Shown here one piece after another: positions 1-64,000 of a stretch of 64,000 nucleotides of DNA. The stretch spans positions 186,001 to 250,000 of the forward strand of contig NZ_JACHIO010000008.1 in the NCBI RefSeq assembly GCF_014203225.1, read 5' to 3'. The DNA comes from Granulicella mallensis (GTDB lineage Bacteria > Acidobacteriota > Terriglobia > Terriglobales > Acidobacteriaceae). The translations under genes and the position numbers were made by a program. Position 1 is the first letter of the stretch. Each line of letters opens with the position of its first letter. Under the pieces are notes generated by a model. That model saw only the letters and a program-made list of their open reading frames with translations, had not been told where the DNA came from and did not search any database.

Positions 1-302
1 ACGGCAGCGGTGAAGACGACGCCGATGAGCAGCCGCAACGCGGTCGACTGACGGATGTGGTAGCCCTGGGTCTCTCCGCGCTGGAAGCGGACGGCGAGGT
101 CCTGGTTCATGTAGGTCTGGACACCGAAGTTGAGCATTCCGAGCGCGGAAACCGCCCCGGAGAGGGCCAGCCATTCGCCGAATCCGGCGGTGCTGTAGCG
201 ATAGATGAAGATCGGCGGGATCACCACCTGTTGAATGATGGAGATGATCTTGCCCGCAAACATGGCTCCCAGATTTTTGAGGATTCGCTGAAATGGGCCC
301 AT
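1..302 (-). CDS. Polysaccharide flippase-like membrane protein, N-terminal fragment
   Basis: About 100 residues are visible, starting MGPFQRILKNLGAMFAGK; the rest lies beyond the left edge. The start is typical of the oligosaccharide flippase (Wzx/MATE-like) superfamily: a short basic cytoplasmic lead followed by a first hydrophobic helix (GAMFAGKIISIIQQVVIPP) and a GFGEWLALSGAVSALGMLNFG stretch, which resembles the second helix of such proteins. The likely role is moving lipid-linked sugars across the inner membrane. The ATG at 302 fits this alignment; an in-frame GTG lies upstream and a stop codon lies before that. The gene is divergent from mutM. Family assignment is inferred from a short fragment, so a different multispanning protein cannot be excluded. 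Confidence 0.6.
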   Translation of the reverse strand, partial: MGPFQRILKNLGAMFAGKIISIIQQVVIPPIFIYRYSTAGFGEWLALSGAVSALGMLNFGVQTYMNQDLAVRFQRGETQGYHIRQSTALRLLIGVVFTAA

Positions 303-400
303 CGAGGCTGAGGTCTCCGTCACTTCCGGCAGGCGATCTATATATCCGGCTTTGGGGTTAGTCTATCGCGGACAGGGCCGGCCCCTTTACTCTGATAGCT

Positions 401-1294
401 ATGCCGGAGTTACCTGAGGTCGAAACCGTTGCCAATGGGGTCGATGCCCGCGTCCGTGGACAGCGAATCGTAAGTGTGTGGACCAGTGGGAAGCCGCAGA
501 CGTTTAAGTCTCCCGAAACTGAGATCGTTGAAACGCTGACTGGAACAAAGATTGAAAAAGTGCGGCGGGTCGGCAAGACGATCGTGATGGACCTGGTACG
601 CGGTGGCAGTGGCACGAAGCAGATTCCCTCCGGGAATGACAACCAGAAAAGCAAGGGCAAAGGCAAAGACAAGAACAAAGGCACGAAAGATACGGCGCAG
701 TTTCTAGTTCATCTGGGGATGACCGGGCGGCTGCTGGTGTCGCAGGCGGAGGTTCCGCTGCCGCCGCATACCCATGCGGTGCTTGCGCTCGCTGATGGCC
801 GTGAGGTGCGGTTTGTCGACCCGCGACGGTTCGGGCGGCTCTCGGTGGTGACCACCGAAGAGGGTTACACGGGGCCGGGTGTCGAGCCGACGACCGTGAG
901 CGAAGAAGAGTTTGCCGGACTGTTCAAGGGGCGCAAGCTGGCGATCAAGGCCGCACTCCTGAACCAGTCGATCCTGCATGGGGTGGGGAATATCTATGCG
1001 GATGAGAGCCTGTTTCGCGCGGGCATCCGGCCACGGAAACAGGCAGGCAAGCTGACGCGGGCAGAGCTTGGCCGCCTGCATGAGGCCTTGCAGCAGGTGC
1101 TGGCGCATGCCATCAAGCTGGGCGGGTCGTCGGTCTCGGATTACGTGGACGCGGATGGGGTGCGCGGGTTCTTTCAACTCGAGCACAAGGTCTATAGCCG
1201 GGCGGGCGAAGACTGCAAAGACTGCGGGGCGGGGCTGAAGAAAATTGTCGTCGGCGGGCGAACGACAGTGTATTGCCCGACGTGCCAGCGATAG
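401..1294 (+). CDS. mutM: Formamidopyrimidine-DNA glycosylase (Fpg/MutM) with in-frame insertion
   Basis: Base-excision repair enzyme that removes 8-oxoguanine and cuts the abasic site. The N-terminus MPELPEVET supplies the catalytic Pro2 and Glu3; Lys59 matches the family lysine near 57; HLGM is at 104-107; DPRRFG and NQSILHGVGNIYADESLF follow; the C-terminal zinc finger has Cys272, 275, 292 and 295. The protein is 297 aa, longer than the usual 270 or so. The excess is a hydrophilic Gly/Lys-rich segment at about residues 70-98, between the strand ending MDLVRG and the strand AQFLVHLGM. Its DNA (about 615-687) matches an intergenic palindromic repeat also found near 34113-34312 and 62017-62091, so the segment appears to be a repeat inserted in frame. 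All catalytic and zinc residues remain, so activity is probably kept. Confidence 0.95.
   Translation: MPELPEVETVANGVDARVRGQRIVSVWTSGKPQTFKSPETEIVETLTGTKIEKVRRVGKTIVMDLVRGGSGTKQIPSGNDNQKSKGKGKDKNKGTKDTAQFLVHLGMTGRLLVSQAEVPLPPHTHAVLALADGREVRFVDPRRFGRLSVVTTEEGYTGPGVEPTTVSEEEFAGLFKGRKLAIKAALLNQSILHGVGNIYADESLFRAGIRPRKQAGKLTRAELGRLHEALQQVLAHAIKLGGSSVSDYVDADGVRGFFQLEHKVYSRAGEDCKDCGAGLKKIVVGGRTTVYCPTCQR
615..687 (+). repeat. Repeat family G copy inside mutM
   Basis: The stretch around 618-654 reads almost identically to one arm of the intergenic element at 34113-34312: a short GATTCCC...GGGAAT hairpin followed by the GACAACCAGAAAA tail and an A/G-rich AAGCAA run. It lies wholly inside mutM in frame and encodes the extra Gly/Lys-rich loop. 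Identity was judged by eye. Confidence 0.75.
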
Positions 1295-1341
1295 ATTGCG
1301 CAGCGGCAGCTACACGCCCTCTACACACCCACCCCAAATGC

Positions 1342-1514
1342 TGTCATCTCGACCGGAGCATGACGGCTTTATGTCATGCGCAGTGGAGAGACCCCTGTAT
1401 TCTGCCGAAGCAGCGATATTGCTTTCGGTTAGGGATATGGGCAGCCTATGCACCCTCAAAATACAGGGGTCTCTCCACTACGGCGCAAAAAGCGCGCCTT
1501 CGGTCGAGATGACA
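1342..1514. repeat. Long imperfect palindrome (family H)
   Basis: Inverted repeat of about 170 bp filling the gap between the converging mutM and ROK genes. The outer arms are TGTCATCTCGACCG and its complement; an inner 19-bp arm at 1383-1401 pairs perfectly with 1460-1478. Single copy in this window. It could act as a transcription barrier between the two genes. Confidence 0.8.
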
Positions 1515-1539
1515 AGGTATGGGTAGTAGAAGAGGCTGC

Positions 1540-2493
1540 CTACCGCCCGTGAGCCTGCTCCGCCGCCACCGCCGCACCAATCACCCGGCTAAGCTGCTCG
1601 TCATCGACGACCTCGATGGAATACCCCTGGATCGGACTCATCTTCACCATCTGGTGCATGTAGTCCTTGAACAGCTTCAGGTCCAGGAAGCGCACGTTAT
1701 AGCCGGTGATGAAGAACTTGCCTGAGCCGGCCATATGAATCGAGCTGGCGGTCGCAGCGGCCAGGGCCTTGTGCCACAGGTGCTTGAACTCCACGCAGCG
1801 CGGGTCGGGATTGACGCGGCGATTGGCGGCCTCGAAGACCTCTTCCGGTTCCATGTCCAGGAATCTAAGCCGCATCGACCGGTGGCCCATGATGCCTTCC
1901 AGATGTCCTCGGCCTCCGCAGCCGCAGTAGTTTTCCTTCTCGTCGAGCGTCACCACGGAGTGCCCGCCCTCCCAGACGCCCTCGGCGAACGGATACCGGC
2001 CATAGCCGATGCCCGTGCCCAGCGTCCAGACGCGAATAAAGTGGTCGAGCTTGTCGTGCTGCGAGGCCAGGCCCGCAGCCATCGCGTCCGCGTCGTTCAG
2101 GACGCAGACCGACGCCGAGATACCGTACGCGGCCAGCCCGGTCGAAACCAGTTCCTGAATGCGCGCGCCCTTGAGCTGCGGAAGATTTGGAGCCTCTTCG
2201 ACGACACCGTTGCGAATCAGTCCGGGCAGCGCGATTCCGACCGCCGAGATCGACTTCTCGTTCCCCTTCGCCACCTCGGAGACCACACGGCAGATCGCCT
2301 TGACGATGGACTCCGTGGGCAACTCGATCAGGGTGCCCTCATCCTCAGAATCGGCGGATACAGCGGAAGCATCGCCTGCCGGATAGCTCGTCAGCTCGCC
2401 GGTAAGCTTGTGGCCCACGATCAGACCTGCATAAACGCGTTCGGAAAGGATGACACCTACGGTCTGCAATGAATCATCCTGGGATTTCGCCAT
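1540..2493 (-). CDS. ROK-family protein, possibly non-catalytic
   Basis: 317 aa with ROK (repressor/ORF/kinase, actin-like fold) features: LNDADAMAAGL at 132-142 with the Asp usually acting as catalytic base, TLGTGIGYGRYP at 157-168, EGGHSVV with His178, and a zinc-loop CGCGGRGHLE at 190-199. Two departures are visible. The ROK N-terminal phosphate motif (DIGGT) is replaced by ILSER in the aligned position (residues 15-19), and the last Cys of CxCGxxGC is His197. There is no N-terminal helix-turn-helix, so it is not a NagC/XylR-type repressor. It may be a sugar kinase with unusual ATP binding or a sugar-sensing pseudo-kinase. It lies upstream of no obvious sugar operon; the neighbour sthA is on the same strand 95 bp away. 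Confidence 0.75.
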   Translation of the reverse strand: MAKSQDDSLQTVGVILSERVYAGLIVGHKLTGELTSYPAGDASAVSADSEDEGTLIELPTESIVKAICRVVSEVAKGNEKSISAVGIALPGLIRNGVVEEAPNLPQLKGARIQELVSTGLAAYGISASVCVLNDADAMAAGLASQHDKLDHFIRVWTLGTGIGYGRYPFAEGVWEGGHSVVTLDEKENYCGCGGRGHLEGIMGHRSMRLRFLDMEPEEVFEAANRRVNPDPRCVEFKHLWHKALAAATASSIHMAGSGKFFITGYNVRFLDLKLFKDYMHQMVKMSPIQGYSIEVVDDEQLSRVIGAAVAAEQAHGR

Positions 2494-2588
2494 CGTTTGC
2501 TGCCTTTCGCTGAGGGGAGTTCACGTCCCACCATCAAAGCCTTAAGTTCTGAGACATTAGCTGGACGAAGGCTCGTCCGTCAAACGCG

Positions 2589-4004
2589 TCAGACGTTGGC
2601 GACGCGATTGAGACCGTTAAAGGCCGCTACCTTGTAGCACTCAGCCAGCGTCGGGTAGTTAAAGACAGTCTCGACAAAGTAGTCGAGCTTGCCCCCAAGA
2701 GCCATCACGGCCTGCCCGATGTGCAGCAGTTCGCTGGCCCCCTCCCCTATGATGTGAACGCCAAGCAGTGCGTGGCTTTCGCGATGGAAGATGATCTTCA
2801 GGCGTCCGGTCGTATCTCCCCGGATCTGGCCGCGGGCGATCTCACGGTAGTACGCCACACCAACCTCGTACGGTACGTCTTCCTCGGTGAGCTGCTCCTC
2901 GGTCTTGCCGATGAAGCTGATCTCGGGGATGGTGTAGATGCCGTAGGGGTAAAAGCTCGGGTTGGAGACGATGCTCTCGTCGCCGAAGGCGCGGGCAGCA
3001 GCGATGCGGCCCTGCTCCATGGAGACCGACGCCAGCGAGGGGAAGCCGATCACGTCGCCCACCGCGAAGACCGTCGGCTGCTTGGTACGGAAGTCCTTGT
3101 CGACCGGGATGCGGCCGCGAGAGTCGGAATCCACGCCCACCATCGCCAGGTTCAGCTCGTCGACGTTGCCCTGCCGTCCGACGGCGTACAGTAGCGCATC
3201 GGCCTGGACCTTCTTCTTCGACTCAAGATTGGCGACCACGGTGCCGTCGGCCATCTCCTCGACCGACTCCACCTCTTCGTTGAGCCGCATGGTTACGCGG
3301 GCGTCGCGAAGGTGGTAGCTGAGGGCTTCGATGATCTCCTGATCGGCAAACTCCAGCAGCCTGGGGCGGCGCTCGATGAGCGTTACCCGAACGCCAAGTG
3401 CGGCGAACATGCAACAGTACTCGACGCCGATCACGCCGCCGCCGACGATAATCATCGTCTTGGGCAGGGTTGTCAGGTTGAGCACCAGATCGGAGTTAAT
3501 GATGGTGGTCCCATTGATCGGGACCTTCGCGGAGGTGGCGGGCTTGGTCCCGGTGGCGATCAGGATGTTCTTCGCCTCGTAGACCGTCGAGCCCTTGGTG
3601 TTGGTAACCTTGACGTGCGTGGCGTCTTCAAAGCTGGCGACGCCGACCAGCATCTCGATGTTGTTGCGCGAGAGCTGCGCTTCGGTCACATCGATCTCGG
3701 TCTTGATGACGTGCTGCACCCGGAAGGCCAGGTCGGCCATCGTGATGCGCTCTTTCACCCGGTAGTTCATGCCGTAGATCGACTTGTAGTTGTAGCCGGA
3801 GAGATGGAGAACCGCCTCGCGCATCGTCTTCGAGGGAATAGTGCCGGTGTTAATGCAAGCGCCGCCGACCACCTCGCGCATCTCGACGAGGGCGATCCTT
3901 TTGCCCAACTTGGCGCCGTAAATGGCGGCACGCTGCCCTGCAGGGCCGGAGCCGATGACGATGAGGTCGTAAACAGTGCCCATAGGCGTCTTGAATATCT
4001 CCAA
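2589..4004 (-). CDS. sthA: Soluble (Si-specific) NAD(P)+ transhydrogenase
   Basis: 471-aa FAD-dependent pyridine nucleotide-disulfide oxidoreductase family member; the enzyme moves reducing equivalents between NADPH and NAD+. Visible: FAD-binding GSGPAG at 18-23, GGACINTGTIPSK at 47-59, the NAD-binding GGGVIGVEYCCMFAALG, the second FAD motif TVFAVGDVIGFPSLAS, and a C-terminal dimerisation domain with GVHIIGEGASELLHIGQ. The redox Cys pair of lipoamide dehydrogenase and glutathione reductase (CxxxxC) is incomplete: Cys50 is present but the second position is Thr55. That is the signature of SthA rather than of a disulfide reductase. Divergent from thiE across an 80-bp gap. A start at Met8 (MGTVYDLIVIG) is also possible. 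Confidence 0.9.
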   Translation of the reverse strand: MEIFKTPMGTVYDLIVIGSGPAGQRAAIYGAKLGKRIALVEMREVVGGACINTGTIPSKTMREAVLHLSGYNYKSIYGMNYRVKERITMADLAFRVQHVIKTEIDVTEAQLSRNNIEMLVGVASFEDATHVKVTNTKGSTVYEAKNILIATGTKPATSAKVPINGTTIINSDLVLNLTTLPKTMIIVGGGVIGVEYCCMFAALGVRVTLIERRPRLLEFADQEIIEALSYHLRDARVTMRLNEEVESVEEMADGTVVANLESKKKVQADALLYAVGRQGNVDELNLAMVGVDSDSRGRIPVDKDFRTKQPTVFAVGDVIGFPSLASVSMEQGRIAAARAFGDESIVSNPSFYPYGIYTIPEISFIGKTEEQLTEEDVPYEVGVAYYREIARGQIRGDTTGRLKIIFHRESHALLGVHIIGEGASELLHIGQAVMALGGKLDYFVETVFNYPTLAECYKVAAFNGLNRVANV

Positions 4005-4082
4005 AAATTATTGTTAAGCGCTGAACTGCGGGCAAACCTTTGCCACCGGTGTCTATCATATGCCTTCGTGCGAGGAGACTTT

Positions 4083-4691
4083 GTGAATACACTGTGCGAA
4101 GTGCTCCGCTACGCCATTACCGACGGTTCGCGTTTCGAAGATGCCGTGACCCGGCATGATGAGTTGATCGCCGATGCACGGCGATGGGCCCGCCAAGAGA
4201 TTGATTTCGTGCAACTTCGCGAGAAGACGATCGAAGCCGGAGAACTCCTGGCGTTGGCGGAGGCGATGGCGGCGATCTTCCGCGAAGAGGGCGGTCACAC
4301 AAAACTGCTGATCAACAGCCGCGTGGATGTGGCCATCGCCGCCCGGGCTGACGGCGTCCATCTGACGGGACAGCACGAGGGCCTGACGCCCGCACAGGTG
4401 CAACAGCTTTATGCGAACGCGGCTATCGTCAGCATGTCGTGCCACAGCCTCGTTGAGGTCGACCAGGCTTGTGCCCTGGGCGCCAGCCTGATCCTGTTCG
4501 GGCCGGTGTTCGAGAAGCGCGTCGGCAAGGTTGTCGTGACGGAAGGCCGTGGAATCGATAGCTTGCGGCAAGCGTGCGCAGTGGCCAGGAACATCCCCGT
4601 GCTTGCGCTGGGTGGGGTGACCCCCGAGAACGCCGGGGCTTGTGTTGAGGCTGGAGCGGCGGGGATCGCAGGGATTCGGCTCTTTGGTTGA
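4083..4691 (+). CDS. thiE: Thiamine phosphate synthase
   Basis: 202 aa, joins hydroxymethylpyrimidine diphosphate and thiazole phosphate to form thiamine phosphate. The TIM-barrel family motifs appear in order: YAITDGSRF, VQLREK, LLINSRVDVAIAARADGVHLTGQ, VSMSCHS, ILFGPVFEKRVGK, LALGGVTPENAGACVEAGAAGIAGI. The reading frame is open far upstream, but the GTG at 4083 is the only candidate with a good ribosome site (GAGGAG at 4072-4077, 5 nt spacing) and begins right where the family begins. No other thiamine gene and no TPP riboswitch was seen nearby, so it stands alone; a TenI-like aminase is a weaker alternative because the substrate motifs of ThiE are present. Confidence 0.87.
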   Translation: MNTLCEVLRYAITDGSRFEDAVTRHDELIADARRWARQEIDFVQLREKTIEAGELLALAEAMAAIFREEGGHTKLLINSRVDVAIAARADGVHLTGQHEGLTPAQVQQLYANAAIVSMSCHSLVEVDQACALGASLILFGPVFEKRVGKVVVTEGRGIDSLRQACAVARNIPVLALGGVTPENAGACVEAGAAGIAGIRLFG

Positions 4692-4852
4692 AGTTCGGCA
4701 ACGACTAAAAACCAAATCGTGATGAAACCGTCCATTACGTAAGCCACTGCGATACAAACCACGACAAAGACATGACAATAAGCACAAATCTTTCTCCAAA
4801 AAGCGGGTTTACACTTTTGAGCATTGTGCCAGCGTGCACAAAGGAGAAAGTC

Positions 4853-6673
4853 ATGCCGTCGACCCAGCGCTTTTCGCTATCCCTCCCTAAAAGTCGCCGG
4901 GTATGGCCACTCGCCTTTGCACTTTTTCTGGCCCCGATGGCCGTTCAGGCCCAGGAGGCACAGATTGCGCCCCCTCCCCAGGACACGGTCGATACCGCGC
5001 AGCCCGATCCACCGTCTGTCGTGGCTCGGATTAGCGTGCTCAACGGGAATGTCTCGCTGCAACCGGCGAGCGTCACCGACTTCACCCCCGCCGGCCTCAA
5101 CTATCCGCTGACGACCGGGGACCGTCTCTATACCGACAACGGAGCCGATGCCGAACTCGAAACCGGACAGGTCTCCGTGCGACTGGGTTCGCAGACCGAT
5201 CTTACCGTCACTGCGATGACCGATCAGCTCGAGCAGTTCGGGCTGGCACAGGGTAGCGTGCATCTGCGCACCTTTACGCTCGACCAGGGAACGACGCTCG
5301 AGCTCGATACCCCCAACGCCGCCGTGACCGTGCTCGGGGCAGGCGATGTGCGCATCGACGTCAACCCCGATACCGACACCGCCGTCTTCACGCTGCTCGC
5401 CGGACAGGCGCAGGTCGAAGCCCAGGGCTTCCGGCAGACGCTGCAGCCGGGCGAGTCGTTGCAGCTTACCGGAGCCAACCCGGTGACCCCGCAAGAGGTA
5501 GAGCGCACGCAGCCGGATGACCTCGACAGCTTCTCCGCCGAACGCGACGACAGCTACCAGGACGCTGCCTCCAGCGAAGAGGCCTATGTCGATCCGAACA
5601 CCATCGGGGCGGAAGACCTCAACGGCTACGGAGACTGGGACAACTCCTCTGCCGATGGCGGGCCTGTGTGGTATCCGGCCGGAGTCGCCGTGGACTGGCA
5701 GCCCTATCGCAATGGGCGCTGGGCCTGGATCGCACCCTGGGGATGGACCTGGGTCGAGGCTGAACCCTGGGGATTCGCTCCCTTTCACTATGGCCGCTGG
5801 GCACGCTTCGGCAATCGCTGGGGATGGTCGCCGGGGCCGCGGGAAACAGGACCACGGGTGAGACGTCCGGTCTATGCTCCTGCCCTGGTGATGTTCGTAG
5901 GCGGCGCAGGCGTCACCGCCTGGTTCCCCCTGGGACCGCACGAGCACTATGAGCCCTGGTATCACGCCAGCGTGCGGTATCAGAATCGCGTCAACGAAAA
6001 CCTTGCCGGCAATGGGGCCGCGGCCTTCTACAACCCTCACGGCAATGGTTCAGGGCAGCCTTCGAACGCCAATCGCGTTTACGTCAATCGCCAAATCGCG
6101 ACGGTGGCCATGCCGCAGCAGTCCTTTGCGAGCGGTCAACCGGTAGCCCGCAACGCATTACGGACGCTGCCACCGCAACTGGCGTCAGCCCCGCTGCTGT
6201 CGCACCCGCAGGTCACGCCGACACGGGAGATCGTGGCTTCGATACCTGCGCGGGCAGTGCCGCGTCAGATTGCACGGCCAGTGCTGGAGACACGCGTTCC
6301 GCAGAGTCAGCCGGTCTCCTCTCCGGCTACATCTTCGGCGAGTGAGGTTTATACAACGGGAGGCAAACAGCCTGTCTCGCCTTCGCACGAGGGAGCGAAC
6401 AACTCCGAACTGCACGCCGCGCCTGCGGCCCGCCCGCTGGTCAATCGCGCAGTGCCTCCGCCGCCCAGCCCGAGCTTCGAGCAGCAACGGCAGGCCATGG
6501 AAAACACCGAGCCGGGACGACCCCTGAGCCCCCGGCAGATGGACAATGTTCGTGAGAATCGGCCGGTGGGATTACCGCAGCAGCAGGCACCGCACTTCGC
6601 GCCACCACCGCCGCACCCCATGCCTCAGCCGGTCGTTCACGCTGCTCCTGCGCCGATTAGTGGCAAGCATTAG
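4853..6673 (+). CDS. Secreted FecR-domain / DUF6600 protein
   Basis: 606 aa. The ATG at 4853 has an AAAGGAG site just upstream and opens a clear signal peptide (basic MPSTQRFSL..., hydrophobic VWPLAFALFLAPMA, cleavage near VQAQ). Residues 55-200 resemble the FecR beta domain (ISVLNGNVSLQPA, LTTGDRLYTDNGADAELETG, GSVHLRTF). A Trp/Tyr/Gly-rich block follows (YGDWDNSS, WQPYRNGRWAWIAPWG, FHYGRWARFGNRWGWSPGP), diagnostic of DUF6600. The C-terminal third is Pro/Gln/Ala-rich and probably disordered. No sigma factor or FecR partner is adjacent, so it is not a classical anti-sigma unit; an envelope or matrix role is only inferred. Confidence 0.8.
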   Translation: MPSTQRFSLSLPKSRRVWPLAFALFLAPMAVQAQEAQIAPPPQDTVDTAQPDPPSVVARISVLNGNVSLQPASVTDFTPAGLNYPLTTGDRLYTDNGADAELETGQVSVRLGSQTDLTVTAMTDQLEQFGLAQGSVHLRTFTLDQGTTLELDTPNAAVTVLGAGDVRIDVNPDTDTAVFTLLAGQAQVEAQGFRQTLQPGESLQLTGANPVTPQEVERTQPDDLDSFSAERDDSYQDAASSEEAYVDPNTIGAEDLNGYGDWDNSSADGGPVWYPAGVAVDWQPYRNGRWAWIAPWGWTWVEAEPWGFAPFHYGRWARFGNRWGWSPGPRETGPRVRRPVYAPALVMFVGGAGVTAWFPLGPHEHYEPWYHASVRYQNRVNENLAGNGAAAFYNPHGNGSGQPSNANRVYVNRQIATVAMPQQSFASGQPVARNALRTLPPQLASAPLLSHPQVTPTREIVASIPARAVPRQIARPVLETRVPQSQPVSSPATSSASEVYTTGGKQPVSPSHEGANNSELHAAPAARPLVNRAVPPPPSPSFEQQRQAMENTEPGRPLSPRQMDNVRENRPVGLPQQQAPHFAPPPPHPMPQPVVHAAPAPISGKH

Positions 6674-6690
6674 GGATGTAGTTGCCAAAT

Positions 6691-6930
6691 TGCGCAAAGC
6701 GCGTTCCCCGGTGCTTCAGCACCGGGGAGGCGGAGGGAGCCATAGCCTTTAGGCTACGGAATTCAGATTTGGCAAAGATGTGGCCTTTAGGCCCGGGCCT
6801 TCTTTCGGCTGCGGACAAAAGGCCCGGGGCTAAAGCCCAATTCTTGCGTGGCCCCTTGTTCCGTAGCCTAAAGGCTACGGCTCCCTCCGTCTTCGTGACG
6901 CTGAAGCGTCACGGAACGCGCTTCGCGCAA
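6691..6930. repeat. Repeat family A, copy 1
   Basis: About 240-bp compound palindrome in the gap after the FecR/DUF6600 gene. It starts with GCGCAAAGCGCGTTCCCCGG and ends with the complementary GAACGCGCTTCGCGCAA. The inside holds smaller hairpins (GCCTTTAGGC, CCCGGGCC, GGGCTAAAGCCC, CCGTAGCCTAAAGGCTACGG). A near-identical element lies at 50281-50528 and a short form at 59169-59285. Confidence 0.85.
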
Positions 6931-6960
6931 TCGAATGCCATGCATTACGAGATGGACAAA

Positions 6961-7569
6961 CTACTCCCCAAACGGATGCGGCCCAGTGATCTTCCAGGAT
7001 TTACCGGCCATGAGTATCCACGCATAGCGCATCCCCACAAGGGCGAATAACAGCTGCAGCGCCGCGAGGCTGAAATGTCCGATGAAGAGTTGGATCAGCG
7101 GCGCAAACAGGAGCAGCGGATAAAGCCAAAGGGGCAACTCATGCGATCCGACAAGAACCAGGGTAGACGCCAGAACGACCGCCATATAGGTCAACAGCGC
7201 GGCCATCACCTGGTAACGGCGCCCGCCGAAGCCGTAGGAGCCAACGCGCATCGCCTTGCCAATGGCATAGCCGACGCCGATCGCGGCGAAGACCATCCAG
7301 GAGCCATTGGTAAGACGGTAAAGGGAAAAATAGACGAGGCCTGACATCGCTGCAGCGAGGACTCCGGTAGCGATAGATCGCAGGAACACTTTCGAGGTAT
7401 TCGCAGCCTGCATAGCATCCACGCGAGCGGCACAGGGTCCGCAGGCACGATGATGGTCCACGCTGAAGTACTCGCCACCCAGCCCGCGCGTGCAGAATTC
7501 GCAGTTCTCCGCGAGGGGAGTAGCGCTACCGTACTCGGCGCGATGGAAGTTAAGGGAATCGAGAGGCAT
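6961..7569 (-). CDS. Membrane protein with N-terminal zinc ribbon
   Basis: 202 aa, not recognised at family level. Residues 23-46 hold two CxxC pairs (CEFC, CGPC) separated by 16 residues, a likely zinc ribbon. About four hydrophobic helices follow (FLRSIATGVLAAAMSGLVYFSL, GSWMVFAAIGVGYAIGKAM, YQVMAALLTYMAVVLASTLV, LWLYPLLLFAPLIQLFIGHF). This layout, cytoplasmic ribbon then several helices, recurs in the protein at 27793-28494 in the same window. It is divergent from the ABC-F gene and converges with the repeat after the FecR gene. Function unknown. Confidence 0.7.
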   Translation of the reverse strand: MPLDSLNFHRAEYGSATPLAENCEFCTRGLGGEYFSVDHHRACGPCAARVDAMQAANTSKVFLRSIATGVLAAAMSGLVYFSLYRLTNGSWMVFAAIGVGYAIGKAMRVGSYGFGGRRYQVMAALLTYMAVVLASTLVLVGSHELPLWLYPLLLFAPLIQLFIGHFSLAALQLLFALVGMRYAWILMAGKSWKITGPHPFGE

Positions 7570-7726
7570 CAGTTGATGTTACCGGGCCGGAGGAGTGAGG
7601 GACATGGCGGTTGCAGCGAAGAATACCAGAGTATAAGTCGCGGCTTCGTCAATTTCCTGAGATAACCGCAGGAGTTTCAGGCCTCAGCCCTGTCTATCCC
7701 ACAGTCGCCGTGAGAAAATATAGTTG

Positions 7727-9364
7727 ATGATTTCCGTCTCTAATGTGACCATGCGCTACGGCGCAAAGCTGCTCTTCGAGGACGTCTCCGTGACGTTCAC
7801 CACCGGCCGTCGCTACGGCCTGACCGGCCCCAACGGCGCTGGTAAATCCACCTTCATGAAGGTTCTGACCGGCGAGATCGACGCCCAGAAGGGCACCGTC
7901 GTCCGCCCCAAGAAGCTCGGCGTGCTCAAGCAGAACCAGTACGAGTTCGACGCCTATCGCGTCGTCGACACCGTCATTATGGGCAACAAGTCCCTGTGGG
8001 CGGCGATGGAAGAGCGCGAGATTATCTATAACAAGCCAGAGATGACCGACGAAGACGGCTCGCGGCTGGGTGAGCTCGAAGGCATCGTCGGCGATGAGGA
8101 CGGCTACGAGGCCGAGGCCAACGCCGCCGTCCTGCTCCAGGGTCTCGACATCCCGGATGAGCTCCACGACCGCAAGATGAGCGAGCTGCAGGGCGGCCAG
8201 AAGGTGCGCGTGCTGCTCGCGCAGGCGCTGTTCGGCAACCCGCAGGCGCTGCTGCTGGACGAGCCGACGAACTATCTCGATCTCGAATCCATCCACTGGC
8301 TCGAGGAGTTCCTCAACCGCTACGACGGCACCGTCATCACCATCTCGCATGATCGGCACTTCCTCAACAATGTCTGCACGCACATCGCCGACATCGACTA
8401 CGAGACGATCATTACCTACAACGGCGGCTACGACGACATGGTGCTGCAGAAGACCAGCGTCCGCACCCGCATCGAGAGCCAAAACGAGCAGCGCGAAAAG
8501 AAGATCGCCCAACTCAACGACTTCATCGCCCGCTTCTCGGCCGGTACGCGCTCCTCGCAGGTGAACTCGCGTAAGAAGGAAGTCGAGCGCCTGGCGACCA
8601 GCGAACTGGCTCGCTCCAACATTGCGCGCCCCTTCATCGCCTTCAAGATGGAGCGTCCCTCCGGCAAGAACGTTCTGGAGTTCGAGAAGGTCAACAAGTC
8701 CTACTCGCAGCCCGACGGCAAGACCGAGCACGTCATCAACAACTTCACGGCGTCTGTAAACCGCGGCGACAAGGTGGTTCTCATCGGCCGTAACGGCCAG
8801 GGCAAGACCACGCTGTTGAAGGCGCTGCTGGCCAACGGTCCGGGCGTTGAAGAGAAGGACGTCTCGATCGACTCGGGTACTGTGAAGTGGGGCCACGAGG
8901 TCCAGATCGGCTACTTCGCGCAGGACCACAAGGGTTCGATCCAGCTCGGCATGACCGCCAGCGACTGGCTGCATCAGTACGACCCCAAGGCCACGAAGGA
9001 AGACATTCGCGGCATCCTCGGCCAGATGCTCTTCCGCGGCGAGGAAGGCCTGAAGAAGACCGACGCCCTCTCCGGCGGCGAGGCCGCACGACTGCTCTTC
9101 TGCAAGATCATGCTGCAAAAGCCAAACGTGCTGGTGCTCGACGAACCGACGAACCATCTTGATCTGGAGAGCATCAACGCGCTCAACCAGGCGATCCAGA
9201 AGTACGAAGGCACGGTCTTCCTCGTCACACACGATCAGGACCTGATCGAAGAGGCCGGTACACGCATCTGGCACTTCGAAGGCGGCCCCACCGACTTCCG
9301 CATCACCGATCACAAGGGACCGTACGAGGAGTACCAAGAGCAACTCAAGATGACTGCGAAGTAG
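7727..9364 (+). CDS. ybiT: ABC-F family ATPase, YbiT type
   Basis: 545 aa with two ABC domains and no membrane segment, as in ribosome-associated ABC-F translation factors. First P-loop GPNGAGKST near residue 36, signature SELQGGQK, Walker B LLLDEPTNYLD; second P-loop GRNGQGKTT near 352, signature LSGGEAAR, Walker B LVLDEPTNHLD. The wording of several stretches (VDTVIMGNKSLW, GYEAEANAAVLL, ISHDRHFLNNVCTHIADIDY, ILGQMLFRGE) follows E. coli YbiT closely and unlike EttA or Uup. The inter-domain linker at about 240-315 is charged and helical. ATG 7727 is preferred; a TTG one codon earlier also opens the frame, and there is no clear ribosome site for either. Confidence 0.9.
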   Translation: MISVSNVTMRYGAKLLFEDVSVTFTTGRRYGLTGPNGAGKSTFMKVLTGEIDAQKGTVVRPKKLGVLKQNQYEFDAYRVVDTVIMGNKSLWAAMEEREIIYNKPEMTDEDGSRLGELEGIVGDEDGYEAEANAAVLLQGLDIPDELHDRKMSELQGGQKVRVLLAQALFGNPQALLLDEPTNYLDLESIHWLEEFLNRYDGTVITISHDRHFLNNVCTHIADIDYETIITYNGGYDDMVLQKTSVRTRIESQNEQREKKIAQLNDFIARFSAGTRSSQVNSRKKEVERLATSELARSNIARPFIAFKMERPSGKNVLEFEKVNKSYSQPDGKTEHVINNFTASVNRGDKVVLIGRNGQGKTTLLKALLANGPGVEEKDVSIDSGTVKWGHEVQIGYFAQDHKGSIQLGMTASDWLHQYDPKATKEDIRGILGQMLFRGEEGLKKTDALSGGEAARLLFCKIMLQKPNVLVLDEPTNHLDLESINALNQAIQKYEGTVFLVTHDQDLIEEAGTRIWHFEGGPTDFRITDHKGPYEEYQEQLKMTAK

Positions 9365-9444
9365 CTATCAGGGCTTCCGCCTCGTAAACCGATAGCCCAC
9401 ACAACTATTGCCGCGTTCTTACAGTCTGATAGCTTGGAACCTGT

Positions 9445-10863
9445 ATGAAGAAGAGCAGCGTATACCGCCTCTTGATGACGGGCGCGATCCTTGTTGTAGC
9501 GCTGAATACGTGGATGGTCGGACGGGCGCTGAATAAGCTGTTCACGACGCAGGGCTGGTTGTCGCAGACCCTGGACGTTCTGTCGCACACCGAGAACCTG
9601 GCCCTGAATATGCGCTCGGCCGATAGCGCTGTCCGCGGATATATCCTCACGGGCTCACCCACCTTCGAGAGGCAGTATCGTGCCTCGTCCCAGGGCGTGT
9701 TCGCGGAACTCGACCAGGTCCAACGCCTCACGGCCGATAGCGCCACACAGCAGCAGCGCATCGGGTTTCTGCGCACCCGTGTGGCGGCCAAGATGGGGAC
9801 GCTCGACTCCGCCAACGCCATGCGGGCGGGCAACTCTACCGGTCCGATCGAACCCGCTCTACTCGAACCTCTGCTCACCGACTTTCCCGGCGGCGGCCAG
9901 AGCGTCTCCTACGCCATCAGCCAGATCGAATCCGAAGAGCATCGTCTGCTCATCGACCGCACGCGTGAGACGAAGAATGCCAGCCAGGAGGTCTGGATCA
10001 GCTTTATCGCCATCTCCCTGCTCGATATTCTTCTGATCGCAGCCGCCTTCGAACAACTGGTTCGCGCCCACCGCAGCCATCTCCAGATCGCCGAAGGGGC
10101 AGCCTCCATCGAGGCCCTCAACAATGAGCTGACGAGGGTCAACACCGAACTCGAAGGCCGTGTCCAGGAGAGGACCCAGGCACTGGCGGAGTCAAACCAG
10201 GAACTCGAGGCCTTCAGCTATTCCGTCTCGCACGACCTGCGCGCGCCCCTGCGTACCATCGATGGATTTTCGCTGGCGTTGATGGAAGACTTCGCCGAGA
10301 ACCTGAACGATGAAGGCCGCGACTATATTGCGCGCATCCGCAATGGGGTACAGCGCATGGGCATGCTGATCGATTCCCTGCTGCAGCTCTCGCGCGTGAC
10401 CCGCTCCGAGGTCCATCGCGAACGCATCGATCTCTCCCAGCTTGCGACCCTGGTGTTCGATGAGCTGGCCGCCGGCGATCCCGACCGAAAGATTCTGTTC
10501 ATCGCCCAGCCGGGCGTCCTGGCACAGGCCGATCCTCGCCTGGTGCGTATCGCACTGGAAAACCTGATCGGCAACGCCTGGAAATTTACCTCACGAACCA
10601 CGGACGCACGCATCGAGTTCGGCAGTGACGTGCGGGAGGACGTCACCGTATACTTCATTCGGGACAACGGTGCGGGATTCGACATGCAATACGTCGACCG
10701 CCTGTTTACGGCCTTCCAGCGGCTGCACGGGGATCGCGACTTTAAAGGCTCCGGTATCGGCCTGGCAACCGTCTCACGTATTATCCGCCGGCATCAGGGT
10801 TCCATCTGGGCTGAGAGCGAACTCGGCCACGGCGCAACCTTTTTCTTCAGCCTCGCCGCGTGA
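9445..10863 (+). CDS. CHASE3-domain sensor histidine kinase
   Basis: 472 aa. An N-terminal helix (LLMTGAILVVALNTWMV), a periplasmic CHASE3-like domain at about 35-180 (TLDVLSHTENLALNMRSADSAVRGYILTG is the typical repeat-turn motif), a second helix (WISFIAISLLDILLIAAAF), a coiled stretch at 215-255, then HisKA with His263 in SVSHDLRAPLR and HATPase_c with ENLIGNAWKFT, DNGAGFD and GSGIGLATVSRII. The kinase core resembles bacteriophytochrome (Cph1)-type kinases. It likely phosphorylates the receiver encoded 46 bp downstream. Stimulus unknown. Confidence 0.92.
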   Translation: MKKSSVYRLLMTGAILVVALNTWMVGRALNKLFTTQGWLSQTLDVLSHTENLALNMRSADSAVRGYILTGSPTFERQYRASSQGVFAELDQVQRLTADSATQQQRIGFLRTRVAAKMGTLDSANAMRAGNSTGPIEPALLEPLLTDFPGGGQSVSYAISQIESEEHRLLIDRTRETKNASQEVWISFIAISLLDILLIAAAFEQLVRAHRSHLQIAEGAASIEALNNELTRVNTELEGRVQERTQALAESNQELEAFSYSVSHDLRAPLRTIDGFSLALMEDFAENLNDEGRDYIARIRNGVQRMGMLIDSLLQLSRVTRSEVHRERIDLSQLATLVFDELAAGDPDRKILFIAQPGVLAQADPRLVRIALENLIGNAWKFTSRTTDARIEFGSDVREDVTVYFIRDNGAGFDMQYVDRLFTAFQRLHGDRDFKGSGIGLATVSRIIRRHQGSIWAESELGHGATFFFSLAA

Positions 10864-10909
10864 TGGCCCCCAGGCCCCGTGGCGCGCACCATGATAGGAA
10901 GGGATTTGA

Positions 10910-11329
10910 TTGGCTATGATTCTCCTGGTGGAAGACGATCCGGACCACGAAGCACTGGCCATGAGAGCGCTTCGCAAAGCCAACGTGGCCAATGAGATTC
11001 GCGTTGCGCGCGATGGCACTGAAGCCATCGAATATCTCAACGGCATCGCGACCGGAAACCCCATACCCCAACTTGTGCTGCTCGACCTCAAGCTGCCCAA
11101 GGTCGATGGCCTCGAGGTGCTGCGCACCATTCGCGCGTCCGATAAGACGGCCATTCTGCCCGTGGTCGTACTGACCTCGTCGGACGAAGAGCGCGACATC
11201 GTCGCCAGCTATCGCCTTGGAGTGAACAGCTATATCCGCAAGCCCGTAAACTTTACCGACTTCGCCGAGGCAACCAAGCAGCTCGGCATGTATTGGTTGT
11301 TGCTGAATCAATGCCCACCGTCGCAATAA
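10910..11329 (+). CDS. Single-domain response regulator, Rcp1-like
   Basis: 139 aa, receiver domain only. Acidic pocket EDD near residues 8-10, phospho-acceptor Asp59 in VLLDLKLPKVDG, LTSSDEE, and the lysine in YIRKPVNF. The sequence type (DGTEAIEYL, KLPKVDGLEVL) is that of Rcp1/CheY-like partners of phytochrome-type kinases. TTG at 10910 sits 5 nt after the AGGAAGGGA ribosome site; the ATG at 10916 is 11 nt away, so TTG is slightly favoured. The gene overlaps the next one by 19 bp, pointing to translational coupling in a phosphorelay operon. Confidence 0.9.
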   Translation: MAMILLVEDDPDHEALAMRALRKANVANEIRVARDGTEAIEYLNGIATGNPIPQLVLLDLKLPKVDGLEVLRTIRASDKTAILPVVVLTSSDEERDIVASYRLGVNSYIRKPVNFTDFAEATKQLGMYWLLLNQCPPSQ

Positions 11330-12846
11330 ACCCCGAAGCGTTGCTACGTGTCCTCATCATCGAGGACTACGAAGAGGACGCGCTGTTGCTCCAACGCCAT
11401 CTCGCACGCGCGGGATACAAGGTCGACGCGCGCCGCATCGAGACGGCTGCGGAGCTGAAGGCCGCTCTGGAAGAGCCCGCGGCCTGGGATCTCGTTATCG
11501 CCGACTACACGCTGCCGACCTTCGGCGCGCGCGATGCCCTGAAACTGATTCAGAAGAGCGGCATCGACCTGCCCTTCATCATCGTGTCGGGCACGATCGA
11601 CGAGGTCTCGGCCGTCAATGCCATGCGCGCCGGGGCACACGACTATGTGTTAAAGGGCCACCTCGAACGCCTGCTGCCGGCCATCGAACGCGAACTGGCG
11701 GATTCTGCCCGGCGCCAGGAGCGGCTGCGCACCGAGGCGGAGTTACGCCTGGCCCAGCAGCGCTTTTCGGCGACCTTCAACCAGGCTGCGGTCGGCATGG
11801 CCCACACCTCCATCGAAGGACGCTTCCTGCTGGTCAATCAGCGTCTGGCCGGCATGCTGGGAGAGCCCATCGACAAGCTGCTGGCACTGCAGTTGCGTGA
11901 CTTCCTGCTGGCATCCGAACGCGAGCTGGACCGCACCATCCATGCCGAACTGATCTCGGGAGGCAGAAGCGGCTATCGCGTGGAGCGCACCCTCATCCGC
12001 CATGATGGCTCGACCTTTCCCGCGCAACTGACCGCTTCCCTGCTCAAACCGGACGGCCATCTTCACCCCACGGTGCTGTGGGTCGTGGAAGACATCTCCG
12101 CGCGCAAGGCCGCGGAGAAAGAGACCACCGAGCTGATGACGAGGCTCATCAACTCCGAGCGATTGGCCGCTGCCGGACGCATGGCCAACACGCTCGCGCA
12201 CGAGATCAACAATCCTCTCGAAGCGCTGACCAACATCTTTTATCTGTTGCAGACGCATGAGGACCTGCCCACGCAGTCGCGGGAGATGGTCGAAATCGCT
12301 GCTCGAGAGATCGAACGCGTGGGCCATATTACGCGCTCAACGCTGAGTTTCTATCGCAAGCTGCCCGGTCGCACCATCGACCTGCGCACCATGCTCGAAG
12401 AGGTCGTCCAGCTCTTCCAGTCGCGCGCGCGCCAACACAATGTAAAGATCAACACGCGCTATGCGGACGATACGAGCTCCGTGCACTACGATCCGGCGCT
12501 GCGACAGGTCTTCGCCAACCTGGTCGGCAATGCCCTGGAGGCCATGGAAGGACGCAGCGGCAGCATTACCGTGCGCGCCCGCCTGGCAGGCGGCTTCGCC
12601 GCGGTGACGGTCTCCGACACCGGTCATGGCATCGACCAGGCCAATCTGCAATCGATCTTCGAACCGTTCTTTACCACCAAGGGCGAACGCGGCACCGGAC
12701 TTGGGCTCTGGGTGACGCGTGGCATCGTCGAAGAACAGGGCGGAACGCTGCGGCTGCGTTCCTGTATCTCGGGCAAACGAGGTACAACGATCCGCATTCG
12801 GCTACCGATCAGTGCCCCGGCCAAAATCATTCCAGCGCTATTGTGA
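11311..12846 (+). CDS. Receiver-PAS-histidine kinase hybrid
   Basis: 511 aa from the ATG at 11311. Order: receiver (IIEDYEEDALLL, Asp65 in LVIADYTLPTFGARD, lysine in YVLKGHLERL) to about 130; a short coil; PAS at about 150-265 (RFSATFNQAAVGMAHTSIEGRF, VVEDISARK); HisKA with His297 in NTLAHEINNPLEAL; HATPase_c (NLVGNALEAMEG, DTGHGID, GTGLGLWVTRGIV). No membrane segment, so soluble. The receiver precedes the kinase, suggesting it is an input for phosphate from the upstream kinase and receiver. It begins inside the previous gene. There is no DNA-binding output in the cluster, so the target of the relay is not visible here. Confidence 0.9.
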   Translation: MPTVAINPEALLRVLIIEDYEEDALLLQRHLARAGYKVDARRIETAAELKAALEEPAAWDLVIADYTLPTFGARDALKLIQKSGIDLPFIIVSGTIDEVSAVNAMRAGAHDYVLKGHLERLLPAIERELADSARRQERLRTEAELRLAQQRFSATFNQAAVGMAHTSIEGRFLLVNQRLAGMLGEPIDKLLALQLRDFLLASERELDRTIHAELISGGRSGYRVERTLIRHDGSTFPAQLTASLLKPDGHLHPTVLWVVEDISARKAAEKETTELMTRLINSERLAAAGRMANTLAHEINNPLEALTNIFYLLQTHEDLPTQSREMVEIAAREIERVGHITRSTLSFYRKLPGRTIDLRTMLEEVVQLFQSRARQHNVKINTRYADDTSSVHYDPALRQVFANLVGNALEAMEGRSGSITVRARLAGGFAAVTVSDTGHGIDQANLQSIFEPFFTTKGERGTGLGLWVTRGIVEEQGGTLRLRSCISGKRGTTIRIRLPISAPAKIIPALL

Positions 12847-13042
12847 GTTGAGATCAGTTGGGCCAGAGATATGTCGTCCGATTGCACCTGGAGTCCGGTC
12901 GAACCGTGCAGTCAGCTTGTTGAGGTAGGAAACGGAAGGTCATAGCTGATCTTCGTACCCTTTTCTCGCCCTGGCCTTTGGCGATGACGTGCATTGTGCC
13001 CTTATGGTCCATGTACTTCATGAATCTGAACACAACAGGCAG

Positions 13043-13048
13043 TAGAAT
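13043..13048 (+). promoter_or_regulatory. Possible -10 box, leaderless start of DUF2237 gene
   Basis: TAGAAT ends 6 nt before the ATG at 13055 and there is no purine-rich ribosome site between. If this is the -10 element, transcription would begin at or next to the start codon, giving a leaderless mRNA. No good -35 was found. Confidence 0.35.
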
Positions 13049-13054
13049 CGTGCC

Positions 13055-13453
13055 ATGGCACAAAGCTACCAGCTCTCGCCCCAAAAGAATGTTCTCGGCC
13101 AGCCGATAGAAGCCTGCGGCCTTGACCCTCTGACCGGCTTCTATCGCGACGGCTGCTGCAATACCGGACCGAACGATCTTGGCGTACACACCGTGTGCTG
13201 CATCGTGACGGAGACCTTTCTCGCGGCCTCCGCGCGGCTGGGCAACGACCTCTCGACACCGATGCCGCACTACGGCTTTCCGGGATTAAAGCCGGGCGAC
13301 CGCTGGTGCGTCTGCGCGGCAAGATGGCTGCAGGTACAACAAGCCGGAGCTGCCTGCCCGGTTGTGCTGGAAGCCACGCACGAGGCCACGCTCGAGATCG
13401 TACCTTTCGATATTCTGCTGCAGTTCGCCGTCATCCCCGAGACCCTGCACTAA
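13055..13453 (+). CDS. DUF2237 family protein
   Basis: 132 aa matching DUF2237 throughout: N-terminal GLDPLTGFYRDGCCNTGPNDLG, central VCCIVTETFL, LGNDLSTPMP, FPGLKPGDRWCVCAARW and C-terminal ATHEATLEIVPFDIL. The family is a small cytosolic protein of unknown biochemical role; several Cys and His residues (two CC pairs, WCVC) are conserved and could bind metal. It is a single-gene unit between the signalling cluster and a strong terminator. The start is the only Met near the domain start. Confidence 0.88.
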   Translation: MAQSYQLSPQKNVLGQPIEACGLDPLTGFYRDGCCNTGPNDLGVHTVCCIVTETFLAASARLGNDLSTPMPHYGFPGLKPGDRWCVCAARWLQVQQAGAACPVVLEATHEATLEIVPFDILLQFAVIPETLH

Positions 13454-13495
13454 GCTTCAGCATGTAGATCGAACAGATAAATCCTCAAACAAACA

Positions 13496-13528
13496 GAACG
13501 GCCCGGATCGCTCCGGGCCGTTCGTTTT
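13496..13528. terminator. Bidirectional rho-independent terminator
   Basis: A 12-bp perfect stem, GAACGGCCCGGA and its complement around a 4-nt loop, then GTTTT on the plus strand and TGTTTGTTT on the minus strand. It serves both the DUF2237 gene and the converging TonB receptor gene. Confidence 0.9.
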
Positions 13529-13541
13529 GCTGCGTTGAGGG

Positions 13542-16500
13542 TTAGAAGTTGAGATGCAACGACATTTCGATGGCACGCGAGCCGCCGATCGTGTTGCGAA
13601 CGGCGCCGAACGTGGACGTCGTGGAGCCATCCGAGTTTTTGGTCGGCAGCTTATAGAGTTGAGCCAATGCACCTGTGCTTGTAACAGTTGTTTCGGTGTT
13701 GCTAAGGGTTCCTTCCCCTCCCGGGGCGACTACGACCTGCCCGAAGCCGGGGGTCGTGATACTGGCACTGGGAATGCTTGCGCTGGCGGTTGCTTTGAGA
13801 TCGCCCTGACCGATGGACGCCGAGTTGCTCGGCACGTCGAAGCTAGGGGTATTCGTCACGTTGTAGACGTTGAAGGAGTACATCGCAGAGTAGCGCCCTG
13901 CGAAGCGAACGGTCTTCGTCAGTGAGAGATCGGCACGCTTCTGGAAGGACTGACGGAAGATATTCCGCTGACCGGGCGTGAAGTCATTCTCGAATTTGTC
14001 GCATGGCTCGTTGGCTGTGCAAAGCGGGATGCCCTTCTGCCCTGGTTGAAGCAGGTTGACATTCAACTGAGCTACATCGATGGCCCCGAGATAGCCACCA
14101 CTGGAGGTCTGGAACGCACCTACATGGCCAGTCATGGCCGACTTGGGGTTGCCTCCGTTCTTGATGCCGAGCACGGGGTTAGCCAATGTGGGGAAGTTAC
14201 CAAAGTACAGGCTGCCCACAGCACCATCAAATTCATATAAGCTGTAGGGCTGGCCGCTCTCCGCCACCACGATACCGCTCAACTGCCAGTCGTTGACGAC
14301 CTTTCCGATCATGCTGGACTTCGGGGCCAGGTCTGGCGACGTGAAGACGAACTGTGCGGTCAGCGTGTGGGTACGATCGAAGTCAGCCGACGAGTAGGAA
14401 TCACGCAATCTGTCCGGGTTATCGCCCGTGAAGAACAGACCTACATCGCTCTGCTCATCGAGAGCATGGCTCCAGGTATAGGCAACGGTCGCCTGCACAT
14501 GGTTGGACATGCGCTTTTCGATCTGTGTCTGGAGGGAGTTGTAGGCAGAGACACCCGCAGCCGTGAACAGCGCAGCATTGGGGCTATAGCCAGTGTAAGG
14601 AACGCGAAGGTCGATGTTACCGCCGTCATATGTGTTGTAGGGTTCGGTAGAGATGGGCTGAAAGTAGTTCTTGGAACCCACCTTCACTGGCCGAGCCTGA
14701 TTGAGCACTTCATAGCCGTAGCTCGAAGTCTGATCGTGGATAGGGTTGGTGGGCGTTGCGATTCCAGGCTCATTGAAAGGCACTGGGATCACACCATGCC
14801 GACCGACATTGCCGACATAGCCAATCGTGATGGCCATGTCATTCGTCGGCTGCCACTGCATATTGAAGCTGTAGTTGATTGAGTACGGCAGCTTGTTCGC
14901 ACGGTTATAGGCACCGAAGTTGAGGGGGGTCACGCCGCAATCTCCACCGGCCTGTTCGGCCAGAAGACCCGCGCAACCAGCTTCGATCTGGGCCTGGGTA
15001 GGCAGCTTGCCGGTAAAGCTGGCAGGGTTGGAACTGGGCACAGGGATCGTTGCGGAACCAAGGGGATTTTCCAGCGTTCTGGTTCCCGAACCGGTAACGT
15101 AGTCCACCAGAGGAGGGGCTTCGGTGACGCCAAAGGGGCCACCGGTACTACCGCCTGCTGGCTGCGAGAGATAGCTGAAGAGTTCGCCACGGTCATAGTA
15201 GAAGCCCGTGCCGCCGCGGAAGACGACCTTGCCATTATCCTGCTTGGGGGAGAAGGCAAAGCCGATGCGCGGCCCGAGACCCCACTGGCGGCCAGTGAGC
15301 GTCGAGTTGCTGACACCGGGAGTCGGGTTGAACTTGTTATTGCCAGCCACTACAAATCCAGCGTTGTTCACCGTGGTGGCTGAGGCGCTGTACAGCGAAG
15401 GATCGAAGTTGAACATGTTGCCGTACTTCTCAGAGAACGGACCGGTATAGTCGTAACGAATTCCAGCAGTAATGGACAGATTGGACAGTACCTGCCACTT
15501 GTCCTGGATGTAAGAGCCGCTTTCATTGGAGCGATAGTAGCGGTTCGCATTACCGACCAGGTAGTTGCTGCTGCTTACCGATCCCTGCAGGAAGGTCTCG
15601 AAGTTTGTGGTGTTGACCTCTCCCTGACCACCGCGGTCGTTGCGGATGTTGAGCTGGGTGTAGTTGTAGGACGTACCAATGGCCAGGCTATGTTTGCCAA
15701 TGGTATAGAAGAGGTTGGTGGAGGGGTTCCAGCGGCTCTGGAAATAACCGGCGTCTACGAATGCGCTGTCAGGCCCCGTAGTGATGGCACTCCCTGAAGA
15801 GTAGCCGAACTTGCTGAGTCCCAGGCCGGGAAGGCCAGGGCCGGGAAGGCCTACGCCCACATTGCCGACCTGCGGGTCGAAGTAGTTGTAGACCTTCTGG
15901 CGCGAGAAGCCGAAGAGCTGCTCCCAGTTGATACGAGAGCCGATGGTGATGGTATTGCTCAACGCACCCACCTGCGCTCCGCTATCTGTAATAGAAGGAA
16001 AGCCCCCCGTATTTGCAATCGTGAAGGGAGAGCTGTCCGGGGTGTGCTGGTAGTAGTACTTCGCCGAGAGGCGATCGTTCTTGGTTACGTTATAGTCCAG
16101 GTCGCCGACGACCTGATGGGTCTCGAAGAGCGAGGAGCCAGGGAGGAAGACATTCCCGGCGCCGCTGAAGAGAGAGCTGACGTTTGTATTTTGAACCGAT
16201 GGGATCAGGTACTGACCGTTCGGCAGCTTGGCATTGAGGATCGCAGAGGCTACTCCATCGATCGGCCCCGGAAAGGGAGCATAGCTCGATGGCGCTGGCT
16301 GCGTCGTATAGCAAGCTGCCCGGTCGGCCGTCGTATTGAATGTGGTGTAGCAGGCGGACGCGAGGAGATACGAGTTGGCCGCTGCGGTAAGCCCGGCCGC
16401 GCTACGGTCATCGGTCAGGCCAATGGGCACGGTGGGGGTTGAGAAACCCTTGAACTGATCGCTATCGTGCATGAACTGATAGCCGGCAAAGAAGAAGAGC

Positions 16501-17519
16501 TTGTTTCGGATGATCGGGCCGCTGATGGAGCCACCGATTAGTTCCTTGTGCAACTGCGGATTGACCTCGGAGAGCGGAACGCTGGCGTTGGGGCCCAGAG
16601 AGTCCTGCTTGAAGAAAAAGGGAGCGGCGTTGGCAAAGTTCGTTGCGCGCGTGCCGTAGAGCTGGGCGTGGTACTGGTTGGCTCCGGTAGCAGTACTGAC
16701 TTCCACGTGTGCACCGCTGTTGGTTCCGCTCTGCGCGTCATACATGGAGGTCTGAACGCTGATCTCCTGAATAAACTCGGGGGGAGGCGTTGCAAGGCCG
16801 TTGCCGTTCGATCCCGCCACAGAGTTGCTGGTTTGTGCCTGGCCACCGAGGCTGGAGCCCTGGCCGATGTTGAAGGCATAACGCTGCGAGGCGTCCTGAC
16901 TGGCGCTCTGGCCGTTGAAAAGATTGGTTACGTCGACACCATCGACACGGAAGGAGTTGCTGGTAGCGCGCTGACCGTTGGCCCAGATGTCCTGGTTGCC
17001 CAGTCCCGCATTGGTTCCAATGCCGGCGAGCAGCTCTGCGCTTACGCCAGGGGCGAGGATGGCGGCCTGCGTGAAGCTGCCTGTAGCCAGAGGAAGATTC
17101 TGGATCTGCTGATGGTCAAGCGTGTATCCATTAGTTGCATCGGTCGCGTTGAGTAGCGGGTTCTCCGACACAGTCACGCTGGTCGTTACCTGGCCGACTT
17201 TAAGCGCAGCAGTGACGGTAGAAGCACGAGTCTCCACCACATTGATATGGGGCAGAAGAAGCGTATCAAAGCCATCGCGAGTAACGCGCACGGTGTAGGT
17301 GCCAACCGGTAGGTTCAAAATCTGGAAATAGCCATCTTTCGCGCTGGTAGCCGAACGCTTGAGCGCGGTGTGCTCTTCCATCACGTTTACCGCTGCATCC
17401 GGCACTGCCGCGCCGGATACGTCCGTGACTGTTCCGTTGATGGAACTCAGTGTCTGCTGGGCGCTTAAAGGCAGCGCAAATAGACATAGGGCACCAAAAA
17501 ACAAAAGAAATTTCTGCAT
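13542..17519 (-). CDS. Oar-like TonB-dependent receptor with carboxypeptidase-regulatory domain
   Basis: 1325-aa outer-membrane beta-barrel protein. Signal peptide MQKFLLFFGALCLFALPLSAQ; then a carboxypeptidase regulatory-like Ig domain at about 25-105 (INGTVTDVSGAAVPDAAVNV, GYFQILNLPVGTYTVRV); a plug-like part (DHQQIQNLPLATGSFTQ, NSFRVDGVDVTNL); and a very long barrel ending in Phe (EMSLHLNF). This Oar-like architecture is expanded in Acidobacteriota and is usually linked to uptake of large substrates; here the ligand is unknown because no glycosidase or SusD gene is adjacent. AGGAGA lies 6-7 nt before the ATG at 17519. Confidence 0.92.
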   Translation of the reverse strand: MQKFLLFFGALCLFALPLSAQQTLSSINGTVTDVSGAAVPDAAVNVMEEHTALKRSATSAKDGYFQILNLPVGTYTVRVTRDGFDTLLLPHINVVETRASTVTAALKVGQVTTSVTVSENPLLNATDATNGYTLDHQQIQNLPLATGSFTQAAILAPGVSAELLAGIGTNAGLGNQDIWANGQRATSNSFRVDGVDVTNLFNGQSASQDASQRYAFNIGQGSSLGGQAQTSNSVAGSNGNGLATPPPEFIQEISVQTSMYDAQSGTNSGAHVEVSTATGANQYHAQLYGTRATNFANAAPFFFKQDSLGPNASVPLSEVNPQLHKELIGGSISGPIIRNKLFFFAGYQFMHDSDQFKGFSTPTVPIGLTDDRSAAGLTAAANSYLLASACYTTFNTTADRAACYTTQPAPSSYAPFPGPIDGVASAILNAKLPNGQYLIPSVQNTNVSSLFSGAGNVFLPGSSLFETHQVVGDLDYNVTKNDRLSAKYYYQHTPDSSPFTIANTGGFPSITDSGAQVGALSNTITIGSRINWEQLFGFSRQKVYNYFDPQVGNVGVGLPGPGLPGLGLSKFGYSSGSAITTGPDSAFVDAGYFQSRWNPSTNLFYTIGKHSLAIGTSYNYTQLNIRNDRGGQGEVNTTNFETFLQGSVSSSNYLVGNANRYYRSNESGSYIQDKWQVLSNLSITAGIRYDYTGPFSEKYGNMFNFDPSLYSASATTVNNAGFVVAGNNKFNPTPGVSNSTLTGRQWGLGPRIGFAFSPKQDNGKVVFRGGTGFYYDRGELFSYLSQPAGGSTGGPFGVTEAPPLVDYVTGSGTRTLENPLGSATIPVPSSNPASFTGKLPTQAQIEAGCAGLLAEQAGGDCGVTPLNFGAYNRANKLPYSINYSFNMQWQPTNDMAITIGYVGNVGRHGVIPVPFNEPGIATPTNPIHDQTSSYGYEVLNQARPVKVGSKNYFQPISTEPYNTYDGGNIDLRVPYTGYSPNAALFTAAGVSAYNSLQTQIEKRMSNHVQATVAYTWSHALDEQSDVGLFFTGDNPDRLRDSYSSADFDRTHTLTAQFVFTSPDLAPKSSMIGKVVNDWQLSGIVVAESGQPYSLYEFDGAVGSLYFGNFPTLANPVLGIKNGGNPKSAMTGHVGAFQTSSGGYLGAIDVAQLNVNLLQPGQKGIPLCTANEPCDKFENDFTPGQRNIFRQSFQKRADLSLTKTVRFAGRYSAMYSFNVYNVTNTPSFDVPSNSASIGQGDLKATASASIPSASITTPGFGQVVVAPGGEGTLSNTETTVTSTGALAQLYKLPTKNSDGSTTSTFGAVRNTIGGSRAIEMSLHLNF

Positions 17520-17767
17520 GACTGACTCTCCTAAAATATTGCAAGGGAATAAAAGGCTCTACTTATTGCAATCGTGAATGCGGATGCGTTAATGACTAAC
17601 AAGCCAATGTGAATCGCAGGTTAGAAAATTGTCTTTAATGTGGGGTTTTACTGAGGTACGGACAAGTACAACAGGGGCTTCAGTCGCGAAGAAATTCTTT
17701 GCTGAGCGAGCATTCCCTCCGTGGCTGAACAGGCTGCGGAAAACTCTCAGGTAAGGAGAGAGTCTTG

Positions 17768-18058
17768 ATCTTTAGGGCCAAGGGCCCGTTTCATCCCAGC
17801 CTGGGGTGGAGCGGAGCAGCGAGCGGTTTCTAGCTCGCTGCCAGCGTAGCCCCAGGTACGGAATCAACTCGAAAGCAGAGGGCTGTAAGCCCGATTCATC
17901 GTGCACTGCACAGAAGATGAGTCGGGCTTACAGCCCTCAACTTCTACTCCTGCACTAACCTGGGGCGTCGCTCCCCGAGCCACCACGCTATCGCGTGTTG
18001 TCCCTGGTTCGCTGTGCCCCAGGCTGGTATGAAACGGGCCGTTGGCCCTAAAGATCAA
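17768..18058. repeat. Very long palindrome, family B copy 0
   Basis: About 290-bp inverted repeat. The outer arms (GATCTTTAGGGCC...GTTTCATCCCAGCCTGGGG at 17768-17807) pair with 18020-18057. Inside is a second inverted repeat built on GAGGGCTGTAAGCCCGATTCATC and its complement. The CCAGCCTGGGG and GGGCTGNAAGCC words also occur in the copies around 38996-39905. Confidence 0.85.
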
Positions 18059-18182
18059 ATGGGGGCTTTCCGCAATCTGTCTAGCAACACCAACAGGTCG
18101 GGACGGCGGGACTGAAGTCCCGCCCCTTCAAAGCAAAGGCTGTAACTAAGAACAAAAGCCAAATGACAACAAAAGCACTGAC

Positions 18183-18234
18183 AAAAACAAAAAGCAGGTA
18201 GTTCCGATTTGTCGGATACTACCTGCTGCTTTGC
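18183..18234 (-). terminator. Rho-independent terminator after htrA
   Basis: Read on the minus strand, an AGCAGGTAGT...ACTACCTGCT stem with a short interior hairpin is followed by a T-rich tract (CTTTTTGTTTTTG). It lies 57 bp past the htrA stop codon. Confidence 0.75.
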
Positions 18235-18290
18235 AGATGAGCTTTGATTGCGGTCTTACCCACTTACAGGAAGAGGTCCGTACAAGCTCC

Positions 18291-19508
18291 CTATACCGAC
18301 TGCCCGCTTGCGGTTTCCTTGGCATCCGAAAGTGTAACCTTCACGCTTATCTGCTGATGGCCCCGAAAGATAACCAGTGAGATCGTATCGCCTGCGTGAT
18401 GCGCATTGAGCACATTCGACAGGTCCTGGGGCGTCGTGATTGTCTGGCCGTCGGCTCCTACGATCAGATCGCCACCCAGCATGACCGGCGTGTTGCCCTC
18501 CCAGGCCTTCTGCGTGCCGCCATGCAGTCCAGCTCGTTCCGCTGCGCCGCCGGGAAGCACACGCTCAATCAGAATGCCGTATTCCGCAGGCAGACCGATC
18601 TGATCCGCGATGTCCGGGCCGATGGGCAGCGTAACGATATCGAGCGAAGGCCGGCGAACGTGACCATACTTCGCGAAGTCGTCCAGCACCGCCTTGGCGG
18701 TATCGATGGGGATTGCAAAGCCGATGCCGGCAGATTGATCTGCGCCGCCATTGGGGTTCGAGGCGATCAGTGTCGTGATCCCGATGACCTCGCCGCGCGA
18801 GTTCAGCAGCGGACCGCCGGAGTTGCCGGGGTTGACGGCAGCGTCGGTCTGGATGGCATCCTCGATGGGATTGCCCTCCTGCCCGCGGATGGAACGAATC
18901 GCCGAGATGATACCGCGCGTCATCGTTCCAGACAGGCCAAAGGGATTGCCGATGGCGTAGACACGCTGGCCTACCGTAAGCCCCTGCGAACCAGCCAGGG
19001 TGGCCGGAACGAGATTGGGTGCGTTTTCGATCTTGATGAGAGCAAGGTCATGGGCCTTGTCAGTCGTCAGCACCTTCGCCTTGTACTGGTGCTTGTCAGA
19101 GAGAGTCACCTCGACGCGCTGGGCGTTGTCGATGACGTGGTTGTTGGTCAGGATGAGGCCTTCCTTATTCAGGATGAAGCCGGAACCCTGTCCCTGCTGC
19201 GGAACTGGCCCGTAGAAGAAGTCGAACGCGACCGCAGTGCTGGTGATGTTGACCACTGAAGGAAGCGCACGCTTATAGACAGCGATGTTCTGCTGTTCCT
19301 CGGCGTCGAAGGCCGGGGCGGCGGCGGCTTCGGTCAGAGAGAAGCTCCCCGCGGGACCGCTGAGAGTAGCAGTTGTCGTGTTATCGAGGGGCAGGGAGTG
19401 ATGCAGCAGGCCAGCAAGCGCTCCCACCGGCATCATGCGGGTGGTGAGGTAGTAAAAGCCGCAGACAATCAGAAGTACGAGCAGAACGGGACGCAGTTTC
19501 ATCGGCAT
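18291..19508 (-). CDS. HtrA/Deg-type periplasmic serine protease
   Basis: 405 aa. An N-terminal hydrophobic segment (VLLVLLIVCGFYYL) with no obvious cleavage site suggests a membrane-anchored, DegS-like protein. The S1C protease domain has the triad His124 (TNNHVID), Asp154 (AHDLALIKI) and Ser230 (VNPGNSGGP). One PDZ domain follows at about 295-390 (YGILIERVLPGGAAERAGL, GGDLIVGADGQTITTPQDL). One PDZ rather than two favours DegS/HhoB-like over DegP. Likely role: quality control or stress signalling at the envelope. It runs toward its own terminator and is not in an operon with coaE. Confidence 0.92.
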   Translation of the reverse strand: MPMKLRPVLLVLLIVCGFYYLTTRMMPVGALAGLLHHSLPLDNTTTATLSGPAGSFSLTEAAAAPAFDAEEQQNIAVYKRALPSVVNITSTAVAFDFFYGPVPQQGQGSGFILNKEGLILTNNHVIDNAQRVEVTLSDKHQYKAKVLTTDKAHDLALIKIENAPNLVPATLAGSQGLTVGQRVYAIGNPFGLSGTMTRGIISAIRSIRGQEGNPIEDAIQTDAAVNPGNSGGPLLNSRGEVIGITTLIASNPNGGADQSAGIGFAIPIDTAKAVLDDFAKYGHVRRPSLDIVTLPIGPDIADQIGLPAEYGILIERVLPGGAAERAGLHGGTQKAWEGNTPVMLGGDLIVGADGQTITTPQDLSNVLNAHHAGDTISLVIFRGHQQISVKVTLSDAKETASGQSV

Positions 19509-19577
19509 TAACCTTGGCGGCGCCCTGGGAAGAGCGCGCTACTAGAATTTTAGCGTTTTCGGGGGTTGCGAGTAGAG

Positions 19578-20240
19578 TTACGGTTCAAATCGAGCCACCT
19601 GACACAACTCCCGCCAAACGACGCCAACCCGCTGCAGCAACGTTACGAGATCCCCGTTGTTCTGAATCACAAGGCACTCCGCTGCATGCGCCTCGTTCGC
19701 CGTCTGCATCGCGAGGCGCGCACGCGCATCGGCTTCGAGCGCTGCCCGCTCTTGAGGATCGAGCAAGCGGCCTGCGGCAGCCCGCTCCACAAACCGCGCG
19801 ATCTTCTGCTCCTCCGGCGCGGTCACCAGCACCATGCGGTCGAAGCGATCACGCCAGGGCTGGCTGGAGTTGCCGTACTTCGTCGTGAATAACAGAGCGG
19901 ACTCGACGATGACGATAGCATCCGGATGTTTGCGAGCAAGCCCTTTTATCAGGCGCGCCTGCTCGGCAATCACCGCCGGATGCACAATCGCGTTCAACTC
20001 CTCGACTCGGCCTTCGGTAAAAGCCAGCCGGGCCAGAACGCGGCGATCGAAGGCGCCGTCCTCCGCGACGACGGTCCCTCCGAAGTGCTCGACAATAGCG
20101 GCGTAGACAGGCTGACCGGGCTGCATCAACTTGCGCCCCATCTCGTCGGACGACAGCACCACGCCGCCGCGCTCGGCGAACATCCGCGCGACGGTCGACT
20201 TGCCGCTGCCGAGATCGCCCGTCAGACCGACGCGCAGCAT
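19578..20240 (-). CDS. coaE: Dephospho-CoA kinase
   Basis: 220 aa; last step of coenzyme A synthesis. P-loop GDLGSGKST at 8-16, SSDEMGRKLM, FDRRVLARLAF and NAIVHPAV are family landmarks, and IVIVESALLFTT follows where most homologues have DIPLLFE. Starts 4 bp after the folD stop on the same strand, so the two are co-transcribed and probably translationally coupled. Confidence 0.93.
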   Translation of the reverse strand: MLRVGLTGDLGSGKSTVARMFAERGGVVLSSDEMGRKLMQPGQPVYAAIVEHFGGTVVAEDGAFDRRVLARLAFTEGRVEELNAIVHPAVIAEQARLIKGLARKHPDAIVIVESALLFTTKYGNSSQPWRDRFDRMVLVTAPEEQKIARFVERAAAGRLLDPQERAALEADARARLAMQTANEAHAAECLVIQNNGDLVTLLQRVGVVWRELCQVARFEP

Positions 20241-20244
20241 CGTA

Positions 20245-21189
20245 CTACTTTCCGCTGCGCCGCATCTTCGCGGCCTTCACGGTATTGCTCATCAGCATGG
20301 CGATGGTCAGGGCTCCGACTCCGCCCGGTACGGGAGTGTAAGCCCCTGATAGCGCAAACGCCGCCGGATCGATATCACCGATGACCGTAGAGCCACGCTT
20401 CAAAAAGCCTTCGCGCCGCGCTTCATTGTTCGGGAAGAACTTCTCCACCTCGGCCGCATCGGTCAGGCGGTTGATGCCGACATCGATCAACGTCGCGCCA
20501 GGCTTCACCATCTCCGGAGTCACAAATCCCGCGCGCCCGATGGCCGCCACCAGGATGTCAGCCTCGCGCGCGATCTCCGCGAGCCCCTGGGTGCGCGAGT
20601 GGCAGACTGTCACCGTAGCCGAAGCATTGATCAGCATCGCGGCGATGGGCTTACCCACGATATTCGAGCGCCCGATAACGACAGCACGCTTACCCGAAAC
20701 AGGAATATCGCTGCGGCGAAGAACTTCCATGATGCCCGCGGGCGTGCAGGGTGCAAGCACCTGCGCGTCCGGAGCTCCGCTCAGCAGCCGCCCCGCGTTG
20801 ATCGGATGAAAGCCGTCTACGTCCTTCTCCGGCACGACGGCTTCCAGCAGGCGTTCCGTGTCGACGTGCTTCGGCAGCGGCAACTGGATGAGGATGCCGT
20901 CGATCTCGTCGCGCGCATTCAGTGAAGCGATCAGCTCCAGCAGCTCTTCCGTTGTGATGCTGGCGTCGGGAGTGTGCATCTCGGAGTAGATACCGAGCTC
21001 CCCACAGGTCTTTACCTTGCTGCGCACATAGATCTGCGACGCGGGCACATCGCCCACCAGCACGACCGCAAGCCCCGGCGTATACCCGGCCTCACGAGCT
21101 GCTACTACCTCGCGTGCAACTTCGGCTTTAATCTCGCCGGCTATCGCTACGCCATCCAGAACACGCGTTTTCATATCCAAATCGGGCAT
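20245..21189 (-). CDS. folD: Methylenetetrahydrofolate dehydrogenase / cyclohydrolase
   Basis: 314 aa from ATG 21189, chosen because AGGGGAA lies at a good distance and the residues upstream in the open frame do not look like family sequence. Motifs: SQIYVRSKVKTCGELGI with the catalytic lysine, DGILIQLPLPKHVD, PEKDVDGFHPIN, the NADP-binding VIGRSNIVGKPIAAML and C-terminal YTPVPGGVGALTIAML. It interconverts one-carbon tetrahydrofolates for purine, thymidylate and formyl-Met synthesis. Slightly longer than usual owing to an insertion near VEKFFPNNEARREGFL in the C-terminal part. Confidence 0.95.
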   Translation of the reverse strand: MPDLDMKTRVLDGVAIAGEIKAEVAREVVAAREAGYTPGLAVVLVGDVPASQIYVRSKVKTCGELGIYSEMHTPDASITTEELLELIASLNARDEIDGILIQLPLPKHVDTERLLEAVVPEKDVDGFHPINAGRLLSGAPDAQVLAPCTPAGIMEVLRRSDIPVSGKRAVVIGRSNIVGKPIAAMLINASATVTVCHSRTQGLAEIAREADILVAAIGRAGFVTPEMVKPGATLIDVGINRLTDAAEVEKFFPNNEARREGFLKRGSTVIGDIDPAAFALSGAYTPVPGGVGALTIAMLMSNTVKAAKMRRSGK

Positions 21190-21202
21190 TAAACCATTTC
21201 CC

Positions 21203-21391
21203 CTAACAGGTGTAGAGCCAGTCACTGATCTCGCACCATTTCCACGGGAAACGGCGCTGCTTGCCCCCTTCGCTTCCAGGAAGCGGGGAAACTGCTCTCA
21301 CTCCATCGTACCGCGCCTGCTTATGGCACTCTTCAACAAATGGAACAGTTTTTTCAATAGGGAATATTCGACGGAACAATTCATCATCCAT
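21203..21391 (-). CDS. Possible small protein upstream of folD
   Basis: 62 aa, MDDELFRRIFPIEKTVPFVEECHKQARYDG... A plausible AGGAG site lies a few bases before the ATG, the frame fills the gap before folD, and it ends 13 bp upstream of the folD start. No motif or family was recognised. It may be a real short gene in the folD-coaE transcript or a chance frame. Confidence 0.35.
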   Translation of the reverse strand: MDDELFRRIFPIEKTVPFVEECHKQARYDGVRAVSPLPGSEGGKQRRFPWKWCEISDWLYTC

Positions 21392-21470
21392 GCATCTCCT
21401 GCCGCGCAAATCAATCTAACTAATCAGGCGCAGAGATCAAGAGATATGCGTCTAAGACGAGGTGCACTGA

Positions 21471-21734
21471 ATGAGTGAAAGTTTCAACCAGCAGGACATC
21501 ACCTACGGAATTGAAAAGTTTAGCGCCAACGATCTCACCATGCTCCGCAACGAGCTTCTCCGGTCGGGCGTGGATTCCTTCCAGTCTGCGGAGATCGTGG
21601 CCAGTTTCCTGACCGGACGCGGCTACGGGTGCTCAACGCACGAAGCCCGCAACGCCGCCTCAAAGATTGAGGTCTATGGCTGCACCGCTGAGCGTATCCA
21701 GGCGGCCCTGGAGCTTGCAGCACGGGTGATGTAA
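21471..21734 (+). CDS. Small hypothetical protein
   Basis: 87 aa, soluble, no recognised family. Predicted mostly helical; two repeated Cys positions (YGCSTHEA, YGCTAERI) could form a pair. GAGGTG lies 7 nt before the ATG. It converges with the DUF5076 gene, the two stops being only 4 bp apart. Confidence 0.6.
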   Translation: MSESFNQQDITYGIEKFSANDLTMLRNELLRSGVDSFQSAEIVASFLTGRGYGCSTHEARNAASKIEVYGCTAERIQAALELAARVM

Positions 21735-21738
21735 GAGA

Positions 21739-22035
21739 TTACTGCAGAATCTCGCCTTCAGCATCATCGGTCGGCGACTCAATCTCCGCGTGGAATCCTT
21801 CCAGCATTCTTTCGAGAAACGCGTCAGCATCGAACTCCTTGCGATGCATCGACTCCGCGTTCACAATGTGGCGTGCAAGATCCGCAAGCACAATACCCCA
21901 CGCAAAGGGGTCGTCCCACGTGCCCGAGCGCAGGCTTACATGCTGCCCCTGCTCGGCGACCCACACGCGCAACAGCTCAAACGATGCCTTGTCCCGCACC
22001 GCCGCTGGCGGCGGATCCAGATATTTATTGCTCAT
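21739..22035 (-). CDS. DUF5076-like small protein
   Basis: 98 aa from the ATG at 22035, which has GGAGGG just upstream; the frame also opens 30 bases earlier but without a ribosome site. The pattern ELLRVWVAEQGQHVSL...WDDPFAWGIVLADLARHI is typical of the DUF5076 family, whose function is unknown. It follows plsX on the same strand with an 80-bp gap, so it may be read from the yceD-rpmF-plsX transcript. Confidence 0.65.
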   Translation of the reverse strand: MSNKYLDPPPAAVRDKASFELLRVWVAEQGQHVSLRSGTWDDPFAWGIVLADLARHIVNAESMHRKEFDADAFLERMLEGFHAEIESPTDDAEGEILQ

Positions 22036-22114
22036 ACAACCCTCCCGGTCAGGTGCCGCTGGCAACGGTGCGCTGACAGCCCGCGTTCATGACTGCCGAT
22101 AGTATCACTTGGAT

Positions 22115-23131
22115 TTAGCGTGCGCTGAGTGCGGTTTCGATTCCCTGGTTGACCTCAGCCTGCGCAAACTCCGCAGCCACCCGGATGCCGTTCATGATGG
22201 CGCGCTCGTTCGACGATCCGTGGCCTACGATGCTGACGCCGCGCACCCCCAGCAGGACCGCTCCGCCGTACTCCGAGTAGTCGAGCCGCTTCTTGAAGTC
22301 CGCAAAGGCCTTGCGCGAGAGCAGCGCACCCACTTGCGACGTAACCGTCGACTTCAGGCTCTCCTTCAGGGAGACGGTCAACAGCTTCGCCGTGCCTTCG
22401 CAGGTCTTCAGGGCGACGTTCCCCACAAATCCGTCGCACACGATGACATCGGCATGTCCGTTGAAGAGATCGCGGCCTTCGACGTTGCCGATGAAGTTGA
22501 TTCCCTTCAGCTCGCGCAGCAGCGGCAGCGTGTCGCGTGTGAGCGAGTTGCCCTTGCCGTCCTCTTCTCCGATGGAGAGCAGGCCCAGGCGGGGATTCGG
22601 AATGCGCAGCACGTTCTTCGCGTAGACATGGCCCATCACGGCGAACTGAACAAGATTTTCAGGGTCGGAGTCGACGTTGGCGCCGACATCGAGCAGCAGC
22701 GAGGGACGCCCGGTCGTCGTCGGCACAATGGTCGCCAGCGCGGGCCGGTCGACGCCCGAGAGCGAGCCCAGAACCATCTTCGCGGTGGCCATGGCGGCGC
22801 CGGTGTTGCCGGCAGTCACAAAGCCCGCGGCACGGCCTTCGCGCACCATCTTGAGTCCCACGCGCATGGAGGAGTCACGCTTGGAACGGACCGCCTGCGC
22901 GGCCTTGTCGTCCATGTTGATCCATTCACTGGCCTGGGAGATGAAAACGGGCAGACGCTCGCCCCTGGCGTAGGCCTTGAGGGCCTCGCGTAGTTTGGGA
23001 CGCAACAAATCTTCTGGCCCGGTCAGGTGAACGCGAACGTCCAATTGACGGCAGGCCAGAATGGCCCCGCGAATTTCAGGCTCGGGGGCCTTGTCGGATC
23101 CCATGGCATCGAGAACGATGTCGATCGGCAT
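22115..23131 (-). CDS. plsX: Phosphate acyltransferase PlsX
   Basis: 338 aa; makes acyl-phosphate from acyl-ACP for phospholipid synthesis. Family landmarks: DIVLDAMGSDKAPEPEI at the start, AGFVTAGNTGAAMATA, LLLDVGANVDSDPENLVQFA, LLSIGEEDGKGN, DVIVCDGFVGNVALKTCEG and GAVLLGVRGVSIVGHGSS. It is the third gene of yceD-rpmF-plsX, an order seen in many bacteria. Confidence 0.95.
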   Translation of the reverse strand: MPIDIVLDAMGSDKAPEPEIRGAILACRQLDVRVHLTGPEDLLRPKLREALKAYARGERLPVFISQASEWINMDDKAAQAVRSKRDSSMRVGLKMVREGRAAGFVTAGNTGAAMATAKMVLGSLSGVDRPALATIVPTTTGRPSLLLDVGANVDSDPENLVQFAVMGHVYAKNVLRIPNPRLGLLSIGEEDGKGNSLTRDTLPLLRELKGINFIGNVEGRDLFNGHADVIVCDGFVGNVALKTCEGTAKLLTVSLKESLKSTVTSQVGALLSRKAFADFKKRLDYSEYGGAVLLGVRGVSIVGHGSSNERAIMNGIRVAAEFAQAEVNQGIETALSAR

Positions 23132-23173
23132 AAACGCGCGCGGGCTACGACGCTTTCTTCAGAATTTGTAAGG

Positions 23174-23359
23174 TTACTCGGCGGTCTTGACAGCCAACAC
23201 GGCGCGTCCCTTGTACTCGCCGCACTTCTTGCAAGCGCGGTGAGGCAGCTTGCGCTCGTGGCAGGTCGGGCACTCGGAAACACCGGTGGGGGTCAGGAAG
23301 TCGTGGCTGCGGCGCTTGGCGGTGCGCTGCTTGGAGTGGCGCCGTTTCGGATTAGGCAT
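23174..23359 (-). CDS. rpmF: Ribosomal protein bL32
   Basis: 61 aa. MPNPKRRHSKQRTAKRRSHD is the standard basic start; the zinc ribbon CPTCHERKLPHRACKKCG keeps all four Cys. Lies between yceD and plsX on the same strand. Confidence 0.97.
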   Translation of the reverse strand: MPNPKRRHSKQRTAKRRSHDFLTPTGVSECPTCHERKLPHRACKKCGEYKGRAVLAVKTAE

Positions 23360-23447
23360 GGTATTCCTCTCAACATCGTTGGCCGGGAAGCGCTATTGCG
23401 TCTTCCAGTGGCCGAAGCTTGTTCAAAATATTCAAAAACTCACGGGC

Positions 23448-23996
23448 TCAGGCTTTCGGAGCGGCGATTCCAGCAAGCGCGTGCCAGCGGAGATCTACCG
23501 GCCGTTCCTCGCAGCCGCACGGGGCGGTATTGCGATTGGCGCCGCATTGCGGGCAGAGGCCTTTGCAGTCCTCCCGGCAGAGCGTCCGACCGGGCAGAGC
23601 CAGAAGTACCTGCTCACGCACGGCGTCCTCCAGCAGCAGGCCGCTCTCTTCATAATAACCGATTTCCGTCTCGTCTTCCGTAATTGCGTGCTCGCCGGGC
23701 TGATTATCCACGCCGCCGGGCCGGAAGATGAGGTCGAAGTCCCCGCTGAGGAACTGTTCGACGGGTTCGACGCACCGGGCGCAGAGCAGTTCAAACGTGC
23801 CGGCAAAGTGCGCGCGCAGACGGATATCGTCGACAAAGTCCTTGGGGCCGCGATGTTCGACGATCAGTTCGGCCTGGCCCTCGAGCTTCAAGGGACCAAT
23901 CTGGCGGACATCCTGGGCATAGTCGATCGCCCCCGCTGCGAGGCTTTCGTCCAGCTTGAGAGGCTCTTCGACGAGTTGTACGGGAGTGATGAGCAT
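23448..23996 (-). CDS. yceD: YceD/DUF177 family protein
   Basis: 182 aa. N-terminal variable part, then the DUF177 core with CARCVEPVEQFLSGDFDLIF, and a C-terminal zinc-ribbon-like CREDCKGLCPQCGANRNTAPCGCE. Family members are linked to 23S rRNA accumulation and sit upstream of rpmF, as here (88-bp gap). First gene of the operon; the divergent partner is the DtxR-like regulator. Confidence 0.88.
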   Translation of the reverse strand: MLITPVQLVEEPLKLDESLAAGAIDYAQDVRQIGPLKLEGQAELIVEHRGPKDFVDDIRLRAHFAGTFELLCARCVEPVEQFLSGDFDLIFRPGGVDNQPGEHAITEDETEIGYYEESGLLLEDAVREQVLLALPGRTLCREDCKGLCPQCGANRNTAPCGCEERPVDLRWHALAGIAAPKA

Positions 23997-24211
23997 GGAT
24001 TAAGGGTAGGACTTGCGGAGGGGGGAGTCAATGAGCCGGAATATGGGGTGGTGCATCCACAGGTATTGCGCAAGCCAAACGGGTAGCGAAGATTCAGATT
24101 TATCGCCCGTCCCTTCATCATGGTCGGGACGGGGGATGTTGCTGCAGGGCGCACTGAAACTGATGGCGCAAAGCTCTGCCCCCGAAGAGACGCGAGCGTC
24201 TAAAACTCAAC

Positions 24212-24222
24212 TTTGCGTCAAA
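24212..24222. promoter_or_regulatory. Candidate operator of the DtxR/MntR-like gene
   Basis: TTTGCGTCAAA is an 11-bp imperfect dyad immediately before the GAGGAGGGA ribosome site (24226-24234) of the regulator gene. Its place and the TTTG...CAAA shape would suit autoregulation, but the half-sites are short and no second copy was found. Confidence 0.25.
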
Positions 24223-24245
24223 CTAGAGGAGGGAGTGCATCAGAG

Positions 24246-24725
24246 ATGGCGAGAAGCCGGGAGCAGCTTGCGAACACGGAGTCCGTGGATAACTACCTGA
24301 AGGCGATCTTCCACCTGGGAGGCGGGCAGAAGGAACGCGTCAGCAGTGGAGATCTGGCGGAACGGCTTGGAGTCGCACCGGCATCCGTGACCAGCATGAT
24401 CCAGAAGCTCGCTGCTTCCACCCCGCCGCTTGTCGACTACGAGAGGCACTATGGGGTCTGCCTCTCACACGCCGGGAAGAGACGTGCGCTGGAGATTATT
24501 CGTCACCATAGGCTCATCGAGACCTTTCTTTACGAGGTCCTCAACTACCCCATCGACGAGATTCATGATGAAGCCGAACGCCTGGAGCACTTCATCTCCG
24601 AGACCTTCGAGAAGCGCATCGCGGATAAACTTGGGAACCCTCAGCTTGATCCGCATGGGCACTGCATCCCGTCTCTCGACGGGACGATGCCTGCGATCCA
24701 TCGAGTCACCTGCAACTGCGAATGA
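24246..24725 (+). CDS. DtxR/MntR-family metal-dependent regulator
   Basis: 159 aa from the ATG at 24246, 11 nt after GAGGAGGGA. Winged helix-turn-helix at about 10-75 (NTESVDNYLKAIFHL, SSGDLAERLGVAPASVTSMIQKLA) then the dimerisation and metal domain (IIRHHRLIETFLYEVLNYP, DEIHDEAERLEHFIS, LDPHGHCIP). The C-terminal SH3/FeoA-like domain of DtxR/IdeR is absent, as in MntR. It likely senses Mn2+ or Fe2+ and represses uptake genes; none is adjacent, so the metal and regulon are unknown. Divergent from yceD. Confidence 0.88.
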   Translation: MARSREQLANTESVDNYLKAIFHLGGGQKERVSSGDLAERLGVAPASVTSMIQKLAASTPPLVDYERHYGVCLSHAGKRRALEIIRHHRLIETFLYEVLNYPIDEIHDEAERLEHFISETFEKRIADKLGNPQLDPHGHCIPSLDGTMPAIHRVTCNCE

Positions 24726-24764
24726 GCCCTGCCGCAAGCGAGCTGCGGCGGTGCGTATACTCCG

Positions 24765-24770
24765 TATAAT
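24765..24770 (+). promoter_or_regulatory. -10 box upstream of DUF885 gene
   Basis: Perfect TATAAT, 28 nt before the chosen TTG start; transcription would begin near 24777 and place GGAG at 24788-24791 in the leader. No good -35 hexamer. Confidence 0.45.
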
Positions 24771-24798
24771 TCTCGAACGTCACCTCTGGAGTTCCTGC

Positions 24799-26598
24799 TT
24801 GCGCTCACTTCCCCTTGTCGCCCTCTTGCTCCTTGCCTCCCCGGTCTTCGCCCAACAGGAAGCTGTCCATGCCACAGGACCGGCCTACGTGCCGCAGCCT
24901 GCCTGGATCGCGCGTTCCAACGCCTTCACCCAACAGATTCTCGACATCCAGATCAAGTACTCGCCCGAACAGGCTTCCTCGGAGGGCCTGGCGAAGTACG
25001 ACACCGAGATCGGCGATGTGTCGCTGGCCGCGGAAGAGGCGCAGCGCAAGGAAGAGGAAGCAGCAGTCGGCAAGCTTGAAGCTGCACTCAAGACCGAGCA
25101 GGACCAGAACGTCGCCGAAGACCTCGAGATCATCCTCCACAACGAGCGCCTCGGCTTTCGCACGCAGGACTTCGCTCACAAGCGCCGTGTGCCCTTCATC
25201 AACGCCACCAGCTTCGTCTACTCCGGCTTGGAGCCCCTGCTCGATGACCAGCTTCCTCAGTCCCGCCGCGAGTCCGCAGTCGCTCGTTTGAAGAAGTATG
25301 CCGGACAGGCGCCGGGCTACCGGCCCGTCACGCTGCAGCTCATCGAGCGCATGAAGCAGCAGATGGCAAAGCCGGGCATGATCTATCCCTCCAGATCCGA
25401 TGTGGAAACGCAGCTATCGCGCAACGCCGCCGTCGTGGACGGAATCGCCGACCTGTTCCAGAAGTACAAGCTGACTGGATGGGAACCGGCGTATGCCGCG
25501 CTGAAGACCCAGCTCGCCGACTATGACTCCTGGGTGAGGACCAACCTCCTGCCCAAGACCCGCACCGACTTCCGCCTTCTTCCCGAGGAGTACGCGCTCG
25601 CCTTCGAGGGCTACGGCATCGACATTCCGCCCGCGCAGATCGCGGAGATGGCGCACAAGGCGTTCCTCGACTACCAGGCCCAGATGCAGCCCCTGGCAGC
25701 GGAGATCGCCAAAGAGCATGGCTTCGCTTCGAGCGACTATCGCGACGTGATCCGCGAGCTTAAGAAGCAGCAGATCACCGGCGATGCCATCCTGCCGTTC
25801 TACGAAAAACGTCTGCACGAGATCGAGAAGATCATCGTCACCGACAAGCTTGTCACCCTGCCCAACCGCCCGGCCATCATTCGCCTGGGCACACCGGCCG
25901 AGAGCTCGCAGATCTCTGCACCGCACATGGTTCCTCCTCCGTTCCTGCACAACACGGGACAGCGCGGCGTGTTCGTGCTGCCGCTCAACATGCCGGCGGG
26001 CCCCGGCGAGGCGAAGGCTGCCAAGGTCGACGACTACACCTTCGACGCTGCCTCGTGGACCCTGATCGCGCACGAGGCCCGTCCGGGACATGAGCTGCAG
26101 TTCGACTCGATGGTGGAGCACGGCGTCTCACTGGCGCGCGCACTGTTTGCGTTCAACTCAACCAACGCCGAAGGCTGGGGCCTTTACTCGGAGTACATTA
26201 CGCTGCCCTACATGCCGAAGGAAGGCCAGCTCATCAGCCTGCAGTTCCGGCTGCTGCGCGCGGCACGCGCGTTCCTGGACCCAGAGCTGCAGGCCGGCAA
26301 GATTCAGCCTGCAGACGCGATGAAGGTGCTCACGCAGGATGTTTGCTTCTCCGTGCCGTTTGCCAATCAGGAGGTCGAGCGCTACACGCTCCGCTCGCCG
26401 GGACAGGCCAACAGTTACTTCTACGGCTTTACGCGGCTGCTGGAGCTGCGCAAGGAGACCGAAGCCGCGCTGGGCCCGAAGTTCAGCGCCCTGCGCTTCC
26501 ATGACTTCATCCTCGCGCAGGGACTACTGCCGCCAGGCCTGATGAAAAAGGCTGTAGAGGAGCACTTTATTCCGCAGGAGAAGGCGCGTCAGCCGTAG
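24799..26598 (+). CDS. Secreted DUF885 family putative metallopeptidase
   Basis: 599 aa from TTG 24799, chosen because it follows TGGAG at proper spacing, lies after a TATAAT box and gives a clean signal peptide (RSLPLVALLLLASPVFAQQ). The frame is open much further upstream through the regulator gene, which is chance. A Glu/Ala-rich helical N-terminal half leads to the DUF885 C-terminal domain, with HEARPGHELQ at 425-434 (His425, Glu426, His431), FNSTNAEGWGLYSE and PGQANSYFYGFTRLLELR. The HExxxxH/NAEGW combination is what makes the family predicted zinc peptidases. Substrate unknown; probably periplasmic. Confidence 0.85.
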   Translation: MRSLPLVALLLLASPVFAQQEAVHATGPAYVPQPAWIARSNAFTQQILDIQIKYSPEQASSEGLAKYDTEIGDVSLAAEEAQRKEEEAAVGKLEAALKTEQDQNVAEDLEIILHNERLGFRTQDFAHKRRVPFINATSFVYSGLEPLLDDQLPQSRRESAVARLKKYAGQAPGYRPVTLQLIERMKQQMAKPGMIYPSRSDVETQLSRNAAVVDGIADLFQKYKLTGWEPAYAALKTQLADYDSWVRTNLLPKTRTDFRLLPEEYALAFEGYGIDIPPAQIAEMAHKAFLDYQAQMQPLAAEIAKEHGFASSDYRDVIRELKKQQITGDAILPFYEKRLHEIEKIIVTDKLVTLPNRPAIIRLGTPAESSQISAPHMVPPPFLHNTGQRGVFVLPLNMPAGPGEAKAAKVDDYTFDAASWTLIAHEARPGHELQFDSMVEHGVSLARALFAFNSTNAEGWGLYSEYITLPYMPKEGQLISLQFRLLRAARAFLDPELQAGKIQPADAMKVLTQDVCFSVPFANQEVERYTLRSPGQANSYFYGFTRLLELRKETEAALGPKFSALRFHDFILAQGLLPPGLMKKAVEEHFIPQEKARQP

Positions 26599-26615
26599 GG
26601 CGTTAGCCAGATTTT

Positions 26616-26678
26616 GTCGCTGTCATTGCTTCTGAGATAGGTCCGGGCTTTAGCCCGGACATTTACGACAGCAACGAC
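26616..26678. repeat. Repeat family C, short copy
   Basis: GTCGCTGTCATTGCTTCTGAGATAGG, then the hairpin GTCCGGGCTTTAGCCCGGAC, then a partly complementary tail ACGACAGCAACGAC. The core hairpin and the GAGATAGG lead recur at 46432-46652. Confidence 0.8.
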
Positions 26679-26697
26679 TCACATATTTTGTTTCCCA

Positions 26698-26930
26698 CTG
26701 AATCGTCATCCTGAGCGGAGCGCCTCGCGTTTTTTGCGAGGCGCGGAGTCGAAGGACCCCGAAGAACTCGATCTCACCCTTGCTGTTAGGACCTTTTCCA
26801 GCACTAGAGTCCAGGCTCGAGCGCTCGAGGGGGAAAAGGGACGAAGAGTATAGGCAAGATAGCAACCCTCGGGGTCCTTCGACTCCGCGTCCCCAAAAGC
26901 CGGGACGCTCCGCTCAGGATGACGATTCAG
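26698..26930. repeat. Repeat family D, copy 1
   Basis: About 230-bp element with outer arms CTGAATCGTCATCCTGAGCGG and the complementary CCGCTCAGGATGACGATTCAG. Inside are CGCCTCGC/GCGAGGCG and the pair GGACCCCGA / TCGGGGTCC. A second copy in the same orientation is at 28569-28786. Confidence 0.88.
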
Positions 26931-27144
26931 TGGAGAGACGTAAAACAAAACTGAGTCTCCCTCTGGTCCATCATTTGCATCTGCACGTTGGATGACACGC
27001 CATAAGATTCCCATCTTTGTAACAAGTTCATTACAATGTTGGAACCATCAAGCCACAACGCGCGTATCCTGTCTGCGTAGAACTATGTCTCCACCCAGCA
27101 GCGCGGGAGATGCACGAAACTTTCTCGATCGAGGTTGATTTCCA

Positions 27145-27744
27145 ATGCACCTTCTCCGTTCGCTTGTGATCCCTGCTTCGTTAGCCACCCTGCTGCTCGC
27201 CGGCTGCCACGTCTCCACCCATAAAGACGGCAAGAACGAGAATGTCGACATTGGAACTCCATTCGGCTCGATGCAGGTCAAGACCAACGGTAAGGGCGAT
27301 ACCACCGCGATCGGCATCGCAGCCTATCCCGGCGCTACACTGGTCAGCAATAACGGCAAAGACTCGGACGAAGGCTCCGCCGACATCAACATGAACTTCG
27401 GCAGCTTCCATCTCGGCGTAAAGGCCGCAAGCTACCAGACCAGCGATCCCCAGAGCCGGGTAGAGGCCTTCTACCGCAAAGAGCTTGCCCATTATGGAGA
27501 CGTGATCGAGTGCCGCCACGGCAACGCGGTCGGCCAGCCCACGCGAACCTCCCAGGGCCTGACCTGCGACACGAAACATGGCAATCACATCAGCACGGAC
27601 GACTCCGATTCCGACCTGGATCTGCGCACCGGCTCCGAGCAGCACCAGCACATCGTCGGCCTCACAGCGAAGGATGGCGGCACCAGGATCGGACTCGTCG
27701 CTCTGGATCTGCCCACCGGTCACGAACACAAAGACAGCGAGTAG
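27145..27744 (+). CDS. Putative lipoprotein
   Basis: 199 aa. Lipobox LLAGC with Cys21 after a hydrophobic SLVIPASLATL stretch. The mature part is hydrophilic and Gly/Asp/His-rich, with one segment (SRVEAFYRKELAHYGDVIECR) resembling the compact alpha/beta modules seen in other acidobacterial exported proteins. No family recognised. It lies with the next gene between two same-orientation copies of repeat D. Confidence 0.75.
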   Translation: MHLLRSLVIPASLATLLLAGCHVSTHKDGKNENVDIGTPFGSMQVKTNGKGDTTAIGIAAYPGATLVSNNGKDSDEGSADINMNFGSFHLGVKAASYQTSDPQSRVEAFYRKELAHYGDVIECRHGNAVGQPTRTSQGLTCDTKHGNHISTDDSDSDLDLRTGSEQHQHIVGLTAKDGGTRIGLVALDLPTGHEHKDSE

Positions 27745-27792
27745 CGCCCCGACGAGTTGCCGCAAAGCTCCCGCTCCGGTAGCCTTCGAGAG

Positions 27793-28494
27793 GTGATTCA
27801 ACGCCATTGTCCCCGCTGCCGGTCTGTCCTCCACTTTGAGGACCACGGAACCCTCGTCTTTTGTTGGAACTGCGGAGCCCCGCAAATCACCCTCTCCGAA
27901 GAGCTGCTGGAGCAGGCCCAGCAACAGGTGCAGGATGCGGCCGCCGGCGCACAAGGCAGTAGTACGATCCAGGTTCAGGCCCCCTCCGCCGTGAACTGGA
28001 AGGCCGCCATCCACATCGCCCTGATCGTCGCCGGGGCGCTATCGGCGATTGCCATGCTGGTGCCGCCCGCCGAGATGCTGGCCTGGCTGGCGCCGTCCAT
28101 CGTGCTCGCCCTCTACGCCTCCCGGAACCGCCAGACGCGCATCACCACGGGGCTGGGAGCGCGTATCGGACTGCTCTGCGGGGTGCTCTGCTCCCTGGGC
28201 CTGATGCTCATCACCGCCCTGCAAATGCTCGTCCTGCGCTTTGGGATTCATGGAATGGCTGAGATGGAAGCCAACATGAACTCCGTGATGCTGGAGGCAA
28301 AGACCCGAGCCGTGGCGCAATCAGGGCAGGCAGCGGCCAGTATCTTCGATCTCTTCCTGACCGCTCCCGAGTTTCGTGCGGGATTCTTTCTGGCTGGACT
28401 GGCGATGGTAGCGGCGATTCTCATGGTGCTGTCCACCGCCGGTGGCGCATTTGCGGGCTTTGTCCGGTCGCGGCAAACAAAGACTATTCTTTAG
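27793..28494 (+). CDS. Zinc-ribbon membrane protein
   Basis: About 233 aa from GTG 27793 (TTG at 27757 is an alternative; neither has a good ribosome site). It opens with a zinc ribbon, CPRCRSVLHF...CWNCGAP, then a short Gln/Ala-rich linker and four hydrophobic segments (AAIHIALIVAGALSAIAMLV, LAWLAPSIVLALYAS, GLLCGVLCSLGLMLITAL, AGFFLAGLAMVAAILMVLS). The ribbon-plus-helices layout is like the gene at 6961-7569 though the sequences differ. Probably co-transcribed with the lipoprotein 49 bp upstream. Function unknown. Confidence 0.7.
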   Translation: MIQRHCPRCRSVLHFEDHGTLVFCWNCGAPQITLSEELLEQAQQQVQDAAAGAQGSSTIQVQAPSAVNWKAAIHIALIVAGALSAIAMLVPPAEMLAWLAPSIVLALYASRNRQTRITTGLGARIGLLCGVLCSLGLMLITALQMLVLRFGIHGMAEMEANMNSVMLEAKTRAVAQSGQAAASIFDLFLTAPEFRAGFFLAGLAMVAAILMVLSTAGGAFAGFVRSRQTKTIL

Positions 28495-28568
28495 AACAGT
28501 TTGGCCCGTGTGATAGCAGGACCAAGGCAACGATGTGCCTCTGCTCTTCTCATCCCCTCCACAGAAAC

Positions 28569-28786
28569 GTCATCCTGAGCGGAGCGCCTCGCGTTTTTGC
28601 GAGGTGCGCAGTCGAAGGACCCCGAGGGCCTTGATCTCACCCAGGAAGCTAGGACCTTTTTCCGCACGAAAGCCCGGGATCGAGCGCTAGAGGTAGAAAA
28701 GGAGCGAAAAGCAGAGGCAGGATTACAACCCTCGGGGTCCTTCGACTCCGCGTCCCCAAAAGCCGGGACGCTCCGCTCAGGATGAC
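28569..28786. repeat. Repeat family D, copy 2
   Basis: Same arms and interior order as copy 1 (GTCATCCTGAGCGGAGCGCC ... GGCTCCGCTCAGGATGAC type ends, GGACCCCGA / TCGGGGTCC inside). Direct orientation relative to copy 1, 1.6 kb apart. Confidence 0.88.
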
Positions 28787-28802
28787 ATCTTTAGGGTGAG
28801 AT

Positions 28803-28834
28803 TAAAAAAGACGATGGGTACACGTCGTCTTTTC
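28803..28834. terminator. Terminator-like hairpin in the pyrR leader
   Basis: AAAAAGACGA...TCGTCTTTT forms a stem with A and T tracts on its flanks, so it could end transcription in either direction. It lies about 105 bp before the pyrR ATG, where an attenuator would be expected, and just after repeat D copy 2. Confidence 0.5.
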
Positions 28835-28938
28835 GCTCTGACCGCATGAAATCACGCGGCACTCCTTGTCTGGTTCTTCTTTATGACGAAACTGCCCTGA
28901 CGCAACCGCTCGCTCCGCTGCTATCATCAACACCTATC

Positions 28939-29553
28939 ATGAGCGACAATCACCCATCCTCTCCGGCCACCGAAACGAGCGAATCCACCCAGTCCACACG
29001 GTCGCCACGCCTGCGCGAAAAAGGCCGCCTCATGTCCGGCTCCGAGATCGAGCGCACCTTGGTGCGTCTTGCGCACGAGATCGTGGAGCGCAACCACGGC
29101 TGCGACAACCTCGGCCTGGTCGGCATCAAGCGCCGCGGCGTGCCGCTGGCGCAGCGCATCGGCGCGCTGATCGAAAAGATTGAGAAGCAGCCGGTCGATA
29201 CCGGCATGCTCGACATCAGCTTCTATCGTGACGATCTCTCGACGCGCGATATCCGGCCCGTCGTCGAAAAAACCGATATCGGCTTCGACGTTACCGGACG
29301 CGACATCATCCTGATGGACGACGTGCTCTACACCGGCCGCACCATTCGCGCCGCGATGGACGCGCTCTTCGACCACGGCCGTCCCAAGAGCGTGCAGTTG
29401 CTGGTCTTGATCGATCGCGGCCACCGCGAGCTGCCGATCGAAGCCCGGTTCATCGGCCGCACCGTACCCACCTCGCGCCGCGAGATCATCGAAGTCAAGC
29501 TGCGCGAGATCGACGACGACGAACAGGTGACCCTGGTCGAGCTGCTGGACTAG
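28939..29553 (+). CDS. pyrR: PyrR: pyrimidine regulator / uracil phosphoribosyltransferase
   Basis: 204 aa from ATG 28939; the frame opens 31 codons earlier without family similarity. The PRTase core is clear: LMSGSEIERTLVRLAHEIVE, LVGIKRRGVPLAQRI, FYRDDLSTRDIRPVVEKTDI, the PRPP loop IILMDDVLYTGRTIRAAMDAL, and LIDRGHRELPIEARFIGRTVPTS at the end, all typical of PyrR. The first 25 residues (Ser/Thr/Pro-rich) are an extension not found in Bacillus PyrR. No pyr biosynthesis gene follows, and its TAG stop lies within the end of a MITE-like element. Regulatory activity on pyr mRNA is inferred from family. Confidence 0.9.
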   Translation: MSDNHPSSPATETSESTQSTRSPRLREKGRLMSGSEIERTLVRLAHEIVERNHGCDNLGLVGIKRRGVPLAQRIGALIEKIEKQPVDTGMLDISFYRDDLSTRDIRPVVEKTDIGFDVTGRDIILMDDVLYTGRTIRAAMDALFDHGRPKSVQLLVLIDRGHRELPIEARFIGRTVPTSRREIIEVKLREIDDDEQVTLVELLD

Positions 29554-29666
29554 AGCAAATTTCCTGTAGGTGTATAGCGGAACCGAGACATTGATGGCCG
29601 TTTTTCCCCAGAAAAACGGCACTGCACGCCCGATTCAACTTCACAGTAACAGGAAATTTACTCTAA
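29550..29666. mobile_element. MITE-like element, family E copy 1
   Basis: 117 bp with terminal inverted repeats CTAGAGCAAATTTCCTG and CAGGAAATTTACTCTAA and an internal hairpin GGCCGTTTTTC / GAAAAACGG. A 116-bp relative is at 52545-52660. There is no coding capacity. The CTAG/CTAA ends suggest insertion at a TA-centred target, as for IS5-family relatives. The left end supplies the pyrR stop codon. Confidence 0.75.
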
Positions 29667-29692
29667 CCCCACACGAAACCGAGCCAATCCCC

Positions 29693-31048
29693 ATGAGCGA
29701 ACAGGTCCTCACAGAGCCGACAGAGGGTCTTCCTCTGCCTGCGCCCAATGAACCGGAACCCATGAGCATGGGCGCGGTGCTGCGCGTCGTCACGATGCGG
29801 CGGCTCTGGTACGCGCAGATCGTCTCGGTCTTCGGCGACTTCCTCGCGCTGTTCGCAGTCATCACCGTCATGACGTTCAAGCTGCATGCCACCGCGCAAC
29901 AGGTGACGACCGGACAGATCGCCTACCTGCTGCCGATTGCGCTGCTGGGTATCGTCAGCGGCGTGTTCGTCGACCGCTGGCCGGTGAAGATCACGCTGGT
30001 CTCGAGCGACTTCCTCCGCGCGGGCCTCTGCCTGCTCCTGCTGCTCGTGCACTCGGTCTACGGCTTCTACATCGTCCTGGCGGCGATCAGCGTCGTCTCG
30101 AGCTTCTTCACGCCCGCGCAGGGTATTGCTCTGCGCAGCGCGGTCCCCAAGCACGGCCTGCGTTCAGCCAACTCGCTGATGCAGCAGGTCATGTTCATCA
30201 TGCGCATCATCGGCGGCCCGATCGCGATCTTCGTCGTCTCGCGCTTCCACGAGCAGACCTGCTACATCCTCGACTCCCTCAGCTTCATTGCCTCCGGCTC
30301 GCTCATCGCCTCCCTTGCGCTCAATGTTCCGAAGAAAAGCGCAGTCGTGGTCACCCCGGAGCAAGAGCAGCCGACTTCCAAAGACGGCAAGACCGGCATC
30401 GCCCTCATCCTTGAAGACATGAAGGAGGGCGCGGGCTTCGTGCTGCATCACGCGGCCCTGCTCTTCGTGATCGTCGCCCTGGCTGCCGGCCTGTTTGTGA
30501 TGGCCTGCTTCGGCCCCCTGATCGCCATCTTCGTGCGCGACACACTGCATGCTTCGACCAACGTCTTCGGCATCTCGAGCGCGATGATCGGGCTCGGCCT
30601 GCTCGTGGGTATCTCGATCCTCAACGCCGTGGCCAAGAACGTGAAGAACACCACCCTCGTCTACTCAGGCCTGGGAGGCATCGCCCTCTCCACGCTGTTG
30701 ATGGCGACAGCCCCGCACATCGTCTTCCAGCTCGGAAGCCACGCCATCGGGGTCGATAGCCTGCTCACCATCGTCGGCTGCTTCATGATCGGCTTCTCGG
30801 CAGGAGGCATCATCGTTCCTTCGCAAACGATGATCCAGCAGGAGACCCCGCCGGAGATGCTGGGCCGCGTAGGATCGACGGTCATGTCGTTCATCTTCAG
30901 CGCGCAGATCGCAGGGCTGGTGCTGAGCGGTATCCTGGCCAATCACACCAGCGTACGGCGCGTCTTCCTGCTCTGCACGGGGATGCTGGCGGTGCTGATC
31001 GTCGCAGGCAAGCTATGGATGGAACCGAAAGAGCACATGACGGCTTAG
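29693..31048 (+). CDS. Major facilitator superfamily transporter
   Basis: 451 aa from ATG 29693 (the open frame extends upstream through the MITE by chance). About twelve hydrophobic segments; first-half features IVSVFGDFLALFAVITVMTF, IAYLLPIALLGIVSGVFVDRWPVK (the loop 2-3 motif D-R-W-x-x-K) and FTPAQGIALRSAVPKHGLRSANSLM are typical of the DHA3-like MFS_3 group of drug or metabolite exporters. A hydrophilic middle loop (KSAVVVTPEQEQPTSKDGK) separates the halves. Substrate cannot be told. Single gene, not clearly in an operon with pyrR. Confidence 0.85.
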   Translation: MSEQVLTEPTEGLPLPAPNEPEPMSMGAVLRVVTMRRLWYAQIVSVFGDFLALFAVITVMTFKLHATAQQVTTGQIAYLLPIALLGIVSGVFVDRWPVKITLVSSDFLRAGLCLLLLLVHSVYGFYIVLAAISVVSSFFTPAQGIALRSAVPKHGLRSANSLMQQVMFIMRIIGGPIAIFVVSRFHEQTCYILDSLSFIASGSLIASLALNVPKKSAVVVTPEQEQPTSKDGKTGIALILEDMKEGAGFVLHHAALLFVIVALAAGLFVMACFGPLIAIFVRDTLHASTNVFGISSAMIGLGLLVGISILNAVAKNVKNTTLVYSGLGGIALSTLLMATAPHIVFQLGSHAIGVDSLLTIVGCFMIGFSAGGIIVPSQTMIQQETPPEMLGRVGSTVMSFIFSAQIAGLVLSGILANHTSVRRVFLLCTGMLAVLIVAGKLWMEPKEHMTA

Positions 31049-31079
31049 GGCCTCGTTCGTAGTGAGCAAATATTTTGCT

Positions 31080-31390
31080 GTGGCAAGCCTCGGAAGGGCA
31101 CGGTTTCAACCGTGCCGTAAAAGCTGCTCCGTAGGCGCCGTACCGCTCTGCCGAAGGCTGGAGTGAAGGCGCAGCCGCAACGACTGAATTGCTTTCTTTG
31201 GTTGCGGCGAAATAGGCGGCAACATCTACGAATGTATTCCGGGCTGTCCCCCCGCAATCTAGGCCGCACGAAGGAAGATAATTCAGTCGTTGCGGCTGCG
31301 CCTTCACTTTGGCCTTCGGCAGAGCGGTAAGGATTTTTATTCCTAGCGTCTGTGGCAGGGTTGAAACCCTGCCCTTCCGAGACTTGCCAC
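31080..31390. repeat. Repeat family F, copy 1
   Basis: 311-bp palindrome. Outer arms GTGGCAAGCCTCGGAAGGGC and GCCCTTCCGAGACTTGCCAC; second arms CCGCTCTGCCGAAGGC / GCCTTCGGCAGAGCGG; third arms GCGCAGCCGCAACGACTGAA / TTCAGTCGTTGCGGCTGCGC. A related copy is at 62123-62490. Confidence 0.88.
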
Positions 31391-31526
31391 AAACACTGGC
31401 TCAATTCACCCTTCCCCGGTGTCTAAGCCCTTAGCAGCCGAATCAGACTTCGGCTCCGGCTCTCGCCAGCCGCTACCACCCGCAGGTCCGAGCGCTCGCC
31501 CACCACTTCTGATCGAGGTGCTCCTC

Positions 31527-31934
31527 ATGGCGTTCTCCGCAAACTCTACCGCCGAAATCAATGTCACGCCGCTGATCGACGTGCTGCTTGTGCTCCTCAT
31601 CATCTTCATGGTTCTCGTCCCTGTGCGGCCCCGCGGGCTCGACAGCTCCATCCCGCAAGGCGCTCCGGCGTCTGTGGCGTCTCAGTCTCCTCTGGTGGTG
31701 CGAGTCTCAGCAGGCTCCGCCGGCAGTAGCCCAACCTACCGCATCGGTCAGCAGGACGTGGCGCTCGCGGACGTACGCCCTGCCCTGCTGCAGCTCTTCG
31801 CCACGCGGCAGAATCTCACCCTCTTTGTCGAAGCCGATCCCACGCTCAACGTCCAGCAGGTAGCCGAGGTCGTCGCGGAGGCACGAGCGGCAGGCGCAGG
31901 CCAGATCGCCCTGGGCTCGCTGGCGAAACTCTGA
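31527..31934 (+). CDS. exbD: ExbD/TolR-family protein (orphan)
   Basis: 135 aa from ATG 31527 with GAGGTG 6 nt before it; the frame opens 36 codons earlier but those residues are not family-like. One membrane helix directly after the signature: AEINVTPLIDVLLVLLIIFMVLVPV, with the Asp needed for proton-motive coupling. The periplasmic domain ends QIALGSLAKL. It closely resembles the second ExbD of the right-hand operon. No exbB or tonB gene is adjacent, so it must use a partner encoded elsewhere. Confidence 0.9.
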   Translation: MAFSANSTAEINVTPLIDVLLVLLIIFMVLVPVRPRGLDSSIPQGAPASVASQSPLVVRVSAGSAGSSPTYRIGQQDVALADVRPALLQLFATRQNLTLFVEADPTLNVQQVAEVVAEARAAGAGQIALGSLAKL

Positions 31935-31944
31935 CCGCAAAGAG

Positions 31945-31970
31945 CAAGGCCTCCCGAACGGGAGGCCTTG
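31945..31970. terminator. Hairpin between converging exbD and TPR genes
   Basis: Perfect 11-bp stem CAAGGCCTCCC / GGGAGGCCTTG with a GAAC loop. T-runs are weak on both sides (CTCTTTG on the minus strand), so efficiency is uncertain, but position between two convergent stops fits a shared terminator. Confidence 0.6.
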
Positions 31971-31991
31971 CGGTACAGCAGGAAGCGCAGC

Positions 31992-32813
31992 TTACTTCGT
32001 CATATCGACGCCGCCGCCCAGCTTCTTCTCCTTGGCCGCTTCGTTGGCCTTGCGAGCGCCGGCAGCTCTCTGCACCCACTCATCAGCCTTGGCGAGGTCG
32101 TCCTTGCGGGCAGCATCGTTGCCGCACTCCAGGTCGGCCTTACGGCGATAGGTAAGGTTCAGGTACGACATAGCGTCGTCGTAGTTGGGGTTGATCTCGA
32201 CAGCCTTGGTCAGGTACTGCAGGGCCTCATTCACGAGATCGGTGTTGGCTGCCACGATCTTCGCGCAGACGTCCTTGGACTTCTTCACGTTGCCTTCGCC
32301 ATCATCCGTCATGCCGGCAGCAGCGAGGATCGTCGTCGCATTCTTATAGGCCTTGTTCCAATCGATCCAGGCGATCGTGTAGTTAGCCTCGGAGTCCTTC
32401 GGATCAAGAGCGATGACCTTCTGCTCCGTAACCTTGGCTTGATCCAACTGCTTGATGTTGCGCTGGATCGAGGCGATCTGCTTGAGTGCGCCAATATCGT
32501 TCGGGTCCTTGGCAAGCACCTCGTTGAAGCCGTCCATAGCCTTCTGGGCGATCTTCAGGTTGCCTGGGGTGTCGTCGTTCGGCACCACCTGGTAGCTATA
32601 CGAGGTCGCGAGGTACAGCCGCGCCGTGGCGTAATCAGGATCGAGAGCGATGGACTCCTGGAACTTGTCGACGGCCTGCTCGTAGTGGCCGGCCTTAAAT
32701 TCCTGCACACCCTTCACGAGCCTATCGCGCGCGCGCAATTTGGTGCATCCAACGGTGCTCGCCAGCACTACCAACATCGTGGCGCTGACAGAAATTCGTG
32801 CGCTAAGCTTCAT
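31992..32813 (-). CDS. TPR-repeat lipoprotein
   Basis: 273 aa. Signal with lipobox VGC (Cys23). Tetratricopeptide repeats at about 30-150 and 195-220: RLVKGVQEFKAGHYEQAVDKFQ, ATARLYLATSYSYQ, LDQAKVTEQKVIALDPKDSEANYTIA, LVNEALQYLTKAVEINPNYDDAMSYLNL. The tail is Lys/Ala-rich. Probably a periplasmic scaffold or assembly lipoprotein tied to the membrane; no partner is evident in the neighbourhood. Confidence 0.85.
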   Translation of the reverse strand: MKLSARISVSATMLVVLASTVGCTKLRARDRLVKGVQEFKAGHYEQAVDKFQESIALDPDYATARLYLATSYSYQVVPNDDTPGNLKIAQKAMDGFNEVLAKDPNDIGALKQIASIQRNIKQLDQAKVTEQKVIALDPKDSEANYTIAWIDWNKAYKNATTILAAAGMTDDGEGNVKKSKDVCAKIVAANTDLVNEALQYLTKAVEINPNYDDAMSYLNLTYRRKADLECGNDAARKDDLAKADEWVQRAAGARKANEAAKEKKLGGGVDMTK

Positions 32814-33117
32814 GAGAACCTTTCCCCTTCAAACAATGTCGCCGCAGGCCCCTCTCAGGAGGCAAAAGTTCCGTAGCCGAGAGTGATCGCCTTGCCGTTC
32901 GATTGTAAAGGCAGAAGGCGAAGGTTTACCAGAGGGAGCCCCGGTCTGACAATGCTTTACGCATCATTTCGTATTTTGCGCTCCTAGGCAAGAGGATCTC
33001 CGATCTATTGTTCACGGCATAGAAAGAGGCTATTGGTAGCATCAAACCCAGAGAAAGAGCGGACCGGCGCAATCGATCCAAATCCATTCAGGATGGCCAA
33101 CCGCACGGGGAAACAAG
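32814..33117. other. 304-bp interval without a clear feature
   Basis: Divergent upstream region of the TPR lipoprotein and the SDR gene. No coding frame, no obvious palindrome of the repeat families, and no convincing -35/-10 pair was found. Confidence 0.6.
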
Positions 33118-34059
33118 ATGTCGGCAACAAAATGGACGGCAGAACAAATTCCTTCACAAACAGGCAAAACAGCCCTGATTACGGGCGCAAACAGCGGTAT
33201 CGGCTACCAGGCGGCAGTAGAACTGGCACGCCACGGAGCCCACGTTCTGCTGGGTGTCCGTAGCCTCGAAAAGGGCCAGGCGGCGCTCGATCGCCTGCAT
33301 CGGGAGGTTCCGGGAGCCCAGGCCGAACTTGCTCTGCTGGATATGGCCTCGCTCGCCTCCATCCGTGATTTTTCTCAAAAATTTACAGCCGCCGGGCGAG
33401 GGCTCGATTTGCTGATAAATAACGCCGGGGTCATGGCTTTACCTACCCGCGAACTCACTGCCGACGGCTTCGAACGCCAGTTCGGCACCAATCACCTCGG
33501 CCATTTTGCGCTCACAGGCCTGTTGTTGCCGCGGTTTGTAGCCTCGCCTGCACCACGCGTCGTGACCGTAGCCTCTTTGGCACACCGCAACGGCAAGATC
33601 GAGTTCGACAACCTCCAGAGCGAGCGCAGCTACGTGCCCTGGGATGCGTATAACAACTCCAAACTGGCAAATATTCTGTTTGCACGGGAGCTTGACCGCC
33701 GGGCAAAGGCTGCTGGGAGCAGACTGATCAGTCTGCCGGTGCATCCGGGCATCTCCCGGACAGCCATCGTCAGCAACGGCCCAGGGGCCGGCAGCAAGGA
33801 CTTCAAGGTCATGCTGCTGGGCCTGCTGGCGCCGATCATCACGCAGGACGACAAAATGGGCGCGCTGCCGACGCTCTACGCGGCAACCGCCCCCGAGGCC
33901 AAAGGCGGCGAGTACATCGGCCCCGATGGATTCAAGGAGTTCAAAGGCTATCCGAAGGTGGTGCAGCCACTCCCACGCGCGCTCGATGAGGCGGTAGCAA
34001 AGAAGCTGTGGTCGGTAAGCGAGGAGCTTACCGGGGTGAAGTACCCGTTCTTGGCCTAA
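33118..34059 (+). CDS. Short-chain dehydrogenase/reductase (retinol-dehydrogenase-like)
   Basis: 313 aa. Nucleotide loop TGANSGIG at 22-29, NNAGVMALP, serine in VVTVASLAHRNGKI, catalytic Tyr178 and Lys182 in DAYNNSKLANILF, and VHPGISRT. The arginine near LLGVRSLEKG after the second strand suits NADP. The GANSGIGYQAAVELARHGAHV start and YNNSKLANILFARELDRR stretch place it in the WW-oxidoreductase/retinol dehydrogenase-like group, which acts on varied ketones and aldehydes; the substrate is unknown. Alone between two repeat-rich gaps. Confidence 0.88.
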   Translation: MSATKWTAEQIPSQTGKTALITGANSGIGYQAAVELARHGAHVLLGVRSLEKGQAALDRLHREVPGAQAELALLDMASLASIRDFSQKFTAAGRGLDLLINNAGVMALPTRELTADGFERQFGTNHLGHFALTGLLLPRFVASPAPRVVTVASLAHRNGKIEFDNLQSERSYVPWDAYNNSKLANILFARELDRRAKAAGSRLISLPVHPGISRTAIVSNGPGAGSKDFKVMLLGLLAPIITQDDKMGALPTLYAATAPEAKGGEYIGPDGFKEFKGYPKVVQPLPRALDEAVAKKLWSVSEELTGVKYPFLA

Positions 34060-34112
34060 GCATCGTCTGGAAACAAGGAGGACAGAAGGACGCAGTGCCT
34101 TTGCAGCTGATG

Positions 34113-34312
34113 TCTTTGCCTTTCTGGTTGTCATTCCCGCAGGGAATCTGCTGTTTGCTCGTAGCGGCTCAAATGCCATCCGCGGGCACAAATGAAGGGG
34201 GCACGGTTAAACCGTGCCCCCTTCATTTGTGCCCGCGCCCCTAACCTTATGGGTAGTGCACGCGGACAGCAGATTCCCTTCGGGAATGACAACCAGAAAA
34301 ACAAAAGCAACG
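34113..34312. repeat. Repeat family G, complete copy
   Basis: About 200-bp palindrome. Outer arms CTTTCTGGTTGTCATTCCC...GGGAATCTGCTGT and ACAGCAGATTCCC...GGGAATGACAACCAGAAA; inner arms GCGGGCACAAATGAAGGGGG and its complement around AAACC. One outer arm equals the segment inserted in mutM. Confidence 0.85.
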
Positions 34313-34318
34313 ATTACG

Positions 34319-34963
34319 CTACCGCTTAGCTTTTTTCGCGACAGTCTTCTTGGCTACGGCCTTCTTCTTCGCCACAACAGTCTTTTTGACCGCAGCCTTC
34401 TTCTTCACCGCGACCTTCCTCACTGGCAACGTCTTCGACGGGAGCCGCTTGGCGGCAGACTTCTTCACCGCCTTCTTCGCGACCGCTTTCTTTGCAGGCG
34501 CAGCTTTCTTTGCCACTGCCTTTTTCGCGGGAGCCGCCTTCTTTGCAGCCTTAGGCTTCACAGCCGCCACCGGCTTAGGAGAGTTCGCCAATTTAGCCGT
34601 GTGATTCTCCATCAGCCTCTCAAGCTGCCCGATCAGGGCGCCTGTCTGCATCGGCTTCACCAGCATCTTGTCGGCGCCCATCTCCTGCCAGTCCTCCTCG
34701 CTGAAGGGGAGCGCGGTAAGCAGCGCCACCGCGGGCTGATACGGCGCGGACCGGGCAGCCAGAATGACCTCACGCCCGGAGGCATCGTGCTCCATGCGCA
34801 TGTCGGTAATCACCATGTGGTACTCGTTCAGCTTGAGCTTCGACTTCCCCTCCCGCGCGCTCGCGGCAGTATCCACATCAAACCCGCTGATCTCCAGCAC
34901 AGCCTTCACGGTAAGCAAAATAGAGACTTCATCATCGACCAATAAAACACGGCGCTTTGCCAT
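34319..34963 (-). CDS. Receiver domain fused to histone-H1-like Lys/Ala tail
   Basis: 214 aa from ATG 34963, which follows AGGAGA by about 9 nt. Residues 1-122 are a full receiver domain: Asp10 and Asp11, phospho-acceptor Asp54 in VITDMRMEHD, Thr83 in LLTALPF, Lys103 in LVKPMQ. Residues 123-214 are a low-complexity tail of AKKA/PAKKAV-type repeats (AAPAKKAVAKKAAPAKKAVA region), about as basic as the C-terminal domain of eukaryotic H1 or the bacterial histone-like HctA/AlgP proteins. Such tails bind DNA without sequence specificity. The union suggests phosphorylation-controlled DNA compaction or tethering; this is inference. There is no cognate kinase next to it, and the AlgR-type DNA-binding domain is absent. 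Confidence 0.85.
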   Translation of the reverse strand: MAKRRVLLVDDEVSILLTVKAVLEISGFDVDTAASAREGKSKLKLNEYHMVITDMRMEHDASGREVILAARSAPYQPAVALLTALPFSEEDWQEMGADKMLVKPMQTGALIGQLERLMENHTAKLANSPKPVAAVKPKAAKKAAPAKKAVAKKAAPAKKAVAKKAVKKSAAKRLPSKTLPVRKVAVKKKAAVKKTVVAKKKAVAKKTVAKKAKR

Positions 34964-35096
34964 AAGTGGGGTTCTCCTCAAAGACTATAAAGACTATTCA
35001 GTAACTTGTGCGTAGCCTTGTGTCCGCCTGCTGCTCTGCCGGGGACATCCGACACATCCTCGCAGTTTCTCCGCAAGGGTGCAAGCTGTCATCCCA

Positions 35097-35136
35097 GGCG
35101 AAAAACGTAAGAGGCCTCCAGTGGATGGAGGCCTCT
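35097..35136 (-). terminator. Rho-independent terminator after xfp
   Basis: Read on the minus strand, an 11-bp perfect stem AGAGGCCTCCA / TGGAGGCCTCT with a 5-nt loop is followed by TACGTTTTT. It ends the ackA-xfp transcript. Confidence 0.85.
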
Positions 35137-35164
35137 AGACTACTCTGTTTGCTACCCGACACTT

Positions 35165-37597
35165 CTAAGCGTCTTCGCCGGGCCACTTCCACCCGTTGAT
35201 CTCCGGGCTATCGATTCCGTTCTCATGTGCGTAGCTCACGCTCTCGATGATCTGGTCCTTCAGCCATTCCTTGACGTGCGCGGCGCTCGCCTGCAGGGTC
35301 GGCACGCGGTCGATCACGTCGATAGCCAGATCGAAGCGATCGATCTGGTTCAGGATTGCCAGCTCCAGCGGCGTGTTGATATTGCCCTTCTCCTTGTATC
35401 CGCGCACATGGAAGTTGTCGTGGTTCTTCCTGCGGTACGTGAACTTATGGATCAGCGAAGCATACGCATGGAAGTTGAAGATGACCGGCTTGTCCTTCGT
35501 GAACAGGCTGTCGAACTCACGCTCCGACAAACCATGCGGATGCTCTTCCGAAGGCATCAGGCGGAACAGATCGACCACATTGACGAAGCGAATCTTTACC
35601 TCCGGGCAGCGCTCCCGGAGAATCGCAACCGCCGCCAGGCACTCCGAGGTGGGGATGTCTCCCGCGCACGCCATCACGACATCGGGCTCCTGGCCCGCGT
35701 CGTTACTGGCGAAGTCCCAGATGCCGATGCCCTTGGTGCAATGGTTCACTGCCGCGTCCATGTCCAGATACTGCAGATGCGCCGCCTTGTCGGCGACGAT
35801 GACATTGACGTAATCCACGCTGCGCAGGCAGTGGTCCGCCACGCTCAGCAGGCAGTTCGCATCGGGCGGAAGATAGATGCGCGTCACCTCGGGGCTCTTG
35901 TTCGTCACCAGGTCGAGGAAGCCAGGGTCCTGATGCGTGAAACCGTTGTGGTCCTGCCGCCAGACCAATGAGGTGATGAGCAGGTTGATCGACGAGATCG
36001 GGGCGCGCCAGCGCAGTTCCAGCTTGCTCTTTTCCAGCCACTTCGCGTGCTGGTTGAACATCGAGTCGATGATGTGGACGAACGCTTCATAGCTCGAAAA
36101 GAAGCCGTGGCGTCCCGTGAGCACGTAGCCCTCGAACCAGCCTTCGAGCGTGTGCTCGCTGAGCATCTCCATCACGCGCCCGTCAGTGGAGAGGAAGCCG
36201 CCATCGGCATCCTCCGGCTTCATCTCCGCCATCCACGCCTTGCCGCTCGCTTCATACATTGCATCGAGCTTGTTGGAGGCGGTCTCATCCGGCCCGAAGA
36301 CGCGGAAGCTCGTCATGTTCTGGCGAATGATGTCGCGCAGAAACTGCCCCAGCGTAGCGGTCGATGAGACCTCGATCTGTCCGGGCTTCTCGACCTTCAC
36401 GGCATACTGGCGGAAGTCCGGCAGCTCCAGCGGCTTGCGCAGCTCACCGCCGTTCGCGTGCGGATTGCCGCTGATACGCCGCTGTCCTACCGGAGCCGTC
36501 TCTCTGAACTCGGCATGGAGCTTGCCGCTCTCGTCGAACAACTCTTCCGGCTTGTAGCTGCGCAGCCACGCCTCCACCTGCTTCAGATGAGCGGGGTTCG
36601 TAACCGGGTCGAGGATGGGCATCTGGTGCGCGCGCCACGAGCCTTCCAGCTTATGTCCATCGACCTCCTTGGGACACGTCCAGCCCTTCGGCGTGCGCAG
36701 GATGATCATCGGCCAGCGCGGCCGCTCAGGCACCGTGCCCGCAGGGGCGCTGCGCGCCTTCTGCTGAATCGCGCAAATCTCGAGCACACACTGCTCCATC
36801 ACGGAGGCCATCTGCTGGTGCATCAGCGCCGGATCGTCGCCTTCGACCACATAGGGCGTCCAACCATAGCCGCGGAAGAGACTATCCAACTCTTCGCGCG
36901 AGATTCTGGCGAGGATCGTGGGGTTAGCGATCTTGTAGCCGTTCAAGTGCAGCACCGGCAGCACAGCGCCATCGTGGATCGGGTTCAGGAACTTGTTCGA
37001 GTGCCACGAGGTCGCGAGCGGCCCGGTCTCGGATTCTCCATCGCCCACCACCACCGTCACGATGAGGTCAGGATTATCGAAGGCCGCGCCGAATCCATGC
37101 GAGAGGCTATAGCCCAGCTCGCCGCCTTCGTGAATCGAACCCGGTGTCTCCGGCGTGCAGTGGCTTCCGATGCCGCCCGGAAACGAGAACTGCTTGAAGA
37201 ACTTCTGCAGGCCGGTGATGTCTTCGCTCATCGCCGGATAGACCTCGGAGTACACGCCTTCGAGGTAGCTGTTCGAAAGCGTCGCAGGCGCTCCGTGGCC
37301 CGGTCCCGAGACGTAGATCAGGTCGAGGTCATACTTCTTGATCAGCCGGTTCAGATGCACCCAGGTAAAGGTCTGTCCGGGGTCGGAGCCCCAGTGGCCC
37401 AGCAGCCGGTTCTTGATGTGCTCAGGCTTCAGCGGCTCGCGCAACAGCGGATTGTGGCGGAGGTACAACATGCCCGCACAGAGATAGTTGCAGGCTCGCC
37501 AGTAGCCGTCGATCAGGCGAAGCTCTTCAGCCCCCAGTGGGTTGTTCGTAGTTTGAGAAGAATTTGGCGAAGAAGAAAGAGAGGAGGTGCTATTCAT
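35165..37597 (-). CDS. xfp: Phosphoketolase
   Basis: 810 aa; thiamine-diphosphate enzyme that splits xylulose-5-phosphate (and often fructose-6-phosphate) with phosphate to acetyl-phosphate and a shorter sugar phosphate. Visible: N-terminal [72 protein letters not shown], the TPP motif [22 protein letters not shown], and C-terminal [22 protein letters not shown] and [17 protein letters not shown]. Length fits the family. It lies 49 bp after ackA, so the acetyl-phosphate made can be turned directly into ATP and acetate. One strain-level substrate preference cannot be read from sequence. Confidence 0.96.
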
Positions 37598-37646
37598 AGA
37601 TGCCCTCGTTCGATAACTGCCTGCGCAGGTGTTTGGGTCGTGTGGA

Positions 37647-38852
37647 TTACGGTTTCGATCGAGCCATGCGGTCGACGTGCACGGCGATCATGAGATCTTC
37701 CTGGGCGGGTACGACAAAAATCTCCGTCTTAGACTGTGATGCGCTAATTCGTTGCAACCCCGTTGGCTTCCCGGCATTTAACGGAAAATTGATGAGGATC
37801 CCCATAGCGTCCAGACCGCCGAGTACCTCCGCGCGCGTCAGGGCATCGTGCTCTCCGATGCCTCCGGCAAACACAATGGCATCGAGGCCACCCAGCAGCC
37901 AGCAGAACCCGCCGATGGCCTTCGTCACGCTACGCGTAAAGATCTTCAGCGCCAGCGCGGCCTGCGCATTGCCGTCCGCCGCCGCCTTCCGCACCGCCTT
38001 CATATCGTTCGCCATCCCGGTCAGAGCCACCATCCCCGATGCATGGTTGAACATCGTCTCGAGCTTCGAGGCAGCCTCGTTCCCCTTACCCTTCTGCTGC
38101 CGGAGCAGGTACAGCATCAGGCCTGGATCGAGGTCACCGGGGCGGGTACCCATCACCACGCCGCCCGTCGGTGTCAGTCCCATCGTGGTGTCCACGGAAC
38201 GGCCCTCCAACAGGGCCGTCACGCTGCAACCGCTGCCCAGGTGCGCGATGACCATGCGCTTGGGCAGCTCTCCGGCAACCTGCATCTGGCGCACAATCGA
38301 CTCGCAGCTCAGCCCATGAAAGCCATACCGGCGAGCACCCTGCTCGCGATAGGCTACGGGCACCGGATAGGTCGTCGCCTCCTCCGGCATCGTCTGGTGA
38401 AACACCGTGTCGAAGCAGGCGTAGTGGGCGACCTTCGGAAATCGCTCCCCGCCTGCGCGAATCATCTCGATGACCTCAGGATCGTGCAACGGCGCAAAAG
38501 CCACGGCCTCCTCCAGATCACGCAGCACCTCAGGCGTAATCTGCTGATGATCCTTGAGCTTCGCACCCGGATGCACGACGCGATAGCCGACGGCCTCGAC
38601 CTCCGGCATCTGCTTCCCGGACACGGTATCCAGAACAAGTTGGATCGCCTCCTGCAGCGTCTGGGCCTTCACACTGGAAGGCTCATGGCTCAGACCGGGT
38701 GTATCCGTTGCATGGATCTCCAGCGTAGCTTCCGCCCCCCCCACGCCGCTCAGTTCTCCGTCGTACAGCAGACGTGGATCAGCTTGCTCCTGGACGTCGA
38801 ACATCGAAAACTTGATCGAGGAAGAACCGCTGTTGAGTACGAGTATGCGCAT
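37647..38852 (-). CDS. ackA: Acetate kinase
   Basis: 401 aa from ATG 38852, where [18 protein letters not shown] is the classic family start; GGAGCGG lies just before. Other motifs: [93 protein letters not shown]. It converts acetyl-phosphate and ADP into acetate and ATP. First gene of ackA-xfp; together they form the energy-yielding part of the bifid-type shunt. Confidence 0.96.
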
Positions 38853-38876
38853 GCCCCACCGCTCCGCGAAGATCCG

Positions 38877-39093
38877 CCAAACCGACGTTACACCCAGCAC
38901 GTCAATCGACGATCAAGCAGGTAAAAACTATTAGAGGGCGAATGGTGAACGAAGGATTTCTAAGCCAAAGAGCAATAAGTCCAGACGCGCCCCAGAAACA
39001 GCGCCATAGGCGCGGCTCATCCCAGCCTGGGGCGCAGCCCCAGGTAAAGGGCCAATAAGCCCCAGAGGGCTGAAAGCCTGACTCATCGTTCAA
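38877..39093 (+). repeat. Direct repeat left of the transposase pseudogene, with family B copy 1
   Basis: Begins ACCGACGTTACACCCAGCAC, continues through GAAGGATTTCTAAG and GTCCAGACGCGCC, and ends with the B element at 38996-39088 (CATCCCAGCCTGGGGCGCAG ... GAGGGCTGAAAGCCTGACTC). The same order of blocks recurs in the same direction at 39690-39905. Confidence 0.85.
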
Positions 39094-39124
39094 CCACCCA
39101 TATCGTCGGGATCACCCAATCACC

Positions 39125-39576
39125 TTAATCCCACACATATCGTTCATCGCAAGAAATACCGTACTTGGCTAAAAGCACCCGGTACTCCTCCTGGAAAGAA
39201 CACTTCCGATGATGCTCTTCTTGCCTATCGATATAGGTCCTCAAAGCCTCCAGTTGAGAAGGCCCGAGAGAAAACGCACCATACCCTCGCTGCCAGGCGA
39301 AACTCGCCAACTCGGGAAATTCATCTTTGATCCACTTGGAAGACGATGCTTTCAACTTCTCGACTATTTTAGAGACCGTAACGGTGCGGGAGAGACGAAT
39401 GGCAAGATGAACGTGATCTTCTACACCACCAGCGCGATAACACTCACAACCGATATCGCGAGCAACCGTAGCAAGATACGCAGTAACGCAACACGGGCGG
39501 GAGCCTTCAAAACCGGCATCCGGTCTTTTGTGCTGAAGATGACATGAATGAGGAGATAGGAGTTGGATTGTGGCAT
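39125..39576 (-). pseudogene. REP-associated (Y1/HUH) transposase with one frameshift
   Basis: Read on the minus strand from ATG 39576. The first frame gives the family start MPQSNSYLLIHVIFSTKDRMP...ARVALLRI and then runs into a stop at 39421-39423. The second frame picks up TAYLATVARDIGCECYRAGG, VEDHVHLAIRLSRTV (the HUH metal motif HVH), LKASSSKWIKDEFPELASFAW, and the C-terminal TYIDRQEEHHRKCSFQEEY...DERYVWD. Joining the frames near 39483 with one added base would restore a continuous protein of about 150 aa, the usual RAYT size. The catalytic Tyr candidate is in TYIDRQ. It sits between two direct repeats and family B palindromes, the normal company of RAYT genes. Confidence 0.85.
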
Positions 39577-39587
39577 AGCGCAGGCAG

Positions 39588-39690
39588 CGATGAATCAGGC
39601 TTTCAGCCCTTTATCGTTTCTCTGGCATGATACCTGGGGCTCCGCCCCAGGCTGGGATGAGTCGCGCCGTTGGCGCTCTATTGCCGCCAG
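39588..39690 (-). repeat. Repeat family B, copy 2 (inverted)
   Basis: AATCAGGCTTTCAGCCC ... CCTGGGGCTCCGCCCCAGGC ... ATGAGTCGCGCCGTTGGCGC: the same blocks as B copies 1 and 3 in the opposite direction. It starts 12 bp upstream of the transposase ATG. Confidence 0.85.
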
Positions 39691-39905
39691 ACCGACGTTA
39701 CACCCAGCACGTCAATCGACAATCAAGCAGATCAACCTGATGGATGCTTAGAGGGCGAATTGTGAACAAAGGATTTCTAGATCAGGGAGCCACGAGTCCA
39801 GACGCGCCACAGAACCAGCGCCAAAGGCGCGTCTCATCCCAGCCTGGGGCGAAGCCCCAGGTAAAGGGCCAATAAAATCCAGAGGGCTGAAAGCCTGACT
39901 CATCA
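39690..39905 (+). repeat. Direct repeat right of the transposase pseudogene, with family B copy 3
   Basis: Second copy of the 38877-39093 segment: ACCGACGTTACACCCAGCAC, AAAGGATTTCTAGA, GTCCAGACGCGCC, then the B element at 39828-39905. Differs from the left copy by scattered substitutions and short insertions. Confidence 0.85.
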
Positions 39906-39948
39906 AGCTTGCGGCCGATACCCTTGGAGACGTAGTCTGAAAGAGGCA

Positions 39949-40320
39949 ATGCGTCTTCTTCGCCAATTCGGTGTGTTCGTCCTGCTGCTGGTGACCTGCC
40001 TGGCTCCGGCCATGGCGTGCATGGTTCCCGATGTGCAGATGAGCGCGCAAGAGCGTGCCTGCTGCCGCGCGATGAAGAATCAGTGCGGCCAGATGGAGAT
40101 GCCGGCGTCCCAGGATTGCTGCCAGACGACTCCGCCGAGCGTCCACGATAACGCGTTGGGCACAAAGGCAGTGACGTACCACCCGGTCATGCTTCCAGTG
40201 ATCTGGCTGGCGGCTGTCGATCTGCTAAGGCCGACCTCTCCTCTCCCCGGATGGGTTGAGCGTCCCGACTACTCGCCTCCGCAGTCCCCGCCCACCACCA
40301 TTTCCATTCTAAGAATCTAG
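39949..40320 (+). CDS. Cys/Met-rich exported protein heading the copper-efflux operon
   Basis: 123 aa. Signal peptide MRLLRQFGVFVLLLVTCLAPAMA; the mature part starts with Cys and has seven Cys in about 45 residues, including two CC pairs (RACCRAM, QDCCQ), with QCGQMEMP and CMVPD between. A hydrophobic VMLPVIWLAAVDLL follows, then a Pro-rich tail. AGAGG precedes the ATG. It is 79 bp before the outer-membrane component of the Cus-type pump on the same strand. A periplasmic copper or silver binding role is inferred from composition and location; it is not CusF, which has an OB fold and no Cys cluster. Confidence 0.65.
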   Translation: MRLLRQFGVFVLLLVTCLAPAMACMVPDVQMSAQERACCRAMKNQCGQMEMPASQDCCQTTPPSVHDNALGTKAVTYHPVMLPVIWLAAVDLLRPTSPLPGWVERPDYSPPQSPPTTISILRI

Positions 40321-40399
40321 ACCTCTCCTCTCTCGCACTTCGTTCGAGTTGCGTACGCGCACTCGTGTCTGAACTGTTATCGAGACAGGAGATTTCCCT

Positions 40400-41659
40400 A
40401 TGAAGGTGGCCTTGTACTGGACCGCCGCATGGGTGCTGGCAAGCGGCGTCCTCGCATCCGCGCAGGATATGCCCGCCAAGCCAACACCCGTTGCCCAATT
40501 GATCGCTGAAGCAGAGGCGAACAACTCACAGATTTCCGCCGCAGACCATTCGTGGAAGGCGGCAACCCACGTCGCCCAACAAGTAACAACGCTACCCGAC
40601 CCGCAGTTCACGGTGCAGCAGTTCAGCGTGGGCAGCCCGAAGCCCTTCGCGGGCTTCAGCAACAGCGACTTTGCCTATATCGGTCTGGGCGCCTCTCAGG
40701 ATCTCCCCTATCCCGGAAAGCTCCGGCTCAAGGGAGAGGTGGCAAACCGGGAGGCAGACACGCAACACGCACAGGTAGATGTCCTGCGCTCCTCCATTGC
40801 AGAGCAGATCAAGCTCGTCTATCTGCGCCTGGCCTATCTCGACGCGACGCTCGCCATTCTGAATCAGAATGACGCCGTTCTGCAGCCGCTGATTCAAAGC
40901 GGGCTCGCACGTTACAGCGTGGGTCAAGGCAGCCAGGCCGATGTACTCAAAGCTCAGATTGAACACACAAAGATTCTGCGCGAAGTCACGATGCACCACC
41001 AGGAGATGGGCCAGCTCCAGGCAGATCTCAAACAGTTGTTGCATCGTTCGCAGGACTCTGCCGACATCCTCCCGGAACCGCTTGCGGCTACACCGCTGCG
41101 CTCTACCGCTGAGGAACTGCAAGCGCTGGTCGAGGAACACAACCCCGCGGTTCACAAAGATGCAAACGCCGTTCAAACGCAGAATGCACAGCTCAAATCA
41201 GCCCAACGCGATGGCAAGCCGGACTTCAATGTCGGCTATATGTTCCAGCAAACAGGCAGTGGGTATCGGGACTATTACGTGATGAGCCTCAACCTGAGGC
41301 TGCCCCGGCATAAACGAGTGGAGGCAGAGGTAGCAGAGGCGACAGAGCGGCTGAACCAGTCCAGGCAGGCACTCGACTCTCAAACGCAGCAGCAGCTTGC
41401 CGAAGTCCAGAAGCAATACATCGCTGTCACCAGCACGGAAGAGCTGCTGAAGGAGTACCAGGAAGGCTTGATTCCGCAAGCGGATGCCGCCTTCCATTCA
41501 GAGGAAGCGGCCTACCAATCGAACAAGCAGCAGTTCGCTCCGGTTCTCTCTTCGCTGCTCGATGTCCTGTCGTTTGAGCACGACTATCAACAAGCGCTCT
41601 TCGATCACGAGACAGCTTTAGCCCACCTTGAAACGCTGACTGGAGCGACACTCCGATGA
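40400..41659 (+). CDS. TolC-family outer-membrane efflux protein (CusC/CzcC-like)
   Basis: 419 aa. Signal peptide ending ASAQ; then the helical outer-membrane-factor fold with paired OEP domains: LIAEAEANNSQISAADHSWKAA, DLPYPGKLRLKGEVANREADT, EQIKLVYLRLAYLDATLAIL in the first half, and PAVHKDANAVQTQNAQLKSAQRDGKPDFNVGYMF in the second. PYPGKL is typical of heavy-metal (HME) OMFs. AGGAGA is 7 nt before the ATG. The stop overlaps the next start by 4 bp (ATGA), so translation is coupled. Confidence 0.9.
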   Translation: MKVALYWTAAWVLASGVLASAQDMPAKPTPVAQLIAEAEANNSQISAADHSWKAATHVAQQVTTLPDPQFTVQQFSVGSPKPFAGFSNSDFAYIGLGASQDLPYPGKLRLKGEVANREADTQHAQVDVLRSSIAEQIKLVYLRLAYLDATLAILNQNDAVLQPLIQSGLARYSVGQGSQADVLKAQIEHTKILREVTMHHQEMGQLQADLKQLLHRSQDSADILPEPLAATPLRSTAEELQALVEEHNPAVHKDANAVQTQNAQLKSAQRDGKPDFNVGYMFQQTGSGYRDYYVMSLNLRLPRHKRVEAEVAEATERLNQSRQALDSQTQQQLAEVQKQYIAVTSTEELLKEYQEGLIPQADAAFHSEEAAYQSNKQQFAPVLSSLLDVLSFEHDYQQALFDHETALAHLETLTGATLR

Positions 41660-43230
41660 ACAAGTACATCCTGCGCACCTCTCTTCTCTGGCTCTTGATC
41701 TTCGCCATCGTCCTCAGCGTCATGGCCTATCGCTCCCATCGACGGACACAGCCCGCCGCCTACTCTGAGGGTATTCAGCCGATCGCATCCGGCCCGTCGC
41801 CGCAGCCTGCGATGGCACCGGCAGAGAACGGCATGGCCATGTCTTCGCAAAAGATGGAAGCCCCTCTGGTCCCCGTGCAACTCAGCACCGAACAACTGCA
41901 AAGCATCGGGGTAAGGACCGGCACCGTCGAGTACAAACAACTCAACGATGACATCCGGGCAACCGGCACCGTGGATATCGACGAGCGGCTTCTTTCCTAT
42001 GTGCAGGTGCGTTTTCCGGGCTACATACGCAGGGTCTTTGCCGATGCCACCTACCAATATGTAAGAAAAGGCGAGCCGCTCTTCACCATCTACAGCCCCG
42101 ATCTTGTCGCCACACAACAGGAGTATCTGCTGGCCCGCCAGAACCAGAAGGCCATGAGCGCCAGCAGTGTTGAGGGCGTTGCTTCCGGAGCGGCCTCTCT
42201 CTCCTCTGCCGCGGAACAACGGTTGCAGCAATGGGATATTCCGCAAAGCGAGATCGCAAAGCTGAAAGAGACGGGCAAAGCCATCTCCGATCTGACGATC
42301 GACGCACCGGCGTCAGGGTACATCACGGAGCGCAACGCCTTACCCAACATGTACGTCGAGCCCAGCACACGCTTGTACACCGTGGCCGATCTGTCGCGTG
42401 TCTGGGTAAACGCGCAGGTGTTTCAAAACGATATCGGCAGGCTGAAGCCCGGGGATCGTGCCGCAATCACAGTCGATGCCTACCCTGATCGAACCTTTTC
42501 AGGGCGCATTGAAGACATCCTTCCCCAGGTCGACATGACAACGCGCACCGTGCGAGTGCGGCTTGCGATCAGCAATCCCGGCGTCAAGCTCAAGCCGGGG
42601 ATGTTCGTGAACGTGGATCTGAAATCGGCACTAGGACGGCAGCTTACGGTTCCCGCCTCCGCCGTCTTCCAGACCGGCACACGACAGGTCGTCTTTCTCG
42701 ATCACGGCAATGGAAACCTGGAACCGAAGGATGTGGTTCTCGGCCCGCGCGTCGGGGATGACATTGCTGTCCTCAAAGGACTGGAAGCGCATCAGCAGAT
42801 CGTCACCTCGGCCAACTTCCTGCTTGATTCGGAGAGTCAGCTACAGGCGGCATCAGGCGCCTACACGCCACCGCCATCGAGCACAGGCAATGCAATGCAG
42901 CAGGCTGCAATGGTGAACATCGATTTCACCACGGATCCCAACCCAGCACACAGAGGGTCCAACACGTTCCGCGTAAAACTCACGGATGCCCATAACAGCC
43001 CCATCACCGGAGCGGATGTCAGCGTGACCTTCTTCATGCCTTCGATGCCTGCCATGGGCATGGCGGCGATGAATGCGACCACCAGGCTCATGCCCAAAGG
43101 CGCTGGACTGTATGAAGGCCAGGGCAATCTTGACACTGGCGGAACATGGCAGGTCACGGTCACCGTGCAGCAGAACGGACAAACCATCGCCACGAAACAA
43201 CTGCATGTAAACGCAGAAGGAGGGATGTAA
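41656..43230 (+). CDS. cusB: CusB-like RND periplasmic adaptor with extra C-terminal domain
   Basis: 524 aa, about 110 longer than E. coli CusB. Signal anchor LLWLLIFAIVLSVMAY; a Met-rich stretch (PAMAPAENGMAMSSQKMEA) where CusB binds Cu+/Ag+; adaptor core (YVQVRFPGYIRRVFADATYQYVRKGEPLFTIYSPDL, LTIDAPASGYITERNALPNMYVEPSTRLYTVADLSRVWV, GDRAAITVDAYPDRTFSGRIEDILPQVD, TRTVRVRLAISNPGVKLKPGMFVNVD). Residues from about 425 to 524 form a FixH/YtkA-like immunoglobulin-type domain (INIDF-like start, NTFRVKLTDAHNSPITGADVSVTFFMPSMPAMGM) with six Met in a short span. The fusion could add a metal-binding site. Second of the pump genes, coupled to the first and 1 bp before the third. Confidence 0.9.
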   Translation: MNKYILRTSLLWLLIFAIVLSVMAYRSHRRTQPAAYSEGIQPIASGPSPQPAMAPAENGMAMSSQKMEAPLVPVQLSTEQLQSIGVRTGTVEYKQLNDDIRATGTVDIDERLLSYVQVRFPGYIRRVFADATYQYVRKGEPLFTIYSPDLVATQQEYLLARQNQKAMSASSVEGVASGAASLSSAAEQRLQQWDIPQSEIAKLKETGKAISDLTIDAPASGYITERNALPNMYVEPSTRLYTVADLSRVWVNAQVFQNDIGRLKPGDRAAITVDAYPDRTFSGRIEDILPQVDMTTRTVRVRLAISNPGVKLKPGMFVNVDLKSALGRQLTVPASAVFQTGTRQVVFLDHGNGNLEPKDVVLGPRVGDDIAVLKGLEAHQQIVTSANFLLDSESQLQAASGAYTPPPSSTGNAMQQAAMVNIDFTTDPNPAHRGSNTFRVKLTDAHNSPITGADVSVTFFMPSMPAMGMAAMNATTRLMPKGAGLYEGQGNLDTGGTWQVTVTVQQNGQTIATKQLHVNAEGGM

Positions 43231-43231
43231 C

Positions 43232-46200
43232 ATGCTCTCCAAAATTATCGATCTTTGCGCGCGCAATCGCTTTCTCGTCTTTGCCTGTGTTCTGTTGCTC
43301 ACGTTCGCAGGCATCTGGTCGCTTCGACACGTTCCGCTCGATGCGCTGCCCGACATCTCGGACGTGCAGGTAATCGTTCATACAAGCTGGGCGGGCGAGC
43401 CACCGGATGTCATCGAAGACCAGGTGACCTATCCGATTGTGACGAGCCTGCTGGCTGCGCCTCACGTCAAAGCTGTGCGTGCGCAGACCATGTTCGGCGA
43501 CTCCTACGTCTATGTCGTCTTTGAGGATGGCACCGACCTGTATTGGGCGCGTTCCCGCGTTGTCGAATACCTTCAGCAGATCAGCGGCCGCCTGCCGGCT
43601 GATGTCCATCCGGCTATCGGTCCCGATGCAACCGGTGCAGGATGGGTCTTCGAGTATGCCATCGTGGACAAGAGCGGAACGCACAGTCTTGCCGATCTGC
43701 GCAGCCTGCAGGATTGGCATCTGCGTTACGCCCTGGAGACAGTGCCTGGCGTCTCTGAGGTAGCCAGCATCGGCGGCTATGTGCGCCAGTACCAGGTCCG
43801 TCTCGACCCGAATAAGCTGCTGGCCTACAACATCCCGCTCTCTACCGTGATCGACCGCGTAAAGGCCAGCACCAGCGAGGTGGGCGGCAGGGCGCTGGAT
43901 CTAAGCGGAGCGCAGTACATGATCCGCGGCCTCGGCTATCTGCGTTCGCTGAACGACCTCGAAACAGTAGCGGTCGGCAGCAAGAACGGTACACCGATCT
44001 TGCTGCGCGATCTCGGCAGCGTGGCCTTCGGTCCGGATATTCGAGAAGGGGTCGCGGAGTGGAACGGGGATGGCGAGACTGTCGGCGGCATTGTGGTCAT
44101 GCGTCAGGGGATGAACGCGCTCAATGTCATCCAGGGAGTGAAACAGAAGCTTCGCGAGATCGCCCCTTCACTTCCGGCGGGCGTCCAGATCGTCTCCGGC
44201 TACGACCGTGCGGGATTGATTCAGGATTCGATTGCCACGCTTCAACGCGACCTGCTGGAAGAAGCAGTCATCGTAAGCCTGGTGATCATCGTCTTCCTCT
44301 TTCACTTCCGGTCAGCATTGATCGCAATTATCGCCTTGCCCATTGCGGTCTTAGTCTCTTTCATCCCGATCTACTTCCTGGGTGTCAGCGCCAACATCAT
44401 GTCTCTCGGAGGCCTGGCACTCGCGATCGGAGTGCTGGTCGATGCGGCGATCGTCATGGTCGAGAATGGCTATCGTCACTTGTCGGAGCGGCAGCAGTCG
44501 GACGACACACCGGTCTCCGAGCCGGAGCGCCACGAAATTCTCATCAACTCCGCCAAGCAGGTGGGCCCAGCGCTCTTCTTCTCGCTGCTCATCATCGTGG
44601 TCTCCTTCCTTCCCGTCTTCCTGCTCGAAGCCCAGGAGGGGCGCATGTTCCGCCCTCTTGCCTGGACGAAGACCCTGGCCGTAGGTTCCTCTTCCATTCT
44701 TGCCATCACCCTGGTTCCGGTATTGATGGTGCTGCTCATTCGCGGAAAGCTGCGACCGGAGAATGCCAATCCCATCTCGCGCGTTACGCAGGCCCTCTAT
44801 CTGCCGATCCTTCGCTTCTGCTTGAAGTATCGCAAGCTGACCATCGGGCTCAACCTCATCTTTCTGGTTGCGACCTTGCCTGTCGCGTTCAAGTTGGGCA
44901 GTCAGTTCATGCCTCCGCTCTTTGAGGGCTCTGCACTCTACATGCCGACAGCACTTCCCGGCATCGCGATCGAACAGGCGAAGGCCTTGCTGCAAAAACA
45001 GGATGCGATTCTACGCACAGTCCCGGAGGTGGCCAGCGTCTTCGGCGCTGTCGGACGTTCGGACAGCGCGACGGACAACGCGCCGCTCGATATGTACGAC
45101 ACCACCATCATGCTCAAGCCGCGCGAGCAGTGGCGTCCCGGCATGACCTACGAAAAGCTCATTCAAGAAATGGATGCGAAGGTGCAATTTCCCGGCCTCG
45201 CAAACACCTGGACAAGCCCGGTCGAGAACCGGCTGGATATGGAACTGACTGGCATCAAGACACCTCTCGGCCTCAAGGTCCAGGGCCCAAACGTCGACGG
45301 CATCGAACAACTCGCTGCACGGATGCAGAGCGTTCTCGCGGCGATGCCGCAGGTACGGTCAGTCTTCGCGGAACGAATCTCGCAGGGCTTTTATGTCAAC
45401 GTGGAAGCGAACCGTGAAGAGGCCGCGCGCTACGGCCTCAGTGTTGCCGATATTCAAACAGCCGTAGCCTCCGGTATCGGCGGACAAAACATTGCGGAGA
45501 ACATCGAAGGACGCGAGCGTTACCCCATCAACGTCCGTTACTCGCAGGACTTTCGCGACAGCGTGGACCGGATGCGCAGCGTCTTGATCGCGACGCCTTC
45601 AGGGGCGCAGATTCCACTCGGACAGGTAGCACGCATCTCGTTCTCGCACGGCCCGGCCATGATCCGCGACGAGGATGGCCAGCTCACCGGGTATGTGTAC
45701 ATCGACCTCAAAGACAGCAACTACGGTGGTTTCGTCGAAGCTGCTACTCGGAAGCTGCACAGCCAGATTGCACTGCCTGCGAGTTATGGCTTCAAGTGGT
45801 CGGGAGAGTATGAGTTCGAGCTACGCGCCAAGCAACGGCTCAAGCTCATCCTGCCCATCGTCTTCTTCCTCATCTTCCTGCTTCTCTACATGGTCTTTCA
45901 TTCCGTCGCCGAAGCCGTGGTGCTGATCGTTCCGACGATCTACGCGATGACCGGCGGACTGCTGCTGCAATGGCTGCTCGGTTACAACTTCAGCGTCGCG
46001 GTATGGGTTGGATATATCGCGCTGTTTGGCATCGCGGTGGAAACAGGGGTCGTCATGGTGGTCTACCTTCACGAAGCCCTGGAACATCGTTTGCAGCAAG
46101 GCACGACTCTGACAAACGCCGATATAGAGGCCGCGGCGATTGAAGGGGCCGTCCACCGGCTGCGCCCCAAATTGATGACGGTCATAGCCGTGCTTGCCAG

Positions 46201-46420
46201 CCTCGTTCCCATCCTCTGGGAGTCCGGCATCGGCTCTGACGTGATGAAGCCGATCGCCGCACCTATCGTGGGTGGCATGATTACTTCCACTATTCACGTC
46301 CTGATCCTTGTGCCCGTCTTCTTTGTGATGATGAAGGAACGAGCCTTGCGTAAAGGACATCTCCACGCGGAGAAAGAAACCGGGCATCCAGTTCAACCCT
46401 CAATTCAAGAAGAGCTCTAA
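43232..46420 (+). CDS. cusA: CusA-type RND copper/silver efflux transporter
   Basis: 1062 aa, twelve-helix RND pump. N-terminal CARNRFLVFACVLLLTFAGIWSL, VPLDALPDISDVQVIVHTSW, the proton-relay segment GVLVDAAIVMVENGYRHL, and IPLGQVARISFSHGPAMIRDEDG are typical of the HME subgroup. The three substrate-binding Met of CusA (573, 623, 672 in E. coli) fall here at 571, 621 and 670 with a constant offset, in ALYMPT, APLDM and RLDME. This points to Cu(I)/Ag(I) rather than Zn/Co/Cd. Likely co-transcribed with the three upstream genes. No CusR/CueR regulator, CusF or P-type ATPase is in the window. Confidence 0.93.
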   Translation: MLSKIIDLCARNRFLVFACVLLLTFAGIWSLRHVPLDALPDISDVQVIVHTSWAGEPPDVIEDQVTYPIVTSLLAAPHVKAVRAQTMFGDSYVYVVFEDGTDLYWARSRVVEYLQQISGRLPADVHPAIGPDATGAGWVFEYAIVDKSGTHSLADLRSLQDWHLRYALETVPGVSEVASIGGYVRQYQVRLDPNKLLAYNIPLSTVIDRVKASTSEVGGRALDLSGAQYMIRGLGYLRSLNDLETVAVGSKNGTPILLRDLGSVAFGPDIREGVAEWNGDGETVGGIVVMRQGMNALNVIQGVKQKLREIAPSLPAGVQIVSGYDRAGLIQDSIATLQRDLLEEAVIVSLVIIVFLFHFRSALIAIIALPIAVLVSFIPIYFLGVSANIMSLGGLALAIGVLVDAAIVMVENGYRHLSERQQSDDTPVSEPERHEILINSAKQVGPALFFSLLIIVVSFLPVFLLEAQEGRMFRPLAWTKTLAVGSSSILAITLVPVLMVLLIRGKLRPENANPISRVTQALYLPILRFCLKYRKLTIGLNLIFLVATLPVAFKLGSQFMPPLFEGSALYMPTALPGIAIEQAKALLQKQDAILRTVPEVASVFGAVGRSDSATDNAPLDMYDTTIMLKPREQWRPGMTYEKLIQEMDAKVQFPGLANTWTSPVENRLDMELTGIKTPLGLKVQGPNVDGIEQLAARMQSVLAAMPQVRSVFAERISQGFYVNVEANREEAARYGLSVADIQTAVASGIGGQNIAENIEGRERYPINVRYSQDFRDSVDRMRSVLIATPSGAQIPLGQVARISFSHGPAMIRDEDGQLTGYVYIDLKDSNYGGFVEAATRKLHSQIALPASYGFKWSGEYEFELRAKQRLKLILPIVFFLIFLLLYMVFHSVAEAVVLIVPTIYAMTGGLLLQWLLGYNFSVAVWVGYIALFGIAVETGVVMVVYLHEALEHRLQQGTTLTNADIEAAAIEGAVHRLRPKLMTVIAVLASLVPILWESGIGSDVMKPIAAPIVGGMITSTIHVLILVPVFFVMMKERALRKGHLHAEKETGHPVQPSIQEEL

Positions 46421-46431
46421 CGACTCGGGGC

Positions 46432-46652
46432 GTCATGGTTGTTGCACTTGCTTCGGAGATAGGTCCGGGCTTTAGCCCGGACATTCAAGACAAGAACGAA
46501 TGAGGCTTTAGCCTCTGGGACAAGCCTTCTTTCTGACAAACGGCCATGCCTCAGGACAAGAATGCCTGTCCCAAGGGCTAAAGCCCAGACTGTGCTGGTT
46601 CATTCATGCCCGGGCTTTAGCCCGGACCTATCTCAGAAGCAACAACCATGAC
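46432..46652. repeat. Repeat family C, long copy
   Basis: 221-bp palindrome. Arms GTCATGGTTGTTGC...GAGATAGGTCCGGGC and GCCCGGACCTATCTC...GCAACAACCATGAC; inside GAGGCTTTAGCCTC, GGGACAAGCC, GCCTGTCCC and GGGCTAAAGCCC. The same core occurs in the short copy at 26616-26678. Confidence 0.85.
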
Positions 46653-46805
46653 AACAACAAAAGCAGACCGTTCCGATTCCCCCAGGCACGACTAATGCGG
46701 ATAAGAAATCAACATCATTTTATTTTTCGTCGATAACCGCAGAAAACACGGGCTTTGGCCATGGGTTACAGATACACTTTTCCCAATCTGTTTTCAGGAT
46801 GTGCC

Positions 46806-49800
46806 ATGCGCCGAATGTTATTCGCTCCGCTTCTATGCCTTCTCGCCTTGTTCGCGCTTCCGCAGGTACACGCGCAAGCGCCTCACCTTCTGCGCGCGCC
46901 TTCGATCTCTGAGACGCAGATTGCCTTTCGCTACGCCGATGACATCTGGCTGGTCTCTCGCGACGGAGGCGCCGCGCGGCGGCTGACCTCGACGTCCAAC
47001 ATCACCGAAGGTCCCTACTTTTCACCCGACGGCAACACCATCGCCTACTCCGCCAACACCGGAGGCAACACAGACATCTACACGATCTCCGCGACCGGCG
47101 GAGCGCCGAAGCGCATCACCTATCGCCCCGGCGGTAACTTCGTCACAGGCTGGACGCCCGATGGCCATGACCTGCTGATGCAGAGCATGCAGAACGCCGT
47201 GCGCGTCTACTTCCAGCTCTATCGCGTGCACGCCGACGGCAGTGGCCTGCCCGAGCGTCTGCCGCTGCCCTCCGCCTGGTACGGCACGCTGTCTCCCGAC
47301 GGCTCACATCTCGCCTACAACCCCTGGCTGCAGTGGCAGGAGGAGTCCTGGAAGCGCTATCGCGGCGGCCAGACACAGCCTGTCTGGATCGTCGACCTGA
47401 AGACGCTGGACCGCGTCAAGATTCCGCGTGAGAACTCCAACGATCGCTATCCCCTGTGGCTCGGCGACTCGGTCTACTTCCTCTCCGATCGCAACGGCCC
47501 CACGACGCTCTTCCGCTACGACGTGAAGAGCAAAGAGGTGAAGCAGCTCGTCGAGAACCATGGCTTCGAACTCAAGACTCTGGGTGGCCGCGGCAACACA
47601 CTGGTCTACGAGCAGTTCGGCACGATCCATCTTTACGACCTGACCGGCGGCGCGGATCACCTCGTCAACATCTCGCTCGACGGCGATCTACCCTCGCTTG
47701 TGCCGCACCTGGCCAAGATCAACAGCAGTGAGATCCAGAACGCGGACATCTCGCCTACCGGCGTGCGCGCCGTGTTTGAGGCCCACGGCGACATCTTCAC
47801 CGTGCCCGCCGAGAAGGGCGATGTGCGCAACCTCACCAACAGCTCAGGCTCCGCCGAGCGCTCTCCCGCGTGGTCGCCCGACGGCAAGCGCATCGCCTAC
47901 TTCTCCGATGCCACCGGCGAGTACAAGCTCTATCTGCGCGACCAGGACGGCCTCTCCGCACCGAAGGTCATCGACCTCGGCCCGGACCCCACGTACTACT
48001 ACTCGCCAGCCTGGTCGCCCGACTCCAAACGCATCGTCTTCTCCGACAAGCGGCTGAACCTCTGGTACGTCAACGTCGATCCCGCGCTGGGCCCGGCAAA
48101 GCCCATCAAGGTCGACACCGATCTGCGCGAAGGCTTTGGTCCATCCGGCTTCAGTGCGAGCTTCTCACCCGATAGCCAGTGGATTCTGTACGCACGCTCT
48201 CTACCGAGCCTGGAGGACGCTGCCTTTCTCTACTCCATCGCAACGGGCAAGAGCACACAGATCACCGACGGCATGAGCAACGTCACCAATCCGGTCTTCG
48301 ACAAGAACGGAAAGTATCTCTACTTCACCGCCAGCACCGATATCGGCCCGGCAATCGATGGCTTCGGTCTGGGCAGCCTGAACCGCACGACGACCGCGAA
48401 TGTTTACATCGCAGTGCTGTCTAAGGACGAAAAGTCGCCCATACCGCCGGAGAGCGACGACGAGAAGAGCAAGGCCGACGACGATAAGAAACCAGCCCCA
48501 GGCGACGCCGCCAAGTCCGATGAAAAGAAGGACGCGGCAAAGGACAGCGATAAAAAGGACGACAAGGACAAAGACAAAAAAGACAAACCCACACCGCCGA
48601 CAAAGATCGATCTCGACGGCATTCAGCAGCGTATTCTCGCTCTGCCGATACCGGCTCGCAACTACGTCACGCTGGTCGCCGGCAAAGAAGGCGTCATCCT
48701 TCTCGGCGAGGGCAACGCTGCGGCGAACCCTTCGGCCGGAAACGGAATCATGCGCTCGGTGTGGCGCTTCACGCTGGAGACGCGCAAGACCGAAGACGTG
48801 CTGCATGACTCCACGGCCATCGCTACCTCCTTCGACGGAGAGAAGGCTCTCTACATGAAGGGATCCGGCTGGTTCATCGCCAAGGTGAGCGACCTGAATC
48901 CCGGCGCCGCCGATGGCACTCCCGGCAAGGGACTCAACCTGGACGGCATGAACGCGAAGATCGACCCACGCGCGGAGTGGCGCCAGATGTACGCAGAGTC
49001 CTGGAGGATCGAGCGCGAGTTCTTCTACGATCCCGGCTTCCACGGCCTCAACCTGAAGAAGATCAGCGACAAGTACGCGCCGTATCTCGACGGGCTTAGC
49101 TGCCGCAACGATCTCACCTACCTGCAAAAGGAGATGCTCGGCGAGATCACCGTCGGCCACATGTTCATCGGCGGGCCGCACACCGACAACGACACGCCGA
49201 AGTCCGGCCTGCTCGGTGCGGACTATGCCGTGGACCACGATCGCTACAAGTTTGCGCACATCGTCAACGGCGGCAACTGGAACCCGAAGATGTACTCACC
49301 GCTCACCCAGCCCGGCGTCAACGTGCATGAGGGCGACTACCTGCTCGCGGTCAACGGCACGCCGCTGCACGCGACGGACAACCTGTACGCGGCCTTCGAA
49401 GGTCTGGCCGGCAAGCAAACCACCATCACGGTCGGCTCCAATCCCGAAGGCTCCGGTTCGCGCGACGTGCTGGTCGTGCCCGTCTCCAGCGAGGGCGAGA
49501 TGCGCTTCCACGCCTGGATCGAAGAAAACATCCGCCGCACCAATGAGCTCTCGAACGGACAGATCGCGTATGTGTATCTGCCCAACACGGCGGGAGAGGG
49601 CTTCGACAGCTTCAACCGCTACTTCTTCGCGCAGACCGACAAGAAGGCCGTCATCGTCGACGAGCGCTACAACCAGGGCGGCGATATCGCTGACTACGTC
49701 ATCGATGTGCTGAAGCGCACACCGATGCTCAACTACGAGTCTCGCCAAGGGCTGCACACGACCGAGCCCACCGGCGCAATCTTCGGGCCCAAGGCGATGC

Positions 49801-50183
49801 TGATCAACCAGAACGCCGGCTCCGGCGGCGACGCGATGCCCTGGCTCTTTCGCCAGGCCAAGCTCGGCCCACTGGTAGGCACGCGCACGTGGGGCGGCTT
49901 GGTAGGCATCGGCGGCTATCCCACGCTGCTGGATGGTGGCAGTATTACAGCACCGCGCACCGCCCTCTACGGCCTGCACGGCGAGTTCGAGATCGAAAAC
50001 CACGGCGTCGCCCCCGACGTGGAAGTGGAAGACGATCCGAAGCTGGTGGCCGCCGGTCACGACCCGCAACTGGAGAAGGCTGTTTCTATTCTGCTCGACG
50101 AGCTGAAGCAGAACCCTCCACCGCAGTTCGTAACGCCTCCGTATCCCAACTATCACCAGAACGATGGGCTGGGCGGGAAGTAG
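46806..50183 (+). CDS. Tricorn-type S41 protease homologue, secreted
   Basis: 1125 aa from ATG 46806; signal MRRMLFAPLLCLLALFALPQVHAQ. Residues 30-330 and 330-540 are WD40/PD40-like propeller blades (YFSPDGNTIAYSANTGGNTDIYTI, AWSPDGKRIAYFSDATGEYKLYLRD). A Lys/Asp-rich linker fills about 540-600. The tricorn core (WRIEREFFYDPGFHGLNLKKISDKYAPYLD), a PDZ domain (GVNVHEGDYLLAVNGTPLHATDNL) and the S41 catalytic domain follow, with Ser1006 in NQNAGSGGDAMPW. The family degrades peptides in a large ring; the signal peptide puts this one in the periplasm. A rho-independent terminator lies 36 bp downstream. Single-gene unit. Confidence 0.9.
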   Translation: MRRMLFAPLLCLLALFALPQVHAQAPHLLRAPSISETQIAFRYADDIWLVSRDGGAARRLTSTSNITEGPYFSPDGNTIAYSANTGGNTDIYTISATGGAPKRITYRPGGNFVTGWTPDGHDLLMQSMQNAVRVYFQLYRVHADGSGLPERLPLPSAWYGTLSPDGSHLAYNPWLQWQEESWKRYRGGQTQPVWIVDLKTLDRVKIPRENSNDRYPLWLGDSVYFLSDRNGPTTLFRYDVKSKEVKQLVENHGFELKTLGGRGNTLVYEQFGTIHLYDLTGGADHLVNISLDGDLPSLVPHLAKINSSEIQNADISPTGVRAVFEAHGDIFTVPAEKGDVRNLTNSSGSAERSPAWSPDGKRIAYFSDATGEYKLYLRDQDGLSAPKVIDLGPDPTYYYSPAWSPDSKRIVFSDKRLNLWYVNVDPALGPAKPIKVDTDLREGFGPSGFSASFSPDSQWILYARSLPSLEDAAFLYSIATGKSTQITDGMSNVTNPVFDKNGKYLYFTASTDIGPAIDGFGLGSLNRTTTANVYIAVLSKDEKSPIPPESDDEKSKADDDKKPAPGDAAKSDEKKDAAKDSDKKDDKDKDKKDKPTPPTKIDLDGIQQRILALPIPARNYVTLVAGKEGVILLGEGNAAANPSAGNGIMRSVWRFTLETRKTEDVLHDSTAIATSFDGEKALYMKGSGWFIAKVSDLNPGAADGTPGKGLNLDGMNAKIDPRAEWRQMYAESWRIEREFFYDPGFHGLNLKKISDKYAPYLDGLSCRNDLTYLQKEMLGEITVGHMFIGGPHTDNDTPKSGLLGADYAVDHDRYKFAHIVNGGNWNPKMYSPLTQPGVNVHEGDYLLAVNGTPLHATDNLYAAFEGLAGKQTTITVGSNPEGSGSRDVLVVPVSSEGEMRFHAWIEENIRRTNELSNGQIAYVYLPNTAGEGFDSFNRYFFAQTDKKAVIVDERYNQGGDIADYVIDVLKRTPMLNYESRQGLHTTEPTGAIFGPKAMLINQNAGSGGDAMPWLFRQAKLGPLVGTRTWGGLVGIGGYPTLLDGGSITAPRTALYGLHGEFEIENHGVAPDVEVEDDPKLVAAGHDPQLEKAVSILLDELKQNPPPQFVTPPYPNYHQNDGLGGK

Positions 50184-50218
50184 CAGGGCGGGAAGATCTT
50201 CACAATCGCAGAAATTCA

Positions 50219-50254
50219 AACCCCACACGAGACATCGTGTGGGGTTGTTTTTTA
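50219..50254 (+). terminator. Rho-independent terminator after tricorn gene
   Basis: AACCCCACACGA / TCGTGTGGGGTT, 12-bp perfect stem with a 4-nt loop, followed by GTTTTTTA. Confidence 0.92.
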
Positions 50255-50280
50255 TCGATTGGACTATTTAGATGGAGTCA

Positions 50281-50528
50281 TTGCGCGAAGCGCGTTCCCC
50301 GATGCTTCAGCATCGGGGAGGCGGAGGGTAAGGGAGGCAATCGCCTTTAGGCCCCTGAATTCGGGTTTAGCAAAGATGTGGCCTTTAGGCCCGGGCCTTC
50401 TTTCGGCTGCGGACAAAATGCCCGGGGCTAAAGCCCAATTCTTTCTTGGCCCCTTGTTCCGTAGCCTAAAGGCTACGGCTCCCTCCGTCTCCGCGACGCT
50501 AAAGCGTCACGGTTGGCGCTTCGCGCTA
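50281..50528. repeat. Repeat family A, copy 2
   Basis: Nearly the same as copy 1 in the same direction: TTGCGCGAAGCGCGTTCCCC ... AAAGATGTGGCCTTTAGGCC ... CCGTAGCCTAAAGGCTACGG ... GCGCTTCGCGC. It begins 27 bp after the terminator. Confidence 0.88.
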
Positions 50529-50569
50529 TTTGAACGCCCTATGCTTCGTTGAATGATCAACGCACGACC

Positions 50570-51535
50570 CTAGCGCAGAAAATGCTGCCCCTCCAACCAC
50601 TGCTGGAACAATTCAGGCCACGCCGACTCTTCCGGAATACCCGTCGCCAGGCCCGCTCCATGCAGTCCATGCTGAAAGAACTTCGCCTCCACCGGCACAT
50701 TGCCCGCATGCAACGCCTCCGCAAAGAGCACGCTGTTCAGGGGGCTTATCCGCGCATCGTCCATGCTCTCAAACAAGAACACGGGCGGAGTGTGCGGTGT
50801 CACGTTGTCCTGTCCGGAGAGATAGCGCTGCAAGTGGTCGAGCTCCTTGCCGCGATAGCCGTACAACAGATGGTCGTGGGAACTCTTCGCCGCATATTGC
50901 TCCGGGTCCATCGAGATGACCGGATACCCCAATCCCAGCAAGTCGGGCCGGGCATTCGTGCTGTCCACTGCATCGTGTACGGGCAGGTCGAAGTCCGAAG
51001 CGCTGTGCAGGGCCAGCGTGCTCGCCAGGTGGCCACCCGCGGAGAATCCAAAGATCATCACCCGGTTTGGGTCCACGCCCCACTGCCGCGCGCGATACCG
51101 CACCAGCTTCAGCCCACGTTGCCCATCCCACATCGGCACAGGGTAGCGATACGTGCCGTCTGTCTGCACCAGGCGGTAGTACAGCACAAAGGTAACCGCA
51201 TGCAGTTGGTGGGAAAAGTACTCGCCTACCGGCGTCTGCTCCTTCGCATCGGAGAGCCGGTCATAGCCGCCGCCCGGCATCACGATAATGGCTGGGCTGG
51301 CGGCAGACTGCCCTCCGGCCGCGGGAAACATCCGCAGAAAAGGGATGTCACGGCAAGGGTCGCTGCCTGTAGCGCCGGGCGCCGTGCCTTCCCACAGACG
51401 AATGTCGTTACGGTCGCCCGGATCAAAGCAGGGTGCGGCGGCCGGTGTCTCGGAACGCTCGTGATGATGTCTCTGGGCCGGCGCCGCCCCATGAAGCAGG
51501 ACGGTCAAGATCAATAAAACAAGGGCCTTGCGCAT
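50570..51535 (-). CDS. Secreted alpha/beta-hydrolase esterase
   Basis: 321 aa from ATG 51535, which follows GGAG by 6 nt; a start four codons earlier is possible. Signal RKALVLLILTVLLHGAAPAQ. Catalytic features: oxyanion HG-type loop VMPGGGYDRLS, nucleophile Ser155 in GFSAGGHLAS, acid in ESMDDARISP, His in HGLHGAGLA. The PAIIVMPGGGY...GYPV start resembles the acetyl-xylan-esterase or BD-FAE type. The likely job is deacylating plant or microbial polysaccharides in the periplasm; substrate not shown by the sequence. Confidence 0.82.
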   Translation of the reverse strand: MRKALVLLILTVLLHGAAPAQRHHHERSETPAAAPCFDPGDRNDIRLWEGTAPGATGSDPCRDIPFLRMFPAAGGQSAASPAIIVMPGGGYDRLSDAKEQTPVGEYFSHQLHAVTFVLYYRLVQTDGTYRYPVPMWDGQRGLKLVRYRARQWGVDPNRVMIFGFSAGGHLASTLALHSASDFDLPVHDAVDSTNARPDLLGLGYPVISMDPEQYAAKSSHDHLLYGYRGKELDHLQRYLSGQDNVTPHTPPVFLFESMDDARISPLNSVLFAEALHAGNVPVEAKFFQHGLHGAGLATGIPEESAWPELFQQWLEGQHFLR

Positions 51536-51827
51536 TTCGTTCTCCATAAGTACCGCGGAAAGATCGTTGAAGGTTCCTGATCCTCAGGACAGGCCTTCGC
51601 CGTGGTTATGGGAACCCGCATTTCCTCCGCCTGTCGTGACCAGCCAGGGACTAAATGCAAATCTGGTCGTTAAACGGTATGATTTTTTTACATCCAGCAC
51701 AGATCAAAGCAAACTGCTTGCGCACCTGTTATACTCGCGAGTGCTTAGGTTCCGGCGAAATTAGCCGAGAGCAAACTATTTCCCCAAAAATCATGGCCGT
51801 CCAAATGACGCGCCGTGGAGGCATCCT
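51536..51827. other. infC leader and esterase upstream region
   Basis: 292 bp between divergent genes. It holds the extended -10 element at 51727-51735 and GGAGG at 51817-51821 for infC. An out-of-frame ATG pair at 51793 and 51805 lies within the leader. No riboswitch was recognised. Confidence 0.5.
51727..51735 (+). promoter_or_regulatory. Extended -10 promoter of infC
   Basis: TGTTATACT is an extended -10 (TGn + TATACT). It lies 92 bp before the proposed infC start, leaving an approximately 85-nt leader. The -35 region is poor, which is usual for an extended -10. Confidence 0.5.
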
Positions 51828-52454
51828 ATCCCACCGCTCGACAAACGCTCCGCTAAGTCCTTTATCCGCACCAACGAACGTATCCGTGCCCGCGAAGTCC
51901 GCGTGATCGACGAGAACGGCGAACAGCTTGGCGTCATGGCCCCCTTCGAGGCCCTGAAGATGGCTCGCGAGAAGTCCCTCGATCTCGTCGAGATCTCGCC
52001 GAACGCCGTCCCTCCCGTCTGCAAGATCCAGGACTACGGCAAGTATCTCTACGAGAAGGACAAGAGCGACCGCGCTGCGCGCAAGAAGCAGAAGGTCATC
52101 GTCATCAAGGAAGTCAAGTTCTCGGTCACCGTCGACGAGCACGACTACCAGACCAAGAAGAACCAGGCCGTGCGTTTCCTCGGCGAAGGCGACAAGGTCA
52201 AGGCCAGCCTGCGCTTCAAGGGCCGCCAGATGGCACATCGCGACCTCGGCTACAAGATCATCAATCGCCTCATCATGGATATCGGCGAGGCCGGCACGGT
52301 AGAGTTCATGCCCCGCATGGAAGGCACCACGCTGCACGCCATCCTCGCGCCCAGCAAGAAAGCCGAGCCGAAGGCTGAAACAGCCCCTGCGCCACCCCGG
52401 CCGCCCAAGCCCGAAGCCCCTGCGGCTACGGCTCCCACTCCTGTGGCTTCGTAA
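51828..52454 (+). CDS. infC: Translation initiation factor IF-3, ATC start codon
   Basis: 208 aa. The IF-3 N-domain (FIRTNERIRAREVRVIDENGEQLGVM, ALKMAREKSLDLVEISPNAVPPVCKIQDYGKYLYE) and C-domain (VIVIKEVKFSVTVDEHDYQTKK, GDKVKASLRFKGRQMAHRDLGYKI, MEGTTLHAILAP) are intact, followed by a Pro/Ala-rich tail of about 30 residues. No ATG, GTG or TTG begins the conserved N-terminus: the first is a GTG 25 codons in, which would delete essential residues. An ATC at 51828 lies 6 nt after a perfect GGAGG (51817-51821) and starts IPPLDKRSAKSFIRTN. This mirrors E. coli infC (ATT), where the non-AUG start allows IF-3 to repress its own synthesis. rpmI and rplT, usually next to infC, are absent here; a terminator follows. 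Confidence 0.88.
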   Translation: MPPLDKRSAKSFIRTNERIRAREVRVIDENGEQLGVMAPFEALKMAREKSLDLVEISPNAVPPVCKIQDYGKYLYEKDKSDRAARKKQKVIVIKEVKFSVTVDEHDYQTKKNQAVRFLGEGDKVKASLRFKGRQMAHRDLGYKIINRLIMDIGEAGTVEFMPRMEGTTLHAILAPSKKAEPKAETAPAPPRPPKPEAPAATAPTPVAS

Positions 52455-52472
52455 AGCTATCGCTGTAAATGC

Positions 52473-52503
52473 AAAACCCCTCTCTGCATGAGAGGGGTTT
52501 TGT
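52473..52503 (+). terminator. Rho-independent terminator after infC
   Basis: AAAACCCCTCT / AGAGGGGTTTT, perfect 11-bp stem, loop of 7, 18 bp after the infC stop; the T-tract is part of the stem. Confidence 0.9.
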
Positions 52504-52544
52504 GTTGTCCGCCGATCGCCTCGGGAGCGCTGGAACGGCTACCC

Positions 52545-52660
52545 CTAGAGCAAATCTCCTGTAGGTGTATAGCGAAACCGCGACACTTATGGCCGTTTTT
52601 TCCTAGAAAAACGGTACTGCACGCCGATTCAACTTCCCAGTCACAGGAAATTTGCTCTAG
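52545..52660. mobile_element. MITE-like element, family E copy 2
   Basis: 116 bp. Terminal inverted repeats CTAGAGCAAATCTCCTG and CAGGAAATTTGCTCTAG; internal GGCCGTTTTTTC/GAAAAACGG hairpin. Same length and order as copy 1 at 29550-29666, with a few substitutions. Its right end touches the stop codon of the neighbouring minus-strand gene, just as copy 1 touches the pyrR stop. Confidence 0.75.
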
Positions 52661-53991
52661 ACGCTGCCCGTTCCATCGCCTATCCACTCCATGATGGCAT
52701 CGAGCGCTTCTTTTTGAAGCATGAAGTTATCTATGCCCTTCCCTGGTATTTGATTAAGAACTGGAGCCATCGCGGATCTCACACCTGGATTGGCAGCAGA
52801 CGCATTCTCGGGGCTGAGAGCGGAGGACTCCGGTTGAACCGTCGGCCAGTTCTTGCTTTGCGAGTTCGACGAACCCGGGCTGGGAGTCCACCCCGTTTGC
52901 AGGCCATTCAGGGCAGTACGCACCTCCTGACGGCGGATCTGCGGTGGTTGGCCTTTCGGCTGTGCTGCCGAATTCTCTTTCCAATACAGCCCCTGTGCAA
53001 TGCCCGGCGGCACATCCACGACGCTTCTGTCGAATCCAGGAACAACTCCGCCAAGCCACTTCTCCATGCGCGCTGCCTGCGCATTAAATGCCTCTTCCAG
53101 GAATAGGGTACGAATACCCACCAGCGCCGGAACTTCAATCATGCCACTGCGCATTCCAATGATCGACACATTGGGGTAAAGCATGGCGAAGTAGCACCAT
53201 AATCCGAGTTGCGCGCTCCTCGCGTCGATGGCAGTACCTTTCAATATCTCTTTCCATTCCGGATCGTTCCAGAATTCTGCCAGATCCGGATCTGTCCGTA
53301 GACCAATGCGATCGCCCGCCGCCACCGGAATGATCCGGTAGTTGTTGCTTTTATCCTGATAGTGCTGGTCGAGCCTGTCTTTCAGTAGGTTCCAGGTCAG
53401 AATGGACGTAAAGTGGTGTGCCTTCTCCGCCGACCGGTCTCCCTGCTTTGCAAAGAGAAAGACGTATCGATTATTGGGATTGAATCTCTTTTTCTTCTCC
53501 AGCCAGGTGCCGACCTTCTCCTCCAATTCGGCTGACGTGCTGCCCAGGCGCCATAGGGTCTGCAACTGGCCACGCGCGGCAATGGCGTTCGCAGAATTGG
53601 GAACAACGACACGACCGGGACCCATCTCACCAAACGCATTTGCAATCACTTTCGTACCGAAGGTCGCCGACTGTACCTTGACCTTGCGCGAGCCAATCTC
53701 CTTCTTCAACCAGGCGGGACTTCCAGTAGCAGCCTTGTACGCTTCGGTAAGAGATCCCCTTGCGTCTTTCCCCGGTACGGAGGGAACCGCCACTGACGTC
53801 ACGCGATCCGGCCCGGCCACCGAAGCGTAGAAGTTCTTCAGAACATCTCCCGATTGGAGTGCCCCAGGCTCCGTCAGGATGACTACGCCAAGCGTCTTAT
53901 CCAAACGAAGTGCGGAGGCTATGCCATTGCGATCTCCGCTCATATACGTAGCTTGAACCAGTACGTTTTTGACCGCCGGATTCCAATTCAT
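52657..53991 (-). CDS. Unrecognised protein with possible GT-B-like lobe
   Basis: 444 aa from ATG 53991, which follows GGAG by 6 nt; a GTG at 54054 also opens the frame. No family was recognised. Residues 1-330 look like a folded alpha/beta protein; the stretch NVSIIGMRSGMIEVPALVGIRTLFLEE resembles the glycine-rich nucleotide-sugar loop of GT-B glycosyltransferases, so a sugar-transferase-like lobe is possible (weak inference). Residues 340-420 are Pro/Ser/Asn/Gln-rich and probably disordered, and a short helical tail (NFMLQKEALDAIMEWIGDG) follows. No signal peptide or membrane helix. The DNA reads visibly lower in GC than its neighbours. Overlaps the small upstream frame by ATGA. Confidence 0.7.
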   Translation of the reverse strand: MNWNPAVKNVLVQATYMSGDRNGIASALRLDKTLGVVILTEPGALQSGDVLKNFYASVAGPDRVTSVAVPSVPGKDARGSLTEAYKAATGSPAWLKKEIGSRKVKVQSATFGTKVIANAFGEMGPGRVVVPNSANAIAARGQLQTLWRLGSTSAELEEKVGTWLEKKKRFNPNNRYVFLFAKQGDRSAEKAHHFTSILTWNLLKDRLDQHYQDKSNNYRIIPVAAGDRIGLRTDPDLAEFWNDPEWKEILKGTAIDARSAQLGLWCYFAMLYPNVSIIGMRSGMIEVPALVGIRTLFLEEAFNAQAARMEKWLGGVVPGFDRSVVDVPPGIAQGLYWKENSAAQPKGQPPQIRRQEVRTALNGLQTGWTPSPGSSNSQSKNWPTVQPESSALSPENASAANPGVRSAMAPVLNQIPGKGIDNFMLQKEALDAIMEWIGDGTGSV

Positions 53992-54209
53992 GTTCCGCTC
54001 CAGGCAAAGTTCAGGCTCTGGCCGTGAAAACTTTGCTTCTGGAGTAACACACACGATGCAGATTTATTCCGGCAGAACGATACTTCGGGGCACGGAGGTG
54101 CCGTTGTCAACTCTCCATTGAACTTCAGGAAGACTCCTCTGCCGTGCTGCGGAGCATACTGGAACCGGCTAAGAACCTCTCCTCCAGAGCTGTTGATAGT
54201 GGAGAGCAC
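53988..54209 (-). CDS. Small upstream frame coupled to unknown gene
   Basis: 73 aa from GTG 54209 (the frame stays open about 23 codons further). It overlaps the 444-aa gene by 4 bases, ATGA, a hallmark of translational coupling. Sequence GVFLKFNGELTTAPPCPEVSFCRNKSASC contains three Cys; no family recognised. It may be a true small partner, or the 5' part of one longer gene broken by a frameshift. No ribosome site was clear for the GTG. Confidence 0.4.
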   Translation of the reverse strand: MLSTINSSGGEVLSRFQYAPQHGRGVFLKFNGELTTAPPCPEVSFCRNKSASCVLLQKQSFHGQSLNFAWSGT

Positions 54210-54274
54210 TGCTGAGACCCGCGAGTGGTGCTGGTCAACGATCCCGGCATACTCAACCGGTACAATTAGGTTCC

Positions 54275-55372
54275 GTGATCAATAGGCTCACACTTGCAAA
54301 TCTCGCTCATCGCCCTGTCCGCACCGCATTGAGCATCCTCGCCATCGCCGTAGAGGTGACCATGATCCTCACCCTGGTAGGCGTCAGTAACGGCACATTG
54401 CATGAATCGGCACGCCGCGCCCGAGGGTCGGGTGCAGATATTCTGGTCCGCCCGCCGGGCAGCTCCATTCTTTCTTCCTTGAGCTCCTCCCCCATGAGCG
54501 ACAAGTTGCCCGACGTCTTCAGCAAAGAGCCGCACGTTGTTCTTGCAACGGGCACGATCATCCAGCCACTCGAGCTATTCGACTCGATTACCGGTTTGGA
54601 TATGGAGCAGTTCTCCAGGATGAGCGGAGGCTTTCATTTTCTGGAGGGAGGTTTGCCCGTTCAAGACACGGACATGATCGTGGATGAGCCTTACGCCAGA
54701 GAAAAGCATTTGCATGTCGGCGACACCCTCACGCTGATCTCGCATCAGTGGCACATTACAGGCATCTATGAACCGGGCAAGCTGGCCCGAATCTGTGTGA
54801 AGCTTGCAGCCCTGCAAAACTTTACCGGCAATCCCCACCACCTGAGCCAGATCTATCTTCGGTTGGACGATCCGAGCAAGGCGCAATCGGTGGTTGATAC
54901 GCTCCGGGCCAAGTATCCCGGCTATCCGATCTTTACGATGGAATACTTCACCTCCATGCTCTCGGTGAACAGCCTCGGTCTGCTGCGCAACTTCACCTAT
55001 GTGGTGATCGGAATTGCGATGATCGTCGGATTCATTGTGGTTTTTATGGCGATGTACACTGCGGTTCTCGAGCGAACCAGAGAGATCGGCATCTTAAAAG
55101 CGGTGGGAAGCTCCTCTGCCTTGATCCTCGGCATGTTGATGCGCGAGACACTCCTGCTCGCGGTCTTTGGAACCATCGCTGGCATTCTGTTGACCTACCT
55201 TACACAATGGCTCATGCTGCACTTCGCCCCGGGCGGACTGTATCAGGAGACAGTCTACGGATGGTGGCCGATCACAGCCGGAATCGCCATCGTCGGCTCC
55301 CTCATAGGCGCCGTCGTCCCTGGCATTAAGGCTGTTCGACAAGATGCCACGGAGGCGCTTTCGTATGAGTGA
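54275..55372 (+). CDS. ABC transporter permease, MacB/FtsX type
   Basis: 365 aa from GTG 54275. Four membrane helices in the MacB/FtsX pattern: one at the N-terminus (PVRTALSILAIAVEVTMILTLVG), then a large periplasmic domain at about 45-240, then three at the C-terminus (FTYVVIGIAMIVGFIVVFMAMYTAVL, ETLLLAVFGTIAGILLTYL, ITAGIAIVGSLIGAVVPG). ERTREIGILKAVGSSS and ending KAVRQDATEALSYE are the family coupling and C-terminal motifs. It pairs with the ATPase whose start overlaps its stop by 8 bases. Divergent from the unknown two-gene unit. Confidence 0.88.
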   Translation: MINRLTLANLAHRPVRTALSILAIAVEVTMILTLVGVSNGTLHESARRARGSGADILVRPPGSSILSSLSSSPMSDKLPDVFSKEPHVVLATGTIIQPLELFDSITGLDMEQFSRMSGGFHFLEGGLPVQDTDMIVDEPYAREKHLHVGDTLTLISHQWHITGIYEPGKLARICVKLAALQNFTGNPHHLSQIYLRLDDPSKAQSVVDTLRAKYPGYPIFTMEYFTSMLSVNSLGLLRNFTYVVIGIAMIVGFIVVFMAMYTAVLERTREIGILKAVGSSSALILGMLMRETLLLAVFGTIAGILLTYLTQWLMLHFAPGGLYQETVYGWWPITAGIAIVGSLIGAVVPGIKAVRQDATEALSYE

Positions 55373-56042
55373 AACTCCGATGATCCAGACGCGGCAACTG
55401 ACCAAAACCTATCGAGTCGGCGACATCGACGTGCACGCACTCCGCGGCGTCAACCTTGAAGTGAACAAAGGCGAGTTTATCTCCGTCGTGGGTGCGTCAG
55501 GTTCTGGCAAATCGACACTCTTCAGTGTTTTGGGTGGGCTCACTCCGGCAACCAGTGGAAGCGTTCGCATCAACGGTAGAGACTTGTCCCACATGACGAA
55601 CGCTGAGCGCACCAACCTGCGTAAAGACACCGTCGGGTTTGTCTTCCAGAAATACAATCTACTGCCCACGCTGTCCGCTGAGGACAATATCAAGCTGGTT
55701 AAATACATCGGCAGTCACAACACCGAGCTTGACTCGTCCTTCAAGGAAGTCCTCACCCTACTCGGTATCGCAGACCGCCTGAAGCATAAGCCTCGCGCTC
55801 TTTCGGGTGGGCAGCAGCAGAGAGTCGCCATCGCGCGTTCGATCGTCAACCAACCAGCGATTCTGCTTGCCGATGAGCCGACCGGCAACCTGGACAGCCA
55901 GAACTCGGTAGCCGTTCTGACCTTGCTCAGGGACCTGAATGAGCGCCTGGGGCAAACCATCCTGATGATCACCCACGACGAAGAAGCTGCCTCCTACTCG
56001 CATCGCAGAGTGCATATGCGCGACGGACAGCTAACGTCCTAA
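55365..56042 (+). CDS. ABC transporter ATP-binding protein, MacB/LolD type
   Basis: 225 aa from ATG 55365. Walker A GASGSGKST, Q-loop FVFQKYNLLPTLSAEDN, signature LSGGQQQRVAIARS, Walker B ILLADEPTGNLD, H-loop ITHDEE. Those belong to the LolD/MacB subfamily that powers extrusion or mechanotransmission rather than import. GGAGG lies 11 nt upstream inside the permease gene. No periplasmic adaptor or outer-membrane protein is adjacent, so this may be a two-subunit export or envelope-stress unit. Its stop overlaps the stop of the converging OYE gene by 4 bases. Confidence 0.92.
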   Translation: MSETPMIQTRQLTKTYRVGDIDVHALRGVNLEVNKGEFISVVGASGSGKSTLFSVLGGLTPATSGSVRINGRDLSHMTNAERTNLRKDTVGFVFQKYNLLPTLSAEDNIKLVKYIGSHNTELDSSFKEVLTLLGIADRLKHKPRALSGGQQQRVAIARSIVNQPAILLADEPTGNLDSQNSVAVLTLLRDLNERLGQTILMITHDEEAASYSHRRVHMRDGQLTS

Positions 56043-57184
56043 GCCGCGCCCTTCTCTTTGCCAGCTCCTGCCAGCGGCTGCCTGCGCTCCACCTTGCCCA
56101 GCGCTGCACGCTCATACTGCTTCGGCCAGCTTGCAGGACGCTGCAGCGCATCCGCTGCATGGATCGGCCAGTACGGATCGCGCAGCAGCTCGCGCGCCAG
56201 CAGCACGAGATCGGCCTGCCCGGTGCGAATAATCTGGTCCGCCTGAGCCGGATCGGTAATCATTCCGACCGCGCCGGTAGCGATACCCACCTCGCGGCGA
56301 ACACGTTCCGCAAAGGCCACCTGGTACCCAGGTCCCACGGGAATCTGCTGGCGTGGATCGTTGCCACCCGACGAGACATCGATCAGGTCGATGCCTTCAG
56401 CTTTCACCAGCTTCGCGAACTCAACCGCATCGTCCACGCTCAAGCCACCCTCGACCCAGTCGGTAACGGAGAGCCGTACCCAGACCGGAAGTTCCCCCGG
56501 GAAGTTCGCCCGCACGGCACGAATGATCTCCAGCGGAAAGCGTGCACGGTTGGCGAGGCTACCGCCGTACTCGTCGGTGCGCTTATTGGAGAGTGGCGAG
56601 AGAAACTCATGCCCCAGGTAGCCATGCGCCGCGTGAACCTCCACAAGCAGGAAACCCGCCGCAACCGCGCGTTTCGTCGCCGAGGCGAAGTCGGCGACGA
56701 TCTTGTCCATCCCGGCACGATCTAACGCTTGCGGAAGAGGATAAACCTCCGAATATCGCTCTGCCGAAGGCGCGACGACATTCTCCCATCCGCCTTCGGC
56801 CTGCGACGCCGCCCGATGCCCCTCCCAGGGCACCAGAGTGCTGGCCTTGCGCCCGGCGTGCGCAAGCTGAATGCCCGGAACGCTTCCCTGCTCGCGCAGG
56901 AAGTCGGTGATGCGGCGGAGTTCCACGATGTGTTTGTCGTCCCAGATGCCGAGGTCCTGCGCGGTGATGCGGCCCTCCGGGCTTACCGCTGCGGCCTCCG
57001 TAAGGACCACGCCTGCCCCACCCACTGCACGGCTGCCGAGATGAACGAGATGCCACTCTGAGGCGAAGCCGTCGATCGAGCTGTACTCACACATCGGCGA
57101 GCAGGCGATGCGGTTTGGCAGCGTAAGACTGCGCTGCTGCAGAGGCGCAAAGAGATGGTCAGGAGCGGGGATAGCGGTCGACAT
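56039..57184 (-). CDS. Old Yellow Enzyme family oxidoreductase (YqjM/xenobiotic reductase-like)
   Basis: 381 aa from ATG 57184 (frame open 22 codons earlier). FMN-dependent ene-reductase TIM barrel: LPNRIACSPMCEYSSIDGFASEWHLVHLGSRAVGGAGVVLTEA at 25-70 with the Cys and Tyr typical of the YqjM class, PGIQLAHAGRKAS with the active-site His, VHAAHGYLGHEFLSPLSNKRTDEYGGS, and the C-terminal FMN phosphate region GAVGMITDPAQADQIIRTGQADLVLLARELLRDPYW. Reduces activated C=C bonds using NAD(P)H. Single gene between the ABC pair and the M50 protease. Confidence 0.92.
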   Translation of the reverse strand: MSTAIPAPDHLFAPLQQRSLTLPNRIACSPMCEYSSIDGFASEWHLVHLGSRAVGGAGVVLTEAAAVSPEGRITAQDLGIWDDKHIVELRRITDFLREQGSVPGIQLAHAGRKASTLVPWEGHRAASQAEGGWENVVAPSAERYSEVYPLPQALDRAGMDKIVADFASATKRAVAAGFLLVEVHAAHGYLGHEFLSPLSNKRTDEYGGSLANRARFPLEIIRAVRANFPGELPVWVRLSVTDWVEGGLSVDDAVEFAKLVKAEGIDLIDVSSGGNDPRQQIPVGPGYQVAFAERVRREVGIATGAVGMITDPAQADQIIRTGQADLVLLARELLRDPYWPIHAADALQRPASWPKQYERAALGKVERRQPLAGAGKEKGAA

Positions 57185-57303
57185 ATATGGAAGCTTAGAT
57201 GAGCGCCGTGAAGATAAGAAGCGGCTGTGTGCCTTTCTCCGTATCAACACATCCGCCCCTTAGCCTCCGCGTCCCATAGAATTGTTCCTAGAGAACCTCA
57301 CGA

Positions 57304-58353
57304 ATGCCCGCCACAGTTCTACCGCCGGAACCGGCACCACCCAGCGTCATCCACAACTGTCCCAATTGCAGCCACTGGCTGCCCGACGGCACGCTTGTCT
57401 GTCCCGACTGCCAAACCCTGACCTACGGCCAGTACCTGAGCGAACTGGCCAGTTCCGCACAGCAACTGGAACTGGAGAAGCAGTGGCCGCAAGCGCGCGA
57501 CCGCTGGAGCTCCGCGCTACAGTGGCTCCCTGCGGACACACAGCAGGCAGCCAGCATTCAGCGGCACATCGCCCAGATCGATGTCCGCCTCAAGGCCGAA
57601 GAAGATCAGAAAGCCCGCTGGACCAAACGCCTTGGACCGTTCGCACCCATCGTTCTGTTCCTGCTCAAGATCAAATCAGGACTCTTTCTCCTCTTCAAAC
57701 TCAAGTTCCTGTTCGGCATCCTCGGCTTCTTCGGGCTGTACTGGGCGATCTTCGGCTGGAAGTTTGCGCTGGGATTCACCGCCTGCATCTTTATCCATGA
57801 GATGGGCCACTTCGTCGCCGTAAAGCGGCGCGGCCTCAAGGCCGATCTGCCCATCTTCTTCCCCGGCCTCGGCGCCTACGTGCGCTGGTACAGCATGGGA
57901 GTCTCACGCGAAGATCTTGCGGCGATTGCTCTGGCAGGCCCGCTGTTCGGCCTCGCAGCGGCGCTGATCTGCTTCGGCATCTTCTGGAAGACGCACGTCG
58001 AGATCTGGCTGGTGCTGGCCAACGTCGGCGCGTGGATCAATCTCTTCAACCTGGTGCCGGTCTTCGGGCTCGATGGCGCACAGGCCACCTATGCGCTCTC
58101 ACGTACCCAACGCGCGCTCATTACCGCAACCTGTGCCCTGTTCTTTGGCCTTACGGTCAATGCCTCCGGAGGCGATCCCTTCGGCCCGAACACCCAGTGG
58201 GTGTTCCTGTTTGTCGCCGCCGGTATGGGCTGGCGCTGCTTCACCAACGACACGCCGGAGAAGCCCGACACGAACACGTTCATCTACTTCCTGGCGCTGA
58301 TCCTCGCGCTCGGATTCCTGCTCTTTCTCACCCCGGTTCGGAATCTGCACTAA
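57304..58353 (+). CDS. M50 family site-2 metalloprotease with N-terminal zinc ribbon
   Basis: 349 aa. Residues 19-37 hold CPNC...CPDC, a zinc ribbon; 40-100 is a charged helical region; then about six membrane helices with the active-site HEMGH at 165-169 and the downstream Asp motif in NLVPVFGLDGAQ. These mark intramembrane-cleaving site-2 proteases. A few residues differ from RseP: no PDZ domain is seen. The soluble ribbon could sense or bind a partner. It stands alone between the OYE gene and a bidirectional terminator; no anti-sigma factor is adjacent, so the substrate is unknown. Confidence 0.88.
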   Translation: MPATVLPPEPAPPSVIHNCPNCSHWLPDGTLVCPDCQTLTYGQYLSELASSAQQLELEKQWPQARDRWSSALQWLPADTQQAASIQRHIAQIDVRLKAEEDQKARWTKRLGPFAPIVLFLLKIKSGLFLLFKLKFLFGILGFFGLYWAIFGWKFALGFTACIFIHEMGHFVAVKRRGLKADLPIFFPGLGAYVRWYSMGVSREDLAAIALAGPLFGLAAALICFGIFWKTHVEIWLVLANVGAWINLFNLVPVFGLDGAQATYALSRTQRALITATCALFFGLTVNASGGDPFGPNTQWVFLFVAAGMGWRCFTNDTPEKPDTNTFIYFLALILALGFLLFLTPVRNLH

Positions 58354-58397
58354 GGTTCGAGATAGAAACTGCGCAGAGATCTGCAGGCAAGAAAAAT

Positions 58398-58446
58398 GCT
58401 CCAACCCAGGCGCGATGATCGGCGCGGGGTTGGAGCGTTTTTCTTA
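58398..58446. terminator. Bidirectional rho-independent terminator
   Basis: GCTCCAACCC / GGGTTGGAGC stem with a CGCG-containing interior loop, GTTTTT on the plus side and ATTTTT on the minus side. Ends both the M50 protease gene and the convergent Gly/Tyr-rich gene. Confidence 0.88.
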
Positions 58447-58462
58447 TTCAGCTAGAGCGGGA

Positions 58463-59014
58463 TTAGCGATGTCCGCCGCCACCGTGACCGCCGCCACCGT
58501 GGAAACCACCACCACCACCGCCATGGAAGCCGCCGCCATATCCACCACGGTAACCACCACCGTAGCCGCCGCGATAACCCCCGTAGCCACCACGTCCGTA
58601 GCCATAACCGCCACGATAGTAACCACCACGGTAGTAGCCGCCGTAACCAAAGCCTAGGCGTACCCCGCCGTAACCGTAGGGATAACCATAGCCATAGGGA
58701 TAGTACGGATAGCCGTAGCCATAGGCGTAATACGGATAGGGCGCGGGAGCATAGGCGGGAGGAGGATACGCCTGCGCTTCTTGAGTTTGGGCAGCGTCAG
58801 GGCCCTGGTCGTTCGGATTACCGTTGTTGGCGACCTGGCCGTTGTAGCCGTTGTCCTGGTTGTATTGCTGGGGAGCGTCGTTGGAGTACGACTGCTGGAT
58901 GGGAGCTGGTTGAGCCTGAGTGTAATTTCCTGGGCCGGCTGGGTACGTGTTCTGCGCTAGCGCAGTCGCGGACAGAGTCGCCAGGGCGAGCAGAAGAACC
59001 GTGGGCCTGGTCAT
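58463..59014 (-). CDS. Secreted Gly/Tyr-rich low-complexity protein
   Basis: 183 aa. Signal peptide MTRPTVLLLALATLSATALAQ; a Gln/Asn/Pro-rich part to about residue 85; then a Tyr/Pro run (YPYYAYGYGYPYYPYGYG); then RGGYGYGRGGYGGYRGG-type repeats; and finally a Gly/His tail (GGGFHGGGG, GHGGGGHR) that could bind metal. The composition resembles structural or surface-coat proteins. No enzyme fold is expected. The Gly-rich coding is codon-repetitive and could vary in length by slippage. Confidence 0.75.
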   Translation of the reverse strand: MTRPTVLLLALATLSATALAQNTYPAGPGNYTQAQPAPIQQSYSNDAPQQYNQDNGYNGQVANNGNPNDQGPDAAQTQEAQAYPPPAYAPAPYPYYAYGYGYPYYPYGYGYPYGYGGVRLGFGYGGYYRGGYYRGGYGYGRGGYGGYRGGYGGGYRGGYGGGFHGGGGGGFHGGGGHGGGGHR

Positions 59015-59168
59015 AATAAAAACCTCTGTATTTGTAGATGCGATTCCGGGAAAAATGTTGCGGTCAGATGAATTGGGCGGCCGGATGAGGCTTGCTGGCT
59101 GGGACAGCCTTCCTCTTTCGGGATTCCGGGCAACACCCTTATCGGTAGGACATCAAAGCCAACCCTAT

Positions 59169-59285
59169 AGCGCGAAGCGCATTCCCTGACGCTTCAGCGT
59201 CAGAAAGACGGAGGGAGCCGTGGCCTAAAGGCCACGGCTCCCTCCGAACCGCGACGCTAAAGCGTCGCGGTTTGCGCTTCGCGCT
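59169..59285. repeat. Repeat family A, short copy 3
   Basis: AGCGCGAAGCGCATTCCCTG ... GGAGGGAGCCGTGGCC / GGCCACGGCTCCCTCC ... GCGCTTCGCGCT. It lacks the middle part of copies 1 and 2. It lies in the 310-bp gap upstream of the Gly/Tyr-rich gene and downstream of purM; nothing else was found there. Confidence 0.85.
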
Positions 59286-59327
59286 GTGAGACCACATTGA
59301 TTCTTTAATGAACTAAAAAATCAGAAA

Positions 59328-60410
59328 CTAGCAGTAAACGACTTTGCGCTGTTGTCCGCGCACAATGCGTCCCAGCACAATCGACCGCTCATTCATGCGA
59401 CTCAGCACCAGCCGTGCCTTCTTGAGCAGCGCCGCCGGCACCACCGCAACCAGCCCGATGCCCATATTGAACGCTCGCAACATCTCTTCGTTCTCGATGC
59501 TGCCAAGCGTCTGCAGATGCGCGAAGAGCGGTGGCGGCTCCCAGCTCGCCAGCTCCACCTGTGCCGCAAACCCCTTGGGCAGAATGCGCGGCAGGTTCTC
59601 CGTAAGACCGCCTCCGGTGATGTGCGCAAAGGCATGCGCCACCTCGGCCTGCAGCAGCTTGCGGATGGGCGCAAGATAGCTGCGATGCGAGCGCATCAGC
59701 GCCGCGCCAACCTTGTCGCCAAGCTCGTTGACATACTGATCCGCTCGGTAGCCGGCGGTCTCGAACAACAACTTGCGCGCGAGCGTGTAGCCGTTGGTAT
59801 GCAGGCCATTCGACGGCAGCCCTAACAGGATGTCTCCCTCGGCAATGTTCTCGCCTGAGAGCATCTTCGCGTGGCTGACGGCGCCGACGAGGAAACCGGC
59901 GAGGTCGTACTCCTTGCCGCGATAGAGGGTTGGCATCTCCGCCGTCTCGCCGCCCAGCAGGGCGCAGCCATTGGCCTTGCAGGCCTCCACGATGCCGCCG
60001 ATCACCTGTTCGACGACGTTCGCGTCGAGCTCCCCTGCTGCAAAGTAGTCGAGAAAAAACAGTGGCGTCGCCCCCTGCACCGCGACGTCGTTAACGCAAT
60101 GATTCACCAGGTCGGAGCCGATGCTTCCATGCAGTCCGAGCTGCGCAGCGAGCTGCAGCTTGCTCCCGACGCCGTCCGTGCTCGCCACCAGCACAGGTTC
60201 GGGAAAGCGTTCGGCATCGAGTGCGAACAGCCCTGCGAATCCGCCAATTTCGCTCAGCACATTCTTGTTGAAGCTGCGCCGAGCCGTCAGCTTGATGCGC
60301 TCGTTCGCGATCGCCGCGCGATCCCGGTCGACACCTGCTTCGGCATATGTAGCGCGCGTACGCGTAACCCGCTTCGCCGGAGGCACTGCCGCTGAATCGT
60401 CCACGCTCAT
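59328..60410 (-). CDS. purM: Phosphoribosylformylglycinamidine cyclo-ligase (AIR synthetase)
   Basis: 360 aa from ATG 60410, after a purine-rich GAGGTGGGAG. It closes the imidazole ring in purine synthesis. Motifs: VLVASTDGVGSKLQLA, GSDLVNHCVNDVAVQGATPLFFLDYFA, CALLGGETAEMPTLYRGKEYDLAGFLVG, LPSNGLHTNGYTLARKLLFE, AHITGGGLTENLPRILP, FNMGIGLVAVVP. The N-terminal 20 residues are an extension compared with E. coli PurM. Divergent from hemL across about 220 bp; no other pur gene here. Confidence 0.95.
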   Translation of the reverse strand: MSVDDSAAVPPAKRVTRTRATYAEAGVDRDRAAIANERIKLTARRSFNKNVLSEIGGFAGLFALDAERFPEPVLVASTDGVGSKLQLAAQLGLHGSIGSDLVNHCVNDVAVQGATPLFFLDYFAAGELDANVVEQVIGGIVEACKANGCALLGGETAEMPTLYRGKEYDLAGFLVGAVSHAKMLSGENIAEGDILLGLPSNGLHTNGYTLARKLLFETAGYRADQYVNELGDKVGAALMRSHRSYLAPIRKLLQAEVAHAFAHITGGGLTENLPRILPKGFAAQVELASWEPPPLFAHLQTLGSIENEEMLRAFNMGIGLVAVVPAALLKKARLVLSRMNERSIVLGRIVRGQQRKVVYC

Positions 60411-60616
60411 CTCTCCCACCTCATCTTTTCCACGCCGGCCACCCTGACGCAGCGATCACCACGGTCCCCGGCAAGCACGAGTTCCGCGCTCGCTGGCTGG
60501 TTCCTATCATTCATACCTAAGGGATGACGTCTTTCACTGGATTACAGGGGCTGGCTTTATTAGGCCACAAGGACCGTCTATCTACACCGCGAATTCGCAG
60601 TCTACCAGCCGACTTT

Positions 60617-60622
60617 TATACT
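60617..60622 (+). promoter_or_regulatory. Possible -10 box, leaderless start of hemL
   Basis: TATACT ends 6 nt before the ATG at 60629. A start of transcription at or near the start codon would give a leaderless mRNA; the TGAGG next to the ATG is too close to act as a normal ribosome site. Confidence 0.4.
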
Positions 60623-60628
60623 GAGGTT

Positions 60629-61942
60629 ATGGCACTCCCTCTCACCCGCTCCAAAGTCCTGCAACGACGCGCCGAAACCCTGCTTCCGGGGGGTGTGGAT
60701 TCTCCTGTTCGAGCGTTTCGCGCTGTCGGTGGAGACCCACCGTTTCTCGTCAGTGCCAAGGGCGCCTGGCTCACCGATGCCGACGGCAACCGCTACATCG
60801 ATCTCTTCGGCTCCTGGGGGCCCATGCTGCTCGGCCATGCGTTTCCGCCCGCGGTGGAGGCCATCCGTGAGGCTGCTGGACTCAGCGCCTCGTTCGGCGC
60901 GAGCACAGCCGCCGAAGCGGATCTTGCGGAGCTCGTTCAGCGCTGCTTCCCCTCCATCCAAAAGCTGCGCTTCGTCAGCTCCGGCACCGAGGCCTGCATG
61001 TCGGCCATTCGCCTGGCGCGCGGCTTTACAGGACGCTCCTTTGTCATCAAGTTTGAGGGTTGCTATCACGGCCACGCTGATGCCCTGCTCGTAAAAGCCG
61101 GCAGCGGCGTCGCGACCTTCGGCATCCCCGGCTCCGCGGGCGTTCCCAACGAGACGGTCATGCACACGCTGGCCCTTCCCTATAACGATCTCTCTGCGGT
61201 TGAGGCTGCGTTTGCCGCTCATCCTGAGCTGATTGCCTGCGTCATTCTCGAGCCCGTCGTCGGCAACGCGGGAACCATAGCGCCGCTCCCTGGGTATCTG
61301 AAGGGTCTGCGTGAGATCACCCGCAAGCATGGCGCCCTGCTGATCTTCGACGAGGTCATGACCGGCTTCCGTCTCGCTCCCGGCGGCGCCCAGGAGCTGT
61401 TTGCGGACGAACTGGGCGGAGCGCCCGACCTCACCACCCTCGGCAAGATCGTCGGTGGAGGCCTGCCCGTAGGAGCCTTCGGTGGACGTGCTGAGATCAT
61501 GGACTACCTCGCCCCGCTGGGCCCCGTCTATCAGGCAGGAACACTCTCCGGCAATCCCCTCGCCATGGCTGCGGGCATTGCGACCCTCCAATCTCTCCTG
61601 GAGCAACGCGAAACGATCTATGCCACTCTGGAAGCGACTACAGCCGCCATCGTCGAAGGCATCGCCCGGCTCGCCGTAGAACGGGGCATTGCACTCACCG
61701 CAAACCGTGTCGGCAGCATGTTCACCTGTTTCTTCACACCTTCTGCCGTCACAGACTTCACGACAGCAAGCCACTCCGACACAGCAGCCTTCGCGCGCTT
61801 TCATCGTGCCATGCTGGAGCGTGGCGTATGGCTTCCGCCCAGCCAGTTCGAAGCGGCTTTCGTCTCCACAGAACATGGCCCGGCTGAAGTCGATGCCATT
61901 CTGGCAGCAGCCGCAGAAGCGCTGCACGAGGTTCAGAAGTAG
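60629..61942 (+). CDS. hemL: Glutamate-1-semialdehyde 2,1-aminomutase
   Basis: 437 aa from ATG 60629; upstream in-frame residues are not family-like. PLP enzyme making 5-aminolevulinate for heme. Motifs: [109 protein letters not shown], and [17 protein letters not shown] with the PLP lysine at Lys273. It uses the C5 pathway. No other hem gene is next to it. Confidence 0.95.
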
Positions 61943-61992
61943 AGGCGATTGAAGATCGCTTCTGCCGATTCATCGCCTCTGTTCTGTTTTGC
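61941..61992 (+). terminator. Probable terminator after hemL
   Basis: AGAGGCGAT / ATCGCCTCT stem with a nested GAAG...CTTC hairpin, then GTTCTGTTTTG. It overlaps the hemL stop codon. Confidence 0.6.
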
Positions 61993-62016
61993 TTTGGATT
62001 CGGGTTTCTGAGGTCG

Positions 62017-62091
62017 TTGCTTTTGTCGTTGCCTTTCTGGTTGTCATTCCGACCCTCCCGCGAAGCAAAAGGGAGGAATCTGCTGTCTGCC
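62017..62091. repeat. Repeat family G, partial copy
   Basis: GCCTTTCTGGTTGTCATTCC then a CCCTCCCGCG...GGGAGG hairpin and GAATCTGCTGTC. It matches one outer arm of the element at 34113-34312 and, in complement, the segment inside mutM. The second arm is missing; family F copy 2 follows directly. Confidence 0.7.
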
Positions 62092-62122
62092 TGGACAAGC
62101 AAGGTTTCCTCACGCAGGCACG

Positions 62123-62490
62123 AACCGGAAGGGCACGGTTTCAACCGTGCCGGGAAAGCTCGAACTGAAAGCTCGAACTGAAAGCTCCTACCGCTCTGCC
62201 GAAGGCGGGAGTAGAGGCGTAGCCACAACGACTGATTTGCCTTCTTTTGCTAGCCGAAGATGCATGGGGATAGCACCTGAATTCTCCCTCGTAGCGCCAC
62301 GATCTTCGCAAAGGTCCAGTCCTCTTCATTCAACGGTGCTACAGCGATTCCTGCCGTTGGCCAGGCTGATTAGCCCCTACCAAAGAAAGCAGTTCAGTCG
62401 TTGCGGCTACGCCTCCACTCCGGCCTTCGGCAGAGCGGCGGGCCTTTGGCCCGACGCTTGCGGCATGGCTGAAGCCATACCCTTCCGGTT
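62123..62490. repeat. Repeat family F, copy 2
   Basis: 368-bp palindrome related to 31080-31390: outer arms AACCGGAAGGGCA / CCCTTCCGGTT, second arms CCGCTCTGCCGAAGGC / GCCTTCGGCAGAGCGG, and CAACGACTGA / TCAGTCGTTG. A GCTCGAACTGAAA unit is tandemly repeated near 62158-62185. The centre differs from copy 1. Confidence 0.85.
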
Positions 62491-62552
62491 CTTTCCTATG
62501 CAATGACCATCGCGATACAGCGAATCCACGGCCACGAAAGCCACACAAATGA

Positions 62553-62597
62553 CAAGCGCCTCATCTCACGACAAACTGTCGTGAGATGGGGCGCTTG
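62553..62597 (-). terminator. Long hairpin after exbD operon
   Basis: 20-bp stem CAAGCGCCTCATCTCACGAC / GTCGTGAGATGGGGCGCTTG with one G-T pair and a 5-nt loop, 50 bp past the last exbD stop. The following bases on the minus strand (TCATTTGTG) are only weakly T-rich. Confidence 0.65.
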
Positions 62598-62646
62598 ATG
62601 ATGCAAGAACGGCAGCAGGAAGTTTTGATCCCTGCGTAATCCCAGC

Positions 62647-63087
62647 TTAGTGTCCGGCTTCGACCTGCGGCGTAATGATGCCGATGTTGGTTACGTCAGC
62701 ACCATGTCCGAATCCGATGGCCTCAGCAACGCTGCTGAAGTCGAGATCCTTGTCGCCTTTGACGAACATCACCTTCTCCTGACGGGTCGCGAAGATCTCC
62801 GTCAGCTCGGCAGTAATGTCGCCCTTGGCGAAGTCCTTATCGTTGATCTTCCAACCCGGAGCGCCACCACCTGGCCGTGAGGTGACCTGCAAAACGATTG
62901 TTCGGTCGTTCTCGGGCGGCGGTGGTTGGTTCTGTTTCGGCGGCTGGGGTACCAGCGCCTCGAGACCTCTCGGCGTCGTCGGAACGATGACCATGAAGAT
63001 AATGAGCAGTACCAGTAGCACGTCGATCAGCGGTGTAACGTTGATCTCCGAGACCGATCCGCCCGATGATCCAGTACCCATTCCCAT
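62647..63087 (-). CDS. exbD: ExbD/TolR-family protein, second of tandem pair
   Basis: 146 aa. SEINVTPLIDVLLVLLIIFMVIVP holds the membrane helix with the coupling Asp; the periplasmic part has a Pro/Gln-rich linker (PQPPKQNQPPPPEND) and ends ITPQVEAGH. It resembles the orphan ExbD at 31527-31934 (both have PRGL after the helix). Third gene of exbB-exbD-exbD, 67 bp after the first exbD. Powers a TonB-type outer-membrane transport system with ExbB. Confidence 0.92.
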   Translation of the reverse strand: MGMGTGSSGGSVSEINVTPLIDVLLVLLIIFMVIVPTTPRGLEALVPQPPKQNQPPPPENDRTIVLQVTSRPGGGAPGWKINDKDFAKGDITAELTEIFATRQEKVMFVKGDKDLDFSSVAEAIGFGHGADVTNIGIITPQVEAGH

Positions 63088-63154
63088 ATCGATACTCCTT
63101 ATGTCTTACAACAGTTCTATCGAACTGCAGGCGAAAGAAAACGCCCCAATCCTG

Positions 63155-63592
63155 CTAGTTGGTCTGGTTGATATCGGTCAGCAAATTGAGCTGACTGACG
63201 CCGGCCACGCGGACGCCATCGATGGTATCCATCACTTTGCCATAATTGGCACGCGCATCGGCGTGCAAATAGACAGATTTGTCGTCGCCAGGGTTCGTCT
63301 TCTTGGCAAGAAGGTCTGCAACCTTCGAACCGAGATCCGAAATGGATACCTGGTCGGCATTAAGGAAGGTCTTACCGTCGCGAGTGACCGAGACATTAAT
63401 CGCATCTTCTTTGCTGGCGTTCTCCATCACGGTCGATGCGGTGACCCTAGGAAGATCTACGTTAACGCTGTGGTTCAACATGGGGGTGACGACCATGAAG
63501 ATGATCAGGAGCACCAGCATGACGTCCACCATCGGGGTCACGTTGATGTTCGAGTTGACCTTCTTGCCCTCTTCCCGCTTTGCCATTGCCAT
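63155..63592 (-). CDS. exbD: ExbD/TolR-family protein, first of tandem pair
   Basis: 145 aa. A basic start (MAKREEGKKVNSN), then INVTPMVDVMLVLLIIFMVVTPML with the key Asp, and a periplasmic domain containing VSVTRDGKTFLNADQVSI and VYLHADARANYGKVMDTIDGVRVAGV, typical of ExbD. The sequence differs clearly from the neighbouring ExbD, so the two are old paralogues that could form mixed dimers. Confidence 0.93.
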   Translation of the reverse strand: MAMAKREEGKKVNSNINVTPMVDVMLVLLIIFMVVTPMLNHSVNVDLPRVTASTVMENASKEDAINVSVTRDGKTFLNADQVSISDLGSKVADLLAKKTNPGDDKSVYLHADARANYGKVMDTIDGVRVAGVSQLNLLTDINQTN

Positions 63593-63661
63593 AAGATTGT
63601 GCTCCGTCCGGGCGTTCTAGCCCGTGCTCTGACTGAGTCCCCGGGAACCTCTGATGAAGGC

Positions 63662-63691
63662 CTCCGGACGCCGTTGCTTTGGCGTCCGGAG
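63662..63691. other. Intercistronic hairpin between exbB and exbD
   Basis: Perfect 11-bp stem CTCCGGACGCC / GGCGTCCGGAG with an 8-nt loop in the 177-bp exbB-exbD gap, no T-run on the minus strand. More likely an mRNA stability or processing element that sets the protein ratio than a terminator. Confidence 0.5.
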
Positions 63692-63769
63692 AGTCCTAAG
63701 AGTGATTCCCGCAGGATGTATTACTCGACTGTTGCGCTACCTGGTCTTGCAACCAGAACGGCGCACAGT

Positions 63770-64000
63770 TTAGCGGTGCGACTGCTTGATGAAGTAGTCG
63801 ACCAGCTCCGACGAGCTGTTATCCATCTCTACGTCAAAGGCTTCTACCTTGCTGGTGAAGTAGTTGAAGCACATAACGGCAGGGATGGCGACGAGCAGAC
63901 CGAAAGCGGTCGTAACCAGAGCTTCCGAGATACCGCCGGCAACCTGACCGATGCCCGAGCTCTTCGACGAAGCGATGGAGCGGAAGGCGTTGAGAATACC
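63770..64000 (-). CDS. exbB: ExbB/TolQ/MotA-family proton channel, C-terminal fragment
   Basis: 76 residues are visible, running off the right edge. NAFRSIASSKSSGIGQVAGGISEALVTTAFGLLVAIPAVMCFNYFTSKV is the conserved third-helix region of ExbB (the GISEALVTTAFGLLVAIPA block with the polar Thr residues of the proton path). The short C-terminal tail ends KQSHR. First gene of the operon with two exbD genes. Confidence 0.9.
   Translation of the reverse strand, partial: GILNAFRSIASSKSSGIGQVAGGISEALVTTAFGLLVAIPAVMCFNYFTSKVEAFDVEMDNSSSELVDYFIKQSHR

Follow-up and report, generated by a model that had tools for sequence, protein, structure and literature searches.

Results

A hairpin repeat within the mutM coding sequence

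The window analysed here (64,000 nt of Granulicella mallensis DNA) carries mutM, which encodes a formamidopyrimidine-DNA glycosylase, at 401–1294 (+), as an intact frame of 297 amino acids in the list of open reading frames. Its Pfam domains are Fapy_DNA_glyco (residues 1–147), H2TH (167–247) and zf-FPG_IleRS (269–296), and the best Foldseek match of the modelled protein is the MutM structure 1r2y (E 2.4e-29), which indicates a MutM fold. An alignment of 59 MutM sequences shows no variation at Pro2, Glu3, Lys59, Cys272 and Cys292 and at least 90% conservation at Cys275 and Cys295; Pro2, Glu3 and Lys59 and the zinc finger are thus spared, as the original prediction had it. The protein harbours an extended loop (residues 66–99, encoded at 596–697 (+)) of 34 residues versus 8 in most relatives, so the additional segment proposed earlier is real, yet it amounts to ~26 extra residues rather than 28–30. 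In the predicted structure (mean pLDDT 89.6; built from 59 varied sequences and replacing a model from 32 close homologues with pLDDT 55) the insert is modelled as a low-confidence loop (pLDDT ~54) between strands 60–67 and 98–104, consistent with the proposed surface position between two strands.

Within this loop, the repeat-derived insert spans 617–687 (+; right edge approximate) and consists of a hairpin, ATTCCC-TCC-GGGAAT, followed by GACAACCAGAAA and a hexamer-like tail that encodes Lys and Gly and is the source of the Lys/Gly run. The reading frame is open across the whole insert, in keeping with the in-frame insertion first proposed. Its 28-base core GATTCCCTNCGGGAATGACAACCAGAAA (622–649, no mismatches) recurs exactly at 34121–34148 (−) and 34272–34299 (+), and by blastn the loop DNA matches 34268–34310 with 91% identity over 43 bases (E 3e-12). 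No match to the core arose in 100 shuffles of the window, and the resemblance is hence far better than chance. The earlier claim that the extra residues are encoded by DNA of the intergenic repeat at 34113–34312 therefore holds, as does the further likeness to 62017–62091, where an 18-base half core was found at 62034–62051 (−) with one mismatch; this half core belongs to a further intergenic unit with a longer loop (62013–62091, −). The MutM insert is thus an intergenic hairpin repeat, in frame, inside a DNA-repair enzyme.

Anatomy and abundance of the repeat unit

A search of the whole genome (52 contigs, 6.47 Mb) for the half core GGGAATGACAACCAGAAA (18 bases of the 28-base core) returned 237 matches at ≤2 mismatches, compared with one for a reversed-pattern control. 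A degenerate form of the core (≤1 mismatch) was found 253 times in the window's own genome (G000), 346 times in G003, the closest relative among the genomes compared, 155 times in G008 and 129 times in G009, and was absent from 9 of the 28 genus genomes. The genome-wide count proposed with the original prediction therefore stands at 237–253 copies. At the family level, 60 of 200 genomes contain at least one match, many of them just one, and copies are frequent in a few genera.

Each unit opens with a small hairpin, which in its short form is ATTCCC-NNN-GGGAAT and elsewhere has longer loops; next come GACA and a brief motif with AGAAA at its end, and the unit closes with a tail built of hexamer-like steps such as AAAGGC or AAAGAC. 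Its arrangement was examined in 93 units (≤2 mismatches) from an even 26% sample of G003. Among neighbours less than 320 bp apart, 24 pairs were oriented (−,+), none (+,−) and seven on the same strand; 19 of the 24 (−,+) pairs were spaced by 126–183 bp. Up to 48 of the 93 units may thus reside in dimers able to fold as one long hairpin. The window contains one such dimer at 34113–34312, in which two inverted units with arms at 34116–34152 (−) and 34268–34310 (+) surround a central palindrome, and 34105–34318 can fold as one long hairpin; mutM holds a single unit and not a dimer. The repeat is palindromic, multi-copy and mainly intergenic. A bias of its copies towards one strand by replichore in G003 was considered and dropped, as the even 26% sample shows both strands throughout and the restriction to plus-strand copies in the first half of one listing was an artefact.

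The relation of the repeat to RAYT genes was also considered. Eleven Y1_Tnp matches are present in the G000 genome, and ten of these loci were scanned with 1.5 kb of flanking sequence: one carried a unit at one mismatch and one at three mismatches, and eight carried none, among them the RAYT gene of the window (39221–39484, −), which has no repeat unit within 1.5 kb. With two of ten loci near a unit, one of them degenerate, the link is weak and RAYT is not claimed as the mobilizer. The RAYT-type gene of the window is flanked by two matches to the Rfam family Acido-Lenti-1 (39000–39044 and 39817–39861, both −), and this RNA family may represent the end repeat of a RAYT element; at the other nine scanned loci no Acido-Lenti-1 match reached the gathering score. 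Four further segments of the window, each ~250–350 bp (17725–18080, 26666–26952, 28547–28807 and 50279–50577), match several to many places in G003 by blastn.

In-gene copies are rare

In the G003 sample, 4 of the 93 copies lie in called genes (the calls being those of a crude purpose-made caller), against ~69 expected from a coding fraction of 0.738, and selection against in-gene copies therefore looks strong. The four are found in mutM, in rnr, in the linker of a transporter fusion and in a likely start-site artefact (a CobW-like edge case); a further rnr copy at three mismatches falls outside this count. Beyond mutM, the repeat was encountered in the frame KQIPxGND in rnr (G000 and G003), clpB (G026 and G011), polA (G011), a glycosyltransferase (G008), an amidase (G010) and the C terminus of ybeY (G003). 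Of these genes, rnr, clpB, polA and the transporter fusion were named by Pfam, and the glycosyltransferase, amidase and ybeY by reading of the sequence alone. The in-gene list derives from 20 places among the matches listed, mostly longest open frames, and is a minimum count and not a full census; moreover, the search profile was built from the KQIPxGND frame, so that the representation of frames is biased to it. Seven frames that merely begin with the repeat peptide and 15 judged by eye to be non-coding were rejected as in-gene insertions, as was the CobW-like edge case.

In the products of the four genes named by Pfam (rnr, clpB, polA and the transporter fusion) the inserts are located between Pfam matches or, at site 1 of rnr, where the cold-shock match splits. 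Orthologues with the site empty were seen for mutM, clpB and rnr, and polA and the others are single cases; these three unrelated genes thus show the combination of in-frame copies and empty orthologues that is expected of coding palindromes of the RPE kind. In the PolA of G011 the repeat peptide is accompanied by a GLGIREQGLGIGERL stretch, which resembles another tandem repeat read as protein.

Filled and empty mutM sites among relatives

A MutM match was found in 26 of the 28 genus genomes, with the loop readable at the DNA level in 25. Six of these 25 (G000, G003, G008, G009, G011 and G020) have loops of 23–37 residues and the other 19 have loops of 7–12; a seventh carrier, G027, was recognized from a contig that starts within the insert. 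The loops were searched against 2.9 Mb of collected loci, with mutM, clpB and rnr frames masked and 80 distant loci left out; these loci are enriched in ones collected for this repeat, and match numbers are thus not densities. Each of the six long loops found a repeat match elsewhere, at E values from 1e-11 to 7e-20, and the 19 short loops found none. The comparison with close relatives suggested at the outset therefore found the segment missing from 19 of 25 genomes, with no long loop whose DNA is unlike the repeat. Genomes with the mutM insert are richer in repeats (10–346 versus 0–32 copies; one-sided P value 3e-4), and carriers at any of the three sites in mutM, clpB and rnr make up 10 of 19 genomes with the repeat versus 0 of 9 without it (P value 0.01).

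Among 120 database MutM proteins (118 parsed), which were ranked by likeness to the insert-bearing query so that their proportions are biased, the loop is occupied by KQIP-type, ADSSAALRND, KQVLRSAQDDN-type or GPGSRAQG-type peptides. The ADSSAALRND peptide is a loop variant of the same repeat, and the KQVLRSAQDDN- and GPGSRAQG-type peptides would, judging from the protein sequences, likewise originate from repeat DNA.

Between G000 and G003, 53 of the 267 mutM codons outside the loop differ, and all 53 differences are synonymous. Within the loop, the 28 aligned codons contain three synonymous and seven non-synonymous differences plus a two-codon indel (two and eight, respectively, under another gap placement), with KQIPSGNDN identical in both. 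MutM appears from this comparison to be a constrained enzyme of predicted activity with a drifting loop.

Different repeats occupy the same sites in clpB and rnr

The ClpB linker (before AAA2) is 27–28 residues long in 14 sequences, none of which matches repeats there, whereas 10 of the 11 longer linkers (>28 residues) do match. Five of these (G011, G026, G019, G025 and G027) contain the mutM-type repeat; three contain a CCCATGTCTC...GAGACATGGGGCACCC palindrome (G006, E 8e-11; G001, E 1e-5; G002, E 2e-8), to which the palindrome in G023 is similar (E 1e-6), and G024 contains a heptad run (E 2e-8). The clpB insert is absent from the most repeat-rich genomes (G000, G003, G008 and G009) and present in G019, which has one pattern match at 54% completeness; copy number alone thus fails to explain carriage.

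At site 2 of RNase R, 9 of 21 sequences match repeats (G012 weakly) and 12 have no usable match though their loops vary, G015 and G017 being discounted because their one match is another rnr. In G003 and G009 this site holds the mutM-type repeat in its second sense frame (KSRFPxGMTERKTS). In G000 it holds, in frame, a different palindrome, which matches window positions 1468–1517 (92% over 50 bases, E 1e-14) within a second intergenic palindromic repeat, TGTCATCTCGACCG...GGAGAGACC, located downstream of mutM at 1328–1528; this palindrome has no match at E 0.01 to the mutM insert and its intergenic copies. One rnr site thus carries two different palindromes in two sister genomes. Several of the repeat families begin with (T/C)GTCAT. 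Sequence comparison shows in-gene copies returning to shared sites in mutM, clpB and rnr.

An antisense frame in a transporter fusion

Nearly the whole genus has a symporter-hydrolase-NamZ fusion protein: 25 of the 28 genomes gave a match at E 1e-80 or better, and in 24 of these the open frame is at least 1,332 amino acids long. In G000, G003 and G023 the linker of this protein contains the repeat read in its antisense frame, LPLLFLLSFRGVAEEPA, with matches to repeats elsewhere at E 3e-8 to 7e-16. Among the eight sequences read, the same segment is a native hydrophobic stretch without a repeat match in four others and has a weak repeat trace in G009 (E 9e-6). The maximal 15-residue hydropathy of the segment is 2.42–2.52 in all eight. 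Hydropathy varies widely among the six frames of the repeat unit, and a stop interrupts one of the sense frames.

Discussion

Proposed origin and probable recurrence of the MutM loop

The reading that we prefer, with a probability of about 90%, is that MutM received, in frame, one unit of a hairpin repeat present in many intergenic copies, and that this unit survives because the site tolerates a disordered extension. In this scenario, a unit of ~45–70 bp would have entered at the tip of a surface β-hairpin that can accommodate such an extension. Insertion would be roughly indifferent to place, and largely blind, with selection clearing nearly all in-gene copies except at a few permissive sites: the mutM hairpin tip, the ClpB linker before AAA2, the two RNase R sites and interdomain linkers. 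The open frame that is kept would be one that suits the protein, that is, charged sense frames in loops and the hydrophobic antisense frame in a membrane-like segment, and the repeat tail would change length in six-base steps, so that the frame is preserved.

Expansion of a low-complexity sequence by slippage within mutM, resembling the repeat by chance, might be suspected from the hexamer-like run in the insert tail. However, the hairpin core is not of low complexity, and its 28-base match was never reproduced in the shuffled windows; slippage is refuted for the core and as an origin of the insert scarcely deserves credence, while it is possible for the length of the tail. A Lys/Gly-rich loop could instead have been selected as an adaptive DNA-binding extension of MutM, with the likeness to the repeat being secondary: the insert is basic, its modelled position lies between strand 60–67 and the strand 98–104 that leads to the HLGMTG segment, and KQIPSGNDN is unchanged between G000 and G003. 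Yet in the loop seven non-synonymous changes stand beside three synonymous ones and an indel, compared with 0 and 53, respectively, in the codons around it, related proteins carry quite different sequences at that position, and 19 of the 25 genomes read manage without a long loop. An adaptive extension is accordingly a very improbable account.

A different question is whether the carriers reflect one ancestral mutM insertion that was afterwards lost several times, exchanged between genomes and converted by other copies of the repeat. At the DNA level, every genus carrier read has the same repeat family in mutM, and the changes on the tree could be one gain and several losses. On a mutM tree without the loop, five carrier changes are needed and at least two are forced; on a tree of rnr, clpB and mutM from 28 genomes with gappy columns removed, five are needed, of which well-supported branches force at least three. 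The latter tree rejects a single clade of carriers (P value 1e-61, with G017 and G019, which lack mutM data, placed on the non-carrier side). A tree of 141 MutM proteins, serving as support only since its pattern classes are approximate and 15 rows unclassed, requires 31 changes for the main loop class, five of them forced by supported branches. Against a single insertion also stand the KQVLRSAQDDN and GPGSRAQG peptides in the same MutM loop (at the protein level only), the different repeat families at the clpB and rnr sites at the DNA level, and the need for several losses back to ~8 residues. The one presence/absence pair read, G000 versus G003, differs by a 45-bp unit in tandem with no clear target-site duplication, and for mutM an exact empty site flanked by a duplication was not obtained. 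Loss or gene exchange could produce such scatter on the tree too; still, repeated insertion is favoured, one ancestral insertion being unlikely, and the MutM loop is probably a recurrent site filled on more than a single occasion.

Extending repeated insertion beyond mutM, it seems to us somewhat more plausible than not that a few housekeeping proteins of this lineage possess fixed sites, or 'sockets', open to more than one palindromic repeat family. A repeat landing there would be retained in whichever frame suits the local protein, a charged one in loops and the hydrophobic antisense one in a membrane segment, and one family would replace another over the time that separates sister species. 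Intergenic hairpins would then be a steady source of new protein segments.

Relation to known repeats

In-frame insertion of palindromes had been regarded in the original prediction as known mainly from Rickettsia, which is too narrow: in-frame REPs have been published for several phyla, and the available text of PMC3733652 describes them in Opitutus, Thauera, Xanthomonas and others, many in DNA-repair or DNA-synthesis genes including that of DNA polymerase I. For recB, it describes two Xanthomonas species with different REPs at nearly the same position. Its main text, as available, names Acidobacteria for tyrosine transposases only, and mutM, formamidopyrimidine and RNase R are absent from that main text, the target ORFs being listed in its additional files. 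The accessible portion of PMC12306157 includes Granulicella aggregans in a list of genomes predicted to contain REPs, and the mere presence of REPs in Acidobacteriota is therefore nothing new. Searches of open PubMed Central papers, supplements aside, found neither in-frame repeats reported for Acidobacteriota nor any repeat described within mutM, which agrees with the earlier view that a comparable case in this phylum would be new. What is apparently new is the phylum and the sharing of sites by different repeats.

The GTAG/CGTC-tagged REPs share with the Granulicella unit, as far as the available text goes, in-frame hairpins, DNA-repair genes and dimers in opposite orientation (PMC3733652), whereas the Granulicella unit has a 6-bp stem and another tail. 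The CGTC tag, an unpaired CGTC (often TGTC) beside a stem beginning with AT, is present, as the reverse strand reads TGTC-ATTCCC, and the dimers have one preferred opposite orientation, as in CGTC REPs (24 (−,+) and 0 (+,−)). However, CGTC REPs have a stem of 8–9 bp, a loop of 4–5 nt and a CCA tail, compared with 6, 3 and CTGC in the short form here; the unit was not filed among them, despite the tag and the dimers, because of these differences. The Neisseria dRS3 element is classed as a CGTC-1 repeat in the available text of PMC3733652. Compared by description, dRS3 is likewise a small, high-copy intergenic hairpin repeat. Its core is presumably of the form ATTCCC...GGGAAT, to which the Granulicella core can be likened; to our knowledge, in-frame gene invasion is not a hallmark of dRS3.

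The RPEs of Rickettsia (~150 bp), as summarized in the accessible part of a review (PMC10969869), comprise several palindromic families in frame within unrelated genes, and the present case is likened to them by description in that respect. It differs in that the in-gene units are ~45–70 bp, the genomes are larger and different repeats share the same sites. Cod-2 repeats, on the available text of PMC2267715, are a small repeat in various coding sequences and in different frames, though of another sequence and host; that text does not describe different repeats sharing one site. Enterobacterial RU/ERIC fusions have in common that small mobile repeats are read as parts of proteins, yet in the portion of PMC2759123 available they concern largely small or less known loci, whereas the proteins here are housekeeping enzymes with empty orthologues.

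Implications

The repeat-derived loops apparently represent non-coding DNA turned into tolerated segments of housekeeping proteins, and with them the range of protein-coding palindromes widens to include a lineage whose genomes are large and of soil type. They also carry a warning: a long loop in a protein of this kind may stem from a repeat, and a function should not be assumed for it without a test. With one site, several repeats and many species, these loci form a natural series of replicates for how selection admits non-coding DNA into proteins, in which frame and for how long.
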